DNA of 47,481 bases, taken from positions 1-47,481 of IMG/VR virus record IMGVR_UViG_3300046543_000431; one strand, 5' to 3'. How positions within the stretch are numbered: position 1 is the first letter of the stretch; every line of letters begins with the position of its first letter. Below, in pieces: positions 1 through 47,481 of this stretch. The notes under the pieces are model-generated. The model saw nothing but the letters and a program-made list of their open reading frames with translations, was not told where the DNA came from and made no database searches. The translations under genes and the position numbers were made by a program. The stretch is from a virus.

Positions 1-51
1 AAAGGCGGTTTGTTTTTTTCCTGAGACGCGTTTTTGGACCGTGCCGCCCTT
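1..51. repeat. Left copy of imperfect terminal direct repeat
   Basis: Bases 1-51 match bases 47431-47481 at 48 of 51 positions. The first 30 are identical; differences are at 31, 34 and 50, each T here and A in the right copy. The copy includes a run of seven T and the left arm of the csrA leader hairpin. It suggests a circular or terminally redundant molecule, or a short diverged duplication. An exact assembly overlap would have no mismatches. Confidence 0.85.
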
Positions 52-68
52 TGTGGGAGGGGCGGCAC
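41..68 (+). promoter_or_regulatory. csrA leader hairpin with GGA in loop
   Basis: GTGCCGCCC (41-49) pairs perfectly with GGGCGGCAC (60-68), a 9-bp GC-rich stem closing a 10-nt loop that contains GGGAG, so a GGA lies in the loop. A second GGA lies in the csrA ribosome binding site (AAAGGA, 81-86). CsrA proteins bind GGA in hairpin loops and beside Shine-Dalgarno sites, so this layout fits autoregulation. The structure is read from sequence; the regulatory role is inferred. Confidence 0.55.
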
Positions 69-95
69 AACTCACATACCAAAGGATTTGCAACT

Positions 96-305
96 ATGCT
101 CGTGTTAAGCCGCAAACGAAATCAAGTGACCTACATCGACGTGCCGCCGTCCACGGTCACGCAGCGAATTGCGATCGTCGTGGCGGAAATGGACCGCGAA
201 AAGGTGCGGTTGGCGTTCGACGCACCGACCAGCGTGAAGATCAACCGCAAGGAAGTGCAGGACGAGATCGACGCGCGGGCCAAAGCTGCGGGGGTGACGC
301 CGTGA
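96..305 (+). CDS. csrA: CsrA-family RNA-binding regulator
   Basis: This 69-residue protein begins with MLVLSRK, the hallmark CsrA/RsmA start, and carries the second RNA-contact strand as KVRLAFDAPTSVKINRKEV near residues 37-55, matching the family pattern of VR-APxxVxxxRxE. CsrA dimers bind GGA motifs in mRNA leaders and change translation or stability. The ATG at 96 is chosen because MLVLSRK is the family N-terminus and AAAGGA lies 9 nt upstream; longer readings add no CsrA sequence. Its stop overlaps the next GTG. Carriage by a phage suggests post-transcriptional control of host or phage messages. Family assignment is strong, targets unknown. Confidence 0.9.
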   Translation: MLVLSRKRNQVTYIDVPPSTVTQRIAIVVAEMDREKVRLAFDAPTSVKINRKEVQDEIDARAKAAGVTP

Positions 306-463
306 AGACCAAACGCCCGCGCGGACGCCGCCGGTTCAACGTCGGGAAGAGCGACCACCCGCCCTCGATTAAATCGACGCAAACTCTGGAGGAGTTTTTC
401 TTCCGCATGACGATGGGAAACCAGTGCAAGAGCGTGATAGCACACCCGAAAAAGACGAGGTGA
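302..463 (+). CDS. Small basic hypothetical protein
   Basis: A 53-residue Arg/Lys-rich protein (start VKTKRPRGRRRFNVGK) beginning at a GTG that overlaps the csrA stop by four bases. The following gene has the same kind of overlap, so the set looks translationally coupled. No domain is recognised. The basic N-terminus could contact nucleic acid, but that is only an inference from composition. Confidence 0.6.
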   Translation: MKTKRPRGRRRFNVGKSDHPPSIKSTQTLEEFFFRMTMGNQCKSVIAHPKKTR

Positions 464-723
464 GGCAAGTGACCGCACCCGACTACGACGCGGAAGCCGC
501 AAGACTCTGGTTAGGAACCGATCTTACTGGCCCCGTGCCGGCCTGGAAGACGATGCGTGCCGCCATAGCCGCCGCCCTCCGTCTCGCTCATGCCGCGGGC
601 CGGGCGGAACGGCAGCGGGCGGACGCGGAGATTGTGCGGACGGCGGCGAATGCGGATGTCGCTTACGCTTGCTGTATCGACCTGACCCACGCCATCAAAG
701 AACAAATTGAGGCCACCCCATGA
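460..723 (+). CDS. Hypothetical helical protein
   Basis: An 87-residue Ala-rich, mostly helical protein. The GTG at 460 is preferred because it overlaps the previous stop as GTGA; an ATG at 424 in the same frame would overlap the upstream gene by 40 bases. The end overlaps the next start as ATGA. No family is recognised. It lies in the tightly packed csrA-to-recT run and is probably expressed with it. Confidence 0.6.
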   Translation: MRQVTAPDYDAEAARLWLGTDLTGPVPAWKTMRAAIAAALRLAHAAGRAERQRADAEIVRTAANADVAYACCIDLTHAIKEQIEATP

Positions 724-1085
724 CCCAGCCCCGCAAATCCGCCGTTCGCGTGACCGTCGTGCCGCCCGCGGACGGGTGCGCGCCGACCGTGGTGCTGACT
801 GTGACCCGCGACGGCAAGGTGATCGACGAATGCACCTATGCCTATGCCGTCGTCCCGTGTGAGTTCGCGGGAGCCGTGGCCGTGCGATGGACGCGGTTGG
901 ACCTGGACCGCCCTGAGACGTACCACACGCTTTTTGAGTACCCCGGCGGCAGTCAGTGTGATTGCGTGGCCGGGTGCGCCGGTCGCGTTTTTTGCAAGCA
1001 TTGCGAAGCCTACCGCGTGCTTGCGGCCCGCCGTCTTTTACCCTGCCCGATGCCCGAACCTCGCCCGCAACCGATTGGAGTGTGA
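720..1085 (+). CDS. SWIM-like zinc-finger protein
   Basis: A 121-residue protein whose C-terminal half contains CDC followed after 10 residues by CKHC (about residues 80-95), the CxC...CxH pattern of SWIM zinc fingers, which bind DNA or proteins. The N-terminal half is predicted beta-rich with no recognised domain. It starts at ATGA over the previous stop and ends 4 bases before recT. Stand-alone SWIM-like proteins occur in phage replication and recombination clusters; a DNA-related role is inferred from motif and neighbours. Confidence 0.65.
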   Translation: MTQPRKSAVRVTVVPPADGCAPTVVLTVTRDGKVIDECTYAYAVVPCEFAGAVAVRWTRLDLDRPETYHTLFEYPGGSQCDCVAGCAGRVFCKHCEAYRVLAARRLLPCPMPEPRPQPIGV

Positions 1086-1089
1086 CCCT

Positions 1090-2169
1090 ATGGCGACGCA
1101 AGCCCCGAACCGACCACGCCCGCAGAATGGGCAACCGACCACGACCCACGCGCCGCAGCGAAGCGACGCGGAAAGCCTCTTGGAACAGGTGTTGGCGCGA
1201 ACGCCCGCAAAGGCCAGTGACAATCCGAACGTCCGGCTCGTGGATGACACGCTGGAAATGATGGCCCCGCACATCGAAAAGCTCGTGCCGCCGAAGATGC
1301 GCGGGCAGGGCGCGTGGTTGTGTGCCGTGGCCGCGCAGCACTTCCGCAACAACCCGAATCTCCGCGACTGCCCGCCGGTCGATTTCTGCCGAGCCGTGGG
1401 GCAAGCCGCGCAAATGGGACTCGCGATTGACGGCCAGCTTTGCTACTGCGTGAAGTTCAAGAGCGTGTACCAAGCTCTCCCCGACTGGAAAGGGCTTGTT
1501 GCGGTCGCACGGTCCGCGCGACTCATCAAGGATTGCCAGCCGTTCGTTGTGAAAGAGAACGACAGATTTTCCTACGTCGCGGGCGAAAAGCCGCTGCACG
1601 AATACCCGCCGGGCAACTCGTCTCGCGGCAAGGTCATCGGGGCTTACGCGCTCGTGACGCTGCCCGACGGCACGGTTCGCACGGAATACATGGACCTGGA
1701 AGAACTGAACAAAATCAAGGACTTCGCCCCGTCGAAGAATGGGCCGTGGGGCGGACCGTTCGCGGACGAGATGTACAAAAAATGCCCCGTCCGTCGCGCG
1801 ATGAAGTCGTTCAAATCCGACCCCACCATCCAGCGGGCGCTGGACGCCGAGGAGATCGGCGCGGCCCTGGACGCGACCGAAGCCATCGAACGCGCCGGCA
1901 ACCCCGACCCGCCGCACTTCACCGACGAGGGGCAGCCGCCGACCGCATTGGAGATCCTGCAAGCCAATTTTGAGGCGGCGAAAGACGTTTGCAAGGAGCG
2001 GAAGTTACTGAGCGCCGCCGCGTTCACGAAGCTGATGGATGCGCTGAAGCTGCCGGACCAGAACAAATGGACCGCGGACCACTACAAGACGGCGGGTATC
2101 GCGCTCCAAACGATTATCGACGGGGCGGCCGACGCGGAACCGGAGCGGATGCCGGGGCAGGACGGTTGA
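1090..2169 (+). CDS. recT: RecT-family single-strand annealing protein
   Basis: A 359-residue RecT/Redbeta-type recombinase that would anneal complementary single strands during phage recombination and replication. The core is recognisable from about residue 80 onward: LCAVAAQHFRNNPNLRDCPP, then AAQMGLAIDGQLCYCVKF, the family signature WKGLVAVARSARLI, and a C-terminal KKCPVRRAMK segment that matches family members in place. The first 40 residues are Pro/Gln-rich and probably disordered. The ATG at 1090 follows the upstream stop closely; upstream in-frame readings overlap another gene. No RecE-like exonuclease is adjacent, although a PD-(D/E)XK-like protein lies at 4825-5337. Confidence 0.92.
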   Translation: MATQAPNRPRPQNGQPTTTHAPQRSDAESLLEQVLARTPAKASDNPNVRLVDDTLEMMAPHIEKLVPPKMRGQGAWLCAVAAQHFRNNPNLRDCPPVDFCRAVGQAAQMGLAIDGQLCYCVKFKSVYQALPDWKGLVAVARSARLIKDCQPFVVKENDRFSYVAGEKPLHEYPPGNSSRGKVIGAYALVTLPDGTVRTEYMDLEELNKIKDFAPSKNGPWGGPFADEMYKKCPVRRAMKSFKSDPTIQRALDAEEIGAALDATEAIERAGNPDPPHFTDEGQPPTALEILQANFEAAKDVCKERKLLSAAAFTKLMDALKLPDQNKWTADHYKTAGIALQTIIDGAADAEPERMPGQDG

Positions 2170-2273
2170 TCCACGACGGGGCGGCCGGGGCGAACCTCCC
2201 GACGGTCGCACTGTAGGGCCGCTATTTGCCGTGGCGGGTGGGATGGAACGGCTTTTTCTGACGAGGTATCGCG

Positions 2274-2609
2274 ATGACCGACCTCTTCGCCGAATTCGAC
2301 ACGACCCCGTGCTGGTCCGCCGACGGCACGCCCCTCGCCCGCCCGTCGCACCCGCAGACCTCGCACGACGCCGCCGACGAGTTCCGCGACTGCGGCCAGC
2401 ACGCGGCGGACATGGCGGCGGCACTCGCGGCCGTGAAGCGACACCCCGGCTGCACGGCCGCCGAGATCGAGGCACGCGAAGGCACGCGCGACGGCAAGAT
2501 TCGCAAGCGGCTGGCGGCGCTGGCGGACACGCACGGGCTGATCCGACGGGGGACGGCGCGGACGTGCGGGGTGACGGGGAAGACGGCGCAGACATGGGAA
2601 GCAGTATAG
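2274..2609 (+). CDS. Small winged-helix-like protein
   Basis: A 111-residue protein. The N-terminus contains SHPQTSHDAA, found in many phage proteins that carry a short DNA-binding fold. Residues about 45-95 (AALAAVKRHPGCTAAEIEAR...RLAALADTHGLIRRG) have the spacing of a winged helix-turn-helix. It is likely a DNA-binding accessory protein of the replication region. The 104 bases before it carry no gene I can support. Confidence 0.6.
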   Translation: MTDLFAEFDTTPCWSADGTPLARPSHPQTSHDAADEFRDCGQHAADMAAALAAVKRHPGCTAAEIEAREGTRDGKIRKRLAALADTHGLIRRGTARTCGVTGKTAQTWEAV

Positions 2610-2678
2610 CGCCAGCACGGGCGCACGGAGACGGCACAATGGACATGACTACGCAAGCGACGTACCATAAGGGAAGCT

Positions 2679-2864
2679 ATGGGCAAATCCGCCGAACCCT
2701 GGAATCGACGAATCCGCCGGCTCCGTCGCGCCCGCGACTGGACGCAAGATGTTGCGGCAAAGGCGCTCGGTGTCCCCGTTTCGACCCTGCGCAATTGGGA
2801 ACAGGCACGCACCACGCCGAACCAATTCACCCAAGACGCCATCGAATCCAAACTGAAAAACTGA
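2679..2864 (+). CDS. XRE-family helix-turn-helix regulator
   Basis: A 61-residue single-domain protein with an XRE/Cro-like fold: RIRRLRRARDWTQDVAAKAL, then GVPVSTLRNWEQ as recognition region. Such proteins repress or activate promoters by binding short dyads or direct repeats. An AAGGGAAG ribosome site precedes ATG 2679. Copies of CTACGCT or CTACGC lie on both sides of the gene (2649, 2906, 2926) and are candidate targets. It could set early gene timing or act as a Cro-like partner of the ribbon-helix-helix protein at 43275-43469. Confidence 0.8.
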   Translation: MGKSAEPWNRRIRRLRRARDWTQDVAAKALGVPVSTLRNWEQARTTPNQFTQDAIESKLKN

Positions 2865-2905
2865 CGCAATCGGAAAATCCGGCTTGAAGTTGCCGTCACC
2901 TATTG

Positions 2906-2932
2906 CTACGCTGAACGATTAGAAACTACGCT
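2906..2932. promoter_or_regulatory. Paired CTACGCT operator-like repeats
   Basis: CTACGCT occurs at 2906-2912 and 2926-2932, start-to-start 20 bp, just upstream of the replication gene at 2944. A related ACTACGC occurs at 2648-2654 before the XRE gene. Two sites on one face of the helix between a repressor gene and an operon fit an operator, but binding is inferred. Confidence 0.35.
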
Positions 2933-2943
2933 AGACAATCAGC

Positions 2944-3894
2944 ATGACGCGGGGGCAGGAAATGGCAGCGGGCGGACGATACAAGAAAATCAGCGTGAGG
3001 ATGTGGGGCGACGGCAAGTTCCGCGCTCTTTCCGCGCCACCACCAAACGCTCAGACGTTGTGGATTTATCTTCTAACCGGACCACATACGACCTCGATTC
3101 CGGGGCTTTTTGTGGCCGGGGAATCGGGCTTGGCGGAATCGCTCGGCTGGCCGCTGAAAGGGTTTCGGGAAGGGTTTGGCGAACTGTTACGGGAACGGTT
3201 AGTCGAAGCCGATTTTTCGGCCCGCGTAATCTGGATTCCAAAGGCCATTTTGCACAACCCGCCCGACAACCCGAACGTCGTAAAGTCGTGGAAAATTCAC
3301 TGGTCGGAAATCCCGGAATGCGAGCTTAAAGTCAAGGCGTGGCAACAACTTAAAGGGTTCCTGGAAGGGTTTGGCGAAGGGTTTGCGAAACCATTCGTGG
3401 ATGGTTGCCCAAAGGGTATGGCGAATCAGGAACAGGAACAGGAACAGGAACAGGAACAGGAACAGCCAAAACCCACTCCCTCTTCTCTCCCAAAAAAACC
3501 AGCGCCGCGAAACGGCGTTCCGCTGCCGTTCGCGTCGGAGAGATTCGCCGAAGCGTGGTCGGAGTGGGAGCAACACCGGCGGGAAACGAAAAACCGACTC
3601 ACGCCGGCTACCGTCACGAAGCAGTTTGCCCAACTCGCGGAGATGGGGGAAGAGCAAGCCATCGCGTCGATCAACCAATCCATCGAAAAAGGCTGGCGGG
3701 GTCTTTTCCCCGTCACCGGAAAGGGGAAAGCGAATGCCAGAAAAACTGAAACCTCTGCCGGAAAATTCGACCCAAGCCGCGACTATTCAGCAGGTTTTCC
3801 AGGAATCGCCTTTGCTGAAAACGATGCAGGAGTATCGGGATCAGCGGGCGAAGATGACGCCGGAGGAAATCGCGGAACAGGACCGGAAGCGTGA
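2944..3894 (+). CDS. Phage replisome-organiser-like protein
   Basis: A 316-residue replication protein. Residues about 12-110 (RYKKISVRMWGDGKFRALS, LWIYLLTGPHT, IPGLFVAGESGLAE, LGWPLKGF) form the winged-helix N-terminal domain found in phage replication initiators that sit before DnaC-like loaders. A (Glu-Gln)6 linker encoded by a hexanucleotide repeat follows, then a DnaD-like segment (TKQFAQLAEMGEEQAIASINQSIEKGW). ATG 2962 is an alternative start six residues in. The last 53 codons overlap the dnaC-like gene by 161 bases in another frame and read as low-complexity, so the true functional C-terminus may be near residue 260. Confidence 0.75.
   Translation: MTRGQEMAAGGRYKKISVRMWGDGKFRALSAPPPNAQTLWIYLLTGPHTTSIPGLFVAGESGLAESLGWPLKGFREGFGELLRERLVEADFSARVIWIPKAILHNPPDNPNVVKSWKIHWSEIPECELKVKAWQQLKGFLEGFGEGFAKPFVDGCPKGMANQEQEQEQEQEQEQPKPTPSSLPKKPAPRNGVPLPFASERFAEAWSEWEQHRRETKNRLTPATVTKQFAQLAEMGEEQAIASINQSIEKGWRGLFPVTGKGKANARKTETSAGKFDPSRDYSAGFPGIAFAENDAGVSGSAGEDDAGGNRGTGPEA
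3427..3465 (+). repeat. CAGGAA hexanucleotide tandem repeat
   Basis: Six perfect CAGGAA units (3427-3462) plus a partial seventh encode alternating Gln-Glu inside the replication protein linker. Copy-number changes would keep the frame and alter only linker length. Confidence 0.95.
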
Positions 3895-4531
3895 AGAACG
3901 CTTTCGCGCCGAAGACGAACGACGGGCAAAGGCCGCTCGTCTCGCGGAAGTCGAAAAGCTGGCCCGCAAAATCGGAGAACGGTACAAGCCGAACCGCGTC
4001 GATCTGGCTAACTTCCAGATTTACGACCCGAAGCAAAAAGCCGTCGTCGAAAACGTCCGGCGACTTGCGGCCCGCATCCGCGAATCCGTTGAAGCTGGCG
4101 AGAACGTGATTTTCGTCGGGTCTGTGGGTGTCGGCAAAGATCACCTGATGGCGTGGCTCATGTATCAGGCCGCGCCGGAATTCACCTGCCATTGGGCAAA
4201 CGGTCAAGACATCTTCGGAGCGTTTCGCGATCGAATCGACACCGGCGAAAGTGACGAGTCGGCGTTCAGAATGTTTTCCAATCCGCAGATTCTCGCCATT
4301 TCCGATCCGATCCCACCAGCGGGCGGCCTGGGCAATTGGGACGTGGGAAACCTCTACCGAATCATCGACCAGCGGTATCGGTCCATGAAGCCGATTTGGA
4401 TTTCCGTGAACGCGCAGGATGCCGCCGATCTTGAATCGCGGCTGTCATCGCCAGTGTTCGACCGCGTTCGCGATGGGGCGATTATTTTTCCGTGTTTTTG
4501 GGCATCGTTTCGCGGGCGAGCGAAGGGGTAA
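3734..4531 (+). CDS. DnaC-like AAA+ helicase loader
   Basis: A 265-residue protein resembling DnaC/DnaI/IstB-type ATPases that load the replicative helicase. The N-terminal 80 residues are a charged helical region likely to contact helicase. Walker A is GSVGVGKDH at about residues 129-137, with Asp where Thr or Ser is normal, and ILAISDPIP near 190 fits Walker B. The ATG at 3734 has a strong AAAGGGGAAAG ribosome site and lies 161 bases inside the preceding gene. No phage helicase was found, so host DnaB is the likely partner. The GKD variant may weaken ATP turnover. Confidence 0.8.
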   Translation: MPEKLKPLPENSTQAATIQQVFQESPLLKTMQEYRDQRAKMTPEEIAEQDRKREERFRAEDERRAKAARLAEVEKLARKIGERYKPNRVDLANFQIYDPKQKAVVENVRRLAARIRESVEAGENVIFVGSVGVGKDHLMAWLMYQAAPEFTCHWANGQDIFGAFRDRIDTGESDESAFRMFSNPQILAISDPIPPAGGLGNWDVGNLYRIIDQRYRSMKPIWISVNAQDAADLESRLSSPVFDRVRDGAIIFPCFWASFRGRAKG

Positions 4532-4534
4532 ACC

Positions 4535-4828
4535 ATGCACCGCGACGGCTCAACGTGCGTTCATTGCGGCGACTCCGGTTTCGTCATCGTCCCGATGCTC
4601 GTGGCGTCCGACGGTGGCGAACTCGTGCCGTTCGGCGGCCACGGCTATTACGCCGCCGTCCGCTGCCTGTGTCGTCGCGGCGAGCAAGGCACGGCGGGAA
4701 TCGTGGTGATGCGCCTCGACCGCTACGAGGCCATCAACCCCGGCTGGCGGTCGCAACTGACGGAACGCGACCGCGAGAACCGGCAGGCGCTGGAAGCGAT
4801 CCGAAACACGAAGCGAGAATCAGCATGA
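4535..4828 (+). CDS. Zinc-ribbon-like hypothetical protein
   Basis: A 97-residue protein with CVHCGDSGF at residues 8-16 and CLCRRG near 45, a four-Cys arrangement suggesting one bound zinc. The C-terminal third is a charged helix. It follows the helicase loader by 3 bases and overlaps the nuclease-like gene by ATGA, so it belongs to the replication operon. Function not recognised. Confidence 0.6.
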   Translation: MHRDGSTCVHCGDSGFVIVPMLVASDGGELVPFGGHGYYAAVRCLCRRGEQGTAGIVVMRLDRYEAINPGWRSQLTERDRENRQALEAIRNTKRESA

Positions 4829-5337
4829 CCGAACGTCAGATCCAGACCGCTTTGTTTAGGGATAAAGCGAGCATTTACACCATCATCATGCCGAATTACA
4901 CTCCGGCCAAATGGTTTGAGTGCGACGTGTTTGGTGTGACGAAATCGGGTTACTTCCACGAGTTTGAAATCAAACTGACCAAAGCCGATTTTGAAAAGGA
5001 TAAGGAAAAATCAACGGGCAAGGTCTATGCGAAAGACGCAGACGGCAAATGGTTCAAAACCGGAGGAGTTACCAAACACGGCTTGTTAGCGTGCGGGACC
5101 GAACGCGGGCCGGTGACGTTTACCTATGTCGTTCCAGACGGATTGTTGTCTGTCGAAGATATACCAGAATTCGCTGGATTGCAATACGCCCTGTCGCACA
5201 GAGTCGGCGCGGTGAGACTCCGAACGATCCGCGAACCGCCGCGATTGCACGGTGCGAAATGCGACCCGAAGATTGTGAAACATGCTCATTCTGTTTCCTA
5301 CTGGCGGTTCTGGCGAGAACGGTGCAAACACGATTGA
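4825..5337 (+). CDS. PD-(D/E)XK nuclease-like protein (MmcB-type)
   Basis: A 170-residue protein. Residues about 30-55 read WFECDVFGVTKSGYFHEFEI then K, giving an acidic residue on one strand and E-x-K on the next, the catalytic pattern of PD-(D/E)XK nucleases; the order resembles MmcB-type repair proteins. The start is the ATG at 4825 overlapping the previous stop. Next to rusA and downstream of recT, it could process DNA ends for recombination. No sequence search was possible, so the fold assignment is by motif only. Confidence 0.6.
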   Translation: MTERQIQTALFRDKASIYTIIMPNYTPAKWFECDVFGVTKSGYFHEFEIKLTKADFEKDKEKSTGKVYAKDADGKWFKTGGVTKHGLLACGTERGPVTFTYVVPDGLLSVEDIPEFAGLQYALSHRVGAVRLRTIREPPRLHGAKCDPKIVKHAHSVSYWRFWRERCKHD

Positions 5338-5346
5338 GAACACAAC

Positions 5347-5703
5347 ATGACCACCTTCGGCATCATCATTCCCGACTTCGCGCCGACGCGCACCAACGCG
5401 CTACTCGGCAGCCATTGGGCCAAAGCCGGCCGACTGAAGCGAATTGACCGCGAGATGATCGGCGGGTATTTTCTCGTGGGCCGATTCCCCAAGGCCACGG
5501 GCAAGCGCCGCGTGCGGTTGCGTGTTGTCGTCGACGGCGTTGGGCGCATGGGAGATCCCGACGGCTACCTGAAATCGTGCCTCGACGCCCTGGTGAAGTG
5601 CGGAGCCTTGCTCGACGATTCCGCTCGCTGGTGCGAACTCGAAACGCCGGTTGTCGAGCGCGGGGACTCGCCGCGGACAGAGATAATTCTGACGGACCTT
5701 TAA
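5347..5703 (+). CDS. rusA: RusA-family Holliday junction resolvase
   Basis: A 118-residue protein matching RusA in length and layout: an N-terminal strand followed by TRTNALLGSHW, and the conserved acidic region GDPDGYLKSCLDALVKCGAL at residues 69-88, where Asp70, Asp72 and Asp80 are the expected metal-binding positions. RusA dimers cut four-way junctions symmetrically, resolving recombination intermediates and branched DNA before packaging. It lies 9 bases after the nuclease-like gene in the replication-recombination operon. Confidence 0.88.
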   Translation: MTTFGIIIPDFAPTRTNALLGSHWAKAGRLKRIDREMIGGYFLVGRFPKATGKRRVRLRVVVDGVGRMGDPDGYLKSCLDALVKCGALLDDSARWCELETPVVERGDSPRTEIILTDL

Positions 5704-5719
5704 CCCTGGAGAATGAACA

Positions 5720-6130
5720 ATGGCGAAGTCACAGAAAAACCAAGTTCCGAACGTCAAGCGCGAGAAGTACACGACCTCGCTGAAGGTACAACTGACGCCG
5801 GAGCAGATTGCCGACCGCGCCCACCGTGCGGCCGGCAAGCTCAACGAGCGCGACGAAAAAGAGGACGAACTCAAGGCCCACGCGAAACACGCAAAAGGCG
5901 TCATCGAACAAATCGAAGCCGAAATGCGGCAACTATCGGGCGAAGTGTACAGAGGCACCAGCTACGCGCCGGTCGATTGCGAGCGCGTATACGATTACGC
6001 CGCTGGCACTCTGACCGAAACGCGGCTCGATACGTCCGCGGTCGTGCTGTCTCGCAAGTTGAACGCGGGGGAAATGCAGCGCGAGTTACCGTTCAAGGAC
6101 GCCGACGACGATTCCGGTGACGCGGCTTGA
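5720..6130 (+). CDS. Hypothetical coiled-coil protein
   Basis: A 136-residue highly charged protein with a predicted coiled coil over residues 24-75 (heptad-like Leu/Ile spacing among Glu/Lys) and a small beta-rich segment around 85-115. It resembles the short helical proteins often found after RusA in phages, but I cannot name a family. The 142 bases after it hold no convincing gene. Confidence 0.6.
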   Translation: MAKSQKNQVPNVKREKYTTSLKVQLTPEQIADRAHRAAGKLNERDEKEDELKAHAKHAKGVIEQIEAEMRQLSGEVYRGTSYAPVDCERVYDYAAGTLTETRLDTSAVVLSRKLNAGEMQRELPFKDADDDSGDAA

Positions 6131-6272
6131 TTCGAGCGCACCAGTCGCACGCACTCCTCGATCGTCAGCCCGCCATCGCACAGCAACGCGAGGACGGCGG
6201 GGGAGTGCAGGTTGATGTTCATGGGATAACGGACAGTGCGAATCGGATGCCGGTTCGCGTAGGGGAAACACG

Positions 6273-6539
6273 ATGACCGCCGTGCCGAGGCCGATCAACT
6301 TGCGACGTTCGCCGAAATCCCGTCGCGCGGTGGCGAAGCTGTTGCGCTGCGAGCGATGCCATTGCCCGCTGGTCGAAACCGAGTGCGGATGGTTGGCGTG
6401 TTATTGGCTATGCGACAAACTCAAGAGCAAGGCAGATATGGCTCAGCGACTAATAGACGCCGGGATTGCGAAGAATGAGAAGTGGGCAATTTCGATTATC
6501 GACGAATGGATTAAACGAACTACTAATGCCGACGAATGA
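6273..6539 (+). CDS. Small Cys-containing hypothetical protein
   Basis: An 88-residue protein with CERCHCPL at residues 26-33 and further Cys at 38, 43 and 47, suggesting a compact zinc knuckle, followed by a helical C-terminus. ATGA overlaps the stop, but the downstream gene has its own ribosome site. No family recognised. Confidence 0.5.
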   Translation: MTAVPRPINLRRSPKSRRAVAKLLRCERCHCPLVETECGWLACYWLCDKLKSKADMAQRLIDAGIAKNEKWAISIIDEWIKRTTNADE

Positions 6540-6565
6540 CCGCAGCCACAAAGGAGCGTGTGAGA

Positions 6566-7249
6566 ATGACGACGAACGACACCGACCTGACGCCCGCCCG
6601 CCTCGCCGAACTGCGGTCGATGGCAAGCCTGATGCCCGATTGCAAATTCCACCACTCGTTCACACAGATGTCGCATTGTGTAACCACAAAGGCGGACGGG
6701 TGTGGGAGCATAGTCGCGACGTGCCACGATATGACAGTTCGCGCCCAACAATACGGGGCCGAGTACACCGCTGAATTCGTCGCCGCGTGGGACCGCGAAA
6801 CCTGCCTCGCCGTCGTGGACGAGATCGCGCGGCTGCGGGCCGAGAACGCGGCGCTGGCGAAGGAACTCCAACTATGGAAGCCGTTGACTCCCGCAGAGGC
6901 ACAAGCGGCGTTCGATGAAGCTGAAGCCATGCCGCTATCGGATGAGCGGATCGACGAAATCGTTGCCTTTGCGACGGACCCCGCCGAGCGCCTACCGAAT
7001 AGCCAACAAGCCCAACTCGCGGCAAAGGTGAAGCGATTGCAAAAGACGCTTCAGAACCGCGATTGCGAAATTGAGCAATTAACGAAACGATGGAGTGCAG
7101 AACGCCAAGCACATGCGATCACGGTGGCCGAGAACGACGCGATGGCGGCGGCGTTGGCGACGATCAAGACCGGCGAATACGATAACGCACACGACTGCAA
7201 AGCGGCTGCCCGAATCGCCGCCGACGCACTCGCCAAGAGGAACGCATGA
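6566..7249 (+). CDS. Ead/Ea22-like protein
   Basis: A 227-residue protein resembling lambdoid Ea22-like accessory proteins: TPARLAELRSMAS near the N-terminus, FVAAWDRETCLAVVDEIARL near residues 75-95, then a leucine-zipper-like coiled coil (RLRAENAALAKELQLW) and a second coiled coil around 140-180. ATG 6566 is chosen for the AAAGGAG site 9 bases upstream; ATG 6536, overlapping the previous stop, adds ten residues. Ea22-like proteins are non-essential early proteins of unclear function. Confidence 0.65.
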   Translation: MTTNDTDLTPARLAELRSMASLMPDCKFHHSFTQMSHCVTTKADGCGSIVATCHDMTVRAQQYGAEYTAEFVAAWDRETCLAVVDEIARLRAENAALAKELQLWKPLTPAEAQAAFDEAEAMPLSDERIDEIVAFATDPAERLPNSQQAQLAAKVKRLQKTLQNRDCEIEQLTKRWSAERQAHAITVAENDAMAAALATIKTGEYDNAHDCKAAARIAADALAKRNA

Positions 7250-7458
7250 CCGACTTAGAACAAAAACCGCCGCACGTCGAGAAGTGGAATTGGGATTCCA
7301 TCCTTTCGAGACTTGCCCACAATTGGCCGGTCGGAGAACTCCACCCCAACGTCTTCGACATGGCCGCTGGCTGGTGTGGATGGCACGGCCTAGTGGTTGA
7401 TGAAAAAATGACGATTCACATTGACGGCAAAGAATATGAAGTAAAAAGGAATAAGTGA
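7246..7458 (+). CDS. Small hypothetical protein
   Basis: A 70-residue protein with two Trp-rich segments (WNWDSILSRL, AAGWCGWHGL) and a short beta C-terminus. It overlaps both neighbours by four and one bases, indicating translational coupling. Family not recognised. Confidence 0.55.
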   Translation: MTDLEQKPPHVEKWNWDSILSRLAHNWPVGELHPNVFDMAAGWCGWHGLVVDEKMTIHIDGKEYEVKRNK

Positions 7459-8378
7459 TGACCGCGACCGACCACGCCGCTTTTCTGCGCTGCATCTGCG
7501 AACGCCCTGCCGAGGACGGGCCGCGATTGGTCTACGCCGACTGGCTCGAAGAACAGGGCGACGGCGACCGGGCCGAGTTCATCCGCGTGCAAGTGGAGTT
7601 GGCGGGTTCGTTCGCGTGCGACTATTTCCCAGATTCAGAACTTTTGTCATGCCGTAAGCGTGGAAATTCCGACAAGCCGACTGGACCGCGAACAGACTTG
7701 ACTTGCGATTCGTGCAACCGCGTGGAATCTCTCCGCGCCCGTTCCACCGCCCTGCTCACCCAGCACGCCCGCGAGTGGGCGCGGCCAGTGACGGAGTGGT
7801 TGCCGAAGTGCAGTGATTGCGATGGTGCCGGACAATTGCACCAACCTTATCCGGGCGGCTGGGGTGTATGCGAGACATGCCGCGGCTCCGGCCACGACCC
7901 CGCGTTCTCCTACGAGTTCCGCCGCGGCTTCATCGAACACGTCGCCGGGCCGAGTGCGGTGATGTGGGGCGGGGAGTGCGAGCGGTGTCGGGGTTCTGGC
8001 GATGTCCGTGGCGACCCGACATATGGGATTAAATGCGGCTTCTGTAGCGGCAAGGGCCGTCGCCCCGGCCTCCTCTCGCGGCTCGTCGCGGTGACGCCGA
8101 TCATGACGTGCGGGCTGGTGGGAGCGGAACCGCAAGCCTATCCGACGATGAGAGCAGAACAATACGGCTGGTATCGTGGAGTGCGAAACGAGAGTCACCC
8201 CGAACCGTTCAACGTGCCAACACCGATTTGGGCGAGAATGGTCGAAATGAAAGACTGCCAAGCTCACGGCCATTGGGCCGACTTCCCCACACTCGCCGAC
8301 GCCAACGCCGCCCTGAGCAACGCCTCGATTGACGTGGCGCGAGCGGACGCAAACCTACCCAAACTGGAGAGACGATGA
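7458..8378 (+). CDS. TIGR02996-domain protein with four CxxCxGxG motifs
   Basis: A 306-residue protein. Residues about 6-45 (FLRCICERPAEDGPRLVYAD, WLEEQGD, RAEFIRVQ) are a clear TIGR02996 repeat-companion domain, a family expanded in Gemmata-type planctomycetes. The middle has four DnaJ-like zinc motifs: CSDCDGAG, CETCRGSG, CERCRGSG, CGFCSGKG. ATG 7458 has an AAAAAGGA site at ideal spacing. This is the best host marker in the window. The function of TIGR02996 is unknown; the zinc motifs suggest protein or RNA binding. A second copy of its C-terminal end lies at 8597-8653. Confidence 0.88.
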   Translation: MTATDHAAFLRCICERPAEDGPRLVYADWLEEQGDGDRAEFIRVQVELAGSFACDYFPDSELLSCRKRGNSDKPTGPRTDLTCDSCNRVESLRARSTALLTQHAREWARPVTEWLPKCSDCDGAGQLHQPYPGGWGVCETCRGSGHDPAFSYEFRRGFIEHVAGPSAVMWGGECERCRGSGDVRGDPTYGIKCGFCSGKGRRPGLLSRLVAVTPIMTCGLVGAEPQAYPTMRAEQYGWYRGVRNESHPEPFNVPTPIWARMVEMKDCQAHGHWADFPTLADANAALSNASIDVARADANLPKLERR

Positions 8379-8596
8379 GCGAGTGGGAATACATCGAAAA
8401 ACCAAAGCCGGAAGGCGACTGCCGAAAGATCGTGACTCTCATCAATGACGGCATGGTTTGGGTCGGCATCCGAGCGTTCCATCACCAGCGGCAACAATGG
8501 ATGAACAACAACGAGCCGGAATCGGCCCACGTTCTAGCGTGGATGGATTTGCCCGAACCGGCCGAAAAGCGATGGGTACACGGCCAACTGATTTGA
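8375..8596 (+). CDS. DUF551-like small protein
   Basis: A 73-residue protein with the layout of phage DUF551-type proteins: SEWEYIEKPKPEG at the start, a VWVGIRAF strand in the middle and WMDLPEP near the end. A second, more typical member is at 34780-34989. ATGA overlaps the previous stop. Function unknown. Confidence 0.6.
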   Translation: MSEWEYIEKPKPEGDCRKIVTLINDGMVWVGIRAFHHQRQQWMNNNEPESAHVLAWMDLPEPAEKRWVHGQLI

Positions 8597-8653
8597 CGAC
8601 GCGGCCCGTGTGGACGCGAAGTTGCCGAAGCTGGAGCGGAGCGTGCTGGCGTG
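8597..8653 (+). pseudogene. Remnant of a duplicated TIGR02996-gene 3' end
   Basis: Read in the frame ending at the TGA 8651-8653 this stretch gives VDAKLPKLERSVLA, closely matching ADANLPKLERR, the C-terminus of the gene ending at 8378. It has no start of its own. It looks like debris from duplication or from insertion of the DUF551-like gene into a related gene's tail. Confidence 0.55.
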
Positions 8654-8983
8654 AGTGAATTTCCTTTTGTCATGATGAGCAGCTGGGTGGGCGAATGGGA
8701 GCAACAACCAACTCCCGCTCAGTCGAATATGCCCATTGAAGAATTAAATCTTTCGGTTCGTTCCAGAAAATGCCTCAGACGAGAATCCGAGGGGGCAATT
8801 CGCACCGTTGGCGAATTGGTCAAACTTTCGGCTGACGCTTTGTTGGGTCGGAGAAACTTCGGCTATGCGTGTCTTGGCGAAGTTCGCATGAAGCTTGGGA
8901 AAATCGGGTTTGCTCTAAAAGGCGAAAAGCCTATGCCCCCCATCATCGCAAAGGCGTCGTTCGCGACGGAGAAAACAACATGA
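8651..8983 (+). CDS. RNA polymerase alpha C-terminal-domain-like protein
   Basis: A 110-residue protein whose residues about 28-92 match the alpha-CTD of bacterial RNA polymerase: IEELNLSVRSRKCLRRE, then IRTVGELVKLSADALL, then NFGYACLGEVRMKLGKIGFA. Arg37 aligns with the DNA-contacting Arg265 of E. coli alpha (context VRS), and the Asn-x-Gly of the second helix-hairpin-helix is kept, while the Lys after it is replaced by Ala. There is no alpha N-terminal domain. It could bind UP-element-like DNA or activators and redirect or block host transcription. GTG 8651 is the longest start; ATG 8672 is an alternative. Confidence 0.82.
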   Translation: MSEFPFVMMSSWVGEWEQQPTPAQSNMPIEELNLSVRSRKCLRRESEGAIRTVGELVKLSADALLGRRNFGYACLGEVRMKLGKIGFALKGEKPMPPIIAKASFATEKTT

Positions 8984-9141
8984 AACCGAAACAACCAAAA
9001 CGCCGTGCGGCCATGATCCCGCCCGCGCTCGCCAAGGCCGCGAAGCCGAAGGATGTGAAGCGACGGGACGAGGCGAAGGCGCGACGTGAGGCATGGGCGG
9101 CGCGACGCAAGGCGATGAAGGGGTTCATCGAGAATGTTTGA
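8980..9141 (+). CDS. Small very basic protein
   Basis: A 53-residue Lys/Arg/Ala-rich protein that begins MKPKQPKRRAAM and is predicted helical throughout, starting at ATGA over the previous stop. Composition suggests nucleic-acid binding. It is the last gene before the packaging module. No family recognised. Confidence 0.55.
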   Translation: MKPKQPKRRAAMIPPALAKAAKPKDVKRRDEAKARREAWAARRKAMKGFIENV

Positions 9142-9154
9142 CGCGGCGAAAACC

Positions 9155-9163
9155 TGATATACT
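9155..9163 (+). promoter_or_regulatory. Candidate extended -10 promoter for packaging genes
   Basis: TGATATACT is a TGn-TATACT extended -10 element in the 73-bp gap before the small terminase gene. No good -35 lies 17 bp upstream, which is tolerated by extended -10 promoters. It is an early-to-late boundary candidate. Confidence 0.45.
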
Positions 9164-9214
9164 GATTCGCATGGCACTCACAGCGAAGCTATTATTACTG
9201 ATTATCTAAGACTT

Positions 9215-9571
9215 ATGTCGCGAACTCAAGAATACTCTGACGAAGAAATCATCGCCGCACTCAAGAAAAGTCGCGGCCTGGTGTACACCGCAGCCGAGCG
9301 TGTCGGGTGCGCCGCCGAGACGATCTACGCGCGGTCCAAGCAATCCCCCGCCATCGCCGAAGCCATCAAACACCAGCGCGGGAAGATCATCGACAAGGCC
9401 GAGGACAAGCTCATCGCGGCCATCAACAAGGGCGAAGCGTGGGCCATTGCCCTCATGCTCAAGACGCTCGGCAAAGATCGCGGGTACGTCGAGCGAACCG
9501 AACACACCGGGGCCGACGGCAAGGAATTCGTGGTCAAGATCGTCAAAGATGTTTCGATGGATGATGTGTAA
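9215..9571 (+). CDS. Terminase small subunit-like protein
   Basis: A 118-residue protein in the expected place just upstream of the large terminase. Residues 7-50 (YSDEEIIAALKKSRGLVYTA, AERVGCAAETIYARSKQSP) form a helix-turn-helix DNA-binding domain of the type used by small terminases to recognise the packaging site. A helical middle (IIDKAEDKLIAAINKGEAWA) would form the oligomerisation core, and the C-terminal tail would contact TerL. The short length is normal. Confidence 0.75.
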   Translation: MSRTQEYSDEEIIAALKKSRGLVYTAAERVGCAAETIYARSKQSPAIAEAIKHQRGKIIDKAEDKLIAAINKGEAWAIALMLKTLGKDRGYVERTEHTGADGKEFVVKIVKDVSMDDV

Positions 9572-9585
9572 ATAAAGGTGCAACC

Positions 9586-9798
9586 ATGATTCAAAAGAAA
9601 GTCAATGTCACGCTGAACAATGGCCGGAAAGTATTCTTAACGGTTCGCTTCGCTGACGAGATGGACGCAGCCGAGCGAGCCGAGTTTGAAGCCATCACCG
9701 TTAAGAAGGAGGTAGATTATCTGAATTCGTTAGGAACGGTTGAAGAACAATCGCGGGCAATGGGGTACTCCGAAGAACAAATAAAAGAAATGACGTGA
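9586..9798 (+). CDS. Small hypothetical protein with AAGGTGCAA leader
   Basis: A 70-residue protein inserted between the terminase genes. Residues 1-25 are two beta strands (KVNVTLNNGRKVFLTVRF), the rest helical and acidic. Its leader is AAGGTGCAA at 9575-9583, two bases before the ATG. The gene looks more AT-rich than its neighbours, suggesting separate acquisition. Function unknown. Confidence 0.6.
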   Translation: MIQKKVNVTLNNGRKVFLTVRFADEMDAAERAEFEAITVKKEVDYLNSLGTVEEQSRAMGYSEEQIKEMT

Positions 9799-9817
9799 TT
9801 ACAAGAAAGGTGCAAGG

Positions 9818-10060
9818 ATGAAATCTATCATGTTACCCCCGTTGCCACTCGGAACGGAGATAACGATTAAAGTGTCGTGGATGGGAGATCCGTTGCCGCA
9901 AGGCGGGTTAGTGCTGAGCGTCGAACATATTGCAGAAGGGTCGATCATCATTCCGATGGGGCAGGAAATGGTTATCGCCCCACAGTCGCCGAACATGATG
10001 ATTCTGGGAATCCGACCGAATGCCGATTCGCCTATTATGGTCGAACCGAATAAAGTGTGA
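9818..10060 (+). CDS. Small hypothetical protein with AAGGTGCAA leader
   Basis: An 80-residue, mainly beta protein rich in Pro, Ile and Met, preceded by AAGGTGCAA at 9807-9815. It ends with TGA overlapping the GTG start of the large terminase, so it may couple terminase translation. No family recognised. Confidence 0.6.
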   Translation: MKSIMLPPLPLGTEITIKVSWMGDPLPQGGLVLSVEHIAEGSIIIPMGQEMVIAPQSPNMMILGIRPNADSPIMVEPNKV

Positions 10061-11391
10061 TCGCAACCTACATTATCCGTGAACTGCCCGCCAGCTCCAA
10101 GGCCCAGGGGTTCTGCCCGCGCGGAGCCGCAAAGCAACTTTGGAAATGCAAGGAACCCGCCGCGATCATCAGCGGAAGCGCCGAAACCGGGAAAACTTTT
10201 GCTGCCCTCCACCTTCTCGACGCACGTTGCTGGAAGTACCCCGGCGTGCAAGCGGCCATCATCCGCAAGACGTACAACTCCGCAGTGACCAGCGTACTCC
10301 AAACGTTCCAAAACAAAGTGCTAGGACGGGATTCGCCGGTCAAGGTACACGGCGGCACGTCCCCGCAGTTCTACGAGTACCCGAACGGCAGTAAGATATT
10401 TGTCGGCGGGATGGACAACCCGAATAAAGTTCTTTCCAGCGAACGCGATTTCATTTTCATCAATCAGGCCGAGGAACTCACCGAGCCTGAGTTTGAAATC
10501 TTAACGACCCGCGCCACGGGGCGCGCCGGCAACGCGCCCTATGCCCAGGTGTTCGGCGATTGTAACCCCAGCTTCCCGCAACACTGGATCAAGAAACGGA
10601 GCGGCCTGACGCTCTTTGAATCGCGTCACGAGGATAACCCGGTCCTGTTCGACGATGCCGGCAAGATTACGCAACAAGGCCGGCGCACGCTCGCGGTGCT
10701 GGACGCGCTCACCGGCCCGCGCAAACAGCGGCTCCGCTACGGGCGATGGGTGCAGGCCGAGGGCGTCGTGTACGAAGGGTGGGACGCGGCGGTGCATTTC
10801 AAGACAGCGGCGGAATTGTTTCCCGGCGGTCGCGTCCCGCAAGAATGGCCGCGGTATCTGGTCATCGACTTCGGGTTCGTTCACCCGTTTGTTGCCCAGT
10901 GGTGGGCGGCGGACGGCGACGGGCGATTGTACCTGTACCGCGAAATCTATCTGACGCAGACGCTCGTGGAGGACCACGCGAAGGAAATCAAGGCGGGTAT
11001 CGTGACGGACGGTAAACGCCCGCAACTGATTCTTTGCGACCACGACGCCGAGGATCGAGCCACGCTTGAACGGCATTTAGGGCAATCCACATCACCCGCG
11101 CCGAAGGCTGTAAGCCCCGGCATCCAGGCGATGGCGGGCCGGTTGAAGCTTCAGAACGACGGCAAGCCGCGTTTGTTCGTCATGCGCGATTCGTTGGTGA
11201 GACGGGACACGAATCTCCACGACGCGAAGAAGCCGTGTTGTTTCTCGGACGAGATTGATACCTATATCTGGAATGACTCCATCCGAAAAGACGAACCGAT
11301 CAAGGAGTACGACCACAGCATGGACGCGGCACGCTACATCGTGTACCATTTAGACAAGCGCGTAAGCGGCTGGCGCATGGAGAGAATCTAA
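10057..11391 (+). CDS. Terminase large subunit
   Basis: A 444-residue packaging motor. The ATPase domain has Walker A GSAETGKT (residues 40-47) and FIFINQAEEL (about 132-141) as a Walker B-like segment with the catalytic Glu; RKTYNSAVTSV follows the adenine-binding region. The RNase H-like nuclease domain shows LVIDFGF (Asp271), ILCDHDAED (around 326-333) and EYDHSMDAARY near the end, the usual acidic metal ligands. It pumps DNA into the prohead and cuts concatemers. The start is the GTG at 10057, overlapping the previous stop. Confidence 0.93.
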   Translation: MIATYIIRELPASSKAQGFCPRGAAKQLWKCKEPAAIISGSAETGKTFAALHLLDARCWKYPGVQAAIIRKTYNSAVTSVLQTFQNKVLGRDSPVKVHGGTSPQFYEYPNGSKIFVGGMDNPNKVLSSERDFIFINQAEELTEPEFEILTTRATGRAGNAPYAQVFGDCNPSFPQHWIKKRSGLTLFESRHEDNPVLFDDAGKITQQGRRTLAVLDALTGPRKQRLRYGRWVQAEGVVYEGWDAAVHFKTAAELFPGGRVPQEWPRYLVIDFGFVHPFVAQWWAADGDGRLYLYREIYLTQTLVEDHAKEIKAGIVTDGKRPQLILCDHDAEDRATLERHLGQSTSPAPKAVSPGIQAMAGRLKLQNDGKPRLFVMRDSLVRRDTNLHDAKKPCCFSDEIDTYIWNDSIRKDEPIKEYDHSMDAARYIVYHLDKRVSGWRMERI

Positions 11392-11404
11392 CCAAGGTGC
11401 AATC

Positions 11405-11731
11405 ATGGCATGCCCGCACGGATATGAGAACGCAGACTATTGCGAAAAGTGCAACCCGCCAACGTCAGAAATAAACCGGCTTCGCGAGTGGTTGGGTCGG
11501 ATCGCGACCATTGCACTCCGGGATAAGAGCGAACGAGAAATATTGCTTTTGAAAGAGATGGCACGATCGGCGCTTGCGGGAGAGCCATCGGATTCCATCG
11601 TGCCATATCAAACGGCGAAAGCGAAGATCAAGGAGGAGCTTCGTTGCTCCCACGGCTTGACCGCATCCCAGCATTGCCAGGAATGCGAAACCATGATTAA
11701 AAAATCATATGACGACGTGCTAAAGAGGTAA
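11405..11731 (+). CDS. Small double zinc-knuckle protein
   Basis: A 108-residue protein with the same zinc-like motif at each end: CPHGYENADYCEKC (residues 3-16) and CSHGLTASQHCQEC (about 81-94), separated by a helical spacer. The leader AAGGTGCAA is at 11394-11402. It sits between TerL and portal where no conserved gene is needed. The repeated motif suggests an internal duplication. Function unknown. Confidence 0.6.
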   Translation: MACPHGYENADYCEKCNPPTSEINRLREWLGRIATIALRDKSEREILLLKEMARSALAGEPSDSIVPYQTAKAKIKEELRCSHGLTASQHCQECETMIKKSYDDVLKR

Positions 11732-11734
11732 TCC

Positions 11735-11956
11735 ATGATCGGCTACCTCCGCAAGCCTTCCCCCGAACGAACCTCACGCCGTGATTGGTGCATTACCCGC
11801 TTGCCGAATGGAACCTACCGCGTTCGGATTTGGCAGCCGGGCAAGGGATTGAAATACATCGGTGTGTATCCGAGCATGAAGGAAGCGGCAGCGGCTCGCG
11901 ATGAAGTGGTCCGCGATATGCAACCGGAAATGATAATGAAGCAAGGTGCAAAATGA
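11735..11956 (+). CDS. AP2-like small DNA-binding protein
   Basis: A 73-residue protein with YRVRIWQPGKGLKYIGVYPS then MKEAAAARDEVV, the three-strand-plus-helix pattern of an AP2 domain, known in phages mostly fused to HNH endonucleases. No HNH motif is present, so it could be a free AP2-like DNA binder or the remnant of a homing endonuclease. Its last codons encode the AAGGTGCAA leader of the next gene. Confidence 0.55.
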   Translation: MIGYLRKPSPERTSRRDWCITRLPNGTYRVRIWQPGKGLKYIGVYPSMKEAAAARDEVVRDMQPEMIMKQGAK

Positions 11957-12300
11957 CGAAAGAAGAACGCGAATATACGCGGTCCGATGGGCTAAGCGGC
12001 AAATGGCCCCCGCTCACGCAAGAAATGGTAGACGACTGCATTCCGTCGACGATGGTAATTGAGACACTGCGGAGAGAAATGGACTTGGAAGCGTTTCGCG
12101 TGACTGACGCTAAAATGACACCGAAATACGATACTGTCGGCGACGTGATCGACGCCCTCCAGCAGTTCGACCGCTCGTTGCCAATCGCGGGGACATGGGA
12201 AGGGATCACGCCGAAGATCAATTCGATATACTTGAATGATAAGTTAGTCGATCAGTGCGGTAACCCGATGCCGCCTACTGTTTTAATCAACGTTGAATAA
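11953..12300 (+). CDS. Hypothetical protein with AAGGTGCAA leader
   Basis: A 115-residue protein beginning at ATGA over the previous stop; AAGGTGCAA lies at 11943-11951. The C-terminal half (TVGDVIDALQQFDRSLPIAG) resembles the short YxVxDVIxALxxxPxDxPV segment of small phage and bacterial proteins, which I can recognise only as a pattern. It lies just before the portal gene. Confidence 0.55.
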   Translation: MTKEEREYTRSDGLSGKWPPLTQEMVDDCIPSTMVIETLRREMDLEAFRVTDAKMTPKYDTVGDVIDALQQFDRSLPIAGTWEGITPKINSIYLNDKLVDQCGNPMPPTVLINVE

Positions 12301-12314
12301 AGGCCGGTGACCCT

Positions 12315-13988
12315 ATGGCTCGCACTCCGCCAAAGAAGCCCGTCCGCAAGGCGAAGACCGCCCCCGCACCGCGCACGCCGCGCCCGCCGCGCCCGAAGCC
12401 CATCGAGAAGACCTACATCAAGGGCCAAGACCCACGCATCTACCTGTCCGGCGCTCAGCCTGGAGTGTGGGCAACCAACCACCTCGAAGAGTCAATGCAA
12501 TGCCGTGGCTGGCAGTTCGTCGCCGTCCGCACACTGAGCCGCATGTGTTCGCAAGCCGAATTGATTATCCATCGCGTGAACGACGTACAAGGCGCGGTAC
12601 GACAAATCGACCGCATCAACCGCAAGATCAGCAAGGCCGGCCGCATCTACGATCCGATCATTCGCAAACACAAGATAGAATATCTCGAAGCCGAGCGCGA
12701 GAAGTGGAAGCGGCGTGCGTTCCAGAAGACGGCCCCCGATTCGCTGAAACCCGATCGCGAAGTGGCAGCGCCGAACATGCCGCTCGTCAAGCTCCTACAG
12801 CGGCCCAACCCCGAATGGTCGGGCGTCACGTTCTTGTTTGCGTTGATCCAACAAATCGCCTTGACCGGCACGGGATTGGTGTGGTGCATTCGGAACGGCA
12901 TGGGTGCGCCGGTCGAACTTTACGTCATCCCAACGGGGTTGGCGATTCCTCGCGCCCCGTCCGCCGAGTTCCCCAAGGGTTCGTATTGGATCACCCCGCT
13001 GTCGGCGTGGGGGCTGTACTCGACGGACCTTTGGAATACGGGGATGATGGGGCAGGCGCTGCTGATTGGCTGCACGGTGGACGCCCGCGATGTGAAGAAA
13101 ATCTGTTGGCCGCACCCGTTGTACCTAACGGACGGGTTGAGTCCGCTATCCGCCGGCGCAACGTGGGTGGACCTCGGGAACGAGATGGACCGCTCGGCGT
13201 GGTATCGGTTCCAGAACGCCGAGCGGCCCGGCATGATTTGGGAACGAGACCCGCTTGTTGACCCGTCGCCGGACGATATGGCCCAATTTCGCGAAGATCT
13301 CAAAGCCGACAGTGCCGGGACGCCGAACACGGGGAAGCACCTCATCACGCCGAAGGGACTAAAGCCGTCCGCGTGGGGCTCGGAGTCCGGAGAGTTGGAG
13401 TACGTCGGCAGCCGCCCGCAGATTCGCGACATGAACCTGTCCCTTCACGGCGTCACCCCGACGGCCTGCGGAATCCAGGAAGCCGCGAGCTTCTCGACGT
13501 TTGTCAGCGCCATCAAGCAAACCACCGAGCTTGCCGTACAGCCGCTGCTGAATTTGGTGGCTGGCGAACTAACGGAGTTCGTCGGGCAGGGGTTCGGCGG
13601 TCGTCACGAGATCACGCTGAACGCGCCGGCCATCGACGACCCGCAGACGCTGGAGCAACGGCTGCGAACGGACATCACCGCGGGCAACGTCCTGAAGGTC
13701 AACGAGTATCGGGCGTTGCGCGGACTGCCGCCACTTGATGGGGAAGAGGGCGAGGCGTTCGTCGGCGAGAAGCCGCCCGCGGCGCAACCGATGCAAGCCC
13801 CAGGCCAGCCGGCGCACGCAACGCCCCCGCAGTTCGGCGACGGCGTGACCCCGGACAAAGCCGACCAGGACGCCAAGCCCGATACGCCAACCGACGCCGG
13901 CCCGAACCAACGCCAGCCCGAACGGGATGCGCCTCAGGGGCGGCCGGACCTCAACGGCAAGAGTCACCGAAAGGGGGCGCGAAGGTGA
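12315..13988 (+). CDS. HK97-family portal protein
   Basis: A 557-residue portal that would form the dodecameric DNA entry ring. The first 45 residues are Pro/Lys/Arg-rich and disordered. The core shows features typical of HK97 portals: QFVAVRTLSRMCSQAELIIH, MPLVKLLQRPNPEWSG, FALIQQIALTGTGLVWCIRN, LYVIPTG, then LSPLSAG. Near residue 360 LHGVTPTACGIQEAA precedes the long helix. The C-terminal 80 residues are Pro/Gln/Asp-rich. The order TerL, portal, protease, capsid is standard, apart from small gene insertions. Confidence 0.92.
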   Translation: MARTPPKKPVRKAKTAPAPRTPRPPRPKPIEKTYIKGQDPRIYLSGAQPGVWATNHLEESMQCRGWQFVAVRTLSRMCSQAELIIHRVNDVQGAVRQIDRINRKISKAGRIYDPIIRKHKIEYLEAEREKWKRRAFQKTAPDSLKPDREVAAPNMPLVKLLQRPNPEWSGVTFLFALIQQIALTGTGLVWCIRNGMGAPVELYVIPTGLAIPRAPSAEFPKGSYWITPLSAWGLYSTDLWNTGMMGQALLIGCTVDARDVKKICWPHPLYLTDGLSPLSAGATWVDLGNEMDRSAWYRFQNAERPGMIWERDPLVDPSPDDMAQFREDLKADSAGTPNTGKHLITPKGLKPSAWGSESGELEYVGSRPQIRDMNLSLHGVTPTACGIQEAASFSTFVSAIKQTTELAVQPLLNLVAGELTEFVGQGFGGRHEITLNAPAIDDPQTLEQRLRTDITAGNVLKVNEYRALRGLPPLDGEEGEAFVGEKPPAAQPMQAPGQPAHATPPQFGDGVTPDKADQDAKPDTPTDAGPNQRQPERDAPQGRPDLNGKSHRKGARR

Positions 13989-14182
13989 AGACAGATTCAG
14001 ACGGCGGGATGCTAGTCCCGAAAGAATTTTCTGCCGAACTGATGGATAGTCTCGGTCGGGGAGAAATTATCTACTTCAAGCCCATTGCGGTAATTTTCTC
14101 TTCGGAGCTTAGTTGCGAGTGGGCCGAGATTGGGATTGAGCAAGACGCCGATGAACCCGAAATCGTCAAGGTGCAAGAATGA
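13985..14182 (+). CDS. Small acidic hypothetical protein
   Basis: A 65-residue acidic protein starting at GTG over the portal stop (GTGA). GGMLVPKEF loosely recalls the capsid segment GGFLVPPEF, but nothing else does. Its 3' end encodes the AAGGTGCAA leader of the following gene. Function unknown. Confidence 0.5.
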   Translation: MKTDSDGGMLVPKEFSAELMDSLGRGEIIYFKPIAVIFSSELSCEWAEIGIEQDADEPEIVKVQE

Positions 14183-14403
14183 AATACCTGTTCGTCGGCG
14201 GGCCGCTCAACAGTGATTCTGTAGACCTGGATGAAAACATACACAAAGGAAGACATATAAAATTTGCTCACCATGACGAAGATACTGGACACCAAGTCCA
14301 TCGCTATCGTGTAGATCATGACGGCAAGAATCTTTGGTACGACGGCCCTGTTCCGGAATCGGAACTACTCGTGCCGCCAAGCCGTCGCGCTGTTGCTCCT
14401 TAA
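14179..14403 (+). CDS. Small hypothetical protein with AAGGTGCAA leader
   Basis: A 74-residue protein rich in His and Asp, with AAGGTGCAA at 14168-14176. MKYLFVGGPLNSD... followed by HRYRVDHDGKNLWYD looks like a compact beta fold found in small phage proteins. It ends at the repeats that mark the promoter region before the protease gene, and its codon use is more AT-rich than that of the portal. Confidence 0.55.
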   Translation: MKYLFVGGPLNSDSVDLDENIHKGRHIKFAHHDEDTGHQVHRYRVDHDGKNLWYDGPVPESELLVPPSRRAVAP

Positions 14404-14455
14404 CTGTAAATCTAATCCCCTTAGCTGTAAATCTCTTTGTCTTAACTGTAAATTC
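14399..14455 (+). repeat. Three 15-bp direct repeats spaced 21 bp
   Basis: CTTAACTGTAAATCT (14399-14413), CTTAGCTGTAAATCT (14420-14434) and CTTAACTGTAAATTC (14441-14455) recur with an exact 21-bp period, two helical turns. They lie immediately upstream of a TTGACA promoter. The arrangement fits cooperative binding of a phage activator or repressor. Confidence 0.85.
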
Positions 14456-14468
14456 TTTATCGCACGTC

Positions 14469-14496
14469 TTGACAACGCACTTCTGTCAATGATACT
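14469..14496 (+). promoter_or_regulatory. Sigma-70-like promoter covered by a 21-bp dyad
   Basis: TTGACA (14469-14474) and GATACT (14491-14496) are separated by 16 bp. TTGACA is repeated in inverted form as TGTCAA (14484-14489), giving a perfect 6-9-6 dyad that overlaps the -35 and spacer. This would be the promoter for the protease and capsid genes, repressible through the dyad and controllable through the upstream repeats. Confidence 0.65.
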
Positions 14497-14535
14497 CTAA
14501 ACCAAGTCATTCCGCATTGGCGCGAGACCCCTTCC

Positions 14536-15888
14536 GTGGACGTTGCCGATATTCTCACGAAACGGCGAACCTTCGCGGATAACATCGCCAGCGGGTACGG
14601 GCTTCAGTGGATCGGCGAGAATCGAATCGCGTGTTTGGCAAAGCAGATTGGAACGATCCAGGACGGCCAGATTGACACGAAGAAGATGGCGATTCAATGC
14701 GTCATCAGCACGGAAGACGAGGACCGTAGCGGCGACTTGATCCTGACGGAAGGGATCGACACCAGCCAGCACCAGCCGAATCCCGTGGTCCTTTACTCCC
14801 ACGGGATGAGCCTGAACAAACCAATCGGCAAGGCCGAAGACGAGACGGGAAAATACACCGTCACCCGCGAACCGCAGATGCTGAGGAGTGTAACCTACTT
14901 CTCACAAACGCTACCCGAAGCGTATGAGCTTTTTGGATTGGCGGCGGAAGGGATCTTGCGTGGCTGGTCGATTGGCGCGGTCCCGGTGGAAACCGAACCC
15001 CGCACGACGGCGAGCTTTGGGAATGGCTCGCTGCTGGTGAAGCGATGCGAGTTGTTTGAATATTCGCTCACCCCGACGCCGGACAACCGGCTCGCGTTAA
15101 CCGAGCGAGTGCTGAAGTCTGAAACGGGCGGCAAGCAACTACTCCCCACGCTTCTGAAGTGTTTCCAGCCGTGGCTCTTGCCGATGCCGCGTGTGACTGT
15201 TGTACCGGAGGGTGTACCCGTGGCCGTGACCAAAGAAGCGCCCCCGCCATCCAAGGCCGACAAGCCCCACGACTACGAGCCGCTCGACGACAAGAACCCC
15301 GCCAGCCCGACCCCCGACCCCGAAGCCAGCCCCGGTTCTGCGGCAGACTCCGCCGAAGCCCACCCCACCGACGACAAGAACCCTGCGACCGTGGACGCCA
15401 ATGATGGCGACAAGTACGCCGAGTATCCGCACGGGGCGGCGATGCTTGCCCAAACTCACGATCGTCTGATGGAGATGACCAGCTACCACGCGGCGGCGAG
15501 CAAGAAACTCGACAGCCCCGCCGTCAAGGACTTCATCGCGGAAACGGCTTCCATCATCGAAGAGCGCTGCGACGCGATCAAGGACATGTGGAAAGCGGAA
15601 TACCCCGACCTCGACGAACCGACCGGCGACGCCGACACCGTGGACGACGACGGCAAGGGCGAAAACGACAAAAAGAAACCCGTCGAAAAGAACCTGCCCG
15701 AACGTCTGGGCCGCTACCTCCGCGCCTTCCGCGCCCAGTTCACGAAGGGCGTCAAGGACGCGGGAACGCTCGCCGAACTCGCGAACCTCAAAGACGAAAA
15801 CGCGCAATTGAAGAAGGCGCTTCAAACCGCCCTGCGCGCTCACGAGAAACTGAAATCCGGAATCAACGCAGCGAAACGCGGTCGATAA
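14536..15888 (+). CDS. Prohead protease fused to scaffold domain
   Basis: A 450-residue fusion. Residues about 50-190 match HK97-type prohead serine proteases: ISTEDEDRSGDLI, NPVVLYSHGM with catalytic His89, GWSIGAVPVE with catalytic Ser145, and LFEYSLTPTPDNR. Residues 210-450 are acidic, Pro/Ala-rich and then coiled coil (LKDENAQLKKALQTALRAHE), the composition of a scaffold. The protease matures the prohead by cutting scaffold and capsid delta domains. GTG 14536 is the likely start. Fusion of the two functions in one chain occurs in other phages. Confidence 0.88.
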   Translation: MDVADILTKRRTFADNIASGYGLQWIGENRIACLAKQIGTIQDGQIDTKKMAIQCVISTEDEDRSGDLILTEGIDTSQHQPNPVVLYSHGMSLNKPIGKAEDETGKYTVTREPQMLRSVTYFSQTLPEAYELFGLAAEGILRGWSIGAVPVETEPRTTASFGNGSLLVKRCELFEYSLTPTPDNRLALTERVLKSETGGKQLLPTLLKCFQPWLLPMPRVTVVPEGVPVAVTKEAPPPSKADKPHDYEPLDDKNPASPTPDPEASPGSAADSAEAHPTDDKNPATVDANDGDKYAEYPHGAAMLAQTHDRLMEMTSYHAAASKKLDSPAVKDFIAETASIIEERCDAIKDMWKAEYPDLDEPTGDADTVDDDGKGENDKKKPVEKNLPERLGRYLRAFRAQFTKGVKDAGTLAELANLKDENAQLKKALQTALRAHEKLKSGINAAKRGR

Positions 15889-15913
15889 CACTGACCAACT
15901 TCGGAGAATTGGA

Positions 15914-17164
15914 ATGGCACGCGAATACGATCCCGATTCGACTGCGGACCTCCTGGCCCAGGCCGAGGCGCTGAACGCGGAGAACAAAGAACTTCTCGGC
16001 GAGATCCGCAAAGCCCGCTCGCCGGGCTTCAACCAACCGCAAGATACACTGCGAAAGCTCGCTCGCGACACGCGCCAAAAAGACCCGAAGAGCGAATTCC
16101 GCGTCGGGCCGAACGGCATCTTCAAAGACTTCGGCCACTTCATGGGCTCGGTACGGCAAGTGGGTTCCAATAATCAGAATTGGGACAGCAACGAGCCAAT
16201 GAAGAACTATCTGACGAAGGCCATCCCATCCGGGATGAACATCCAGCAGGCGCAGGACGGCGGCTTCCTCGTGCCGCCCGAATTCGTCAATCAACTATTG
16301 ATGCGAACGTACTCGAACGACTTGCTCAGTCGGACGACGATGTTTCCGATGACGACCAGCAACGCGCTCAAGATCCCCGCGGTGAACGAAACCAGTCGCG
16401 CCGACGGCTCGCGCTTCGGTGGTGTGCAGGCGTACTGGGACGGTGAAGGCAACACGATCAACGCGAGCAAGCCGAGCCTCGCACAAGTCACGCTCACGGC
16501 GAACCGGCTGACGATGGCGATTCGGGCCACGCAAGAACTTCTCGACGATACGAGCGCCCTCGAAACGTGGATGAACCTCATCGCCGATCAGGAACTCGCA
16601 TTCAAGATCGGCGATGGGCTGGTAAACGGCACGGGGGCCGGCATGCCGCTCGGCATGCAGAACGCCCTGAGCCTCGTCTCGGTTGCCAAGGAAACCGGGC
16701 AAGCCGCGGCAACGCTCGTTGCCCAGAACGTGCTGAAGATGTGGAGTCGCCTGCACATCAGTTGCATGCAAAACGCAGTCTGGCTTTACGATCAAAGCAT
16801 CCTCCCGCAATTGCAATCCATGACGATCGGCACGGCGGGCGCGCAACTCGCGGTCTTCCTGCCGCAAGGCGGGCTGAGCCAATCGCCATACGCGACGCTT
16901 CAAGGCCGGCCGATGATCCCGGTCGAATTCTGCCAGACGCTCGGCACGGCCGGCGATCTCATTCTCGTTGACCCCGCGACCATCGTGAGCGCCATGAAGG
17001 GCGGCATGCAAGCGATGAATTCGCTGCACGTCTACTTCCTGTCGAACGAACAGGTCTTCCGCTTCGTCATGCGGGTTGACGCGCGAAGCTGGTGGACCTC
17101 AGCGATCACGCCGAAATCGGCGGGCAGCACGCAAACGAATATCGTCAATCTCGCGACTCGTTAA
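15914..17164 (+). CDS. HK97-fold major capsid protein
   Basis: A 416-residue capsid protein. The first ~100 residues include a coiled coil (LLAQAEALNAENKELLGEI) typical of the cleavable delta domain. The fold follows with GGFLVPPEFVNQLL, an E-loop region, ANRLTMAIRATQELLDDTSA of the spine helix, and KIGDGLVNGTGAGMPLGM. It directly follows the protease-scaffold gene, as usual. An adjacent CGGAG site precedes ATG 15914. Mature particles would hold several hundred copies. Confidence 0.93.
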   Translation: MAREYDPDSTADLLAQAEALNAENKELLGEIRKARSPGFNQPQDTLRKLARDTRQKDPKSEFRVGPNGIFKDFGHFMGSVRQVGSNNQNWDSNEPMKNYLTKAIPSGMNIQQAQDGGFLVPPEFVNQLLMRTYSNDLLSRTTMFPMTTSNALKIPAVNETSRADGSRFGGVQAYWDGEGNTINASKPSLAQVTLTANRLTMAIRATQELLDDTSALETWMNLIADQELAFKIGDGLVNGTGAGMPLGMQNALSLVSVAKETGQAAATLVAQNVLKMWSRLHISCMQNAVWLYDQSILPQLQSMTIGTAGAQLAVFLPQGGLSQSPYATLQGRPMIPVEFCQTLGTAGDLILVDPATIVSAMKGGMQAMNSLHVYFLSNEQVFRFVMRVDARSWWTSAITPKSAGSTQTNIVNLATR

Positions 17165-17178
17165 CAAAGGTGCAGCCG

Positions 17179-17445
17179 ATGGGATGGATCAGGTATCGCG
17201 TGGGTGGAGAACTAGACCCAGATATGCGGCAGGGCGAAGGGGCCATTGATTCGTCAAAGATCGTTCAGGTGATTGTGTGTGAGAAGTGGGGAAGTGAGGA
17301 AGCCAAAAAATACGGGGAATACAAGAAACCGTATCCCGGAATGTTTGACAATGTGGCCGCCATCATCGAGTGCGAGGGGAAGGTAACGATTTTCCTTCGC
17401 GAGCACGAATGGCTTGAAGTCAAGCCACAATTGAAAGGGTTCTGA
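17179..17445 (+). CDS. Small hypothetical protein after capsid gene
   Basis: An 88-residue mixed alpha-beta protein. Its leader AAGGTGCAG (17167-17175) differs by one base from the AAGGTGCAA family. IIECEGKVTIFLREHEWLEV near the C-terminus suggests a small beta sheet. No family recognised; inserted between capsid and the next head-region gene. Confidence 0.55.
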   Translation: MGWIRYRVGGELDPDMRQGEGAIDSSKIVQVIVCEKWGSEEAKKYGEYKKPYPGMFDNVAAIIECEGKVTIFLREHEWLEVKPQLKGF

Positions 17446-17448
17446 TTT

Positions 17449-17811
17449 ATGGCAACGGCAACAGACTCTGACACATACGCGAAGGAACTCAAGGAACTCG
17501 TGGCGTTCCTGTCCCCCGGCCCGCGCCCGCTGGCGCAACTGCCGAAGTCGCTCCAGGAACCGGCGTTTCTCGACTTCGCACTGAGCGAGGGGCGCATCAT
17601 GGTCGGACGCCCCGACCATTCATGGGAACGGAAGATCGACGCAAGCGAGTCGCCGGAAGCGCGGCCCATCGGGATGAAGATCCACAAGACAATCGGTTGG
17701 ACGACACTCGACAAGGAATGGCACAAAACGATTTTCGAGCTTCTGCAAGAGGAAGAAACCATCGACGCGGGCCTGAAACTCCAGGTCAAACTCTCGCGGC
17801 GGACGAAATAA
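17449..17811 (+). CDS. Hypothetical head-region protein
   Basis: A 120-residue protein. Residues 10-50 are helical with PLAQLPKSLQEPAFLDFALS resembling a small winged-helix arrangement; RIMVGRPDHSWERKID follows. It is 3 bases after the previous gene and 14 before the next. Placement suggests a virion or assembly role, without sequence proof. Confidence 0.55.
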   Translation: MATATDSDTYAKELKELVAFLSPGPRPLAQLPKSLQEPAFLDFALSEGRIMVGRPDHSWERKIDASESPEARPIGMKIHKTIGWTTLDKEWHKTIFELLQEEETIDAGLKLQVKLSRRTK

Positions 17812-17825
17812 CCACGGGGTGAATC

Positions 17826-18317
17826 ATGCAAGGCTATTTGATCGAAAACGCCAAGGTCATCACGGGATTCGTTCCGCTCGACGGTAACGCGGTTGGGTGG
17901 ACCGGCGACTGGGTTCACATGCGGGACTATCGCCGCTGCTGCATCTGGATTCAACAAGGCGCATGGGCCGGCGGTACGGCGGCGGTCACCCTGAACCAGG
18001 GCAAGACGAATACCGGCGGCAGTTCCAAGGCCATCGCGTTTACGCAAATGTGGACGTGGACCGGCTTGACGGCAGACGGCCCAACCGCACCGACGGCGGT
18101 AACGTCAAACACGTTCACGCTCGCGACGCCCGCGAACACGACCACCGTCATGGAAATCCATGTCAATGACTTGGATATTACCAACGGATTCTACTACGTC
18201 AATTGCACGATTGCGACGCCGGGCAGCAACGCGGACCTCTGCGCCTGCTGCTACATCCTGTACGACGCGGCCCACGCGATGAAGGCGGAGTCGGCCCCGG
18301 TTGTGATTTCGGGTTGA
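17826..18317 (+). CDS. Putative virion decoration protein
   Basis: A 163-residue protein that is Thr/Ala/Gly-rich and predicted almost wholly beta, with a strand-dense core (YRRCCIWIQQGAWAGGTAAV). This fits a small jelly-roll-like or Ig-like virion protein. Location just after the capsid gene is where decoration proteins are encoded. The Cys pairs (CC, CACC) are unusual for a cytosolic protein. No family match is claimed. Confidence 0.5.
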   Translation: MQGYLIENAKVITGFVPLDGNAVGWTGDWVHMRDYRRCCIWIQQGAWAGGTAAVTLNQGKTNTGGSSKAIAFTQMWTWTGLTADGPTAPTAVTSNTFTLATPANTTTVMEIHVNDLDITNGFYYVNCTIATPGSNADLCACCYILYDAAHAMKAESAPVVISG

Positions 18318-18347
18318 TCGTTCGGGAATTTCAATTGAGGGTTCACG

Positions 18348-19286
18348 ATGGCAACGAAAACGAAATTTCCGGCATCAGCGGGCAGCGCCTACGAGTTCTG
18401 CGACCTGCTGTTCAAATACCATCCGCCCTTGCTCCGCGGTTCGTTCCCGACCGGCGACGTGTATTTCGTCGATTCGACTTCGAGCAGCAAAGGCATTACG
18501 ACGAGTTTCGGACGTTCGCCCGAAGCTCCGCTCTCGACGCTGGCGTTTGCGCTGGGATCCACCGGCCCCGTCACGGCGAACAATGATGATCTCGTGATCG
18601 TGATGCCCGGCCATACCGAGGCGGTGATTGCGGACGGGACGATCACGAGCGGGAAGATCGGCGTCAACGTCTTGGGGCTTGGCGTCGGCTTGAAGCGCCC
18701 CGTCATCACCTACACGACGGCAGCCGCGGCGAGCGTGAACATCACCGCCGCACAGCAATATTGGTCAAATATCGTTTTCAACGCGGTTGGCGTGGCGAGC
18801 GTGACGGCGGCAATCAACGTCACGGCGGCGGATGTGCAGTTTTACAAGTGCGCCATCATCCACGCGGACAACACGAATCAAGCGGTCCTCGGTCTGCTTA
18901 CCACATCGGCGGCCGATCGGCTCATCATCGACTCGTGCGACATTTACGGCACGGCGAACGCGGGGACGGCGGCAGGCGTGCGGATCGTCGGCGGTAACGA
19001 TATTCGCATCGTCAACAATTATATCTACGGAAACTACACCACCACGCTCGGCGGAATCGACAACGCGACCACGCTCGGCTTGCGGTGGTTGATCGACAAC
19101 AATCGGATTCTGAACAAAACCGCATCGTCCACGGTCTGCGTCAACCTCCAGGCGACGACGACGGGATTCGTAACGAACAACCGTTTTGCGATCCTGTCGG
19201 GTACGGCTCCCATCGTCGGAGCCGCGTCGTTCTGGGGCGGCAACTACTACGCGGCTGTGGTCGCGACGGCCGGCACGCTGGTCTAA
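18348..19286 (+). CDS. Right-handed beta-helix virion protein
   Basis: A 312-residue protein with the periodic pattern of a pectate-lyase-like beta helix from about residue 100 on: repeated ADVQFYKCAIIH, DRLIIDSCDIYG, NDIRIVNNYIYGN, LRWLIDNNRILN, TTGFVTNNRF units at roughly 25-residue rungs. GDVYFVDSTS near 36 resembles the start of such folds. It is encoded among head genes rather than after the tail tip, so it may be a head fibre or decoration with sugar binding rather than a tailspike. Enzyme activity cannot be judged. Confidence 0.7.
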   Translation: MATKTKFPASAGSAYEFCDLLFKYHPPLLRGSFPTGDVYFVDSTSSSKGITTSFGRSPEAPLSTLAFALGSTGPVTANNDDLVIVMPGHTEAVIADGTITSGKIGVNVLGLGVGLKRPVITYTTAAAASVNITAAQQYWSNIVFNAVGVASVTAAINVTAADVQFYKCAIIHADNTNQAVLGLLTTSAADRLIIDSCDIYGTANAGTAAGVRIVGGNDIRIVNNYIYGNYTTTLGGIDNATTLGLRWLIDNNRILNKTASSTVCVNLQATTTGFVTNNRFAILSGTAPIVGAASFWGGNYYAAVVATAGTLV

Positions 19287-19298
19287 CGGGAGCTTCTA

Positions 19299-19610
19299 AT
19301 GTCCACGAAAAAAGAAGACAAGGCGGAAGCCGTAGAAGCCGAAAAGGAAGCGGCCGAACACGCTAAGGAACAGAAGTTTTCGATGAAGTACGTCGGCACG
19401 AGCGACCTTCAGCTTGGCCGACTAACCGCCGGTACGACGTACCACATCATCCAATGGATCGCGTCGAGCGGCCAGCATGTCAGCGCGTTGATGTTCGCTG
19501 ACGACGGTGCGCTTTACGTCGGTACGGAAATGCAGAACCCGGCCGAATGGGAAGTCGTGAAGGAACACCAGAAGAAGAAAAAGAAATCCGAGCAAGACGG
19601 GGAAGAGTAA
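19299..19610 (+). CDS. Charged small hypothetical protein
   Basis: A 103-residue protein with a Lys/Glu helix at the start (DKAEAVEAEKEAAEHAKEQK), a beta middle (YVGTSDLQLGRLTAGTTYHI) and a Lys/Glu C-terminus. A GGGAG site precedes it, and its stop overlaps the next ATG by one base (TAATG). Probably a minor structural or assembly protein by location. Confidence 0.55.
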   Translation: MSTKKEDKAEAVEAEKEAAEHAKEQKFSMKYVGTSDLQLGRLTAGTTYHIIQWIASSGQHVSALMFADDGALYVGTEMQNPAEWEVVKEHQKKKKKSEQDGEE

Positions 19611-19966
19611 TGGCGGTCAAGCTCGTATCCACGTTCACGCAATGGGTCGGAGTCTCCTCCGATACAAAGCCGAACGTCGGCATCCGCATGCCGGACGGCA
19701 CGATTCTGACGGCGGCGGACCTGCAACCGGGCGCGACGTTCCTCGAACTCGATACGGGGTTCACGAGCAAATACGACGGCGCGAACTGGCAGCGGATTCC
19801 GACGGACGGGGCGCAAGTCGTGATGTCCGTCGGGGTGATGGTTGAAGCGGTGCAGGCCATGCACCGCACGCTTGAAAGTCTGCGGCAAGGTTTGATTAAC
19901 GCGAACAACTGCGACGACGTGAACCCGGTAGACGTGTCTGGAACACCGGCCGAGTTGGTATCCTAA
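19610..19966 (+). CDS. Hypothetical structural-region protein
   Basis: A 118-residue protein with an N-terminal beta half (VGIRMPDGTILTAADLQPGA) and a C-terminal helix. It starts at the TAATG overlap with the preceding gene. No family recognised. Spacing suggests co-translation with its neighbour. Confidence 0.55.
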   Translation: MAVKLVSTFTQWVGVSSDTKPNVGIRMPDGTILTAADLQPGATFLELDTGFTSKYDGANWQRIPTDGAQVVMSVGVMVEAVQAMHRTLESLRQGLINANNCDDVNPVDVSGTPAELVS

Positions 19967-19979
19967 GAGGATTTTTAAC

Positions 19980-20606
19980 ATGCCAGTCGTTACCGCTCCG
20001 GCCTTTTCCATTCCGCCAAAAGCGTTCCCCGGTTCGGCCGCCGTTCCATCGGGAATCGTCGGCGAGCTTCTGTATTCGCAGGTGATGCTGAAGTACGCAA
20101 CGCTCGTCAAGCTGGGCCGCGTGCAAACGGCTTACGCGACGCTGACGGCTCCGGTCGCGTTCGGCACGGCAGCGGCGAGCGGCGGGCCGCTCATCTGGAA
20201 CAAACCAACGAGCGGAGTGGACGCGCATATCCTCGCGGTCGGTGTCGCGGGAGTCGTGGCCTCGGCCGCCGCGGGGTCAATCGGGCTTGCGGGCAGCACG
20301 GGGCAAGCCATCGCCCCAAGCTCGACGACGGCAATCGACGCGAGCGGTAACGCTTATGTGGGCGGCCCGGCATCGGCGATGGGCGGGATCTATCGGCTGG
20401 GAACGGTCGCGAACCCGTCCACGATGTTCGCCCCGATCTTCAACGTCGGCACGACGGCCACAAGTGCCATGTTCGGCCCCTCATTCATCGACCTCGGCGG
20501 CGCAATGGTCGTGCCGCCCGGCAACTGCGGTTTCCTGGCCGGCTCGGTCGTGTTGACGACGTTACAAGTATCCATCGCACTGATCTGGGCCGAACTCCCG
20601 ACATAA
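19980..20606 (+). CDS. Putative virion protein, tandem paralogue 1
   Basis: A 208-residue Ala/Gly/Thr-rich beta protein that is paralogous to the next gene over its whole length: both contain PSGIVGE, LVK-G-VQ-AYA, GGP-LWN, DAHLL/DAHIL, NA or NM-VGGPAS and end ALIWAELPT or ALLWAELPD. The pair arose by tandem duplication and the products probably form a hetero-oligomer on the virion. Function not recognised. Confidence 0.6.
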   Translation: MPVVTAPAFSIPPKAFPGSAAVPSGIVGELLYSQVMLKYATLVKLGRVQTAYATLTAPVAFGTAAASGGPLIWNKPTSGVDAHILAVGVAGVVASAAAGSIGLAGSTGQAIAPSSTTAIDASGNAYVGGPASAMGGIYRLGTVANPSTMFAPIFNVGTTATSAMFGPSFIDLGGAMVVPPGNCGFLAGSVVLTTLQVSIALIWAELPT

Positions 20607-20616
20607 AGGAACGACC

Positions 20617-21255
20617 ATGCCGACTCTTTCCGCGCCAGTATTGCAGATTCCGGCGAGATCGTTTCCGGGACAAACCGTCGGTGCGCCGAGTGGCATCGTC
20701 GGCGAATTCACGCTATCCGAAGTGCTGGGCCGTTACTCGCATCTGGTCAAGGCAGGGACGGTGCAGTGCGCCTATGCGTTGCTCGCCGCGTCCAGCCCGA
20801 CGATCTATTCGACGAACACGCTGACGGGCGGGCCGTTCCTGTGGAACCCGCCGCAAACGAGCTACGACGCGCACCTGCTCGCCATGTCCGTTTCCGTCAC
20901 CACGGCGGCGTCAACGGGGACGGCGGGCGCATTGGGCATCACCGGCGGCGGCGGGCAAGCCGTTATCCCGACGGCTCTGACCGCGATCGACAATATCGGC
21001 AACATGCTCGTGGGTGGCCCCGCGTCAAAGATGACGGTCTACCGAACGGCGACGCCAGCCGCGGCCGGTACGTTCTTCATCCCGACATGCAATATCGCAT
21101 TGACGGCGGTAACGGCGATGTTCGCCCCGACGTGGATTGACCTGTACGGGTCGGTCATCGTCGGCCCCGGCTCGTGGGCTTCGGTGTCCGCGTCATCGAC
21201 GCAAACGAACCTCGTGGCCCGTGTCGCGTTGCTGTGGGCCGAACTACCCGACTAA
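20617..21255 (+). CDS. Putative virion protein, tandem paralogue 2
   Basis: A 212-residue paralogue of the preceding gene with the same segment order and the same C-terminal WAELP. Divergence is high between shared motifs, so the duplication is old or under diversifying pressure. Both are preceded by good ribosome sites, suggesting both are made in quantity. Likely a surface or decoration component. Confidence 0.6.
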   Translation: MPTLSAPVLQIPARSFPGQTVGAPSGIVGEFTLSEVLGRYSHLVKAGTVQCAYALLAASSPTIYSTNTLTGGPFLWNPPQTSYDAHLLAMSVSVTTAASTGTAGALGITGGGGQAVIPTALTAIDNIGNMLVGGPASKMTVYRTATPAAAGTFFIPTCNIALTAVTAMFAPTWIDLYGSVIVGPGSWASVSASSTQTNLVARVALLWAELPD

Positions 21256-21270
21256 GAGGAGAGATTCCCA

Positions 21271-21516
21271 ATGGTGCAATGGGAATACCGACAAGAAACG
21301 ATTCCGCCCGACCCTCCGAATGTGCAGGCGGTGTGCAACAAGGCGGGCGCGGACGGCTGGGAACTGGGGGGGATGCTGCTCGTAATCATTCCGCCCGCGC
21401 CGCGAATGATCAACGGCGTGCTGCATCAGGGCGGACAGGCGACGCCGATGATCATGCTCCAGTTCAAGCGGCCCATTGCGCCGGCCCCGAACCCGACGAT
21501 GATGGCGGCGAGTTAA
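21271..21516 (+). CDS. Small hypothetical protein
   Basis: An 81-residue protein beginning with VQWEYRQETI and containing ADGWELGGMLLVI, a pattern seen in small WEY...DGWEL proteins (DUF4177-like) of bacteria and phages. An AGGAG site precedes the ATG. The Pro/Met-rich tail is probably disordered. Function unknown. Confidence 0.55.
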   Translation: MVQWEYRQETIPPDPPNVQAVCNKAGADGWELGGMLLVIIPPAPRMINGVLHQGGQATPMIMLQFKRPIAPAPNPTMMAAS

Positions 21517-21520
21517 TGCC

Positions 21521-22204
21521 ATGCTCATCAACCTAACGGAAGTCAAGACGTTCCTGAAAAAGAGCTTGGCTGACACCAGCGAAGATGCACTGTTGAAGCA
21601 GATTATCGGAGCGGTGGACGCCGAAGCGAAGAAGTTTTTCGACCGGCAGATTGAGCAAGCGACGTACACGGATTATTACGACGGGAATAATAGCCGTGTG
21701 CTTTTGTTGAATGAATACCCGGTAACGTCGGTTGCAAGCGTGTACGAAGACACGACGGCGTATTGGGGGAGCGTGACGAGTTCTTTCGGAACGACCACGC
21801 TTTTGACTTCCGGCATCGACTACGCTTTGGCCCTCGACGGGCGAAACGGTGTCGCGGAAGCGGGCCGGATCTTCAAGCTGACGGGCGTGTGGTCGGGGCG
21901 GTGGGATTACCGGCGCGGCAATCTTGGCGCGACCATCAAGCCGATGCCGGGCTCGATCAAGGTGACGTACACGGCGGGGTATGCCTCCGGCGCGATCCCG
22001 CAGGACATCAAGCTCGGATTGTGGCAAGTGTGTTCGCAAGTGCGGGCCACGATCCCGAAAGGGTATTTGCTGCAATCGGAATCGCTCGGCGAGTACAGCT
22101 ACGCTCTGGCGGCCCTCGCGGTGACGTATCTGCGGATGGGGACGACGGAGCAACTGCTCAGCCGGTATCGGCGAGTCCGCGAACGATTTAAGCCGCTGGG
22201 GTGA
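21521..22204 (+). CDS. Head-tail connector protein (gp6-like)
   Basis: A 227-residue adaptor. LINLTEVKTFLKKSLADTSE then LLKQIIGAVDAEAKKFFDR gives the N-terminal helices of HK97 gp6-type connectors, and IKVTYTAGYA with a C-terminal helix DIKLGLWQVCSQVRAT completes the fold. These proteins ring the bottom of the portal and allow tail docking. It lies over 4 kb downstream of the capsid gene, a distance filled by probable surface proteins. Confidence 0.78.
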   Translation: MLINLTEVKTFLKKSLADTSEDALLKQIIGAVDAEAKKFFDRQIEQATYTDYYDGNNSRVLLLNEYPVTSVASVYEDTTAYWGSVTSSFGTTTLLTSGIDYALALDGRNGVAEAGRIFKLTGVWSGRWDYRRGNLGATIKPMPGSIKVTYTAGYASGAIPQDIKLGLWQVCSQVRATIPKGYLLQSESLGEYSYALAALAVTYLRMGTTEQLLSRYRRVRERFKPLG

Positions 22205-22207
22205 GAC

Positions 22208-22921
22208 GTGGCGATTTCCTTGGACGGCTCGACTTCGGGGAACGGCAATGCAGCGACTTCGGTCAGCATTACCCCGGCGGGCGGCACGGGGACGGCGGCC
22301 CAGCGGATCGAGATTATTACGTTCGCTTGGCGCTCCGACCCAGGAGCGATTACCGCGCCAGGAGGTTGGGCTCCGACCGGCATACAGAACAGCGTCAGCG
22401 TGTGGGGGGCGACTTATACCAAGAGCGCCGTCTCCGCCGCGGAAACGTGGAGCTGGGCGAATTCGTCCGATTACTCTTATAGCGTCGTGAGTTATGTCAC
22501 AGACGGATCGAGTTGGACGCTGGACCAAAGTTCCAAGACGACCGGGAACGATAACGCCCCAACGACCGGCAGTGTCACGACAACGAGCGCCAGCGAACTG
22601 CTGGTCGCGTGCTTCGCGGAACATGCCGCCGCGCTCGGCGCGCTGACGTTCTCGGCCCCGACGAATTCGTTCTCGATCATCGTCCAGCAAGAGAACAACA
22701 ACGCGAGCAACCGCACGGCGAGCGGGATCAGTACGCGGGTCGTGGCATCGACGGGGACTTACTCCACGGGCGTAACGTCCACGCAGTTCGATGCCTGGAC
22801 AGCGGCAATCGTGACATTCGCGGAATCGGCGGGAACGCCCTACACGACCGATATGTTCCCCCGAAATCCGAGCCTCGCGTCCTATACCCCGCTGGGGCGT
22901 CCCGAAGTGATCGGATATTGA
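22208..22921 (+). CDS. Ser/Thr/Ala-rich putative virion protein
   Basis: A 237-residue protein, Ser, Thr, Ala and Asn-rich and predicted all beta, starting at GTG 22208. AISLDGSTSGNGNAATSVSI at the start resembles the first strands of Ig-like or jelly-roll phage surface proteins. The C-terminal MFPRNPSLASYTPLGRPEVI is extended. Probably a structural protein exposed on the particle; no family is claimed. Confidence 0.55.
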   Translation: MAISLDGSTSGNGNAATSVSITPAGGTGTAAQRIEIITFAWRSDPGAITAPGGWAPTGIQNSVSVWGATYTKSAVSAAETWSWANSSDYSYSVVSYVTDGSSWTLDQSSKTTGNDNAPTTGSVTTTSASELLVACFAEHAAALGALTFSAPTNSFSIIVQQENNNASNRTASGISTRVVASTGTYSTGVTSTQFDAWTAAIVTFAESAGTPYTTDMFPRNPSLASYTPLGRPEVIGY

Positions 22922-22933
22922 CAAGGTGCAACC

Positions 22934-23080
22934 ATGAAAACCTGGATCGTTCTTGCAGTCGTTCTGACGATTATCGGCACGGTGATGGCGCGGGATGGTT
23001 ATCCCGACGATTACGCAAAGCCGGTTGAGAATGGAATGTGGGAGAATGTCCACGTTCTTCCGCAGCCGCCGAAAAATTAA
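22934..23080 (+). CDS. Small secreted or membrane peptide
   Basis: A 48-residue peptide with a textbook signal sequence: MKTWIVLAVVLTIIGTVMA then RDGY, a plausible signal peptidase site, leaving a mature part of about 29 residues with Pro and Trp. AAGGTGCAA precedes it at 22923-22931. A secreted peptide among head-tail genes is odd and may act in the host envelope, for example in superinfection exclusion or lysis. Confidence 0.6.
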   Translation: MKTWIVLAVVLTIIGTVMARDGYPDDYAKPVENGMWENVHVLPQPPKN

Positions 23081-23095
23081 CCTGGAGCTTCAAAC

Positions 23096-23545
23096 ATGGC
23101 GCGTCGATATTCGGTCACGGCTTCCACCATTGATACGGCGTCGATTACGTCCGTTGTCTTGACTTCCGCATCGACCGTGCGGCCCATGCTGTACGACTTG
23201 CTCATCGGGTCAACGGCGACGCCGGCGGATAACGCCCTCGAACTCATCGTCAAACGATTCACGGTCGCCGGCACGACGACGTCGTTTACGCCGGTGGCGC
23301 TCGATCCCGGCGATCCCGCCTCGCTCGCGGCGTCCGGCTTCACGGCCACGGTCGAGCCGACGTATACCTCGAACGCCTTGCTGTTGCGAATCTGCGTGAA
23401 TCAGCGGGCCACGTTCCGCTGGGTTGCCCGCGACCGGAGCGAAATCCTCGCGCCCGCGACGGCCGCCAACGGGCTGGGGTTCTTCAACAACGCGATCGGC
23501 GGTTCCGCCGTCATCATGGCGTACACAGTTCTCTTTGAAGAGTGA
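23096..23545 (+). CDS. Putative virion protein
   Basis: A 149-residue all-beta Thr/Ala/Ser-rich protein. YDLLIGSTATPADNALELIV and FRWVARDRSEILAPATAANG resemble small single-domain capsid-associated proteins of planctomycete and other soil phages, though I cannot name a family. A GGAG site precedes ATG 23096. Located in the connector region. Confidence 0.55.
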   Translation: MARRYSVTASTIDTASITSVVLTSASTVRPMLYDLLIGSTATPADNALELIVKRFTVAGTTTSFTPVALDPGDPASLAASGFTATVEPTYTSNALLLRICVNQRATFRWVARDRSEILAPATAANGLGFFNNAIGGSAVIMAYTVLFEE

Positions 23546-23566
23546 GATTTATACCAAGGTGCAACC

Positions 23567-24148
23567 GTGAGTCTGAAATCATATCTGAGGCGCTGGCTTG
23601 GAGTCGAGTCTGAGTCAGCGATCTCTACCACGGCTCCCCCGCAATTACCTGCGCACGATTGGAAAGCGACCGCCTACGAACCCGCGCGGGTTCCCGGCCG
23701 TCCTGTCCTTGTGGACGAGGCGGACGGCGTTTGCGTGTTCTGCGAGCAATGGAAGGCGTTCGGCCCCGTGAGCCGCGAAGGGCGTTTGGTTTGCCAGTGC
23801 CATCGGTGCAAGGAAACAATCAAGCGCTACCAGAACATGAACGGGGCGGGGTTCACGGCCATCCGTCCGCATCATTGGCACATTCGGCCGGTGGGTGAAG
23901 TGCTGGGCCGCGAAGGGATCTGCGAAACGCTGTGCGCGGGTTGCTACCTCAAGGAATACGCGGATTGCTACCCGGACTCGCCGCTCCCGCAACTACCCGA
24001 CGAACTGGTGAGCTACACGCCGGAACATGCGAAAGTTCAGGCGATGCTGGATCGTCCGGTTGAAGGAATCGTGATCGAAGGCGGCATCTTGGACGCCGGT
24101 CAAATGCGGGACGCAAAGATCAATGTCAAGCATGAGGTAAAACTGTGA
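23567..24148 (+). CDS. Cys-rich zinc-binding hypothetical protein
   Basis: A 193-residue protein starting at GTG with leader AAGGTGCAA (23556-23564). It has CVFCEQW near residue 56, CQCHRC near 77 and CETLCAGC near 122, enough for two zinc sites. The first 30 residues are basic then Ser/Pro-rich. It overlaps the next Cys-rich gene by GTGA; the two may form a functional pair unrelated to particle structure. Confidence 0.55.
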   Translation: MSLKSYLRRWLGVESESAISTTAPPQLPAHDWKATAYEPARVPGRPVLVDEADGVCVFCEQWKAFGPVSREGRLVCQCHRCKETIKRYQNMNGAGFTAIRPHHWHIRPVGEVLGREGICETLCAGCYLKEYADCYPDSPLPQLPDELVSYTPEHAKVQAMLDRPVEGIVIEGGILDAGQMRDAKINVKHEVKL

Positions 24149-24453
24149 TCGGCACGGGTATGCCCTCGGACTACGCGAAAGCGGAATATCAGCGGCGATA
24201 CGCTGGGACGATCCTCATCGGCGATGTAGAAGTCGCTCGGACAATCCAGTGCGTGCATTGCATGGAGCATTGGGTTCCGATGAAGGGCAGCGGGCGGCAA
24301 CGCGGCTGGTGCATGAAGTGTAACGGCCCGGTGTGTGGCCCGAAGTGCGTCGAATGCCGTCCCAAGGAAGTGCAATTGCTCATCATGGAAGGCAAGATTG
24401 ACCCGAACAGTATCCCGGTGACGGTGAACGTGCCGGCGGAAGTGCCGAAGTAG
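24145..24453 (+). CDS. Zinc-ribbon hypothetical protein
   Basis: A 102-residue protein with CVHCMEHWVPM, CMKCNGPVCGPKCVEC: six or more Cys in CxxC pairs, giving one or two zinc ribbons. It starts at GTG over the previous stop. MPSDYAKAEYQRRYAG precedes the ribbon. A tandem duplication GTAGGGCAAAA (two copies) lies just after its stop. Confidence 0.55.
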   Translation: MIGTGMPSDYAKAEYQRRYAGTILIGDVEVARTIQCVHCMEHWVPMKGSGRQRGWCMKCNGPVCGPKCVECRPKEVQLLIMEGKIDPNSIPVTVNVPAEVPK

Positions 24454-24471
24454 GGCAAAAGTAGGGCAAAA

Positions 24472-25767
24472 GTGGCTCGAACATTCCAATATCAACGGCT
24501 CGCGGTCCCGATCCTTCCGGTGGTTGCTCCGGCCCCGGTGGATGTTCCCGCGTTCGATCTCGCGAATGACGCGGAATTGCCCATCCGTCTTGTGTGGCGG
24601 TTCCGTCCTGAGATGCAGGCCTGCACGCCGACGATCCTCTATCAGCCGCAAGTGCCGATCGTGCCGCTCCGCGTGTACGATGCCGCGCCGCCGCTGCCGG
24701 TGACCGCCCGCCGGTTCCACCCAGAGAACCAGCAGGCCAGCCCGACGATTCTCCCGGCGAACCTTCCGCCGCCCAACCCGACGCCGAAATTCGTCGCCGC
24801 GGCCCCGAACCCCGTCGGGCCGCCGAATTACCCGCGGGCGTTCCAGGCGTGTCACCAGCAAGCCTACGCGAAGCCGGACAGGGCGATTCTCCCCTACCCC
24901 GTTCCAGGCTACCCTGCCGCGAATCCGAACCCGCTGACGTTCTTCCGGTTCACGACGGCGGACCAGCAGACGTATGCGGCTCCGTCGAAGCAGACGCTGG
25001 CCGCGCCGCCCGCGTGTCTCTTGCCGACGGGCGAACTCCCGCCGGCGACGTTGCGAAGGTTCCGGCCGGAACAGCAAGCGGCATGGACGGGCAAGCCGCT
25101 CGGCAGCGTGATCCCGCCCGCGATCCCGTTGGTTCAATCTCCGTTTATTCAATCAAAACGTCCCCAACTACCATTGATATCGGGGGTGTTCCAGGCTTCG
25201 GCGTTTCTTGCACCTTCGCTATCCTGGTCACCCCCGGTGTTTCAGCCGTTCCAGCCCCGCAAGCATCGGACGCCGCACGAACAAACCGCGCCCCCGTTCC
25301 AACTGGTGGTATCGGCTCCCGCTATGTCGTGGTCACCGCCACAGCAACAACCGTTCCAGCCGCGCAAGCATCGCGTCGCTTCGGAACAATTCGGCTCGCC
25401 GCTCGGCACGATTGCCCCGCCGATTCCGAAGACGAGCTTGCAGCCGCCGTTCTCGCCGAAGCGCCAGACGATCACGCTGCCTGCGAATGTCATCGTTACC
25501 GTCAACGAAAAAACGCAAGTCGCGGCATTGTTCCAAATGCCGGCAATGCTGGTGCGCCGTCGGCCCGAACGCCCCGACCAGTTGCCCGCGATGGTTCCGA
25601 TTTCGTGGACCACGCCCGTGCCGCCGGACCCGACGATTCTCGTTTGCGATAACGACATTGCGGGGCTGGACAACAGCGGGACGGCGAGCGTGATTGGGTA
25701 CGATAACAGCGGCGAGATTCTTTTCGGGCTCGATCTATCGGACGTTGACATTACGGGGAACTGCTGA
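24472..25767 (+). CDS. Proline-rich degenerate-repeat protein
   Basis: A 431-residue protein made of about eight degenerate repeats of 40-50 residues. Each has a Pro-rich stretch and a short F-R/Q-P-(E/R)-x-Q/H motif, such as WRFRPEMQA, RRFHPENQQA, RRFRPEQQAA, QPFQPRKHRTPHEQ and QPFQPRKHRVASEQ. The last 40 residues are acidic with LVCDNDIAGLDNSGTASVIG. The start is GTG 24472 with a weak ribosome site. Such proteins can be extended rods or linkers; a head or neck fibre is possible. The gene is absent from standard phage layouts. Confidence 0.6.
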   Translation: MARTFQYQRLAVPILPVVAPAPVDVPAFDLANDAELPIRLVWRFRPEMQACTPTILYQPQVPIVPLRVYDAAPPLPVTARRFHPENQQASPTILPANLPPPNPTPKFVAAAPNPVGPPNYPRAFQACHQQAYAKPDRAILPYPVPGYPAANPNPLTFFRFTTADQQTYAAPSKQTLAAPPACLLPTGELPPATLRRFRPEQQAAWTGKPLGSVIPPAIPLVQSPFIQSKRPQLPLISGVFQASAFLAPSLSWSPPVFQPFQPRKHRTPHEQTAPPFQLVVSAPAMSWSPPQQQPFQPRKHRVASEQFGSPLGTIAPPIPKTSLQPPFSPKRQTITLPANVIVTVNEKTQVAALFQMPAMLVRRRPERPDQLPAMVPISWTTPVPPDPTILVCDNDIAGLDNSGTASVIGYDNSGEILFGLDLSDVDITGNC

Positions 25768-26450
25768 TGCCGCTCACCGACAACCTCGCCGCGTTCTACC
25801 GCAACAACGGCACCGACCAGAGCGGCAACGGCAACACACTCACCGCGAACGGCTCGCCGTCCACGGCCCCAGGCATCACCGGCACGGCGGGCGCGGCGAT
25901 GCTGGTGGATTCGGTGGACAGTTGGCAAGGGCCGTCGTTTGGCGCGGGGGGCGATTACACTTACGCCCTTTGGCTGCGGGTTGATTCCCAAGTTGCCGGC
26001 GGAAACACGTTTCTGAAAAACAATGACGGCGTTCACAGCCACAATATCGAGACAGCCAATGCACACGACTTGATTCAATTCCGAATCAGCGGCCCGGGTG
26101 GGTTGACGATCCAATCGGCAGCGACCCTCGCGGATGCGACATGGGTTCACGTCGCGTTAACCTTGGCATCTGGAACGGCCACGATTTACATTAACGGGGC
26201 GAGTTCGGCATCGGGCAGTGCCAGTGCCGGCGTCAATGGCGGACACGCGAACGGGTTCCAATTGCTGCCCGCTGACTCATCCCGTCTGGAATACGTCGGC
26301 GTGTGGTCGCGAGCCCTGTCCGCCGCCGAAGTGACGCAACTCTACAACGGCGGGTCGGGGCTCGACCCCACCGTACCGACGGGCATGGGCGTGAGCATCT
26401 TTTTTAGCGGCACTCTCCGATTCAGAATCGTGGGAGGGCTTTCCGGATGA
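25767..26450 (+). CDS. LamG/concanavalin-like domain protein
   Basis: A 227-residue protein with a LamG-like jelly roll: LAAFYRNNGTDQSGNGNTLT at the start, YTYALWLRVDSQ, TWVHVALTLASGTATIYING and a final LEYVGVWSRALSAAEVTQLY, the signature order of LamG_3 domains. Such folds bind sugars or proteins and are frequent on phage surfaces. A TGATG overlap joins it to the Pro-rich gene, so the two may work together as a fibre with an adhesion head. Confidence 0.8.
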   Translation: MPLTDNLAAFYRNNGTDQSGNGNTLTANGSPSTAPGITGTAGAAMLVDSVDSWQGPSFGAGGDYTYALWLRVDSQVAGGNTFLKNNDGVHSHNIETANAHDLIQFRISGPGGLTIQSAATLADATWVHVALTLASGTATIYINGASSASGSASAGVNGGHANGFQLLPADSSRLEYVGVWSRALSAAEVTQLYNGGSGLDPTVPTGMGVSIFFSGTLRFRIVGGLSG

Positions 26451-27166
26451 GTGTCTACACCGGCCAATCCGTCACCACCGAATTCACGACCCGCGCCTTC
26501 GCGACCGGCGCGGCCACGAATGCCGACTCGCTTCCGACCGGCACGCTGTACCTCAACGGCACGGCGAACGGGGCGGCCGTCACGGTCACGAACATCACGA
26601 CGGGGATCTATAAAGCGCGTGTCACCATGCCGACGCTGGCGAACGGCGATTTGGTCGCGCTCGTCATCTCGGCAACAGTCTCGGCGATTTCCGACAACGC
26701 GAAGGTTTGGGAAGATTCGGCCGATCTTGTCACGCTCACGACGAATGTCAATTCGATCCTCGTTGCGGTGAATTTGCTTTCCCCAGACTTGATCGCCGCG
26801 GCAGTCGTCTCGGCGATTGGCGGCCTCGTTACGGTTTCGGGAACGTCGGGGAGTTCGGGAACTGCCCAGCCGATCGAGCTTGCGCCGTATGCGAAGAAAA
26901 TAATCTCGCTCACGATGGCCCCGACAACGGATATTAGCGGGTGGACGTTCACAATGACGATCCGGCAAAACGGCGTCGTCAAGCTGACGAAAGCCGGGGT
27001 CATCGTCAGCGCGTCGGGCGGCGTCGCGTCGTTCAGTTACACCGGCACGGAAACCGGCACGCTCGCCGAAGGGAACTACGATTACGATGTGTGGCGAACG
27101 AACTCAGGAGCGGAGACGCAGCTTGCCATTGGGCCGCTGATCGTGACTCCGCAGTATCGGACGTAA
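26447..27166 (+). CDS. Putative Ig-like virion protein
   Basis: A 239-residue, beta-dominated protein. GTLYLNGTANGAAVTVTNIT, GIYKARVTMPTLANGDLVAL and later WTFTMTIRQNGVVKLTKAGV plus GTLAEGNYDYDVWRTNSGAE look like two Ig-like or BppU-like domains used in receptor-binding complexes, joined by a helix. ATGA overlap with the LamG-like gene. A surface role is inferred. Confidence 0.6.
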   Translation: MSVYTGQSVTTEFTTRAFATGAATNADSLPTGTLYLNGTANGAAVTVTNITTGIYKARVTMPTLANGDLVALVISATVSAISDNAKVWEDSADLVTLTTNVNSILVAVNLLSPDLIAAAVVSAIGGLVTVSGTSGSSGTAQPIELAPYAKKIISLTMAPTTDISGWTFTMTIRQNGVVKLTKAGVIVSASGGVASFSYTGTETGTLAEGNYDYDVWRTNSGAETQLAIGPLIVTPQYRT

Positions 27167-27167
27167 A

Positions 27168-27524
27168 ATGGCGATTCAGAACTTCTACACCGATTCGATG
27201 GACGTGTACGCGGAAACGTCGGCCCGCGGCGACACGGGCGGCATGATTCTGAGCGGCACGGCAAAGGTGACTGCCGAGCCGTGCCGGGTTCAAGATGCCG
27301 CGAGCAGCTTGACGAACTTCGCGGGATCAAAAGACATGCGGGGGTCAATCACGATTTTCACCGATTACGCGAATATTGCGAACGGTGACTATGTAATTGT
27401 ACGCAGACGAAAAAGGCCGAACGTACCGAAAACCGCAAAGGTGACGGGGATTAACGAACGCGGGGAAATCGGCGGGATCGACGATTTTTACGTCATCACC
27501 GCCGAAGAAATCGGGCAGGATTAA
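27168..27524 (+). CDS. Head closure / head-tail joining protein
   Basis: A 118-residue protein in the position of the head-closure protein, between connector and tail terminator. The pattern MDVYAETSARGDTGGMILSG, PCRVQDAASSL, GSITIFTDYANIANGDYVIV and KVTGINERGE matches the SH3-like barrel of phage head-tail joining proteins. It would plug the connector after packaging. Only one base separates it from the previous stop. Confidence 0.7.
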   Translation: MAIQNFYTDSMDVYAETSARGDTGGMILSGTAKVTAEPCRVQDAASSLTNFAGSKDMRGSITIFTDYANIANGDYVIVRRRKRPNVPKTAKVTGINERGEIGGIDDFYVITAEEIGQD

Positions 27525-27953
27525 ATGCCAACGACCATGCTCGATGAAGCGGTGATTTCTCTATTCCCAACCGTGGCGAACGCCCCGCAGTTGTGGAACT
27601 CGGAGATCCCCACGAACAACGCGACCTACCCGCGTGCCATCGTGCGATTCAGTGACGAGACACCCAATGATCCGCTCGAATATAATGAGGATACGGGTAC
27701 GCCGGTTGAGTCTGTGGCGGAATTTGAGTTTGAAATCGTCACGAACAACGATCCCGACGGAGCGCGCACGCTGGCACTCGCGATCATGGCCGTGTACACG
27801 CCCGCGGCGGTGACGCTGACGATGGATACCGCCGTCCGCGTCCTGCGTGTGCTGTACCAACCGCCGAAGATCATCGACCAGCGTGGGCCGGGGAATGTAT
27901 CGCTCTGGATGTGCTTAATCAGATACCGGGCAATGTTCGGAACATCATACTAA
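27525..27953 (+). CDS. Tail terminator-like protein
   Basis: A 142-residue protein directly abutting the head-closure gene. The alpha-beta pattern (MLDEAVISLFPTVANAPQLW, YPRAIVRFSDETP, EFEFEIVTNNDPDGARTLAL, VLRVLYQPPK) fits tail terminator proteins of the gpU/gp17 type that cap the tail tube. Assignment rests on order and secondary-structure pattern. Confidence 0.6.
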   Translation: MPTTMLDEAVISLFPTVANAPQLWNSEIPTNNATYPRAIVRFSDETPNDPLEYNEDTGTPVESVAEFEFEIVTNNDPDGARTLALAIMAVYTPAAVTLTMDTAVRVLRVLYQPPKIIDQRGPGNVSLWMCLIRYRAMFGTSY

Positions 27954-27974
27954 GGTGCAATTGGAGAAAGCGAT

Positions 27975-28385
27975 ATGCCATCGACGGGATACCCCAGTTA
28001 CACCAACAGCACGATTACGCTCACGACCGGCGGCAGCTATTCCGGCGACGGAACCAACGGCTATGTGGGCGGTACGCCGTACAGCTTCACCGTGCGGCGT
28101 CGTGAAATCACCCAGAAGCGAGCCCGCGAGGACACGACCGATACCGGGCTGATCGACGCGACGAATGGACCGATCGGCATCCACTTCGCGGTTGAAGGAT
28201 ACTTCAAAACCGGGACGATCCCGCCGAACTCCGTGCTGGGGGCTTACGTCCTTGTCGCGGCGACGGTCGGGTTCACGGTCGCGGCGGTGATCCTGGTCGA
28301 GACGTTCCGGGCAACCGGCGTCATCGGAACGGCGCTGAATTACTTGCTCGAAGGCGATAGCGTGGGGACGGGGACATTCGGGTAA
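27975..28385 (+). CDS. Putative major tail tube protein
   Basis: A 136-residue protein in the tail-tube position, before the chaperone genes. Features include TITLTTGGSYSGDG, YSFTVRRREITQKRAREDTT and EGYFKTGTIPPNSVLGAYV, compatible with the beta-barrel tail tube fold, which is known in short versions of this size. AAGGTGCAA (27952-27960) lies 14 bases upstream, with a GGAG closer to the ATG. High-level expression would be expected. Confidence 0.6.
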   Translation: MPSTGYPSYTNSTITLTTGGSYSGDGTNGYVGGTPYSFTVRRREITQKRAREDTTDTGLIDATNGPIGIHFAVEGYFKTGTIPPNSVLGAYVLVAATVGFTVAAVILVETFRATGVIGTALNYLLEGDSVGTGTFG

Positions 28386-28405
28386 GTCTAACCAAAGGTG
28401 CAAGC

Positions 28406-28657
28406 ATGCTGGTAACTGGACAACGGGTAAAGTATCTGAAACTGACTCAGGAGATGATGGTCGGGCTTCTGAGTCTGAACGGGCAGGCCGTGACCGCGAG
28501 CGGCTTCCCACCCGGCGCGAAGATCGCCGGCCACGCTTACGACGATGAAGACGATAACATTGTTTTCATCATCGAACATCCGGACTTCCCCGAAGTCAGC
28601 ACGCCCGACGACATGGAGGAAGTGGTTGTATCGTTCGTTGTGAAAGAGAGCGCGTAA
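28406..28657 (+). CDS. Small hypothetical protein with AAGGTGCAA leader
   Basis: An 83-residue acidic protein (VTGQRVKYLKLTQEMMVGLL, then AYDDEDDNIVFIIEHPDFPE), leader at 28395-28403. Mixed alpha-beta. It lies between tail tube and chaperone where moron-like insertions are common. Function unknown. Confidence 0.55.
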   Translation: MLVTGQRVKYLKLTQEMMVGLLSLNGQAVTASGFPPGAKIAGHAYDDEDDNIVFIIEHPDFPEVSTPDDMEEVVVSFVVKESA

Positions 28658-28659
28658 AA

Positions 28660-29025
28660 ATGGGACTCCGCTCGACGCTCAGCAACCTCTGGAATCGCCT
28701 TACGGGGCGGGGCAACAAGCCCGGATCGCCGTGGAACCGAGACAAGCCGTTGCCATCTGGCGGCAGCGAGGAGCCGGGCGATCGGGGCGGCTGGGTCGTA
28801 CCCGGCTCGTCGGCCATCGCCAAGATGATGTGGGAGCGGAGCTACGGCAAACAGGACCGGCGTGAGGACGTTGGCACGGTCTACTTGGTGTTTCAGAAAG
28901 GGAAAGGAAAATCCTACGGCTATCCCTACGTCCCGTGGTCCGTGTGGAATGACGGGCTGAAATCGCCGTCCAAAGGCAAGTGGCATCACTACGTTCTACA
29001 GCCGGGATATTCGCTCAATCGTTAA
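28660..29025 (+). CDS. KTSC-like domain protein
   Basis: A 121-residue protein whose C-terminal half, VYLVFQKGKGKSYGYPYVPW then SVWNDGLKSPSKGKWHHYVL, matches the KTSC pattern (strand, Y-x-Y-x-x-VP, helix, S-x-G-x-x-x-x-x-I). The N-terminal half is Gly/Pro/Arg-rich and disordered. KTSC proteins are common in phages and their role is unknown. Confidence 0.6.
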   Translation: MGLRSTLSNLWNRLTGRGNKPGSPWNRDKPLPSGGSEEPGDRGGWVVPGSSAIAKMMWERSYGKQDRREDVGTVYLVFQKGKGKSYGYPYVPWSVWNDGLKSPSKGKWHHYVLQPGYSLNR

Positions 29026-29042
29026 TTCAAACAAGGTGCAAA

Positions 29043-29492
29043 ATGGAGACGTTGACGGTACGCGAAGGGGACAAGGAAATCACGCTGAAATTCGACATGC
29101 TCACCATCGAGCACGAGGACGAATGGACGGACTGGCTGCGACTGAAGCTGCGGAAGGAAGTCATGGACGATGCCCGCGCGATGGGGCTGACGGGCAAGGA
29201 ACTCGCCGAGTACTGTGCGCCGATGAACGTGGCGACGGCGAATACGAAATGCAGTTTCCAAACGGAAATGGGACTCGCGAACATGCAGACGCACGCGGGG
29301 GTCGAGAAGATCCTGAGCATGGCGAGCCGCAAGCATCACCCGACGCCGGGGATTCCCGAAGAGGTAATCCGCCGCGTGGTCAAAGAGCAGACAAAGGAAG
29401 CCGTGCGAGTGGCGAGCGAATGCCTGCCGTTCAAAAAGGATGAGGACGACGGCGAAAAAAAAGTCAATGGCCCGACGGCTGGCCCAACCTAA
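29043..29492 (+). CDS. Tail assembly chaperone, short form (gpG-like)
   Basis: A 149-residue helical protein placed between tail tube and tape measure, exactly where siphophages encode gpG. METLTVREGDKEITLKFDML and a long helical region are typical; the C-terminus becomes Lys/Asp-rich. It is preceded by AAGGTGCAA (29033-29041). Near its 3' end A AAA AAA (29456-29462) allows a -1 shift into the next frame, making a 233-residue long form. The chaperone coats the tape measure during tail tube assembly. Confidence 0.82.
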   Translation: METLTVREGDKEITLKFDMLTIEHEDEWTDWLRLKLRKEVMDDARAMGLTGKELAEYCAPMNVATANTKCSFQTEMGLANMQTHAGVEKILSMASRKHHPTPGIPEEVIRRVVKEQTKEAVRVASECLPFKKDEDDGEKKVNGPTAGPT

Positions 29493-29743
29493 CGACGTTG
29501 GAGATCCGGAGACTCCTCGGACACCAGGACGGTCTGCGGATGCTGAAGCGCGACATGAACGAGTTATCGCGGCATGACGTTTTCGAGATTTACCTTCGCC
29601 CGCGCGACCCGGACCCGAACGAAATTGCACCGGACTCGCCGCAAACGTGGACGTTCCGCGAACGGGCGTTCCACAACCTTCAGGCGGGCGGGCTGACGTG
29701 GCTGGAATCTGAACACGAATGGCAACGGCACACGGATAAATGA
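29456..29743 (+). CDS. Programmed -1 frameshift extension (gpT-like)
   Basis: In the zero frame the codons are GAA AAA AAA GTC (29454-29465), giving slippery heptamer A AAA AAA. After a -1 shift reading continues AGT CAA TGG at 29462 and stays open to 29743, adding 93 residues that begin SQWPDGWPNLTTLEIRRLLG. The downstream reading has only a TTG (29498) as an independent start and no ribosome site. GGCC and GGAG/CTCC pairs just downstream could form a stimulatory stem. Position and layout match the conserved gpG-gpGT frameshift of siphophages. Confidence 0.85.
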   Translation, partial: KKSQWPDGWPNLTTLEIRRLLGHQDGLRMLKRDMNELSRHDVFEIYLRPRDPDPNEIAPDSPQTWTFRERAFHNLQAGGLTWLESEHEWQRHTDK

Positions 29744-29744
29744 C

Positions 29745-30863
29745 ATGGCGTTCCCGACAGCAACTATCGTCAAGCCCGCGCCGACTCAAGGGCCGGAGCA
29801 AGTGCAGCCGCCCGCGGCGTCTGGCGGCGGCGGGGGCGACGTGTTCAGCCAAGTGGCGAACAAGGTCAAAGAAATGGTGATGGGCGTCGTCAACGCCTTC
29901 AAGGAAGGATTTCAGCAAATGAAGTCCATCGTCATGGAAACCGTTGGCGCGTTTCGCCCGTTCGAGATCGAGAAATTCGGGCGTGCCGTAAAGGATTTGC
30001 AAGCGGTGTTCGGAGAAATCTTCCTGCCAATCCTGCAGAAAGTGACGGTAACAGTTCGACAGATTGCCGACTTTTTCTATTCGCTCCCCGATTCGTTCAA
30101 GAGCATGATTCGCGTGGGTGCGGAGATCATCCTCGTGATCGGCGGGATCGTGACAGCAATTACGGCAATCGCGGCCGCCGCTGCGCCATTTGTGGCGTTT
30201 GGCGGCGTGCTGTTCCAGGTCGTGGGGATCGCCACGGTGGGGGTTGCGATTTTCTCGCGCACGGCCAACGCCTTCAAACTGTTCACCGACGCCATCGCGT
30301 TCGGCGAGCGGGCCATCATGTACGTTTACAACAGTGTTGTGGGGCTGTTCAAGGGTTTAGAAGCGGCGCTCGGCGGGCCGCTCAATGAACTCGGCGGGGC
30401 GTTCGACGAACTGCTTGTCGCAATCGAGCCGCTGGCACGCGGGTTTATCGACCTCGTGGTTGATGGGATCGTGATGGCGTTCAGTATCGCAATTCCTGTT
30501 ATTAAAGCATTCATTGAAGCGATAACGTGGATGGTGAAACAAATTGCGGATATGGCGAAGTTTCTCGGCGCAACGTTCGAGCTTGATGCGTTTCCGGCAC
30601 AAGGCGGGGCGAAGAAATCGGCGTTCGGACTCGGGCAGCACGGGGGCAGCGTTACCGACCCGCTGAGCGCGGCGAAACGGATTCAGGAACAGATTTTCAA
30701 GAACGCTGGGAGCGGCAAGGAAACCCCGGAATCGAATATCAAACAGACCGCCGACAACACGAAACGAACTGCCGATATTTTGGACGATATGAACAAGAAA
30801 AACAAAAAACCGGCGGACGATATGAATATGGCCCCATTCTTCTTCCCGCAATTTATTCCGTAA
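29745..30863 (+). CDS. Short tape measure protein
   Basis: A 372-residue protein following the chaperone. It has a Gly-rich N-terminus, amphipathic helices (DVFSQVANKVKEMVMGVVNA, FKEGFQQMKSIVMETVGAF), two long hydrophobic segments at about 125-170 typical of tape measures, and a charged C-terminal tail. At the usual 1.5 angstrom per residue it would specify a tail near 55 nm, short for a siphophage. The C-terminal MNMAPFFFPQFIP is unusual. Confidence 0.78.
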   Translation: MAFPTATIVKPAPTQGPEQVQPPAASGGGGGDVFSQVANKVKEMVMGVVNAFKEGFQQMKSIVMETVGAFRPFEIEKFGRAVKDLQAVFGEIFLPILQKVTVTVRQIADFFYSLPDSFKSMIRVGAEIILVIGGIVTAITAIAAAAAPFVAFGGVLFQVVGIATVGVAIFSRTANAFKLFTDAIAFGERAIMYVYNSVVGLFKGLEAALGGPLNELGGAFDELLVAIEPLARGFIDLVVDGIVMAFSIAIPVIKAFIEAITWMVKQIADMAKFLGATFELDAFPAQGGAKKSAFGLGQHGGSVTDPLSAAKRIQEQIFKNAGSGKETPESNIKQTADNTKRTADILDDMNKKNKKPADDMNMAPFFFPQFIP

Positions 30864-30875
30864 AGGGATGATCCC

Positions 30876-32036
30876 GTGCCTGGACTCAACGACAAAATGC
30901 TGCCGTACCCGCCGGATGTTGGCGGGTTGCTCTCCCCGACGTGGCCGACGCCAGCCGTTGGACAGGAGCCGCATTATTACAAGCCGTTGCCGAACGAGAT
31001 CGGTGGGCAATTCGATCGCGCTTCAGGAAACTCCGTCATCATCCCGCGGATCGTCGGCGCGGAGAACTTCAAGAATGAGGTGGCTCGCATCATCGGCTGG
31101 GGGGAACCCGGCGGGCTTGCCGGCACGATCAAACGCACGCTCGCAGTCGGCGACGGGCAGGGGCTGGGCATGATCGCGCGGCGAATCGTGGGGGCGCGAT
31201 TCATCGGCGATACGGGCGTAATCCCCGAACCCGCCGACGCGAGCAATTACCCGCAGGGCAGACTTCGCCAACCTCAAGCATGGTGGAATTACGATGGGGG
31301 AGATTTCCCGAACATCAATCAAACCGCGTTCAAGCAAAAGCGATACGTTCGGCTTGACGTGGAATACTATCATCCGCCGTATCGGATATTTGCGGATTTC
31401 ACGTCGCCGGGCGATGCCGTTGACCCCGGCGAGCGCTCGCGGTTCTGCTGGTCGGAAGTCCAGCCCGCGATGGAGTACAACACGTCCGACGCGATCGTGC
31501 TGTTGTGGCAACCGGCGCGCGGCGTGAACGCGGGGGAAGCGGCTCCGATTCAGGCGGGTGTCCCTATCGCCTATGGTGGTGGTGTCGGGCTGCCGCGGCC
31601 TACGGGCGAACTCGTGATCCATTGGGAGCGGGTTCCGGTTCAAGTCATGGTACAATTGGTTGCAAAATATTTCAACAATTGCTATGCCGGGCGAGTTAAT
31701 AATGCGACTTTCACAGCACCTTTTTATGATTCTACGATTAATTTTGTGGCTGAAACTCTGATGTTTATGAATGTGAACCCGCAATTGCGGTTTTCACCAT
31801 ACGGGCCGATTGAATACGATTTGGATTTGCATTTTCAGATTCGCACGAATCCGGCGAATCCAAGTTTAGGTTGGAATTATTTCCAGGAGCCGAAGTCGGG
31901 GAAATATCAACGGGTATGCCGCGACGACGGGCCGGGGCCAGCGTTCAAAGTGCCGAATGCGCCGCCCGTGTTTACTTCGTTTGATTTTTCGCAATTGTTT
32001 CGCACTGATAAAGACAATGCGCCCCCGCCGGTTTGA
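30876..32036 (+). CDS. Putative distal tail / tail tip protein
   Basis: A 386-residue protein immediately after the tape measure, starting at GTG 30876 behind AAAGGGATG. Mixed beta and loop, Pro/Gly/Asn-rich, without a recognised domain. Position suggests distal tail protein or baseplate hub. From about 31645 to 32000 the sequence becomes clearly more AT-rich than before it, which may mark a recombined C-terminal domain. Confidence 0.55.
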   Translation: MPGLNDKMLPYPPDVGGLLSPTWPTPAVGQEPHYYKPLPNEIGGQFDRASGNSVIIPRIVGAENFKNEVARIIGWGEPGGLAGTIKRTLAVGDGQGLGMIARRIVGARFIGDTGVIPEPADASNYPQGRLRQPQAWWNYDGGDFPNINQTAFKQKRYVRLDVEYYHPPYRIFADFTSPGDAVDPGERSRFCWSEVQPAMEYNTSDAIVLLWQPARGVNAGEAAPIQAGVPIAYGGGVGLPRPTGELVIHWERVPVQVMVQLVAKYFNNCYAGRVNNATFTAPFYDSTINFVAETLMFMNVNPQLRFSPYGPIEYDLDLHFQIRTNPANPSLGWNYFQEPKSGKYQRVCRDDGPGPAFKVPNAPPVFTSFDFSQLFRTDKDNAPPPV

Positions 32037-32039
32037 CCT

Positions 32040-33419
32040 ATGGCCGATCAAGTTGACATGCCGCGCCCCGGCGAACCGATCTCGCTCACCGAACTGCGCC
32101 GCATGGGCAGGATCGCGAGCGCCGACGCCGCCACGCTCGGCAGCGCGGGCCAGCAGAGCTTCCGCTCGATCACGGGCAGCGGCATCGTCGGCAAGGCACG
32201 ACAAGTGTTTCTGATTCGACTGACGGACGTAAACGACGACATCGGCAAGGGGATTGTCCCGTCCTATTCGTGGGATGAGGTCATCAAGCAGCAGGATCAG
32301 ATTGTTGTGCCGTCGCCGAATCGCGGCCACACGTTCGATATGTTCCCAGCGCTCGACATTAACAACAACGCCGACGCGATCCTTGACCGCGTGTACGCCG
32401 CGTGGTTGTCTCAGGACGGGCTGAGTGTGCAATTCGACGCGGGATGTTGCACCAATCAGCCAGAGCCCGCGGATAGCTGCTGCCATTGCCTGTACGATCC
32501 GTATTGCTTCAAATCCGTGCCGTACCTGTTTGAATCCATCGTGACGGGGTTCTCTTCATCCGGCGGCGGAACGTGGGGAGACTTCAACGCAACGCATTGG
32601 TTCGCGGCTCAGCCGGAAGAACAGCACAACAACACAATCGGATCGTTTTCATGGATCAATCCTACAGGGCTGCCCGCCGGGAACTACGATTGGCTTCGCG
32701 CGCCCGATGCGATCGACTACCTTTTTAAAAATGCCGTTCCATACAAGGCCGTCGGACTGCGGCGAAAGGGCAACCTCGGCAAGGGTCGCGGCGGCGTACT
32801 TCTGACCGGAGATACGTTCGGCGCTCCGGCAAAAACGGTGGTGTATTTCTACAACTCCGGTTTCGAGACTGGAATCGCTGTCTATTCGTCGCCGCTGCCC
32901 TTATGCAGCGGTGGCCCGCTGACTCTGACCTACGATACAGTATTATCATCGGCGCTGCCCGGAACCGTGACAAAGCCCGCGTCAATCAGTCTGAGTATTG
33001 CAGGTACGGCCCCTTGCCAACCGCCCGCGTGCGCTGGCATCAATCCGGGTTGCGGGACTCGTGGCATATTCCTTTACTCCGGCGTGACGGACGCTGCCAA
33101 ACTATGGCGGACGAACGGCGGCCAGTTCACTCATACGCCAATGATTCTTTACCCCGTCAGCCCGTGTATCTGGGAAGGGTATTACTGGGACAATTCCGCG
33201 ATCAATCCCGACATCGGGCGTCTGAGTTGCCGTCTGACGTATTTGGGCGGTACGGTATGGCAGGCGGATATGTGGGAAAATGTTCAATTCGGGACAATCA
33301 TGGCGACATTCCAGGGCGCGGTAACGGCCCCGTGTGACCCGAATTCGGCGAAGACAATTCCCCGAACGGTTGATTACACCGGGAACGTTGACACGCCGAC
33401 GACTTTCACCTTCTACTAA
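32040..33419 (+). CDS. Putative tail tip / receptor-binding protein
   Basis: A 459-residue protein with Cys-rich middle (CCTNQPEPADSCCHCLYDPY), Gly/Ser/Thr-rich beta regions and a C-terminal domain from about residue 330 (CAGINPGCGTRGIFLYSGVT onward). As the last large gene of the tail operon it is the natural place for a tip or receptor-binding protein. The Cys clusters suggest metal binding or disulfides on the virion. No family recognised. Confidence 0.5.
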   Translation: MADQVDMPRPGEPISLTELRRMGRIASADAATLGSAGQQSFRSITGSGIVGKARQVFLIRLTDVNDDIGKGIVPSYSWDEVIKQQDQIVVPSPNRGHTFDMFPALDINNNADAILDRVYAAWLSQDGLSVQFDAGCCTNQPEPADSCCHCLYDPYCFKSVPYLFESIVTGFSSSGGGTWGDFNATHWFAAQPEEQHNNTIGSFSWINPTGLPAGNYDWLRAPDAIDYLFKNAVPYKAVGLRRKGNLGKGRGGVLLTGDTFGAPAKTVVYFYNSGFETGIAVYSSPLPLCSGGPLTLTYDTVLSSALPGTVTKPASISLSIAGTAPCQPPACAGINPGCGTRGIFLYSGVTDAAKLWRTNGGQFTHTPMILYPVSPCIWEGYYWDNSAINPDIGRLSCRLTYLGGTVWQADMWENVQFGTIMATFQGAVTAPCDPNSAKTIPRTVDYTGNVDTPTTFTFY

Positions 33420-33421
33420 CC

Positions 33422-33697
33422 ATGACCCCCGAACAAGCAAAGCGAGCGGTAGACGAACGGTTGCGAGGGCGACGGGCCGCCGAACCCGCCGAACCGTCGC
33501 GCCCGACGTGCAAGGAGCTCGGCCCGGTTTTGCGCCCGACGGAATTGAAAGCCTACGGGTTTGAGATACGGTCGTGTGGGTGTCTAGGAAAAATCCGTGT
33601 GTGCGGGCTGCACGACTTTTGCACAACTGCCGAGCCGTACAAGGAAACCCATTGTTGCGAAACGTGTAACGAACACACGGAGATCGGCGCGGAGTGA
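33422..33697 (+). CDS. Small Cys-rich protein
   Basis: A 91-residue protein. After a charged Arg/Ala helix it has CKELGPVL then CGCLGKIRVCGLHDFC and CCETCNEH. Similar short Cys-rich ORFs accompany tail genes in planctomycete genomes, where their role is not known. It ends 7 bases before the convergent stop of the leftward gene. Confidence 0.55.
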   Translation: MTPEQAKRAVDERLRGRRAAEPAEPSRPTCKELGPVLRPTELKAYGFEIRSCGCLGKIRVCGLHDFCTTAEPYKETHCCETCNEHTEIGAE

Positions 33698-33704
33698 GGG
33701 AGCG

Positions 33705-34247
33705 CTACTTCCCCGTGAACTCTTCGCATTTTTTAAGAGTGGCATTTGTTAATATGACGTTCAAACATTCAGGCGTGGGGCGGTGAAAATACGTATCTTC
33801 ATATGCCGCGGCTGAGAACCGCACGTGATTCGGGTTAGCCTCACTAAACGGGATTTGTTTCAGAGTTTTTTTCGCGACGTCGCTCGCACCTTTGGTGGTG
33901 AGATAAATGCGAATGCCGGATTTTTCGTCGGGGTCGCTGCAAAAGTAAACCCCCGAACCTTCATCGTAGAATTTCGCATACCCCACCCAATCCGTGATCC
34001 CGTTCGCTGCGATCTCCTTTTTCACCTTCTCGCACCATGCCTTTTCATCCTTCGCCAGTTCGTCCTGCGCTTCTTTGCGGGCCAGCGCGTTTTTGATCTT
34101 CGGCAGTTCGGCCCAACGCGCGTCGATCTTTTTGAGTTCGGACAGAATTTCGGCCTGGAACTTGGACGGCGGGTTGAGTTCCTTTTTCGTCGGCTGGGCG
34201 ACGACGAACATCGGGCAGACGATGGCGAGAATGATGGCGAAACGCAT
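33705..34247 (-). CDS. Leftward secreted protein (moron candidate)
   Basis: A 180-residue protein with a clear signal peptide (MRFAIILAIVCPMFVVAQP), a Lys-rich helical region and a C-terminal mixed region ending CLNVILTNATLKKCEEFTGK. AAGGAG lies 9 bases before the start. It is the only leftward gene outside the lysogeny module, has its own upstream AT-rich promoter region and sits in isolation after the tail operon. This is the typical set-up of a lysogenic-conversion gene expressed from the prophage. Function unknown. Confidence 0.65.
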   Translation of the reverse strand: MRFAIILAIVCPMFVVAQPTKKELNPPSKFQAEILSELKKIDARWAELPKIKNALARKEAQDELAKDEKAWCEKVKKEIAANGITDWVGYAKFYDEGSGVYFCSDPDEKSGIRIYLTTKGASDVAKKTLKQIPFSEANPNHVRFSAAAYEDTYFHRPTPECLNVILTNATLKKCEEFTGK

Positions 34248-34325
34248 GGGGTGGCTCCTTACTCGGATAGACGCGAAACACCGGATATTTTTCGCGCCGC
34301 CACGCGAACGGCAATAGAGAAATCT

Positions 34326-34415
34326 ATTATAATGACATTTATGGGTAGAAAAGTATAATTAACGGACTTTTTTAGACACGATTTGATTGACAAACCGCGC
34401 GAAATTGTTTAGTTT
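34326..34415. promoter_or_regulatory. Divergent promoter region
   Basis: An AT-rich 213-bp gap separates the leftward secreted-protein gene from rightward genes. On the minus strand TATAAT (34331-34326) and TATACT (34357-34352) are -10 candidates. On the plus strand TTGACA (34387-34392) with 17 bp to TAGTTT (34410-34415) is a reasonable promoter for the small genes starting at 34461. Confidence 0.5.
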
Positions 34416-34460
34416 GATTTCATTCGACTGACTCTGGGCGAATGGATAGGACACACTCGC

Positions 34461-34589
34461 ATGAAAACCTTCCGCTACCTCCGCTGTCTCTGCCTGCATC
34501 GCGCCGCGTGGTTCCGCGTGTTCACGGGCGCGGAGTGGGAAGAGTGGGTCTGCAATCGGTGCAAGGCACAATGGTATCGACACCGATGA
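34461..34589 (+). CDS. Tiny Cys-containing protein
   Basis: A 42-residue protein, MKTFRYLRCLCLHRAAWFRV... ending VCNRCKAQWYRHR. CLC and CNRC may hold one zinc ion. Its stop overlaps the next ATG (ATGA). Below the size many gene callers accept; supported by coupling and promoter position. Confidence 0.5.
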   Translation: MKTFRYLRCLCLHRAAWFRVFTGAEWEEWVCNRCKAQWYRHR

Positions 34590-34783
34590 TCGTCGCCGTC
34601 GTCCTCATCGTGTTCCTTCTCGCCGTGCGGCTTGCCGTGCTGTGGGTCGCGGCACTGTTTCAGCTTGGCGTGTTCGCGAAGGAATTCGCTGATGTTGGAC
34701 ATTACGACGGGATGATGATGACTCCTTCGTTACGCGCGAAGGTGCTGTATCTGCGGGAGCAAGATCGGAGGGACGCAGCATGA
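34586..34783 (+). CDS. Small membrane protein
   Basis: A 65-residue protein with one strong N-terminal transmembrane segment (MIVAVVLIVFLLAVRLAVLW) and a soluble helical tail. ATG 34586 is chosen for its ATGA overlap; ATG 34571 is an in-frame alternative. Together with the two following genes it forms a tightly overlapped set of small proteins. A holin-like or lysis-accessory role is possible but not shown. Confidence 0.55.
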   Translation: MIVAVVLIVFLLAVRLAVLWVAALFQLGVFAKEFADVGHYDGMMMTPSLRAKVLYLREQDRRDAA

Positions 34784-34989
34784 GCGAATGGCAACCGATT
34801 GAGACTGCGCCGAAAGATGGAGAGACGCCGGTACTGACATGGTATCCGAAGGCGTATCAAGGAAAAGGCGGTCATTACGTTATGCTCTGGCAGGATGGGA
34901 AATGGTGGGCGATTCCGGGAGCGTTCGAGTTGAAGCCAACGCACTGGATGCCGCTCCCCTCGCCGCCGTCTACGGAGTCCGCAGCATGA
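34780..34989 (+). CDS. DUF551-like small protein
   Basis: A 69-residue protein, SEWQPIETAPKDGETPVLTW... WMPLPSPP, a good match in pattern to the short phage proteins of the DUF551 type (start EWxPIETAPKDG, end HWMPLPxPP). It overlaps both neighbours by ATGA. A related copy is at 8375-8596. Function unknown. Confidence 0.7.
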   Translation: MSEWQPIETAPKDGETPVLTWYPKAYQGKGGHYVMLWQDGKWWAIPGAFELKPTHWMPLPSPPSTESAA

Positions 34990-35072
34990 CCGACGCGCTC
35001 GCCTGGTGGTTGATCGAAATATCGCTCGCGGCGTTGCCGTGGCTGGCGTGGGAACTTTTCAAAGGAGAATAA
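34986..35072 (+). CDS. Micro-membrane peptide
   Basis: A 28-residue, Trp/Leu/Ala-rich hydrophobic peptide (MTDALAWWLIEISLAALPWL...) overlapping the previous stop as ATGA. It would be a single short membrane helix. Its stop is followed after 4 bases by the next GTG. A possible lysis or antiholin peptide; size makes certainty low. Confidence 0.45.
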   Translation: MTDALAWWLIEISLAALPWLAWELFKGE

Positions 35073-35076
35073 AACC

Positions 35077-35583
35077 GTGAATCGCATTCGTCTTTTCGCA
35101 ATCGCAACGTGCGTGTTTGGGCTGTGGCAGTTCCCCGGCGTGACGAGGGCGCAGAACGTGGGTAGCTGCCCATGCAAGGCCGATGGAAGCCCATGCCTTT
35201 GCGTCCCGGCTTCACGCTGTCCGAATTGCCCCGTGACGCATCACGCGACGCAGTTCGTTACCATCGCCGTGGACCCGCTGGACGCCAAGATCGCCCGACT
35301 GCGTGCGGAACTCGCGGCCCTGCGCGGCGAGACGATTGCGGCCCCGGTTGTCGCGCGGGGCCATTGGGAGAAGCGGTGCAACGGCGTGTCCTGTTCGATG
35401 GTATGGGTCGCGGACGCGGGCTTTGCGGTAAGTACACCGCCGGTCGCGTCGGCCACGGTGACGGCGACTGTGACGAGCGCATGCCCGACGGCTGCGGTCG
35501 CGACGGGGCCAGTGCGGGCGTTCTTCGCGGCGCGGCCGGTCGTGGCGTGGTTCCAGAGTCGGCCGCGACTGTTCCATCGGTAA
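35077..35583 (+). CDS. Secreted Cys-rich protein
   Basis: A 168-residue protein with signal peptide (VNRIRLFAIATCVFGLWQFP ending VTRAQ), a Cys cluster (CPCKADGSPCLC, CPNC) and a short coiled coil (DAKIARLRAELAALRGE), then Ala/Thr-rich low complexity. GTG start behind AAAGGAG. Probably exported and disulfide-bonded or metal-bound. Possibly a spanin-like or envelope protein given the lysis-region context. Confidence 0.55.
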   Translation: MNRIRLFAIATCVFGLWQFPGVTRAQNVGSCPCKADGSPCLCVPASRCPNCPVTHHATQFVTIAVDPLDAKIARLRAELAALRGETIAAPVVARGHWEKRCNGVSCSMVWVADAGFAVSTPPVASATVTATVTSACPTAAVATGPVRAFFAARPVVAWFQSRPRLFHR

Positions 35584-35634
35584 TTTTCACATCGCCCTTC
35601 GCCCCATCCTTCCCCCTAACAACGAGACTCCCCT

Positions 35635-37185
35635 TTGAAACGAAATCTCTTCTCCCTGTTCGCCGTCCTCGCGTTCGGCAGCTTCGCGATCATGCTGGCC
35701 GGCGCTCAACCGCCTCCCGCGCAACCCGACCCCGCGAAAGTCGCCGAGGCCGCGAAGCTCGAAGCCGAAGTCGCCGCGGCGAAGGCCGCGAAAGCCGCGA
35801 AGGAAAACCCGCCCGCGCAACCGGAAACCGCCGAACCAGCCGGCAAGTTCGGGCGCATCAAGCCCAAGCAAATCGTCGAAGGCGACAAGTTCAAAGTGGT
35901 CGTTTCCCCGTCCGGCACGCGGCACGTCGTCCCGAAGCTCGCCGCGTACATGAAACCCGCGACAGTCGCACTCCCGACGACCGTGGATTATGCGACAAAG
36001 GCGATGGCGTCTATCGGACGCATGTACAAGAATGATTCACTGGGTGACTGCGTGATCGCGGGAAAGATGCACCAACTTGGCGTATGGTCCGCGAACGATT
36101 CGGATTCCGGCGGCGTTGTTCTCGCAACCGATGCCGAAGTCGTGAGTCAGTATCACTCAATCTGCGGGGCCGGCGATAACGGCTGCGTCATCACCGACGT
36201 TCTCGACACGATGAAATCGAAGGGCATGACGGCGGGCGGCAAGTCGTACAAGATCGACGGGTATGTGTCGATCGACAACACGAACGTCAATGAAGTCAAA
36301 ACCGCGTTGTACCTGTTCGGCTCGTTGACGCTGGGGATCGACTTGCCCTCCGCGTGGGCCAATTCATCAAACAACGGAATCTGGGACACGACGAACACGG
36401 GCATCGTCGGCGGCCATGATGTACCCGCCGTTGGGTTTAACGATACGGGCGTGGTAATCGCGACGTGGGCGGGCTTACGCACGATTACCTGGAAAGCGTT
36501 CACGTCGAAAAAATGGATCACGGAACTCTACGCGCAACTGGCCCCGCTGTGGTACGGCAGCGACAAGCTCGCGCCGTGCGGCGTGGACGCGGTGACGCTG
36601 AAAACGGACCTCGACGCGCTGGGCGGCGGCACGATTCCGCCGGTCACTCCACCAGTTCCCCCGATTCCTGTTCCTGTTCCGCCAACGCCGGAACCGCCGC
36701 TCGTTGGCGACGTGACGCTAACCGCGGCCGAAGTCAAGGTATTGCAGGGCGTGTTCGCGAAGCTGGGCATCGGCGGCGGTGCGCCAGGCCCAACCGACCG
36801 CACCGAGCAATTTGCCGACGATACGACGATTCAGGACAAGATTTCCGCGGCGTTGGCCGAGAAGGACGCCGCCGACGGGACTCGCCACGCGGAGCGGTAC
36901 GAACGACTCCGCAAGCGGCCGTTGGAACACAAGATTTTCATGCGAATGCTCGTCAGGGACATGAAGAAAACGGATGCGGGCAAAGCCCTCATGGCGCAGT
37001 ACGACAGCGGGGCGCTGCCGCCGGGCTTCTTGGATAACCTCGCCAAGTTCCTGGCCGCGATTGCTCCGCTCATCATCGAAATCCTGAAGCTGTTCGGCAT
37101 CGGCGGGGCGGCGTGGTGTCTGCCGTTTGGTATGCGGCGGCTACGCAATCAACTCCGCAACGCGGACTGGCCGACTAAGGCATAA
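35635..37185 (+). CDS. Secreted papain-like cysteine protease fold protein
   Basis: A 516-residue protein from a TTG start (35635) with signal peptide (KRNLFSLFAVLAFGSFAIML AGA). After an Ala/Lys/Glu linker, residues about 115-310 resemble a C1/papain-like domain: NDSLGDCVIAGKMHQL carries the likely nucleophile Cys and IVGGHDVPAVGFNDTGVVIA the likely His. A Pro-rich hinge follows, then a helical C-terminal domain with a membrane-like segment (LAAIAPLIIEILKLFGIGGA). It could be a lysis enzyme, an injected or exported protease, or an adhesin. No classical endolysin is visible elsewhere. Confidence 0.65.
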   Translation: MKRNLFSLFAVLAFGSFAIMLAGAQPPPAQPDPAKVAEAAKLEAEVAAAKAAKAAKENPPAQPETAEPAGKFGRIKPKQIVEGDKFKVVVSPSGTRHVVPKLAAYMKPATVALPTTVDYATKAMASIGRMYKNDSLGDCVIAGKMHQLGVWSANDSDSGGVVLATDAEVVSQYHSICGAGDNGCVITDVLDTMKSKGMTAGGKSYKIDGYVSIDNTNVNEVKTALYLFGSLTLGIDLPSAWANSSNNGIWDTTNTGIVGGHDVPAVGFNDTGVVIATWAGLRTITWKAFTSKKWITELYAQLAPLWYGSDKLAPCGVDAVTLKTDLDALGGGTIPPVTPPVPPIPVPVPPTPEPPLVGDVTLTAAEVKVLQGVFAKLGIGGGAPGPTDRTEQFADDTTIQDKISAALAEKDAADGTRHAERYERLRKRPLEHKIFMRMLVRDMKKTDAGKALMAQYDSGALPPGFLDNLAKFLAAIAPLIIEILKLFGIGGAAWCLPFGMRRLRNQLRNADWPTKA

Positions 37186-37600
37186 CCCTGGGGTTAGAAT
37201 ATTCTAACCCGGAATATCCCCTGAGCTAACCCCAGGGTTAGAATACTCCGCGGTAGAATATCCCGGCGGGTTAACCCAACGGCTAGAATATTCGGGGTTA
37301 GAATATTCTAGGGTTAACCCAGGGTTAGAATATTCTAGAAGTGGGTTAACCCGAATATTCCGCGTTTTTCATCGAGGATTCACGGGGTTAGGTTAGCACT
37401 GGGCTAGAATATTCTAGCTCAAGGTTAAATCAGAGCTAGAATATTTCGGGTTAGAACAGAATATCCCAGGGTTATGCTAGCCGGAATATTCTGGGTTAGT
37501 CCGGGGTTAACCCGAGGTTAGCCCAGGGTTAGCATGGGGCTAGTCCAGGGTTAGCACGGGATATTTCGGGGTTAGTTCAGGGCTAGTTCAGGGTAACCGT
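37186..37600. repeat. Palindromic AATATT / GTTAAC repeat island
   Basis: This 442-bp gene-free gap is built from two motifs. GAATATTC occurs perfectly at 37197, 37286, 37301, 37328, 37353, 37407 and 37484, with variants (GAATATCC, GAATACTC, GAATATTT) at about six more sites; GGGTTAACCC occurs at 37268, 37311, 37343 and 37504. Copies are usually set in GGGTTAG or GGCTAG context, and 37191-37210 is a perfect 20-bp palindrome. It has no coding frame. Possible roles are replication origin, partition or packaging site, or a multi-site protein-binding array. Confidence 0.93.
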
Positions 37601-37627
37601 TCTTTCTCTCAACCGGAGGCATCGACA

Positions 37628-37813
37628 ATGGACAAGACGAAACTAACCGCAGTCGTGAAAGCGACGATCGACGAACTGTTCGTCCAACTCGCGGCGAAGG
37701 CGGCGGGCCATCCGCTCGCGGCCCACGCGGTCGATTTCTTCAAGCGCGAGGCCGACAAGCTCGAAGCCGACGTGGTTGCGGAACTGGTGAACGAGTTTGC
37801 GCCGACGCCGTGA
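37628..37813 (+). CDS. Small helical protein
   Basis: A 61-residue all-helical protein (ATIDELFVQLAAKAAGHPLA, FFKREADKLEADVVAELVNE) with a CCGGAGG ribosome site. It is the first gene after the palindromic repeat island, and could be a partner that binds it, though no DNA-binding motif is clear. Function unknown. Confidence 0.55.
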   Translation: MDKTKLTAVVKATIDELFVQLAAKAAGHPLAAHAVDFFKREADKLEADVVAELVNEFAPTP

Positions 37814-37855
37814 GTCTTCCCCAATCGCCCTAACCCTTAAACCGAAAGGAAAGTA

Positions 37856-38185
37856 ATGGCACTGGCAAAACACCCGCACGGCTTCCCGATGCCGCATGAG
37901 GCAGCGGAAACAAAATCGACGCGGATTGGGAAAGACAATGGCGATGGGCCGAATTCAACGTCGGCTATCCCACGAATGGACGGCATCGGCAAAACGCTGG
38001 AAGAGGCGCGGCTGACGCTCGCAAATACAATCGCGGCAATTCGCGGGGCAGTTCCCGGCGATCCATTAAAAAAGGATGTGCCGTGCAGATCTCTCGAAAC
38101 ATCAATCGGCGAAGTGGAAAATCTCGCGCTGGAAGTGCGAGATATGGCACAAGAAATCCGCGACCGTATCGGCGAATGTGCGTGA
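37856..38185 (+). CDS. Hypothetical protein
   Basis: A 109-residue protein with a His/Pro-rich polar N-terminus and a helical C-terminal half (TLEEARLTLANTIAAIRGAV, SIGEVENLALEVRDMAQEIR). Ribosome site AAAGGAAAG. A phage-type small accessory protein; not recognised. Confidence 0.5.
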   Translation: MALAKHPHGFPMPHEAAETKSTRIGKDNGDGPNSTSAIPRMDGIGKTLEEARLTLANTIAAIRGAVPGDPLKKDVPCRSLETSIGEVENLALEVRDMAQEIRDRIGECA

Positions 38186-38212
38186 ACCCTCCCGCTTGGG
38201 TTACGGGCGGGG

Positions 38213-38246
38213 CCGCCGTTCGATGGAAGCACGGGCGGCGGTTTTA
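38213..38246 (+). terminator. Candidate intrinsic terminator
   Basis: CCGCCG (38213-38218) and CGGCGG (38236-38241) form a 6-bp GC stem with a 17-nt loop, followed by TTTTA. The long loop makes it a modest candidate. Confidence 0.35.
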
Positions 38247-38273
38247 ATGACTCCAAACCGAAAGGTGAACCTC

Positions 38274-38444
38274 GTGAAAAAGTGCATGAGATGCCACGGG
38301 CAGAAAACGATACCGGACCAAATGGAACGCATCACGGCGTTCTCATCGCGCGTTCTTAGTCGGATTCAATGTCCGGCGTGCAAAGGCACGGGCAAGGCCG
38401 AACCGAAGAAGACGGCCCAGCAACCGGCTGTCGCGTCGTCTTGA
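38274..38444 (+). CDS. Small CxxCxG zinc protein
   Basis: A 56-residue protein with CMRCHGQK (residues 4-11) and CPACKGTGK (about 33-41), the paired DnaJ-like zinc motif. GTG 38274 is chosen because AAAGGTG precedes it and the motif starts at once; ATG 38223 and 38247 are longer options. Tiny proteins of this type are frequent in this genome. Function unknown. Confidence 0.5.
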   Translation: MKKCMRCHGQKTIPDQMERITAFSSRVLSRIQCPACKGTGKAEPKKTAQQPAVASS

Positions 38445-38537
38445 GCTTCGTCCGGAGGGGAGAGGCCGGGCGAAGGATGGCGGGCCGTCGTTTTGCAAGA
38501 GGGCGGCGGCTCGCCGAATTTCTGGGGGATGCAACCT

Positions 38538-38933
38538 ATGCTCGCCGTCTCGATCGATTTCGCTTCCGGCATCATCGTCGGCTACGATGCGAACTCCGAC
38601 ACGTTCGGCCTGTTTGTGTCAGGGCCGCGCTCCGGCATCAGCGGCGAGGCCATCGGCCTGGATTTCTGCACGCAGGCCTTTGAAGGAGACCTCCGCACGC
38701 CGATGGATATTTCGCTGTTCGACGTGAACCACAACGGCCCCACGACCTGGGGGACGACGATTTCCGACATCCCCGGCGACAACGGGATTCTCTGCTATGT
38801 CCGCGCGAACATCCAGAAACAAGGCGAGACGACGGTATACGACCCGCCGGACCACGCACAATGCCACAAGATCAATTTGTTTCAAGACGGAACGTTTACC
38901 CGCGCCGCGGAACTCGGCAGCTATCCGGGGTAA
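38538..38933 (+). CDS. Hypothetical beta protein
   Basis: A 131-residue, beta-rich protein (MLAVSIDFASGIIVGYDANS, FGLFVSGPRS, MDISLFDVNHNGPTTWGTTI). ATG 38538 fits the GGGGG site; ATG 38529 adds three residues. Not recognised. It lies two bases before the next start, so the pair is probably coupled. Confidence 0.5.
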   Translation: MLAVSIDFASGIIVGYDANSDTFGLFVSGPRSGISGEAIGLDFCTQAFEGDLRTPMDISLFDVNHNGPTTWGTTISDIPGDNGILCYVRANIQKQGETTVYDPPDHAQCHKINLFQDGTFTRAAELGSYPG

Positions 38934-38935
38934 CG

Positions 38936-39232
38936 ATGCGCGACGACTGGCTTTGCGCTGGGTGCGGGGCCGTGGCGCTGACGGCTATAATTGTGGCAAT
39001 GGTCGATTACTATGTCGTCCAGCCGTGGCGGGAGCGGAAAGAGAACCGGCGGGCATTGGAGTTGCAACAGGAGGTTGAGGCGCGGCGGGCAACTTGCCCC
39101 GTGCCGATCAACCACGACCACGAGACGCAACTGGAATCCAGCGGGCCTCCCGCCGCGGCGAGTACGACGGAGATGCCCATAATCCCGGAACAGAAGTTCC
39201 ACAGCGGGCCGAAGAACGACCACGATTTTTGA
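38936..39232 (+). CDS. Membrane-anchored small protein
   Basis: A 98-residue protein: short N-terminus, one transmembrane segment (GAVALTAIIVAMVDYYVV), then a charged helix (WRERKENRRALELQQEVEAR) and a polar tail ending HSGPKNDHDF. This topology resembles an inner-membrane spanin or Rz-like subunit but without other support. It precedes the methyltransferase gene. Confidence 0.5.
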   Translation: MRDDWLCAGCGAVALTAIIVAMVDYYVVQPWRERKENRRALELQQEVEARRATCPVPINHDHETQLESSGPPAAASTTEMPIIPEQKFHSGPKNDHDF

Positions 39233-39240
39233 GGGACGGG

Positions 39241-39957
39241 ATGCGACCGACTTTCGAGAGCGAACATTGCCAATTGTGGCTTGCGGATTGCCGCGACGTG
39301 CTGCCGTGTATTCCAGGTTTGGATTGCGTGATAACTGACCCACCGTTCGGCATCAACTACGCGAACCGACGCGGCGATATGGTCCCCAAGGTATTCGATG
39401 GAGCATTGAAGAACGACGAATCGCAAGAGGTAGGACAAGCGATCATTGACGAATGCTTCAAGCGTGAATGGCCCGTCTGCACGTTTGCCCACCATCGCAA
39501 GCCGTGGGCAGGAATCTGGCGTCAATGGCTCGTCTGGGACAAAGGGCCGGCAGTAGGCGGCGGCGGCGACTTGGCTACCTGCTGGAAGTTTACCTGGGAA
39601 CTGATTCAGGTCGGTGGGTTCGGGAAGCTGAACGGACAACGGGATAGCGCGGTTCTGCGATATTGGATCGGCCAGACGAATATGCACGAACACCCGACAC
39701 AAAAGCCGGTTGCCCTGATGACGTACCTCATTAAAAAACTGACCACGGCAAACGACGTTGTTGCCGATTTCTTCATGGGAAGCGGAACAACATTAGTATC
39801 GGCAATCAGGGCGGGGCGATGTGCGATTGGGGTTGAGTCAGACGAACGATACTTCGACATCGCCGTGAAGCGAATTCAAGAGGCCGAGGGCGTCGGCTCG
39901 TTGTTCGACCCGACCCACAAGCCCGAACCCGTCGATATGTTCGCCGGGTCAGTATGA
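39241..39957 (+). CDS. Orphan DNA methyltransferase (beta-class N6-A/N4-C)
   Basis: A 238-residue Dam/DpnA-like enzyme. The catalytic motif is DPPF at residues 33-36 (ITDPPFGINYANRRGD), and the SAM-binding motif DFFMGSGTTLVSAIRAGR lies near 178-195, so the order is that of beta-class amino-methyltransferases. HPTQKPVALM precedes motif I, as expected. No restriction gene is nearby, so it probably protects phage DNA from host nucleases or controls expression. Phe at the DPPY tyrosine is a known variant. Target not predictable. Confidence 0.9.
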   Translation: MRPTFESEHCQLWLADCRDVLPCIPGLDCVITDPPFGINYANRRGDMVPKVFDGALKNDESQEVGQAIIDECFKREWPVCTFAHHRKPWAGIWRQWLVWDKGPAVGGGGDLATCWKFTWELIQVGGFGKLNGQRDSAVLRYWIGQTNMHEHPTQKPVALMTYLIKKLTTANDVVADFFMGSGTTLVSAIRAGRCAIGVESDERYFDIAVKRIQEAEGVGSLFDPTHKPEPVDMFAGSV

Positions 39958-40047
39958 GCCACGATTTTTGATCGTGCCGCCAAGACCGCGGCGAACCCTC
40001 ACGGCGGGGACTATGGGGATATTGTCCTAACACTGAAGGGTGATGCA

Positions 40048-40617
40048 ATGCCAGAGTCAACCCCGCCGCCCCTGCCGATTCACGCCGCCGCGCCCGTCGT
40101 CTCTCAGTCTATCACCGTGGAGGAATCCGCCGTGTCGCCGAACCCACAACCCCCACCACGCCGGCAGCGGCGCGACCCCGACGCGACCACGGCGATTTCG
40201 CAGCAACCCATTGACGCGAGTACCCATATCGCGCTGCCGAAGAACGACGGGCCACGCGGGTTCTGGGCCATGATCGCCGCCCAATCCCCCGCCGCGATTA
40301 TCAATATCGTGGTCGTCGCTGTGGTGTTTTTCATGATTAACAGCAACTCGGCCCAGCAACGGCAGACGATGGATCTGAACAAGGACCAGCATCGCGACAT
40401 GATGGACTACATCAAGGACAGTGCCAAATCCGACCGCGAGCGGCAGTCGTCCGACATTCACACGCTGATTAAGCCGATGGAGGATGTGGTTCGCGAGATG
40501 AAAGACGGGCGGACGGAGTTCCGCGACACGCAGCGGAAAAACGATGAGAAGTTCGACAAACAGTATGAAATGAACAGAGCGGCGCTCGAAGAAATCCGCA
40601 AGATCAAATCACCGTGA
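40048..40617 (+). CDS. Membrane-anchored coiled-coil protein
   Basis: A 189-residue protein: a Pro-rich disordered N-terminus of about 75 residues, one transmembrane helix (IINIVVVAVVFFMINSNSAQ), then a long coiled coil to the end (DLNKDQHRDMMDYIKDSAKS ... ALEEIRKIK). The topology resembles holin-associated or spanin-like envelope proteins. It is 12 bases before a two-helix membrane protein, and the pair may be lysis genes. Confidence 0.55.
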   Translation: MPESTPPPLPIHAAAPVVSQSITVEESAVSPNPQPPPRRQRRDPDATTAISQQPIDASTHIALPKNDGPRGFWAMIAAQSPAAIINIVVVAVVFFMINSNSAQQRQTMDLNKDQHRDMMDYIKDSAKSDRERQSSDIHTLIKPMEDVVREMKDGRTEFRDTQRKNDEKFDKQYEMNRAALEEIRKIKSP

Positions 40618-40629
40618 TAGGGGGAAGCC

Positions 40630-40842
40630 ATGCTCGCATTATTCTCTGACGCCCTGTTCTGGGGCTGGTCGATTCAGCAAGCCGCGATTGCCATTGTCGT
40701 GATCGCGGCCGTCGTCGCATTGGTCTATGTCGCGCTGCGTCAGTTCGGCGTCGCGATACCGGAATGGGTACAGCGATGTTTCTGGATCGTGGTGGTGTGC
40801 CTCGTGGTGATTTTCTGCATCAAGCTCGTTTTCAGTATGTGA
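40630..40842 (+). CDS. Holin candidate
   Basis: A 70-residue protein with two transmembrane helices (AAIAIVVIAAVVALVYVAL and CFWIVVVCLVVIFCIKLVF) separated by a short amphipathic loop, and a tiny charged tail. Size and topology suit a class II holin. It lies next to another membrane protein in a region with other exported proteins. A sequence family was not recognised. Confidence 0.55.
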   Translation: MLALFSDALFWGWSIQQAAIAIVVIAAVVALVYVALRQFGVAIPEWVQRCFWIVVVCLVVIFCIKLVFSM

Positions 40843-40849
40843 GGCCACA

Positions 40850-41062
40850 ATGAAAGACGGGAAGCCTGAAAACGTCCACGAAATGCGGGCGAATATGCTC
40901 AACCGCGAAATCAGTGCGCTGCAAGAAATGCTCGCGTTTCGTCGTGCGGAACTCAACAGCATTCAAGCCGAATGCCCGCACGGGAAAACGCGACCCAGCG
41001 TTTTTCAGACAATGAGCGAAACAGTTGTCATGGAATGCGAATATTGCGGAAAGACGCTGTGA
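40850..41062 (+). CDS. Small zinc-binding coiled-coil protein
   Basis: A 70-residue protein with a helical N-terminus (ANMLNREISALQEMLAFRRA) and C-terminal CPHGKTRP and CEYCGKTL, giving one zinc site. The CPHG motif resembles those at 11405-11731. Function unknown. Confidence 0.5.
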   Translation: MKDGKPENVHEMRANMLNREISALQEMLAFRRAELNSIQAECPHGKTRPSVFQTMSETVVMECEYCGKTL

Positions 41063-41066
41063 CCCC

Positions 41067-41273
41067 ATGCGCGAACCCCGCCTCCCACCGCCCTCCGACC
41101 CGCACACCGGCGACATCGTGCGCACGAAGACCGGCGCGACCGGGCAAGTGCTGCGGCGCGAGGGGTATTTTTTGATCGTGATGATCGAGACGGCGGGCCG
41201 GTCGAAGCTCACCGTGGGCAAGGCCGAGCCGTTCGTCGCGGACTGTCTCACGGTGATTACGCCCGCGAAGTGA
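41067..41273 (+). CDS. KOW/SH3-like small protein
   Basis: A 68-residue protein whose middle, PHTGDIVRTKTGATGQVLRR then EGYFLIVMIETAGRSKLTVG, has the spacing of a KOW or SH3-like barrel (GD-V--K-G--G-V), a fold common in ribosomal and transcription factors. It follows the previous gene by 4 bases. Role not known. Confidence 0.5.
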   Translation: MREPRLPPPSDPHTGDIVRTKTGATGQVLRREGYFLIVMIETAGRSKLTVGKAEPFVADCLTVITPAK

Positions 41274-41309
41274 TCCGAAACGCCAAACCTGAGAGGGGGT
41301 GATGCCGCA

Positions 41310-41501
41310 ATGGGAATCTGGTGGCTACCAAAACCTTACTGGGGCTGTTCGTGCGGCTGGCAAGGGGCCGACTTGAAAAACGGCCCTAATGCCGTCGGTA
41401 TCTGCCCGCAATGCTCTGCACGGGCCGGCAAACCGCCGGGGCCATGCCGACAGGAAACGAGTGTGATCCAACCGTCTCCGGCGAAAGCCGGTTCCCCGTA
41501 G
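41310..41501 (+). CDS. Small zinc-ribbon protein
   Basis: A 63-residue protein with CSCGWQG and CPQCSARAGKPPGPC, a probable zinc ribbon, and a Pro-rich tail. It is the last gene of the rightward late region and is followed by a strong terminator-like hairpin. Function unknown. Confidence 0.5.
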   Translation: MGIWWLPKPYWGCSCGWQGADLKNGPNAVGICPQCSARAGKPPGPCRQETSVIQPSPAKAGSP

Positions 41502-41530
41502 TGCCACGCCATGCAGGTCGGCACTACCCG

Positions 41531-41569
41531 CGGCCGTGCGTTTCTGGCATAGGGACGCGCGGCCGTTTT
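41531..41569 (+). terminator. Intrinsic terminator of the late region
   Basis: CGGCCGTGCGT (41531-41541) pairs with ACGCGCGGCCG (41555-41565), an 11-bp stem with one G-U pair, a 13-nt loop and TTTT directly after. It would stop rightward late transcription before the integrase, which is transcribed toward it. Confidence 0.65.
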
Positions 41570-41613
41570 CGTCTCGCGGGCCACGACGCGGGCGAATGGC
41601 ATTCCGGGGTTAC

Positions 41614-41800
41614 GTTTCGCGCTACGTCGCCGACCCACTCCCGACCAACTCCCCGGCACGAAACCGACAGAAAACGACGGGCCACTTCGCGAAAAACCCT
41701 TATTTTTCAGGCAGTAAAGCACACGGATTGCCCTTTGCGCGCGATCCCCGTGCGGGCAAACGACGTTTTACCCGTTCGCGCTACGTCGGGCGCTACGTTG
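41614..41800. other. Candidate attP with integrase arm-type repeats
   Basis: The core TTCGCGCTACGTCG occurs at 41616-41629 and 41775-41788, and GCGCTACGTTG at 41790-41800, all in the same direction, within the 303-bp gap beside the integrase stop codon. Direct repeats flanking a core next to the int gene are typical of tyrosine-integrase arm sites. The central AT-rich part (CTTATTTTTCAGGCAG, around 41699) is a possible strand-exchange core. The whole gap (41502-41804) holds no gene. Confidence 0.5.
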
Positions 41801-41804
41801 CCGC

Positions 41805-42818
41805 TCATGCCAAATTGATTGCGTCGTTCAGCGTGGGGTCAAGGTCGGCGTAGAATTTCAACGTCGTCTTTATGTCAGAATGACGCATAAGGCGCTGCAA
41901 AATGTGCGCCGGCACGATCGGGGCGTACCTCGTGCCGAACGTGCGGCGGATGTCGTGGAGAGTGGCCTTCACGCCGACGGACGCGGCCAGCTTGATAAAC
42001 TGCTGGGTCACGACGTCGGGCGTGGCAAGCGGGAACATCGGGCCGGACGGCTGACGAAGCGGTTTCAGAATCGCGGCCAGCTTGCGATGCAGCGGAATCC
42101 ATTGGTCCGCGTTGCTCTTGTTGAACGCGGCGGGAATCCAAATCCGCTTCGCCGCGAAATCGACCCACGGGGCCGCCGTGTGCTGATCCCAGACGAGCGA
42201 CAGCAATTCCGTCCGTCTCATCCCGCTATGCCATGCCGTCCACAGGAACGCCCGCCACACGTCCGACGGGGCCGCGTCCAGAATTGATGTAAACTGAATT
42301 AGAGAAATCGTACGCGGGCGCTTCGCGTGGTACTTCGGCAGCGTGATCTTCGGGCGTTTGGGAAGAAATCCCTGGTCTTCGGCCCATTGCAAGGCTGCGG
42401 CGAGGTACGCGAGTGAACCCGCAATCGTCGCCGTGGCTTGCTCGCGCGTGCGTAAACCCGCGATGAACCGCGAGACGGCCCGCTCGTCGGCGTCTGCGAT
42501 GCGTTTGACGCCGCCATATTTCGCGAAGTGGCGCAACACCCGCTCGGCTTTAACCCGCGTGGCCGGGCGGTTGCCGGACAGTTTTTCCGCCGTGTATGCC
42601 GCGACGAAATCGGGCCACGACATTTTTGACGGCTCGGCGAACGTCCCGTGCCGTAACTCATACTCGAGGTCGCGGGCTTTTTGCTCCGCAGCGGTTCGAT
42701 CCGACGTGCCGGCGGTGCGCGTGCGGCGTCTGCCGGTCGCGGGGTCTACCCACTGGAGCGCTAAATTGTCGCGGTCGGTGAATGCCTGAACCCAGACCGT
42801 GATTTTCGCGTGTGACAT
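41805..42818 (-). CDS. int: Tyrosine recombinase / phage integrase
   Basis: A 337-residue integrase. The N-terminal part includes an arm-binding domain (ITVWVQAFTDRDNLALQWVD, RTRTAGTSDRTAAEQKARDL) and a SAM-like core-binding domain (FVAAYTAEKLS to about 160). The catalytic domain shows Arg in HSGMRRTELLSLVW (about 198), HxxR as LHDIRRTFGTR (about 290), His in LMRHSDIKTT and Tyr in LKFYADLD (about 325). It would integrate and excise the phage with an excisionase. It is transcribed left from the lysogeny module and its 3' end borders the att candidate. Confidence 0.93.
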   Translation of the reverse strand: MSHAKITVWVQAFTDRDNLALQWVDPATGRRRTRTAGTSDRTAAEQKARDLEYELRHGTFAEPSKMSWPDFVAAYTAEKLSGNRPATRVKAERVLRHFAKYGGVKRIADADERAVSRFIAGLRTREQATATIAGSLAYLAAALQWAEDQGFLPKRPKITLPKYHAKRPRTISLIQFTSILDAAPSDVWRAFLWTAWHSGMRRTELLSLVWDQHTAAPWVDFAAKRIWIPAAFNKSNADQWIPLHRKLAAILKPLRQPSGPMFPLATPDVVTQQFIKLAASVGVKATLHDIRRTFGTRYAPIVPAHILQRLMRHSDIKTTLKFYADLDPTLNDAINLA

Positions 42819-42850
42819 GGTGCGAAGTCCTTTCGCTGGCGACAGCGTGG

Positions 42851-43147
42851 CTATTGCGGGGCCGCGAGGAGCGCGTCAACGCGGGCGAGTATCTTTTGCG
42901 CTTCGGGTTCGGCGGCCATGTGAACCAAACCGCACCGCACCCACGGGCGGCACTCCGCCAGCATCGCCCGCAACGCGGCGTTTTCGGTTTCCAGTTTCAG
43001 GATCTTCACGCCAGACTTCATCGGCAGCATTTCGCGAATACCTAAATCAATGTCTGAGAGAATCTGCTGTGCCGCGTCAAGGTCGCGCCGCAACGCGGCG
43101 TTTTCGGCCGCGAGTCGGGCGAACTCTTCCACGGTCATTTCGCTCAT
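42851..43147 (-). CDS. Leftward coiled-coil protein
   Basis: A 98-residue protein dominated by two leucine-zipper-like segments (EFARLAAENAALRRDLDAAQ and LKLETENAALRAMLAEC) and a helical tail. It lies between the ribbon-helix-helix regulator and the integrase, 32 bases before int. It may dimerise with a regulator. Not recognised as a known repressor. Confidence 0.6.
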   Translation of the reverse strand: MSEMTVEEFARLAAENAALRRDLDAAQQILSDIDLGIREMLPMKSGVKILKLETENAALRAMLAECRPWVRCGLVHMAAEPEAQKILARVDALLAAPQ

Positions 43148-43274
43148 TATTCACCCCAGCTCAAAACAGAATTACCCATTGTAATTCGCCCGTTGCGATT
43201 CGCGGCGGAATCGCGCGGGGCGGGGTTGACATCGGCGGAAACGACGCGCAAGGATACCTATACGCTTGTATATG

Positions 43275-43469
43275 TCATGCTGGCTTGGGCGGCCATAGGC
43301 CAGCATCTTCGGCCGCTTTCTTGAGATGGACCGCGACTTCCCAATTCACGGGCCGCGAATTTTGGCCAGCCAGCTTTTTTATGGCCGCATACAGGTCGGG
43401 GGCGATGCCGACTTGTACGCGGGGTTTGTGGCGACTGCCCTTCCGAGTGTCTTTTTTGGAGTTTGCCAT
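43275..43469 (-). CDS. Ribbon-helix-helix (Arc/CopG-like) regulator
   Basis: A 64-residue basic protein. KPRVQVGIAPDLYAAIKKLA then VNWEVAVHLKKAAEDA has the strand-helix-helix pattern of Arc/CopG repressors, with the PRVQVGI strand entering the DNA groove. It is divergently transcribed from the early genes, across a gap with a 21-bp dyad (43527-43547). It is the best candidate for the lysogeny repressor, since no cI-like protein is present. After its stop the inverted repeat TATAC-GCTT-GTATA lies at 43259-43272. Confidence 0.75.
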   Translation of the reverse strand: MANSKKDTRKGSRHKPRVQVGIAPDLYAAIKKLAGQNSRPVNWEVAVHLKKAAEDAGLWPPKPA

Positions 43470-43526
43470 GCTCTATTTATCGCGGACTGCCGAGAAAAAG
43501 TCAAGTGTATTTTGCCAACGGTATAG

Positions 43527-43547
43527 GTGCAAACAACTATTTTGCAC
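43527..43547. promoter_or_regulatory. Operator-like 7-7-7 dyad
   Basis: GTGCAAA (43527-43533) and TTTGCAC (43541-43547) are a perfect inverted repeat with 7-bp spacer. Further half-sites (TTTGCA at 43551, TTTGCC at 43511) flank it. It lies between the ribbon-helix-helix gene and the rightward promoter, in the right place for repressor control of both. Confidence 0.65.
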
Positions 43548-43565
43548 TTTTTTTGCATTCCGCTA

Positions 43566-43594
43566 TTGACAACCGCATGTCACCGGAGTAAATT
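43566..43594 (+). promoter_or_regulatory. Early rightward promoter
   Basis: TTGACA (43566-43571), 17-bp spacer, TAAATT (43589-43594). The -35 is consensus and the -10 keeps T1, A2 and T6. It would start transcription of the small genes from 43637 to the end and, on a circular molecule, of csrA and recT. It lies 18 bp downstream of the dyad operator. Confidence 0.65.
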
Positions 43595-43636
43595 GAAAGC
43601 GTAAGGATGAATGAACCACGAACCGGGAGCCGAACC

Positions 43637-43753
43637 ATGTTGACCACCATCGCAATCGCCGCCAGCCTGATCGCCGTGACCGGAATCGTCCGCCTGATCG
43701 CCGAAGTCTGCCGCACGCCGAAGAACGTGTTCACCGGCAAGCCGTTGAAGTAA
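43637..43753 (+). CDS. Small membrane peptide, paralogue 1
   Basis: A 38-residue peptide, MLTTIAIAASLIAVTGIVRL plus a basic tail: one transmembrane helix. The ATG is preceded by CGGGAGCCGAACC; the next gene has nearly the same leader and N-terminus (MLTTTAIL), showing tandem duplication. ATG 43607 in frame adds ten residues. First gene behind the early promoter, so likely made at once after infection. Confidence 0.55.
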   Translation: MLTTIAIAASLIAVTGIVRLIAEVCRTPKNVFTGKPLK

Positions 43754-43789
43754 CCCGCCCTTCCCCCAACCCTCGCCCGGAGCCTGACC

Positions 43790-43912
43790 ATGTTGACCAC
43801 CACCGCAATCCTGACCGCCGCCGTCCTGCTCGCCGCCTTCGCGACGCTGGCCTACCGCAAGACGATGGCGGCCATGAAGCACACGACGCGGCTGCACACC
43901 TGCGGCAAGTAA
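43790..43912 (+). CDS. Small membrane peptide, paralogue 2
   Basis: A 40-residue peptide, MLTTTAILTAAVLLAAFATL followed by a basic tail ending RLHTCGK. One transmembrane helix. Leader CCGGAGCCTGACC matches that of paralogue 1. Early membrane peptides often act in superinfection exclusion or membrane take-over; here this is only a suggestion. Confidence 0.55.
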   Translation: MLTTTAILTAAVLLAAFATLAYRKTMAAMKHTTRLHTCGK

Positions 43913-43952
43913 CTTTCGGAACCCTGAACCCCTCGCCCCGGAGCCTCCCCCC

Positions 43953-44270
43953 ATGTTCACCGAATTCCTTGCACGCATCGACGCTGCCGCCGAAGTCGCC
44001 GACGACGATTTCGACTGCGATTGGGACTCGCCCGGCTCGCCGCTGTCGTCCGACCCCGACGCGGAACTTGCCCGCGAATTCTACCTCGCGGCGAAAGCCG
44101 GCAAGCCGCTCGTGGTCGAACTTGCGCCGTGGTCGCAAGCCGACGAGGACCGCTGGCAGGCCGAGATGGACGCGGCCGACGCCGCACGCGAAGCGCACCG
44201 CGACGCGGCAACCGTGCCGGCGGCGGATGCGACGACGGACGATGACGCAGACTGTTTGATTCCGTTTTGA
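43953..44270 (+). CDS. Acidic early protein
   Basis: A 105-residue, strongly acidic protein (DDDFDCDWDSPGSPLSSDPD, and a C-terminal TTDDDADCLIPF). Helical in the middle. Leader CCCGGAGCCT resembles those of the two preceding genes. Acidic small phage proteins may mimic DNA to inhibit host defence enzymes; no homology supports this. Confidence 0.55.
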   Translation: MFTEFLARIDAAAEVADDDFDCDWDSPGSPLSSDPDAELAREFYLAAKAGKPLVVELAPWSQADEDRWQAEMDAADAAREAHRDAATVPAADATTDDDADCLIPF

Positions 44271-44302
44271 TCCCCGACGTTCGCCCGTGATGGAGAATGA
44301 GA

Positions 44303-44542
44303 ATGAGTATCCTGCGAATCACCACGCACGTTATCGACTGCGACGCCGACGGATGCGACGCCCGGTTCGGCGATCACGTTGAACTCTCGGCGGCATCCGT
44401 TTCGGCAATCGCCACACGGTACGGATGGGACCGCGACGGTGACAGGCATTACTGCCCCGCGTGTGTTGCCAAACAACGGGAATTGCAGCCGCCGAGATTC
44501 GACGCAACGGCTAAGGCCGTCGTGGTCGGGCTGCACCGCTAA
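44303..44542 (+). CDS. Zinc-ribbon early protein
   Basis: A 79-residue protein: CDADGCDARFGDHV in the first third and HYCPACVAKQRELQ in the second give a C4 zinc site, with a beta N-terminus (ILRITTHVID). The pattern resembles small proteins with CxxxxC...CPxC found across actinobacterial and planctomycete phages. ATG 44303 fits the GGAG site. Confidence 0.55.
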   Translation: MSILRITTHVIDCDADGCDARFGDHVELSAASVSAIATRYGWDRDGDRHYCPACVAKQRELQPPRFDATAKAVVVGLHR

Positions 44543-44601
44543 CCCCCGTTCGCCCGTCACCAGGGCCGCGCCCACCGGCCCGTTACGATTGGAGTGAGAC
44601 G

Positions 44602-44892
44602 ATGAGCGATGAAGCGAAGCCGCTGACCCCGAAAGAAGAAGCCGAACTCCGCGAAGACCTCACAGTCGCCGAAGATTCCGAATGGGGGACCGGCACGGTT
44701 AGCGCGTTGTTTGCGAGCCTCGACCGCGAGCGCGCGAAGTCGGCGGCGTTGCTGGCGGCGTGCGAGGCGGCGCTGGCGGGCTGCTGCGGTTGCGAGATGC
44801 AGCCGGGGAAGATTTACCCCGACATTGACCACGAACCGGAATGCCCCATCCCCGCCGTTCTCGCCGCCATCCGCCTCGCCCGCGAATCCTAA
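44602..44892 (+). CDS. Hypothetical early protein
   Basis: A 96-residue helical protein with CCGCEMQPG and CPIP in the C-terminal half, flanked by two helices (SLDRERAKSAALLAACEAAL and VLAAIRLARES). A GGAG site precedes the ATG. Not recognised. Confidence 0.5.
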   Translation: MSDEAKPLTPKEEAELREDLTVAEDSEWGTGTVSALFASLDRERAKSAALLAACEAALAGCCGCEMQPGKIYPDIDHEPECPIPAVLAAIRLARES

Positions 44893-44913
44893 CCCCCTAC
44901 GGAGTGAATCGCA

Positions 44914-45135
44914 ATGTTCGGACTGCTCTCGAAACTGAAAGCCGAGATCCAGGCTTGGATCGACCTATCCCAGCGCGGCCGCCGTCGGGCTGCCGAGATC
45001 ATGGGCGTTGACGAGATTGACGCCGCGCCGCTCACCCCGGCAGAAGTCACGACGCTGTCGACGCCTGCGGCCGTCACGACCGCAGAGCCGACCACGGCAC
45101 TCGACAAGCCCGCAAAGAAACCCCGGAGTGCGTGA
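44914..45135 (+). CDS. Hypothetical early protein
   Basis: A 73-residue protein: amphipathic helix FGLLSKLKAEIQAWIDLSQR then a Thr/Pro/Ala-rich linker and Lys-rich end. The same LxxLRAELxAWxDL type of helix begins the next gene, suggesting a duplicated N-terminus. Function unknown. Confidence 0.5.
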   Translation: MFGLLSKLKAEIQAWIDLSQRGRRRAAEIMGVDEIDAAPLTPAEVTTLSTPAAVTTAEPTTALDKPAKKPRSA

Positions 45136-45137
45136 GA

Positions 45138-45260
45138 ATGTTCCCCTACCTCGCGGACCTGCGTGCGGAACTGGCGGCGTGGCTCGACCTAATCCGGCCG
45201 CGCGGACCACCAATGCCGCACGGACGCGAGGTACGATCGGACACGGAACAGACGAGATAG
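45138..45260 (+). CDS. Micro-protein
   Basis: A 40-residue protein, MFPYLADLRAELAAWLDLIR followed by a polar tail. Its N-terminal helix resembles that of the preceding gene (KLKAEIQAWIDL). Short spacing to both neighbours supports expression. May be a truncated paralogue. Confidence 0.4.
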   Translation: MFPYLADLRAELAAWLDLIRPRGPPMPHGREVRSDTEQTR

Positions 45261-45265
45261 ACCAC

Positions 45266-45667
45266 ATGCCCCCACACCCACCGGACCTGAACGCCGTTCT
45301 CCGCGACGCGGCGGTTGCACTGGCCGCGCTCTATCCGGGATGCCGGAATCTGCGGTTGACCGGCGAGACGTTCGACGGGCAGCCCTTGACGCTGCCCGTC
45401 CCGGCTGGCGTGTTCGTTCAGCACGGGGCCGCGATGGAGTTACCGCCCCGTCCGCTTGCCGAACCGGACCCCGAACGCGATATTCGGACGGAAATCGTGG
45501 ACGTTCTGACGGACGCGGGGAAGCTGTTGACGGCGAAGGAAATCGCGGACGAGGTTGGGCAAGAGAACGATGCACAATTCCGCGCCTTACTGAGCGCGTT
45601 GGTGAAGTCGAAAACCATCGAAAACCACCGCCCCGGATATGGGGTGTCAAGCCCTGCCGACGTTTGA
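45266..45667 (+). CDS. Winged-helix early protein
   Basis: A 133-residue protein. The N-terminal half is hydrophobic and mixed (AALYPGCRNLRLTGETFDG); residues 75-130 (IRTEIVDVLTDAGKLLTAKE, IADEVGQENDAQFRALLSAL, VKSKTIENHRPGYGV) fit a winged helix-turn-helix. Likely a transcription regulator of the early region. It ends directly before the AGTCT-repeat region and tRNA-like RNA. Confidence 0.6.
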   Translation: MPPHPPDLNAVLRDAAVALAALYPGCRNLRLTGETFDGQPLTLPVPAGVFVQHGAAMELPPRPLAEPDPERDIRTEIVDVLTDAGKLLTAKEIADEVGQENDAQFRALLSALVKSKTIENHRPGYGVSSPADV

Positions 45668-45668
45668 A

Positions 45669-45778
45669 AGTCTATGAGTTTGTCTTGAAAGTCTAAGGCA
45701 AAGTCTGGGGATAGTCTGCGCTTTTAGACAATCTAAAAGACTACAAATAGTCGGGGTTTTTGAATCATCGTGTAGACT
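45669..45778. promoter_or_regulatory. AGTCT repeat cluster with 19-bp palindrome
   Basis: AGTCT occurs at 45669, 45690, 45702 and 45713, and its reverse complement AGACT at 45738 and 45774. CTTTTAGA-CAA-TCTAAAAG at 45721-45739 is a perfect dyad. The first two copies share a longer GAAAGTCTA and are 21 bp apart. The cluster precedes the tRNA-like RNA and looks like a dense regulatory region. Confidence 0.7.
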
Positions 45779-45789
45779 TTCGCAAGACG

Positions 45790-45912
45790 AGTTTGGCGGC
45801 GTGGACGGTGACACGCAAGGGCGCACAACCCGCCCCAGTCGCGAGACAGTTGAGTACTCGCGACAGAATAAAGCTGTGGCCACAAGCAGCCGGTTCGACT
45901 CCGGCCCAAACT
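45790..45912 (+). tRNA. tRNA-like RNA with ~53-nt variable region
   Basis: AGTTTGG (45790-45796) pairs perfectly with CCAAACT (45906-45912) as a 7-bp acceptor stem. The T arm is GCCGG-TTCGACT-CCGGC (45889-45905), with a canonical loop. The D arm is GCG/CGC around a loop with CGGT. The anticodon stem is GGGCG/CGCCC (45819-45835) with loop CACAACC, giving CAA (Leu) by position. Odd points: C at 8, A at 33 instead of U, no encoded CCA, and 45836-45888 in place of a normal variable arm, itself folding as GTCGCGAG/CTCGCGAC plus a second hairpin. It may be a divergent tRNA-Leu or a tRNA mimic. Confidence 0.6.
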
Positions 45913-45945
45913 CATGCAGACGAATCGCCCGCGAGGAACCGACCG

Positions 45946-46143
45946 ATGGCTACTAAGCAAACCGGATTCGACGAATTGCTTTTCGACCGCGTGAAGCAGT
46001 TGAAAGAGATTCAGGAACGGCTGTCGGACGCAATCCGAATCCGCGGCCGATTGCCGAATACGGCATGGGATAACCTCATCACCTTGAACAACGACCTGGC
46101 TTGGATGATCCTCCAAGCCGAGACCGAACACGCGGCTTTTTGA
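45946..46143 (+). CDS. Small helical early protein
   Basis: A 65-residue helical protein (LLFDRVKQLKEIQERLSDAI, WDNLITLNNDLAWMILQAET). ATG 45946 lies in GAGGAACCGACCGATGGC, an 18-base leader repeated exactly at the next gene. A longer upstream frame would run through the tRNA-like RNA and is not preferred. Function unknown. Confidence 0.6.
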   Translation: MATKQTGFDELLFDRVKQLKEIQERLSDAIRIRGRLPNTAWDNLITLNNDLAWMILQAETEHAAF

Positions 46144-46154
46144 GGAACCGACCG

Positions 46155-46412
46155 ATGGCACGCGACCGCGACCCATATATCGACGCCGTGGAAATCACGG
46201 GCTTCACGTTCTCCGCCCACTACATCGGCTTTGCGAGGCCGGCGGGCAAGGGCTGGATTGTGTACCGCAACGGCTGCCGCGAGGTCAAGGCCGTCACGTC
46301 GATGGGCGAAGCGAAAGCGCTGTTGCGGGCGTGGGGCGCGACCCGACTTGAGGATAGCCGCAATGAAGTCGCGGACGACGGGGCGATTCTCAAACTTGCG
46401 GAGAGCGCGTGA
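46155..46412 (+). CDS. Small hypothetical early protein
   Basis: An 85-residue protein with a beta N-terminal half (FTFSAHYIGFARPAGKGWIV) and helical second half (SMGEAKALLRAWGATRLEDS). It shares the exact leader GAGGAACCGACCGATGGC with the preceding gene. Not recognised. Confidence 0.55.
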   Translation: MARDRDPYIDAVEITGFTFSAHYIGFARPAGKGWIVYRNGCREVKAVTSMGEAKALLRAWGATRLEDSRNEVADDGAILKLAESA

Positions 46413-46672
46413 TGGATGACCCCTGCCGCCACTGTTGCCAGTATCCCATCGGCCGCCCGCGTGGGCTTTGTTGGAAGTGCTTTTACACGCCGGGTGTCCG
46501 TGAACTATACCCGATTCTGCCCAACCCGAACCGTCGGCGGTCACGGCACTACGAACCGACGGAAGCCGAGTTGGACGCGATGATTGCCGAACAACTGCCG
46601 ACCATGCCGCCGAACGATGAGGACGTTGAGTACCGCGTGAATCGAACGCGACGCCGAAAGGAGAGCGCGTAA
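46412..46672 (+). CDS. Zinc-ribbon early protein
   Basis: An 86-residue protein with CRHCCQYPIGRPRGLCWKCF at residues 5-24, a compact C4 zinc knuckle, then an Arg-rich stretch and a helical tail (EAELDAMIAEQLPTMP). ATG 46412 overlaps the previous stop by one base. Similar RPxGLCxxC knuckles occur in small phage proteins of unknown function. Confidence 0.55.
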   Translation: MDDPCRHCCQYPIGRPRGLCWKCFYTPGVRELYPILPNPNRRRSRHYEPTEAELDAMIAEQLPTMPPNDEDVEYRVNRTRRRKESA

Positions 46673-46674
46673 CC

Positions 46675-46965
46675 ATGCCACGCCACCGCCGCCCGTGTAC
46701 CTCCGTCTCCACGCTCATCGAGCCGACGCGCGTCTACGACGCGGCGGACCTTTGCACGATGTTCCGATGTTCGCGGGCGACGCTGGCCGCCGCGAAGCGT
46801 GAGGGCAAGCTGATCGCGTTCCAACCCGCGTTCGAGGATTTGTACCTTGGCTCCCGCGTGCTGGAATACATCGCGGCGTGTGAGGTGACGGCGGAAGAAG
46901 TTGCGAAGCGCACGGGCGGGCCGGGGCGGGTCGAGAATTTGGTGCAGAATCGAAAGGCGGGGTGA
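46675..46965 (+). CDS. MerR-like HTH protein, excisionase candidate
   Basis: A 96-residue protein: VYDAADLCTMFRCSRATLAA followed by AKREGKLIAFQ and LYLGSRVLEYIA is the winged helix pattern of MerR/excisionase-type proteins. Excisionases of this size direct excision by bending att DNA. It is rightward in the early region, opposite to int, a common arrangement. It could instead be a general regulator. Confidence 0.6.
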   Translation: MPRHRRPCTSVSTLIEPTRVYDAADLCTMFRCSRATLAAAKREGKLIAFQPAFEDLYLGSRVLEYIAACEVTAEEVAKRTGGPGRVENLVQNRKAG

Positions 46966-46968
46966 GAC

Positions 46969-47286
46969 ATGAGCGACGCAACACAGACACCCGACACCGC
47001 CGCCATCGTCGCCGAGACACGCGAGCAAATCGCCGCGCTCCACGAGTGGCGCGACGAGGAGCCGGCTGCTACCACGCCGGTTCCCGGATACCCGGCATTT
47101 GTGGAGTCAGTCGAATATCGCATTGACGGTAATATTGTCTCGGAAGCAGAATGGAACGCCGCTTGGTTTCCGGGTGCTACTGACGCCGAGCCGCCGCTCG
47201 AGCGCCTGCGCCGGCTCACGGGCGATTGCGATACCGCGGACCTGTGGCGAGACACCGGCTTCGAGACACCGACAGACGGGGACTAG
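46969..47286 (+). CDS. Hypothetical acidic early protein
   Basis: A 105-residue acidic protein with a helical N-terminus (TAAIVAETREQIAALHEWRD) and a Trp/Pro-containing second half (WNAAWFPGATDAEPPLERLR). It starts 3 bases after the previous stop. Not recognised. Confidence 0.55.
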   Translation: MSDATQTPDTAAIVAETREQIAALHEWRDEEPAATTPVPGYPAFVESVEYRIDGNIVSEAEWNAAWFPGATDAEPPLERLRRLTGDCDTADLWRDTGFETPTDGD

Positions 47287-47429
47287 GCTCGGAGCCGCGC
47301 CGCACCCGTCGCGACATAGGCAACCGCGGCGGTGTACCCTCGGGGCGTTGGTGGTACGGCGGGCGGTTCCGAGTCTTTGAAACAGTGAGCGACGTGCTAC
47401 GAGTGCTTGATCTTGGGTACACCGAATGA
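47226..47429 (+). CDS. Possible small protein at right end
   Basis: This reading overlaps the previous gene by 61 bases. Only its last 27 residues (RWWYGGRFRVFETVSDVLRV and onward to LGYTE) look protein-like; the N-terminal part looks like shadow sequence and no well-placed start with a ribosome site is visible. It may be a gene remnant, or start at an unusual codon near 47310. Confidence 0.3.
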   Translation: MRYRGPVARHRLRDTDRRGLGSEPRRTRRDIGNRGGVPSGRWWYGGRFRVFETVSDVLRVLDLGYTE

Positions 47430-47430
47430 G

Positions 47431-47481
47431 AAAGGCGGTTTGTTTTTTTCCTGAGACGCGATTATGGACCGTGCCGCCCAT
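47431..47481. repeat. Right copy of imperfect terminal direct repeat
   Basis: Matches bases 1-51 at 48 of 51 positions; differences at 47461, 47464 and 47480 are A here and T in the left copy. On a circular map it would lie just upstream of csrA. Confidence 0.85.

Follow-up and report, generated by a model that had tools for sequence, protein, structure and literature searches.

A palindrome-rich repeat island at the late-gene boundary of a temperate phage: a putative array of protein-binding sites

What purpose, if any, is served by more than 400 bp of gene-free DNA packed with short palindromes and repeated words at the end of the late genes of a phage? The question is raised by IMGVR_UViG_3300046543_000431, an IMG/VR virus entry (47,481 bp) that was analyzed whole (henceforth the window). 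A sequence-only reading of the record held that the repeats resemble an iteron origin, a partition centromere or a packaging site more than decayed coding DNA. The general part of that view stands: an iteron-like array of putative protein-binding sites is favored over decayed coding DNA because the island has directional half-sites, an 11-bp tandem and symmetry at the level of DNA. The specific part is less secure, in that none of the three named functions is established. In general terms, a DNA-level array of putative binding sites is the statement with the best support.

Position of the island in the phage genome

The gene map was made in this analysis by codon-based calling, with no annotation used. 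The genes are those expected of a temperate tailed phage of siphophage type: RecT, an O-like/DnaD-like initiator, terminase, portal, major capsid, tape measure and tyrosine integrase. An IstB-like loader gene is a possible further component of the replication module. The landmarks are as follows:

2944..3894, + strand: replication initiator, O-like/DnaD-like, candidate site of the main origin
10057..11391, + strand: large subunit of terminase; 27 kb separate it from the island when the record is taken as linear
35635..37185, + strand: upstream gene (phrog_19005, 516 aa), only distantly similar to papain-like proteins
37183..37600, no strand: whole non-coding repeat island
37628..37813, + strand: downstream gene, 61 aa, no assigned function, with a GGAGG ribosome-binding site ahead of its start
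41805..42818, − strand: tyrosine integrase (temperate phage)

The absence of genes over more than 400 bp, claimed at the outset, is confirmed: one gene ends at 37185, the following one begins at 37628, and the 442 bp that separate them hold no credible ORF. The stop codon of the upstream gene (TAA, 37183-37185) falls within the first repeat word of the island. The product of this gene carries a long proline-rich linker and a hydrophobic stretch at its C-terminus; its earlier description as papain-like draws on phrog_19005 and on one phage protein (28% identical) annotated as a cysteine protease; Pfam and PDB returned no match.

The island marks the boundary between the late structural genes and an accessory block of small genes that includes a DNA methylase. 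The methylase (N6/N4 type, 39241-39957) lies 1.6 kb downstream of the island and may have one of the palindromes there as its target. Such a position would fit an operator or nucleoprotein array, on which a repressor, a nucleoid-type protein or a partner of the methylase isolates or silences the block at 37.6-41.3 kb in lysogeny, and dimeric binders would suit symmetric palindromes. However, the region has no promoter match, no adjoining regulator was identified and 20-30 sites are many for an operator; we regard this reading as unlikely.

Anatomy of the repeats

The density of recurring 8-mers in the island ranks highest in the window. Its principal features are these:

37183..37480, no strand: 5′ part, a palindrome-rich mosaic of GGGYTAG, CTAACCC, GGGTTAACCC and GAATATTC words
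37191..37210, no strand: perfect 20-bp palindrome GGGTTAGAATATTCTAACCC
37268..37277, no strand: first copy of GGGTTAACCC; the others are at 37311, 37343 and 37504
37403..37418, no strand: 16-bp palindrome GCTAGAATATTCTAGC, a variant with C-G in place of T-A on both arms
37493..37594, + strand: 3′ part, a degenerate directional 11-bp tandem with a consensus of about GGGYTAGNNCA

Seven copies of GAATATTC fall within 37197-37491 and one more is found at 15058, against 0.69 expected over the whole window; this count of eight was reached by none of 100 shuffles. There are six near-copies (GAATATCC three times, GAATACTC, GAATATTT and GGATATTT), and all four copies of GGGTTAACCC in the window are inside the island. 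These counts, and the 20-bp palindrome, are as first reported. Perfect palindromes of at least 8 bp number 12 in 415 bp; shuffles gave 2.2, with a maximum of 7, and the window as a whole has 0.9 over the same length.

The array is nevertheless not purely palindromic, since GGGTTAG or GGGCTAG (GGGYTAG) occurs 13 times in forward and twice in reverse orientation. The element common to both parts of the island is GGYTAR, with 21 forward and eight reverse occurrences. Arms outside the AATATT core showed no co-variation, and maintenance of long palindrome arms was rejected as not significant.

The sequence-only reading had treated the island as one unit. The repeats are real, but the unit has two parts, and the ∼11-bp tandem had not been separated from the mosaic, in which the repeat words are irregularly spaced. 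The 24 distinct half-site centers of the whole island (five GGTTAACC centers each counted once) have a phase of about 10.8 bp (p = 0.003). Taken by itself the 5′ part has no significant phasing (p = 0.19), so the phasing of the whole is carried by the 3′ tandem. Such an arrangement is far from random, and the island looks like an array of protein-binding sites.

It is possible to ask whether the symmetry serves RNA rather than DNA: a terminator cluster, a processing site or a small RNA. Predicted folding is much stronger for the two strands of the island than for shuffles (z = −12.3 and −9.4), but strong folding of both strands is forced by palindromic DNA. In self-complementary alignments of the island there are 53 G.T and 47 A.C mismatches; because complementarity is thus strand-symmetric, the feature is one of DNA, with no evidence of a selected RNA. 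An RNA element was rejected on this symmetry, there being no excess of G.U over A.C. Neither Rho-independent (T-tract) terminators nor sigma-70 promoters matched in the island, and no Rfam family there was credible. Of all the readings considered, structured RNA is the least probable. tRNA genes as the content of the island were rejected on a tRNA search.

A late replication site and its rivals

Starting from what is observed (the array, its directionality, its DNA-level symmetry and the replication module of the phage), we infer protein binding, the identity of the binding protein and a role in replication. A phage or host protein would assemble on the island by binding the GGYTAR half-sites repeated there, and the AATATT and TTAA cores would provide easily opened or symmetric positions. 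The island would then serve the late region as a second replication site, non-coding and comparable in action to oriR of SPP1, a phage in which a second origin with direct repeats lies in a long intergenic region interrupting the late genes (PMC6316719). An initiator bound there might fire a late origin, or stall forks and bring about the switch to concatemer replication. A cis-acting protein-assembly array, most likely an SPP1 oriR-like late replication site, is accordingly the reading we place first, though tentatively and well short of an even chance.

Several features are consistent with it. The phage has an O-like initiator, a possible IstB-like loader and RecT; the long intergenic gap follows the late block; and direct repeats in one orientation, as in iterons, are present both in the GGGYTAG bias and in the tandem. 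Against this, the island words are not enriched above background in the O-like gene, which is 34 kb away. Sharing of boxes with the replication gene is a defining feature of the oriR kind, so the island is not classed with it and confidence in the oriR-like reading is low. Cumulative GC skew, which had been proposed as a check for an origin, has no turn or inflection at the island. As for an unwinding element, the island is AT-rich relative to the genome, but it ranks only eighth lowest in GC at 60 bp and third at 200 bp. The same island was found in no relative among those retrieved by terminase and capsid. A narrower version, in which interleaved GGYTAR half-sites and AATATT palindromes give a temperate phage of an unstudied host a second site, for late firing of replication or for stalling of forks, recognized by a protein other than the O-like initiator, has in our estimate a small chance of being right.

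Three other repetitive or AT-rich stretches of the phage deserve mention. Within the O-like initiator gene are 12-bp repeats (GAAGGGTTTGGC-like, 3154-3206 and 3349-3401), which could be origin iterons or reflect no more than a repeated peptide. At 34315-34375 is the 60-bp stretch richest in AT (23% GC), in the gap that follows a minus-strand gene surrounded by plus-strand ones. Three 21-bp repeats, CCTTAACTGTAAATCTCTTTC, are found at 14398-14458, in an AT-rich gap of 353 bp that runs from the portal to the gene preceding the capsid.

The main rival, and a close one, holds that the island is a non-adaptive repeat: a short GC/AT word would have multiplied through slippage, template switching and annealing in the gap behind the last of the late genes, where repeats are tolerated, and would by now be decaying. 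We judge it possible, and second in rank to the oriR-like reading. The copies are degenerate, their spacing is irregular at the 5′ end and tandem at the 3′ end, the phage encodes RecT (annealing), and a planctomycete plasmid has degenerate intergenic arrays of other periods. Unrelated phages, moreover, carry non-coding 11-bp arrays with arbitrary core words. Viral records were scanned for three GGGNTAGNNNN units and for a matched control word, GGGNTGA. The GGGNTAG scan returned 69 loci, almost all of them outside coding sequence and differing in their unit sequences; the control returned 30, that is, GGGNTAG is only about 2.3-fold commoner, and a special phage-wide class of GGGNTAG arrays was rejected on this comparison. 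The TAG in an 11-bp array itself forces one strand to be non-coding. On the other side, a compact genome would pay a price for 415 bp of dead repeat, palindromes of two distinct types recur, and the array is strongly directional.

Two observations from the scan stand apart from the island. Non-coding (GGGATAGCCRT)n arrays (L251, L238, L209, L244, L258, L267) occur in many viral contigs, the GC content of which is roughly 38-49%; one record has as many as 14 adjoining matches, and several arrays are about 4 kb from terminase. A terminase hit was obtained for 13 array families: in 10 of these the GGGNTAG array is upstream of terminase on the linear record, often by 1-4 kb, and in the remaining three only if the records are circular.

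Which of the two leading readings is correct has different consequences. If the island is a second replication site, the two-origin layout of SPP1 extends to phages with lambda-type O initiators, and a defined sequence becomes available for testing the phage switch to concatemer replication. If it is a mere repeat, it is a caution that frequent non-coding 11-bp phage arrays can mimic designed sites.

It is also conceivable that the island belongs to an intergenic repeat family of the host, acquired by the prophage. From protein style we would guess at a planctomycete host; the DUF1559-like protein family is one that we take to be associated with planctomycetes, and neither three planctomycete plasmids nor 56 contigs encoding such a protein have a similar island. 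The phage is temperate, and an Isosphaera plasmid has mosaic intergenic arrays with GAATATTC-like words. Yet phage and plasmid records yielded no match, and the island words do not recur elsewhere in the phage. In 84,980 GTDB genomes a 16-base core occurs at 47 loci, which, one Flavobacterium tandem array apart, have the look of chance matches; those inspected are AT-rich. A dispersed host repeat with random placement, the outcome that was said to tell against a functional array, has been tested only indirectly, with a negative outcome: the core's hits look like chance and the record searches were empty. We hold this reading to be somewhat less probable than the operator array; many copies of GGGTTAGAATATTC in the host chromosome, if present, would favor it.

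The Flavobacterium MAG (L015:4200-4900, L043:4324-4505) has a 20-bp tandem, GTGGGGTTAGAATATTCTAG, followed by an inverted version. The 17 bp that it has in common with the island are probably a chance product of the search.

As regards a partition centromere, the second of the functions first suggested, parAB was not recognized among the selection of phage proteins scanned, and the tyrosine integrase indicates a phage that integrates.

Comparison with known systems

The island resembles SPP1 oriR in its setting, a long intergenic repeat array that lies within the late region or borders on it, and in the genes that accompany it, which include RecT-like, O/DnaD-like and loader genes (PMC6316719). 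It differs in that SPP1 oriR, a non-coding late-region origin bound by gp38, shares this one protein with oriL through similar repeats, whereas the phage island shares no words above background with the initiator gene and lacks a clear unwinding element.

Iterons are often semi-palindromic direct repeats (PMC7145576). Those of the planctomycete plasmids pISOP01, PALBO1 and pPL17-1 lie beside repA at steps of 21-23 and about 33 bp and include CCCCGGAATATCGAA; like the island they contain GGAATATC or GGTTAATC words, repeated at ∼2 or 3 helical turns. They are, however, regular direct repeats next to an initiator gene, while in the phage no gene for RepA was identified and the repeats of the 5′ part are palindromic and without regular spacing. 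On the Isosphaera plasmid pISOP01, 11 iterons, CCTCCCCGGAATATCGAA, spaced at 21-22 and 32 bp, were seen beside repA (L199:44458-44724), not listed in the PLSDB gene table; the same plasmid has a CRISPR-like array with the repeat GTTCCGCACCCCTCCGGGGGTGCGGCACCATTGAAAC (L199:47200-48300).

The SRL/SRR arrays of T7 and the left-end arrays of Drulisvirus also consist of non-coding 7-bp words about one turn apart, CTATCCC being the Drulisvirus word, and they invite the view that the island is a DNA maturation or packaging site, like the short repeats beside T7-like terminal repeats. In the Drulisvirus records phiKpS2 and SAA231 the arrays, of about 11 bp and CTATCCC type, are in and just inside the left terminal repeat, and T7 has CCTAAAG arrays at both ends. 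But these arrays flank terminal repeats of T7-like phages and the island does not: the phage has siphophage-type temperate genes, and neither a T7-like polymerase hit nor a terminal repeat was seen in it, near the island or elsewhere. The island is also 27 kb downstream of the terminase (at 10 kb), and the left array of T7 has a period of 13 bp. It does not belong with T7-type SRL/SRR, and we consider a packaging role very unlikely.

With REP/BIME elements the island has in common a mosaic of short intergenic palindromes; these elements are dispersed in many copies per genome, in contrast to a single island in one phage. Finally, the GGGNTAG arrays of assorted viral contigs (L203-L270) have the same heptamer, an 11-bp unit and a non-coding setting, but no flanking sequence or genes were found in common. 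Since arrays with different core words are carried by unrelated phages, the heptamer is no signature: non-coding 11-bp arrays are recurrent in phage genomes, and the island is of an ordinary general kind.
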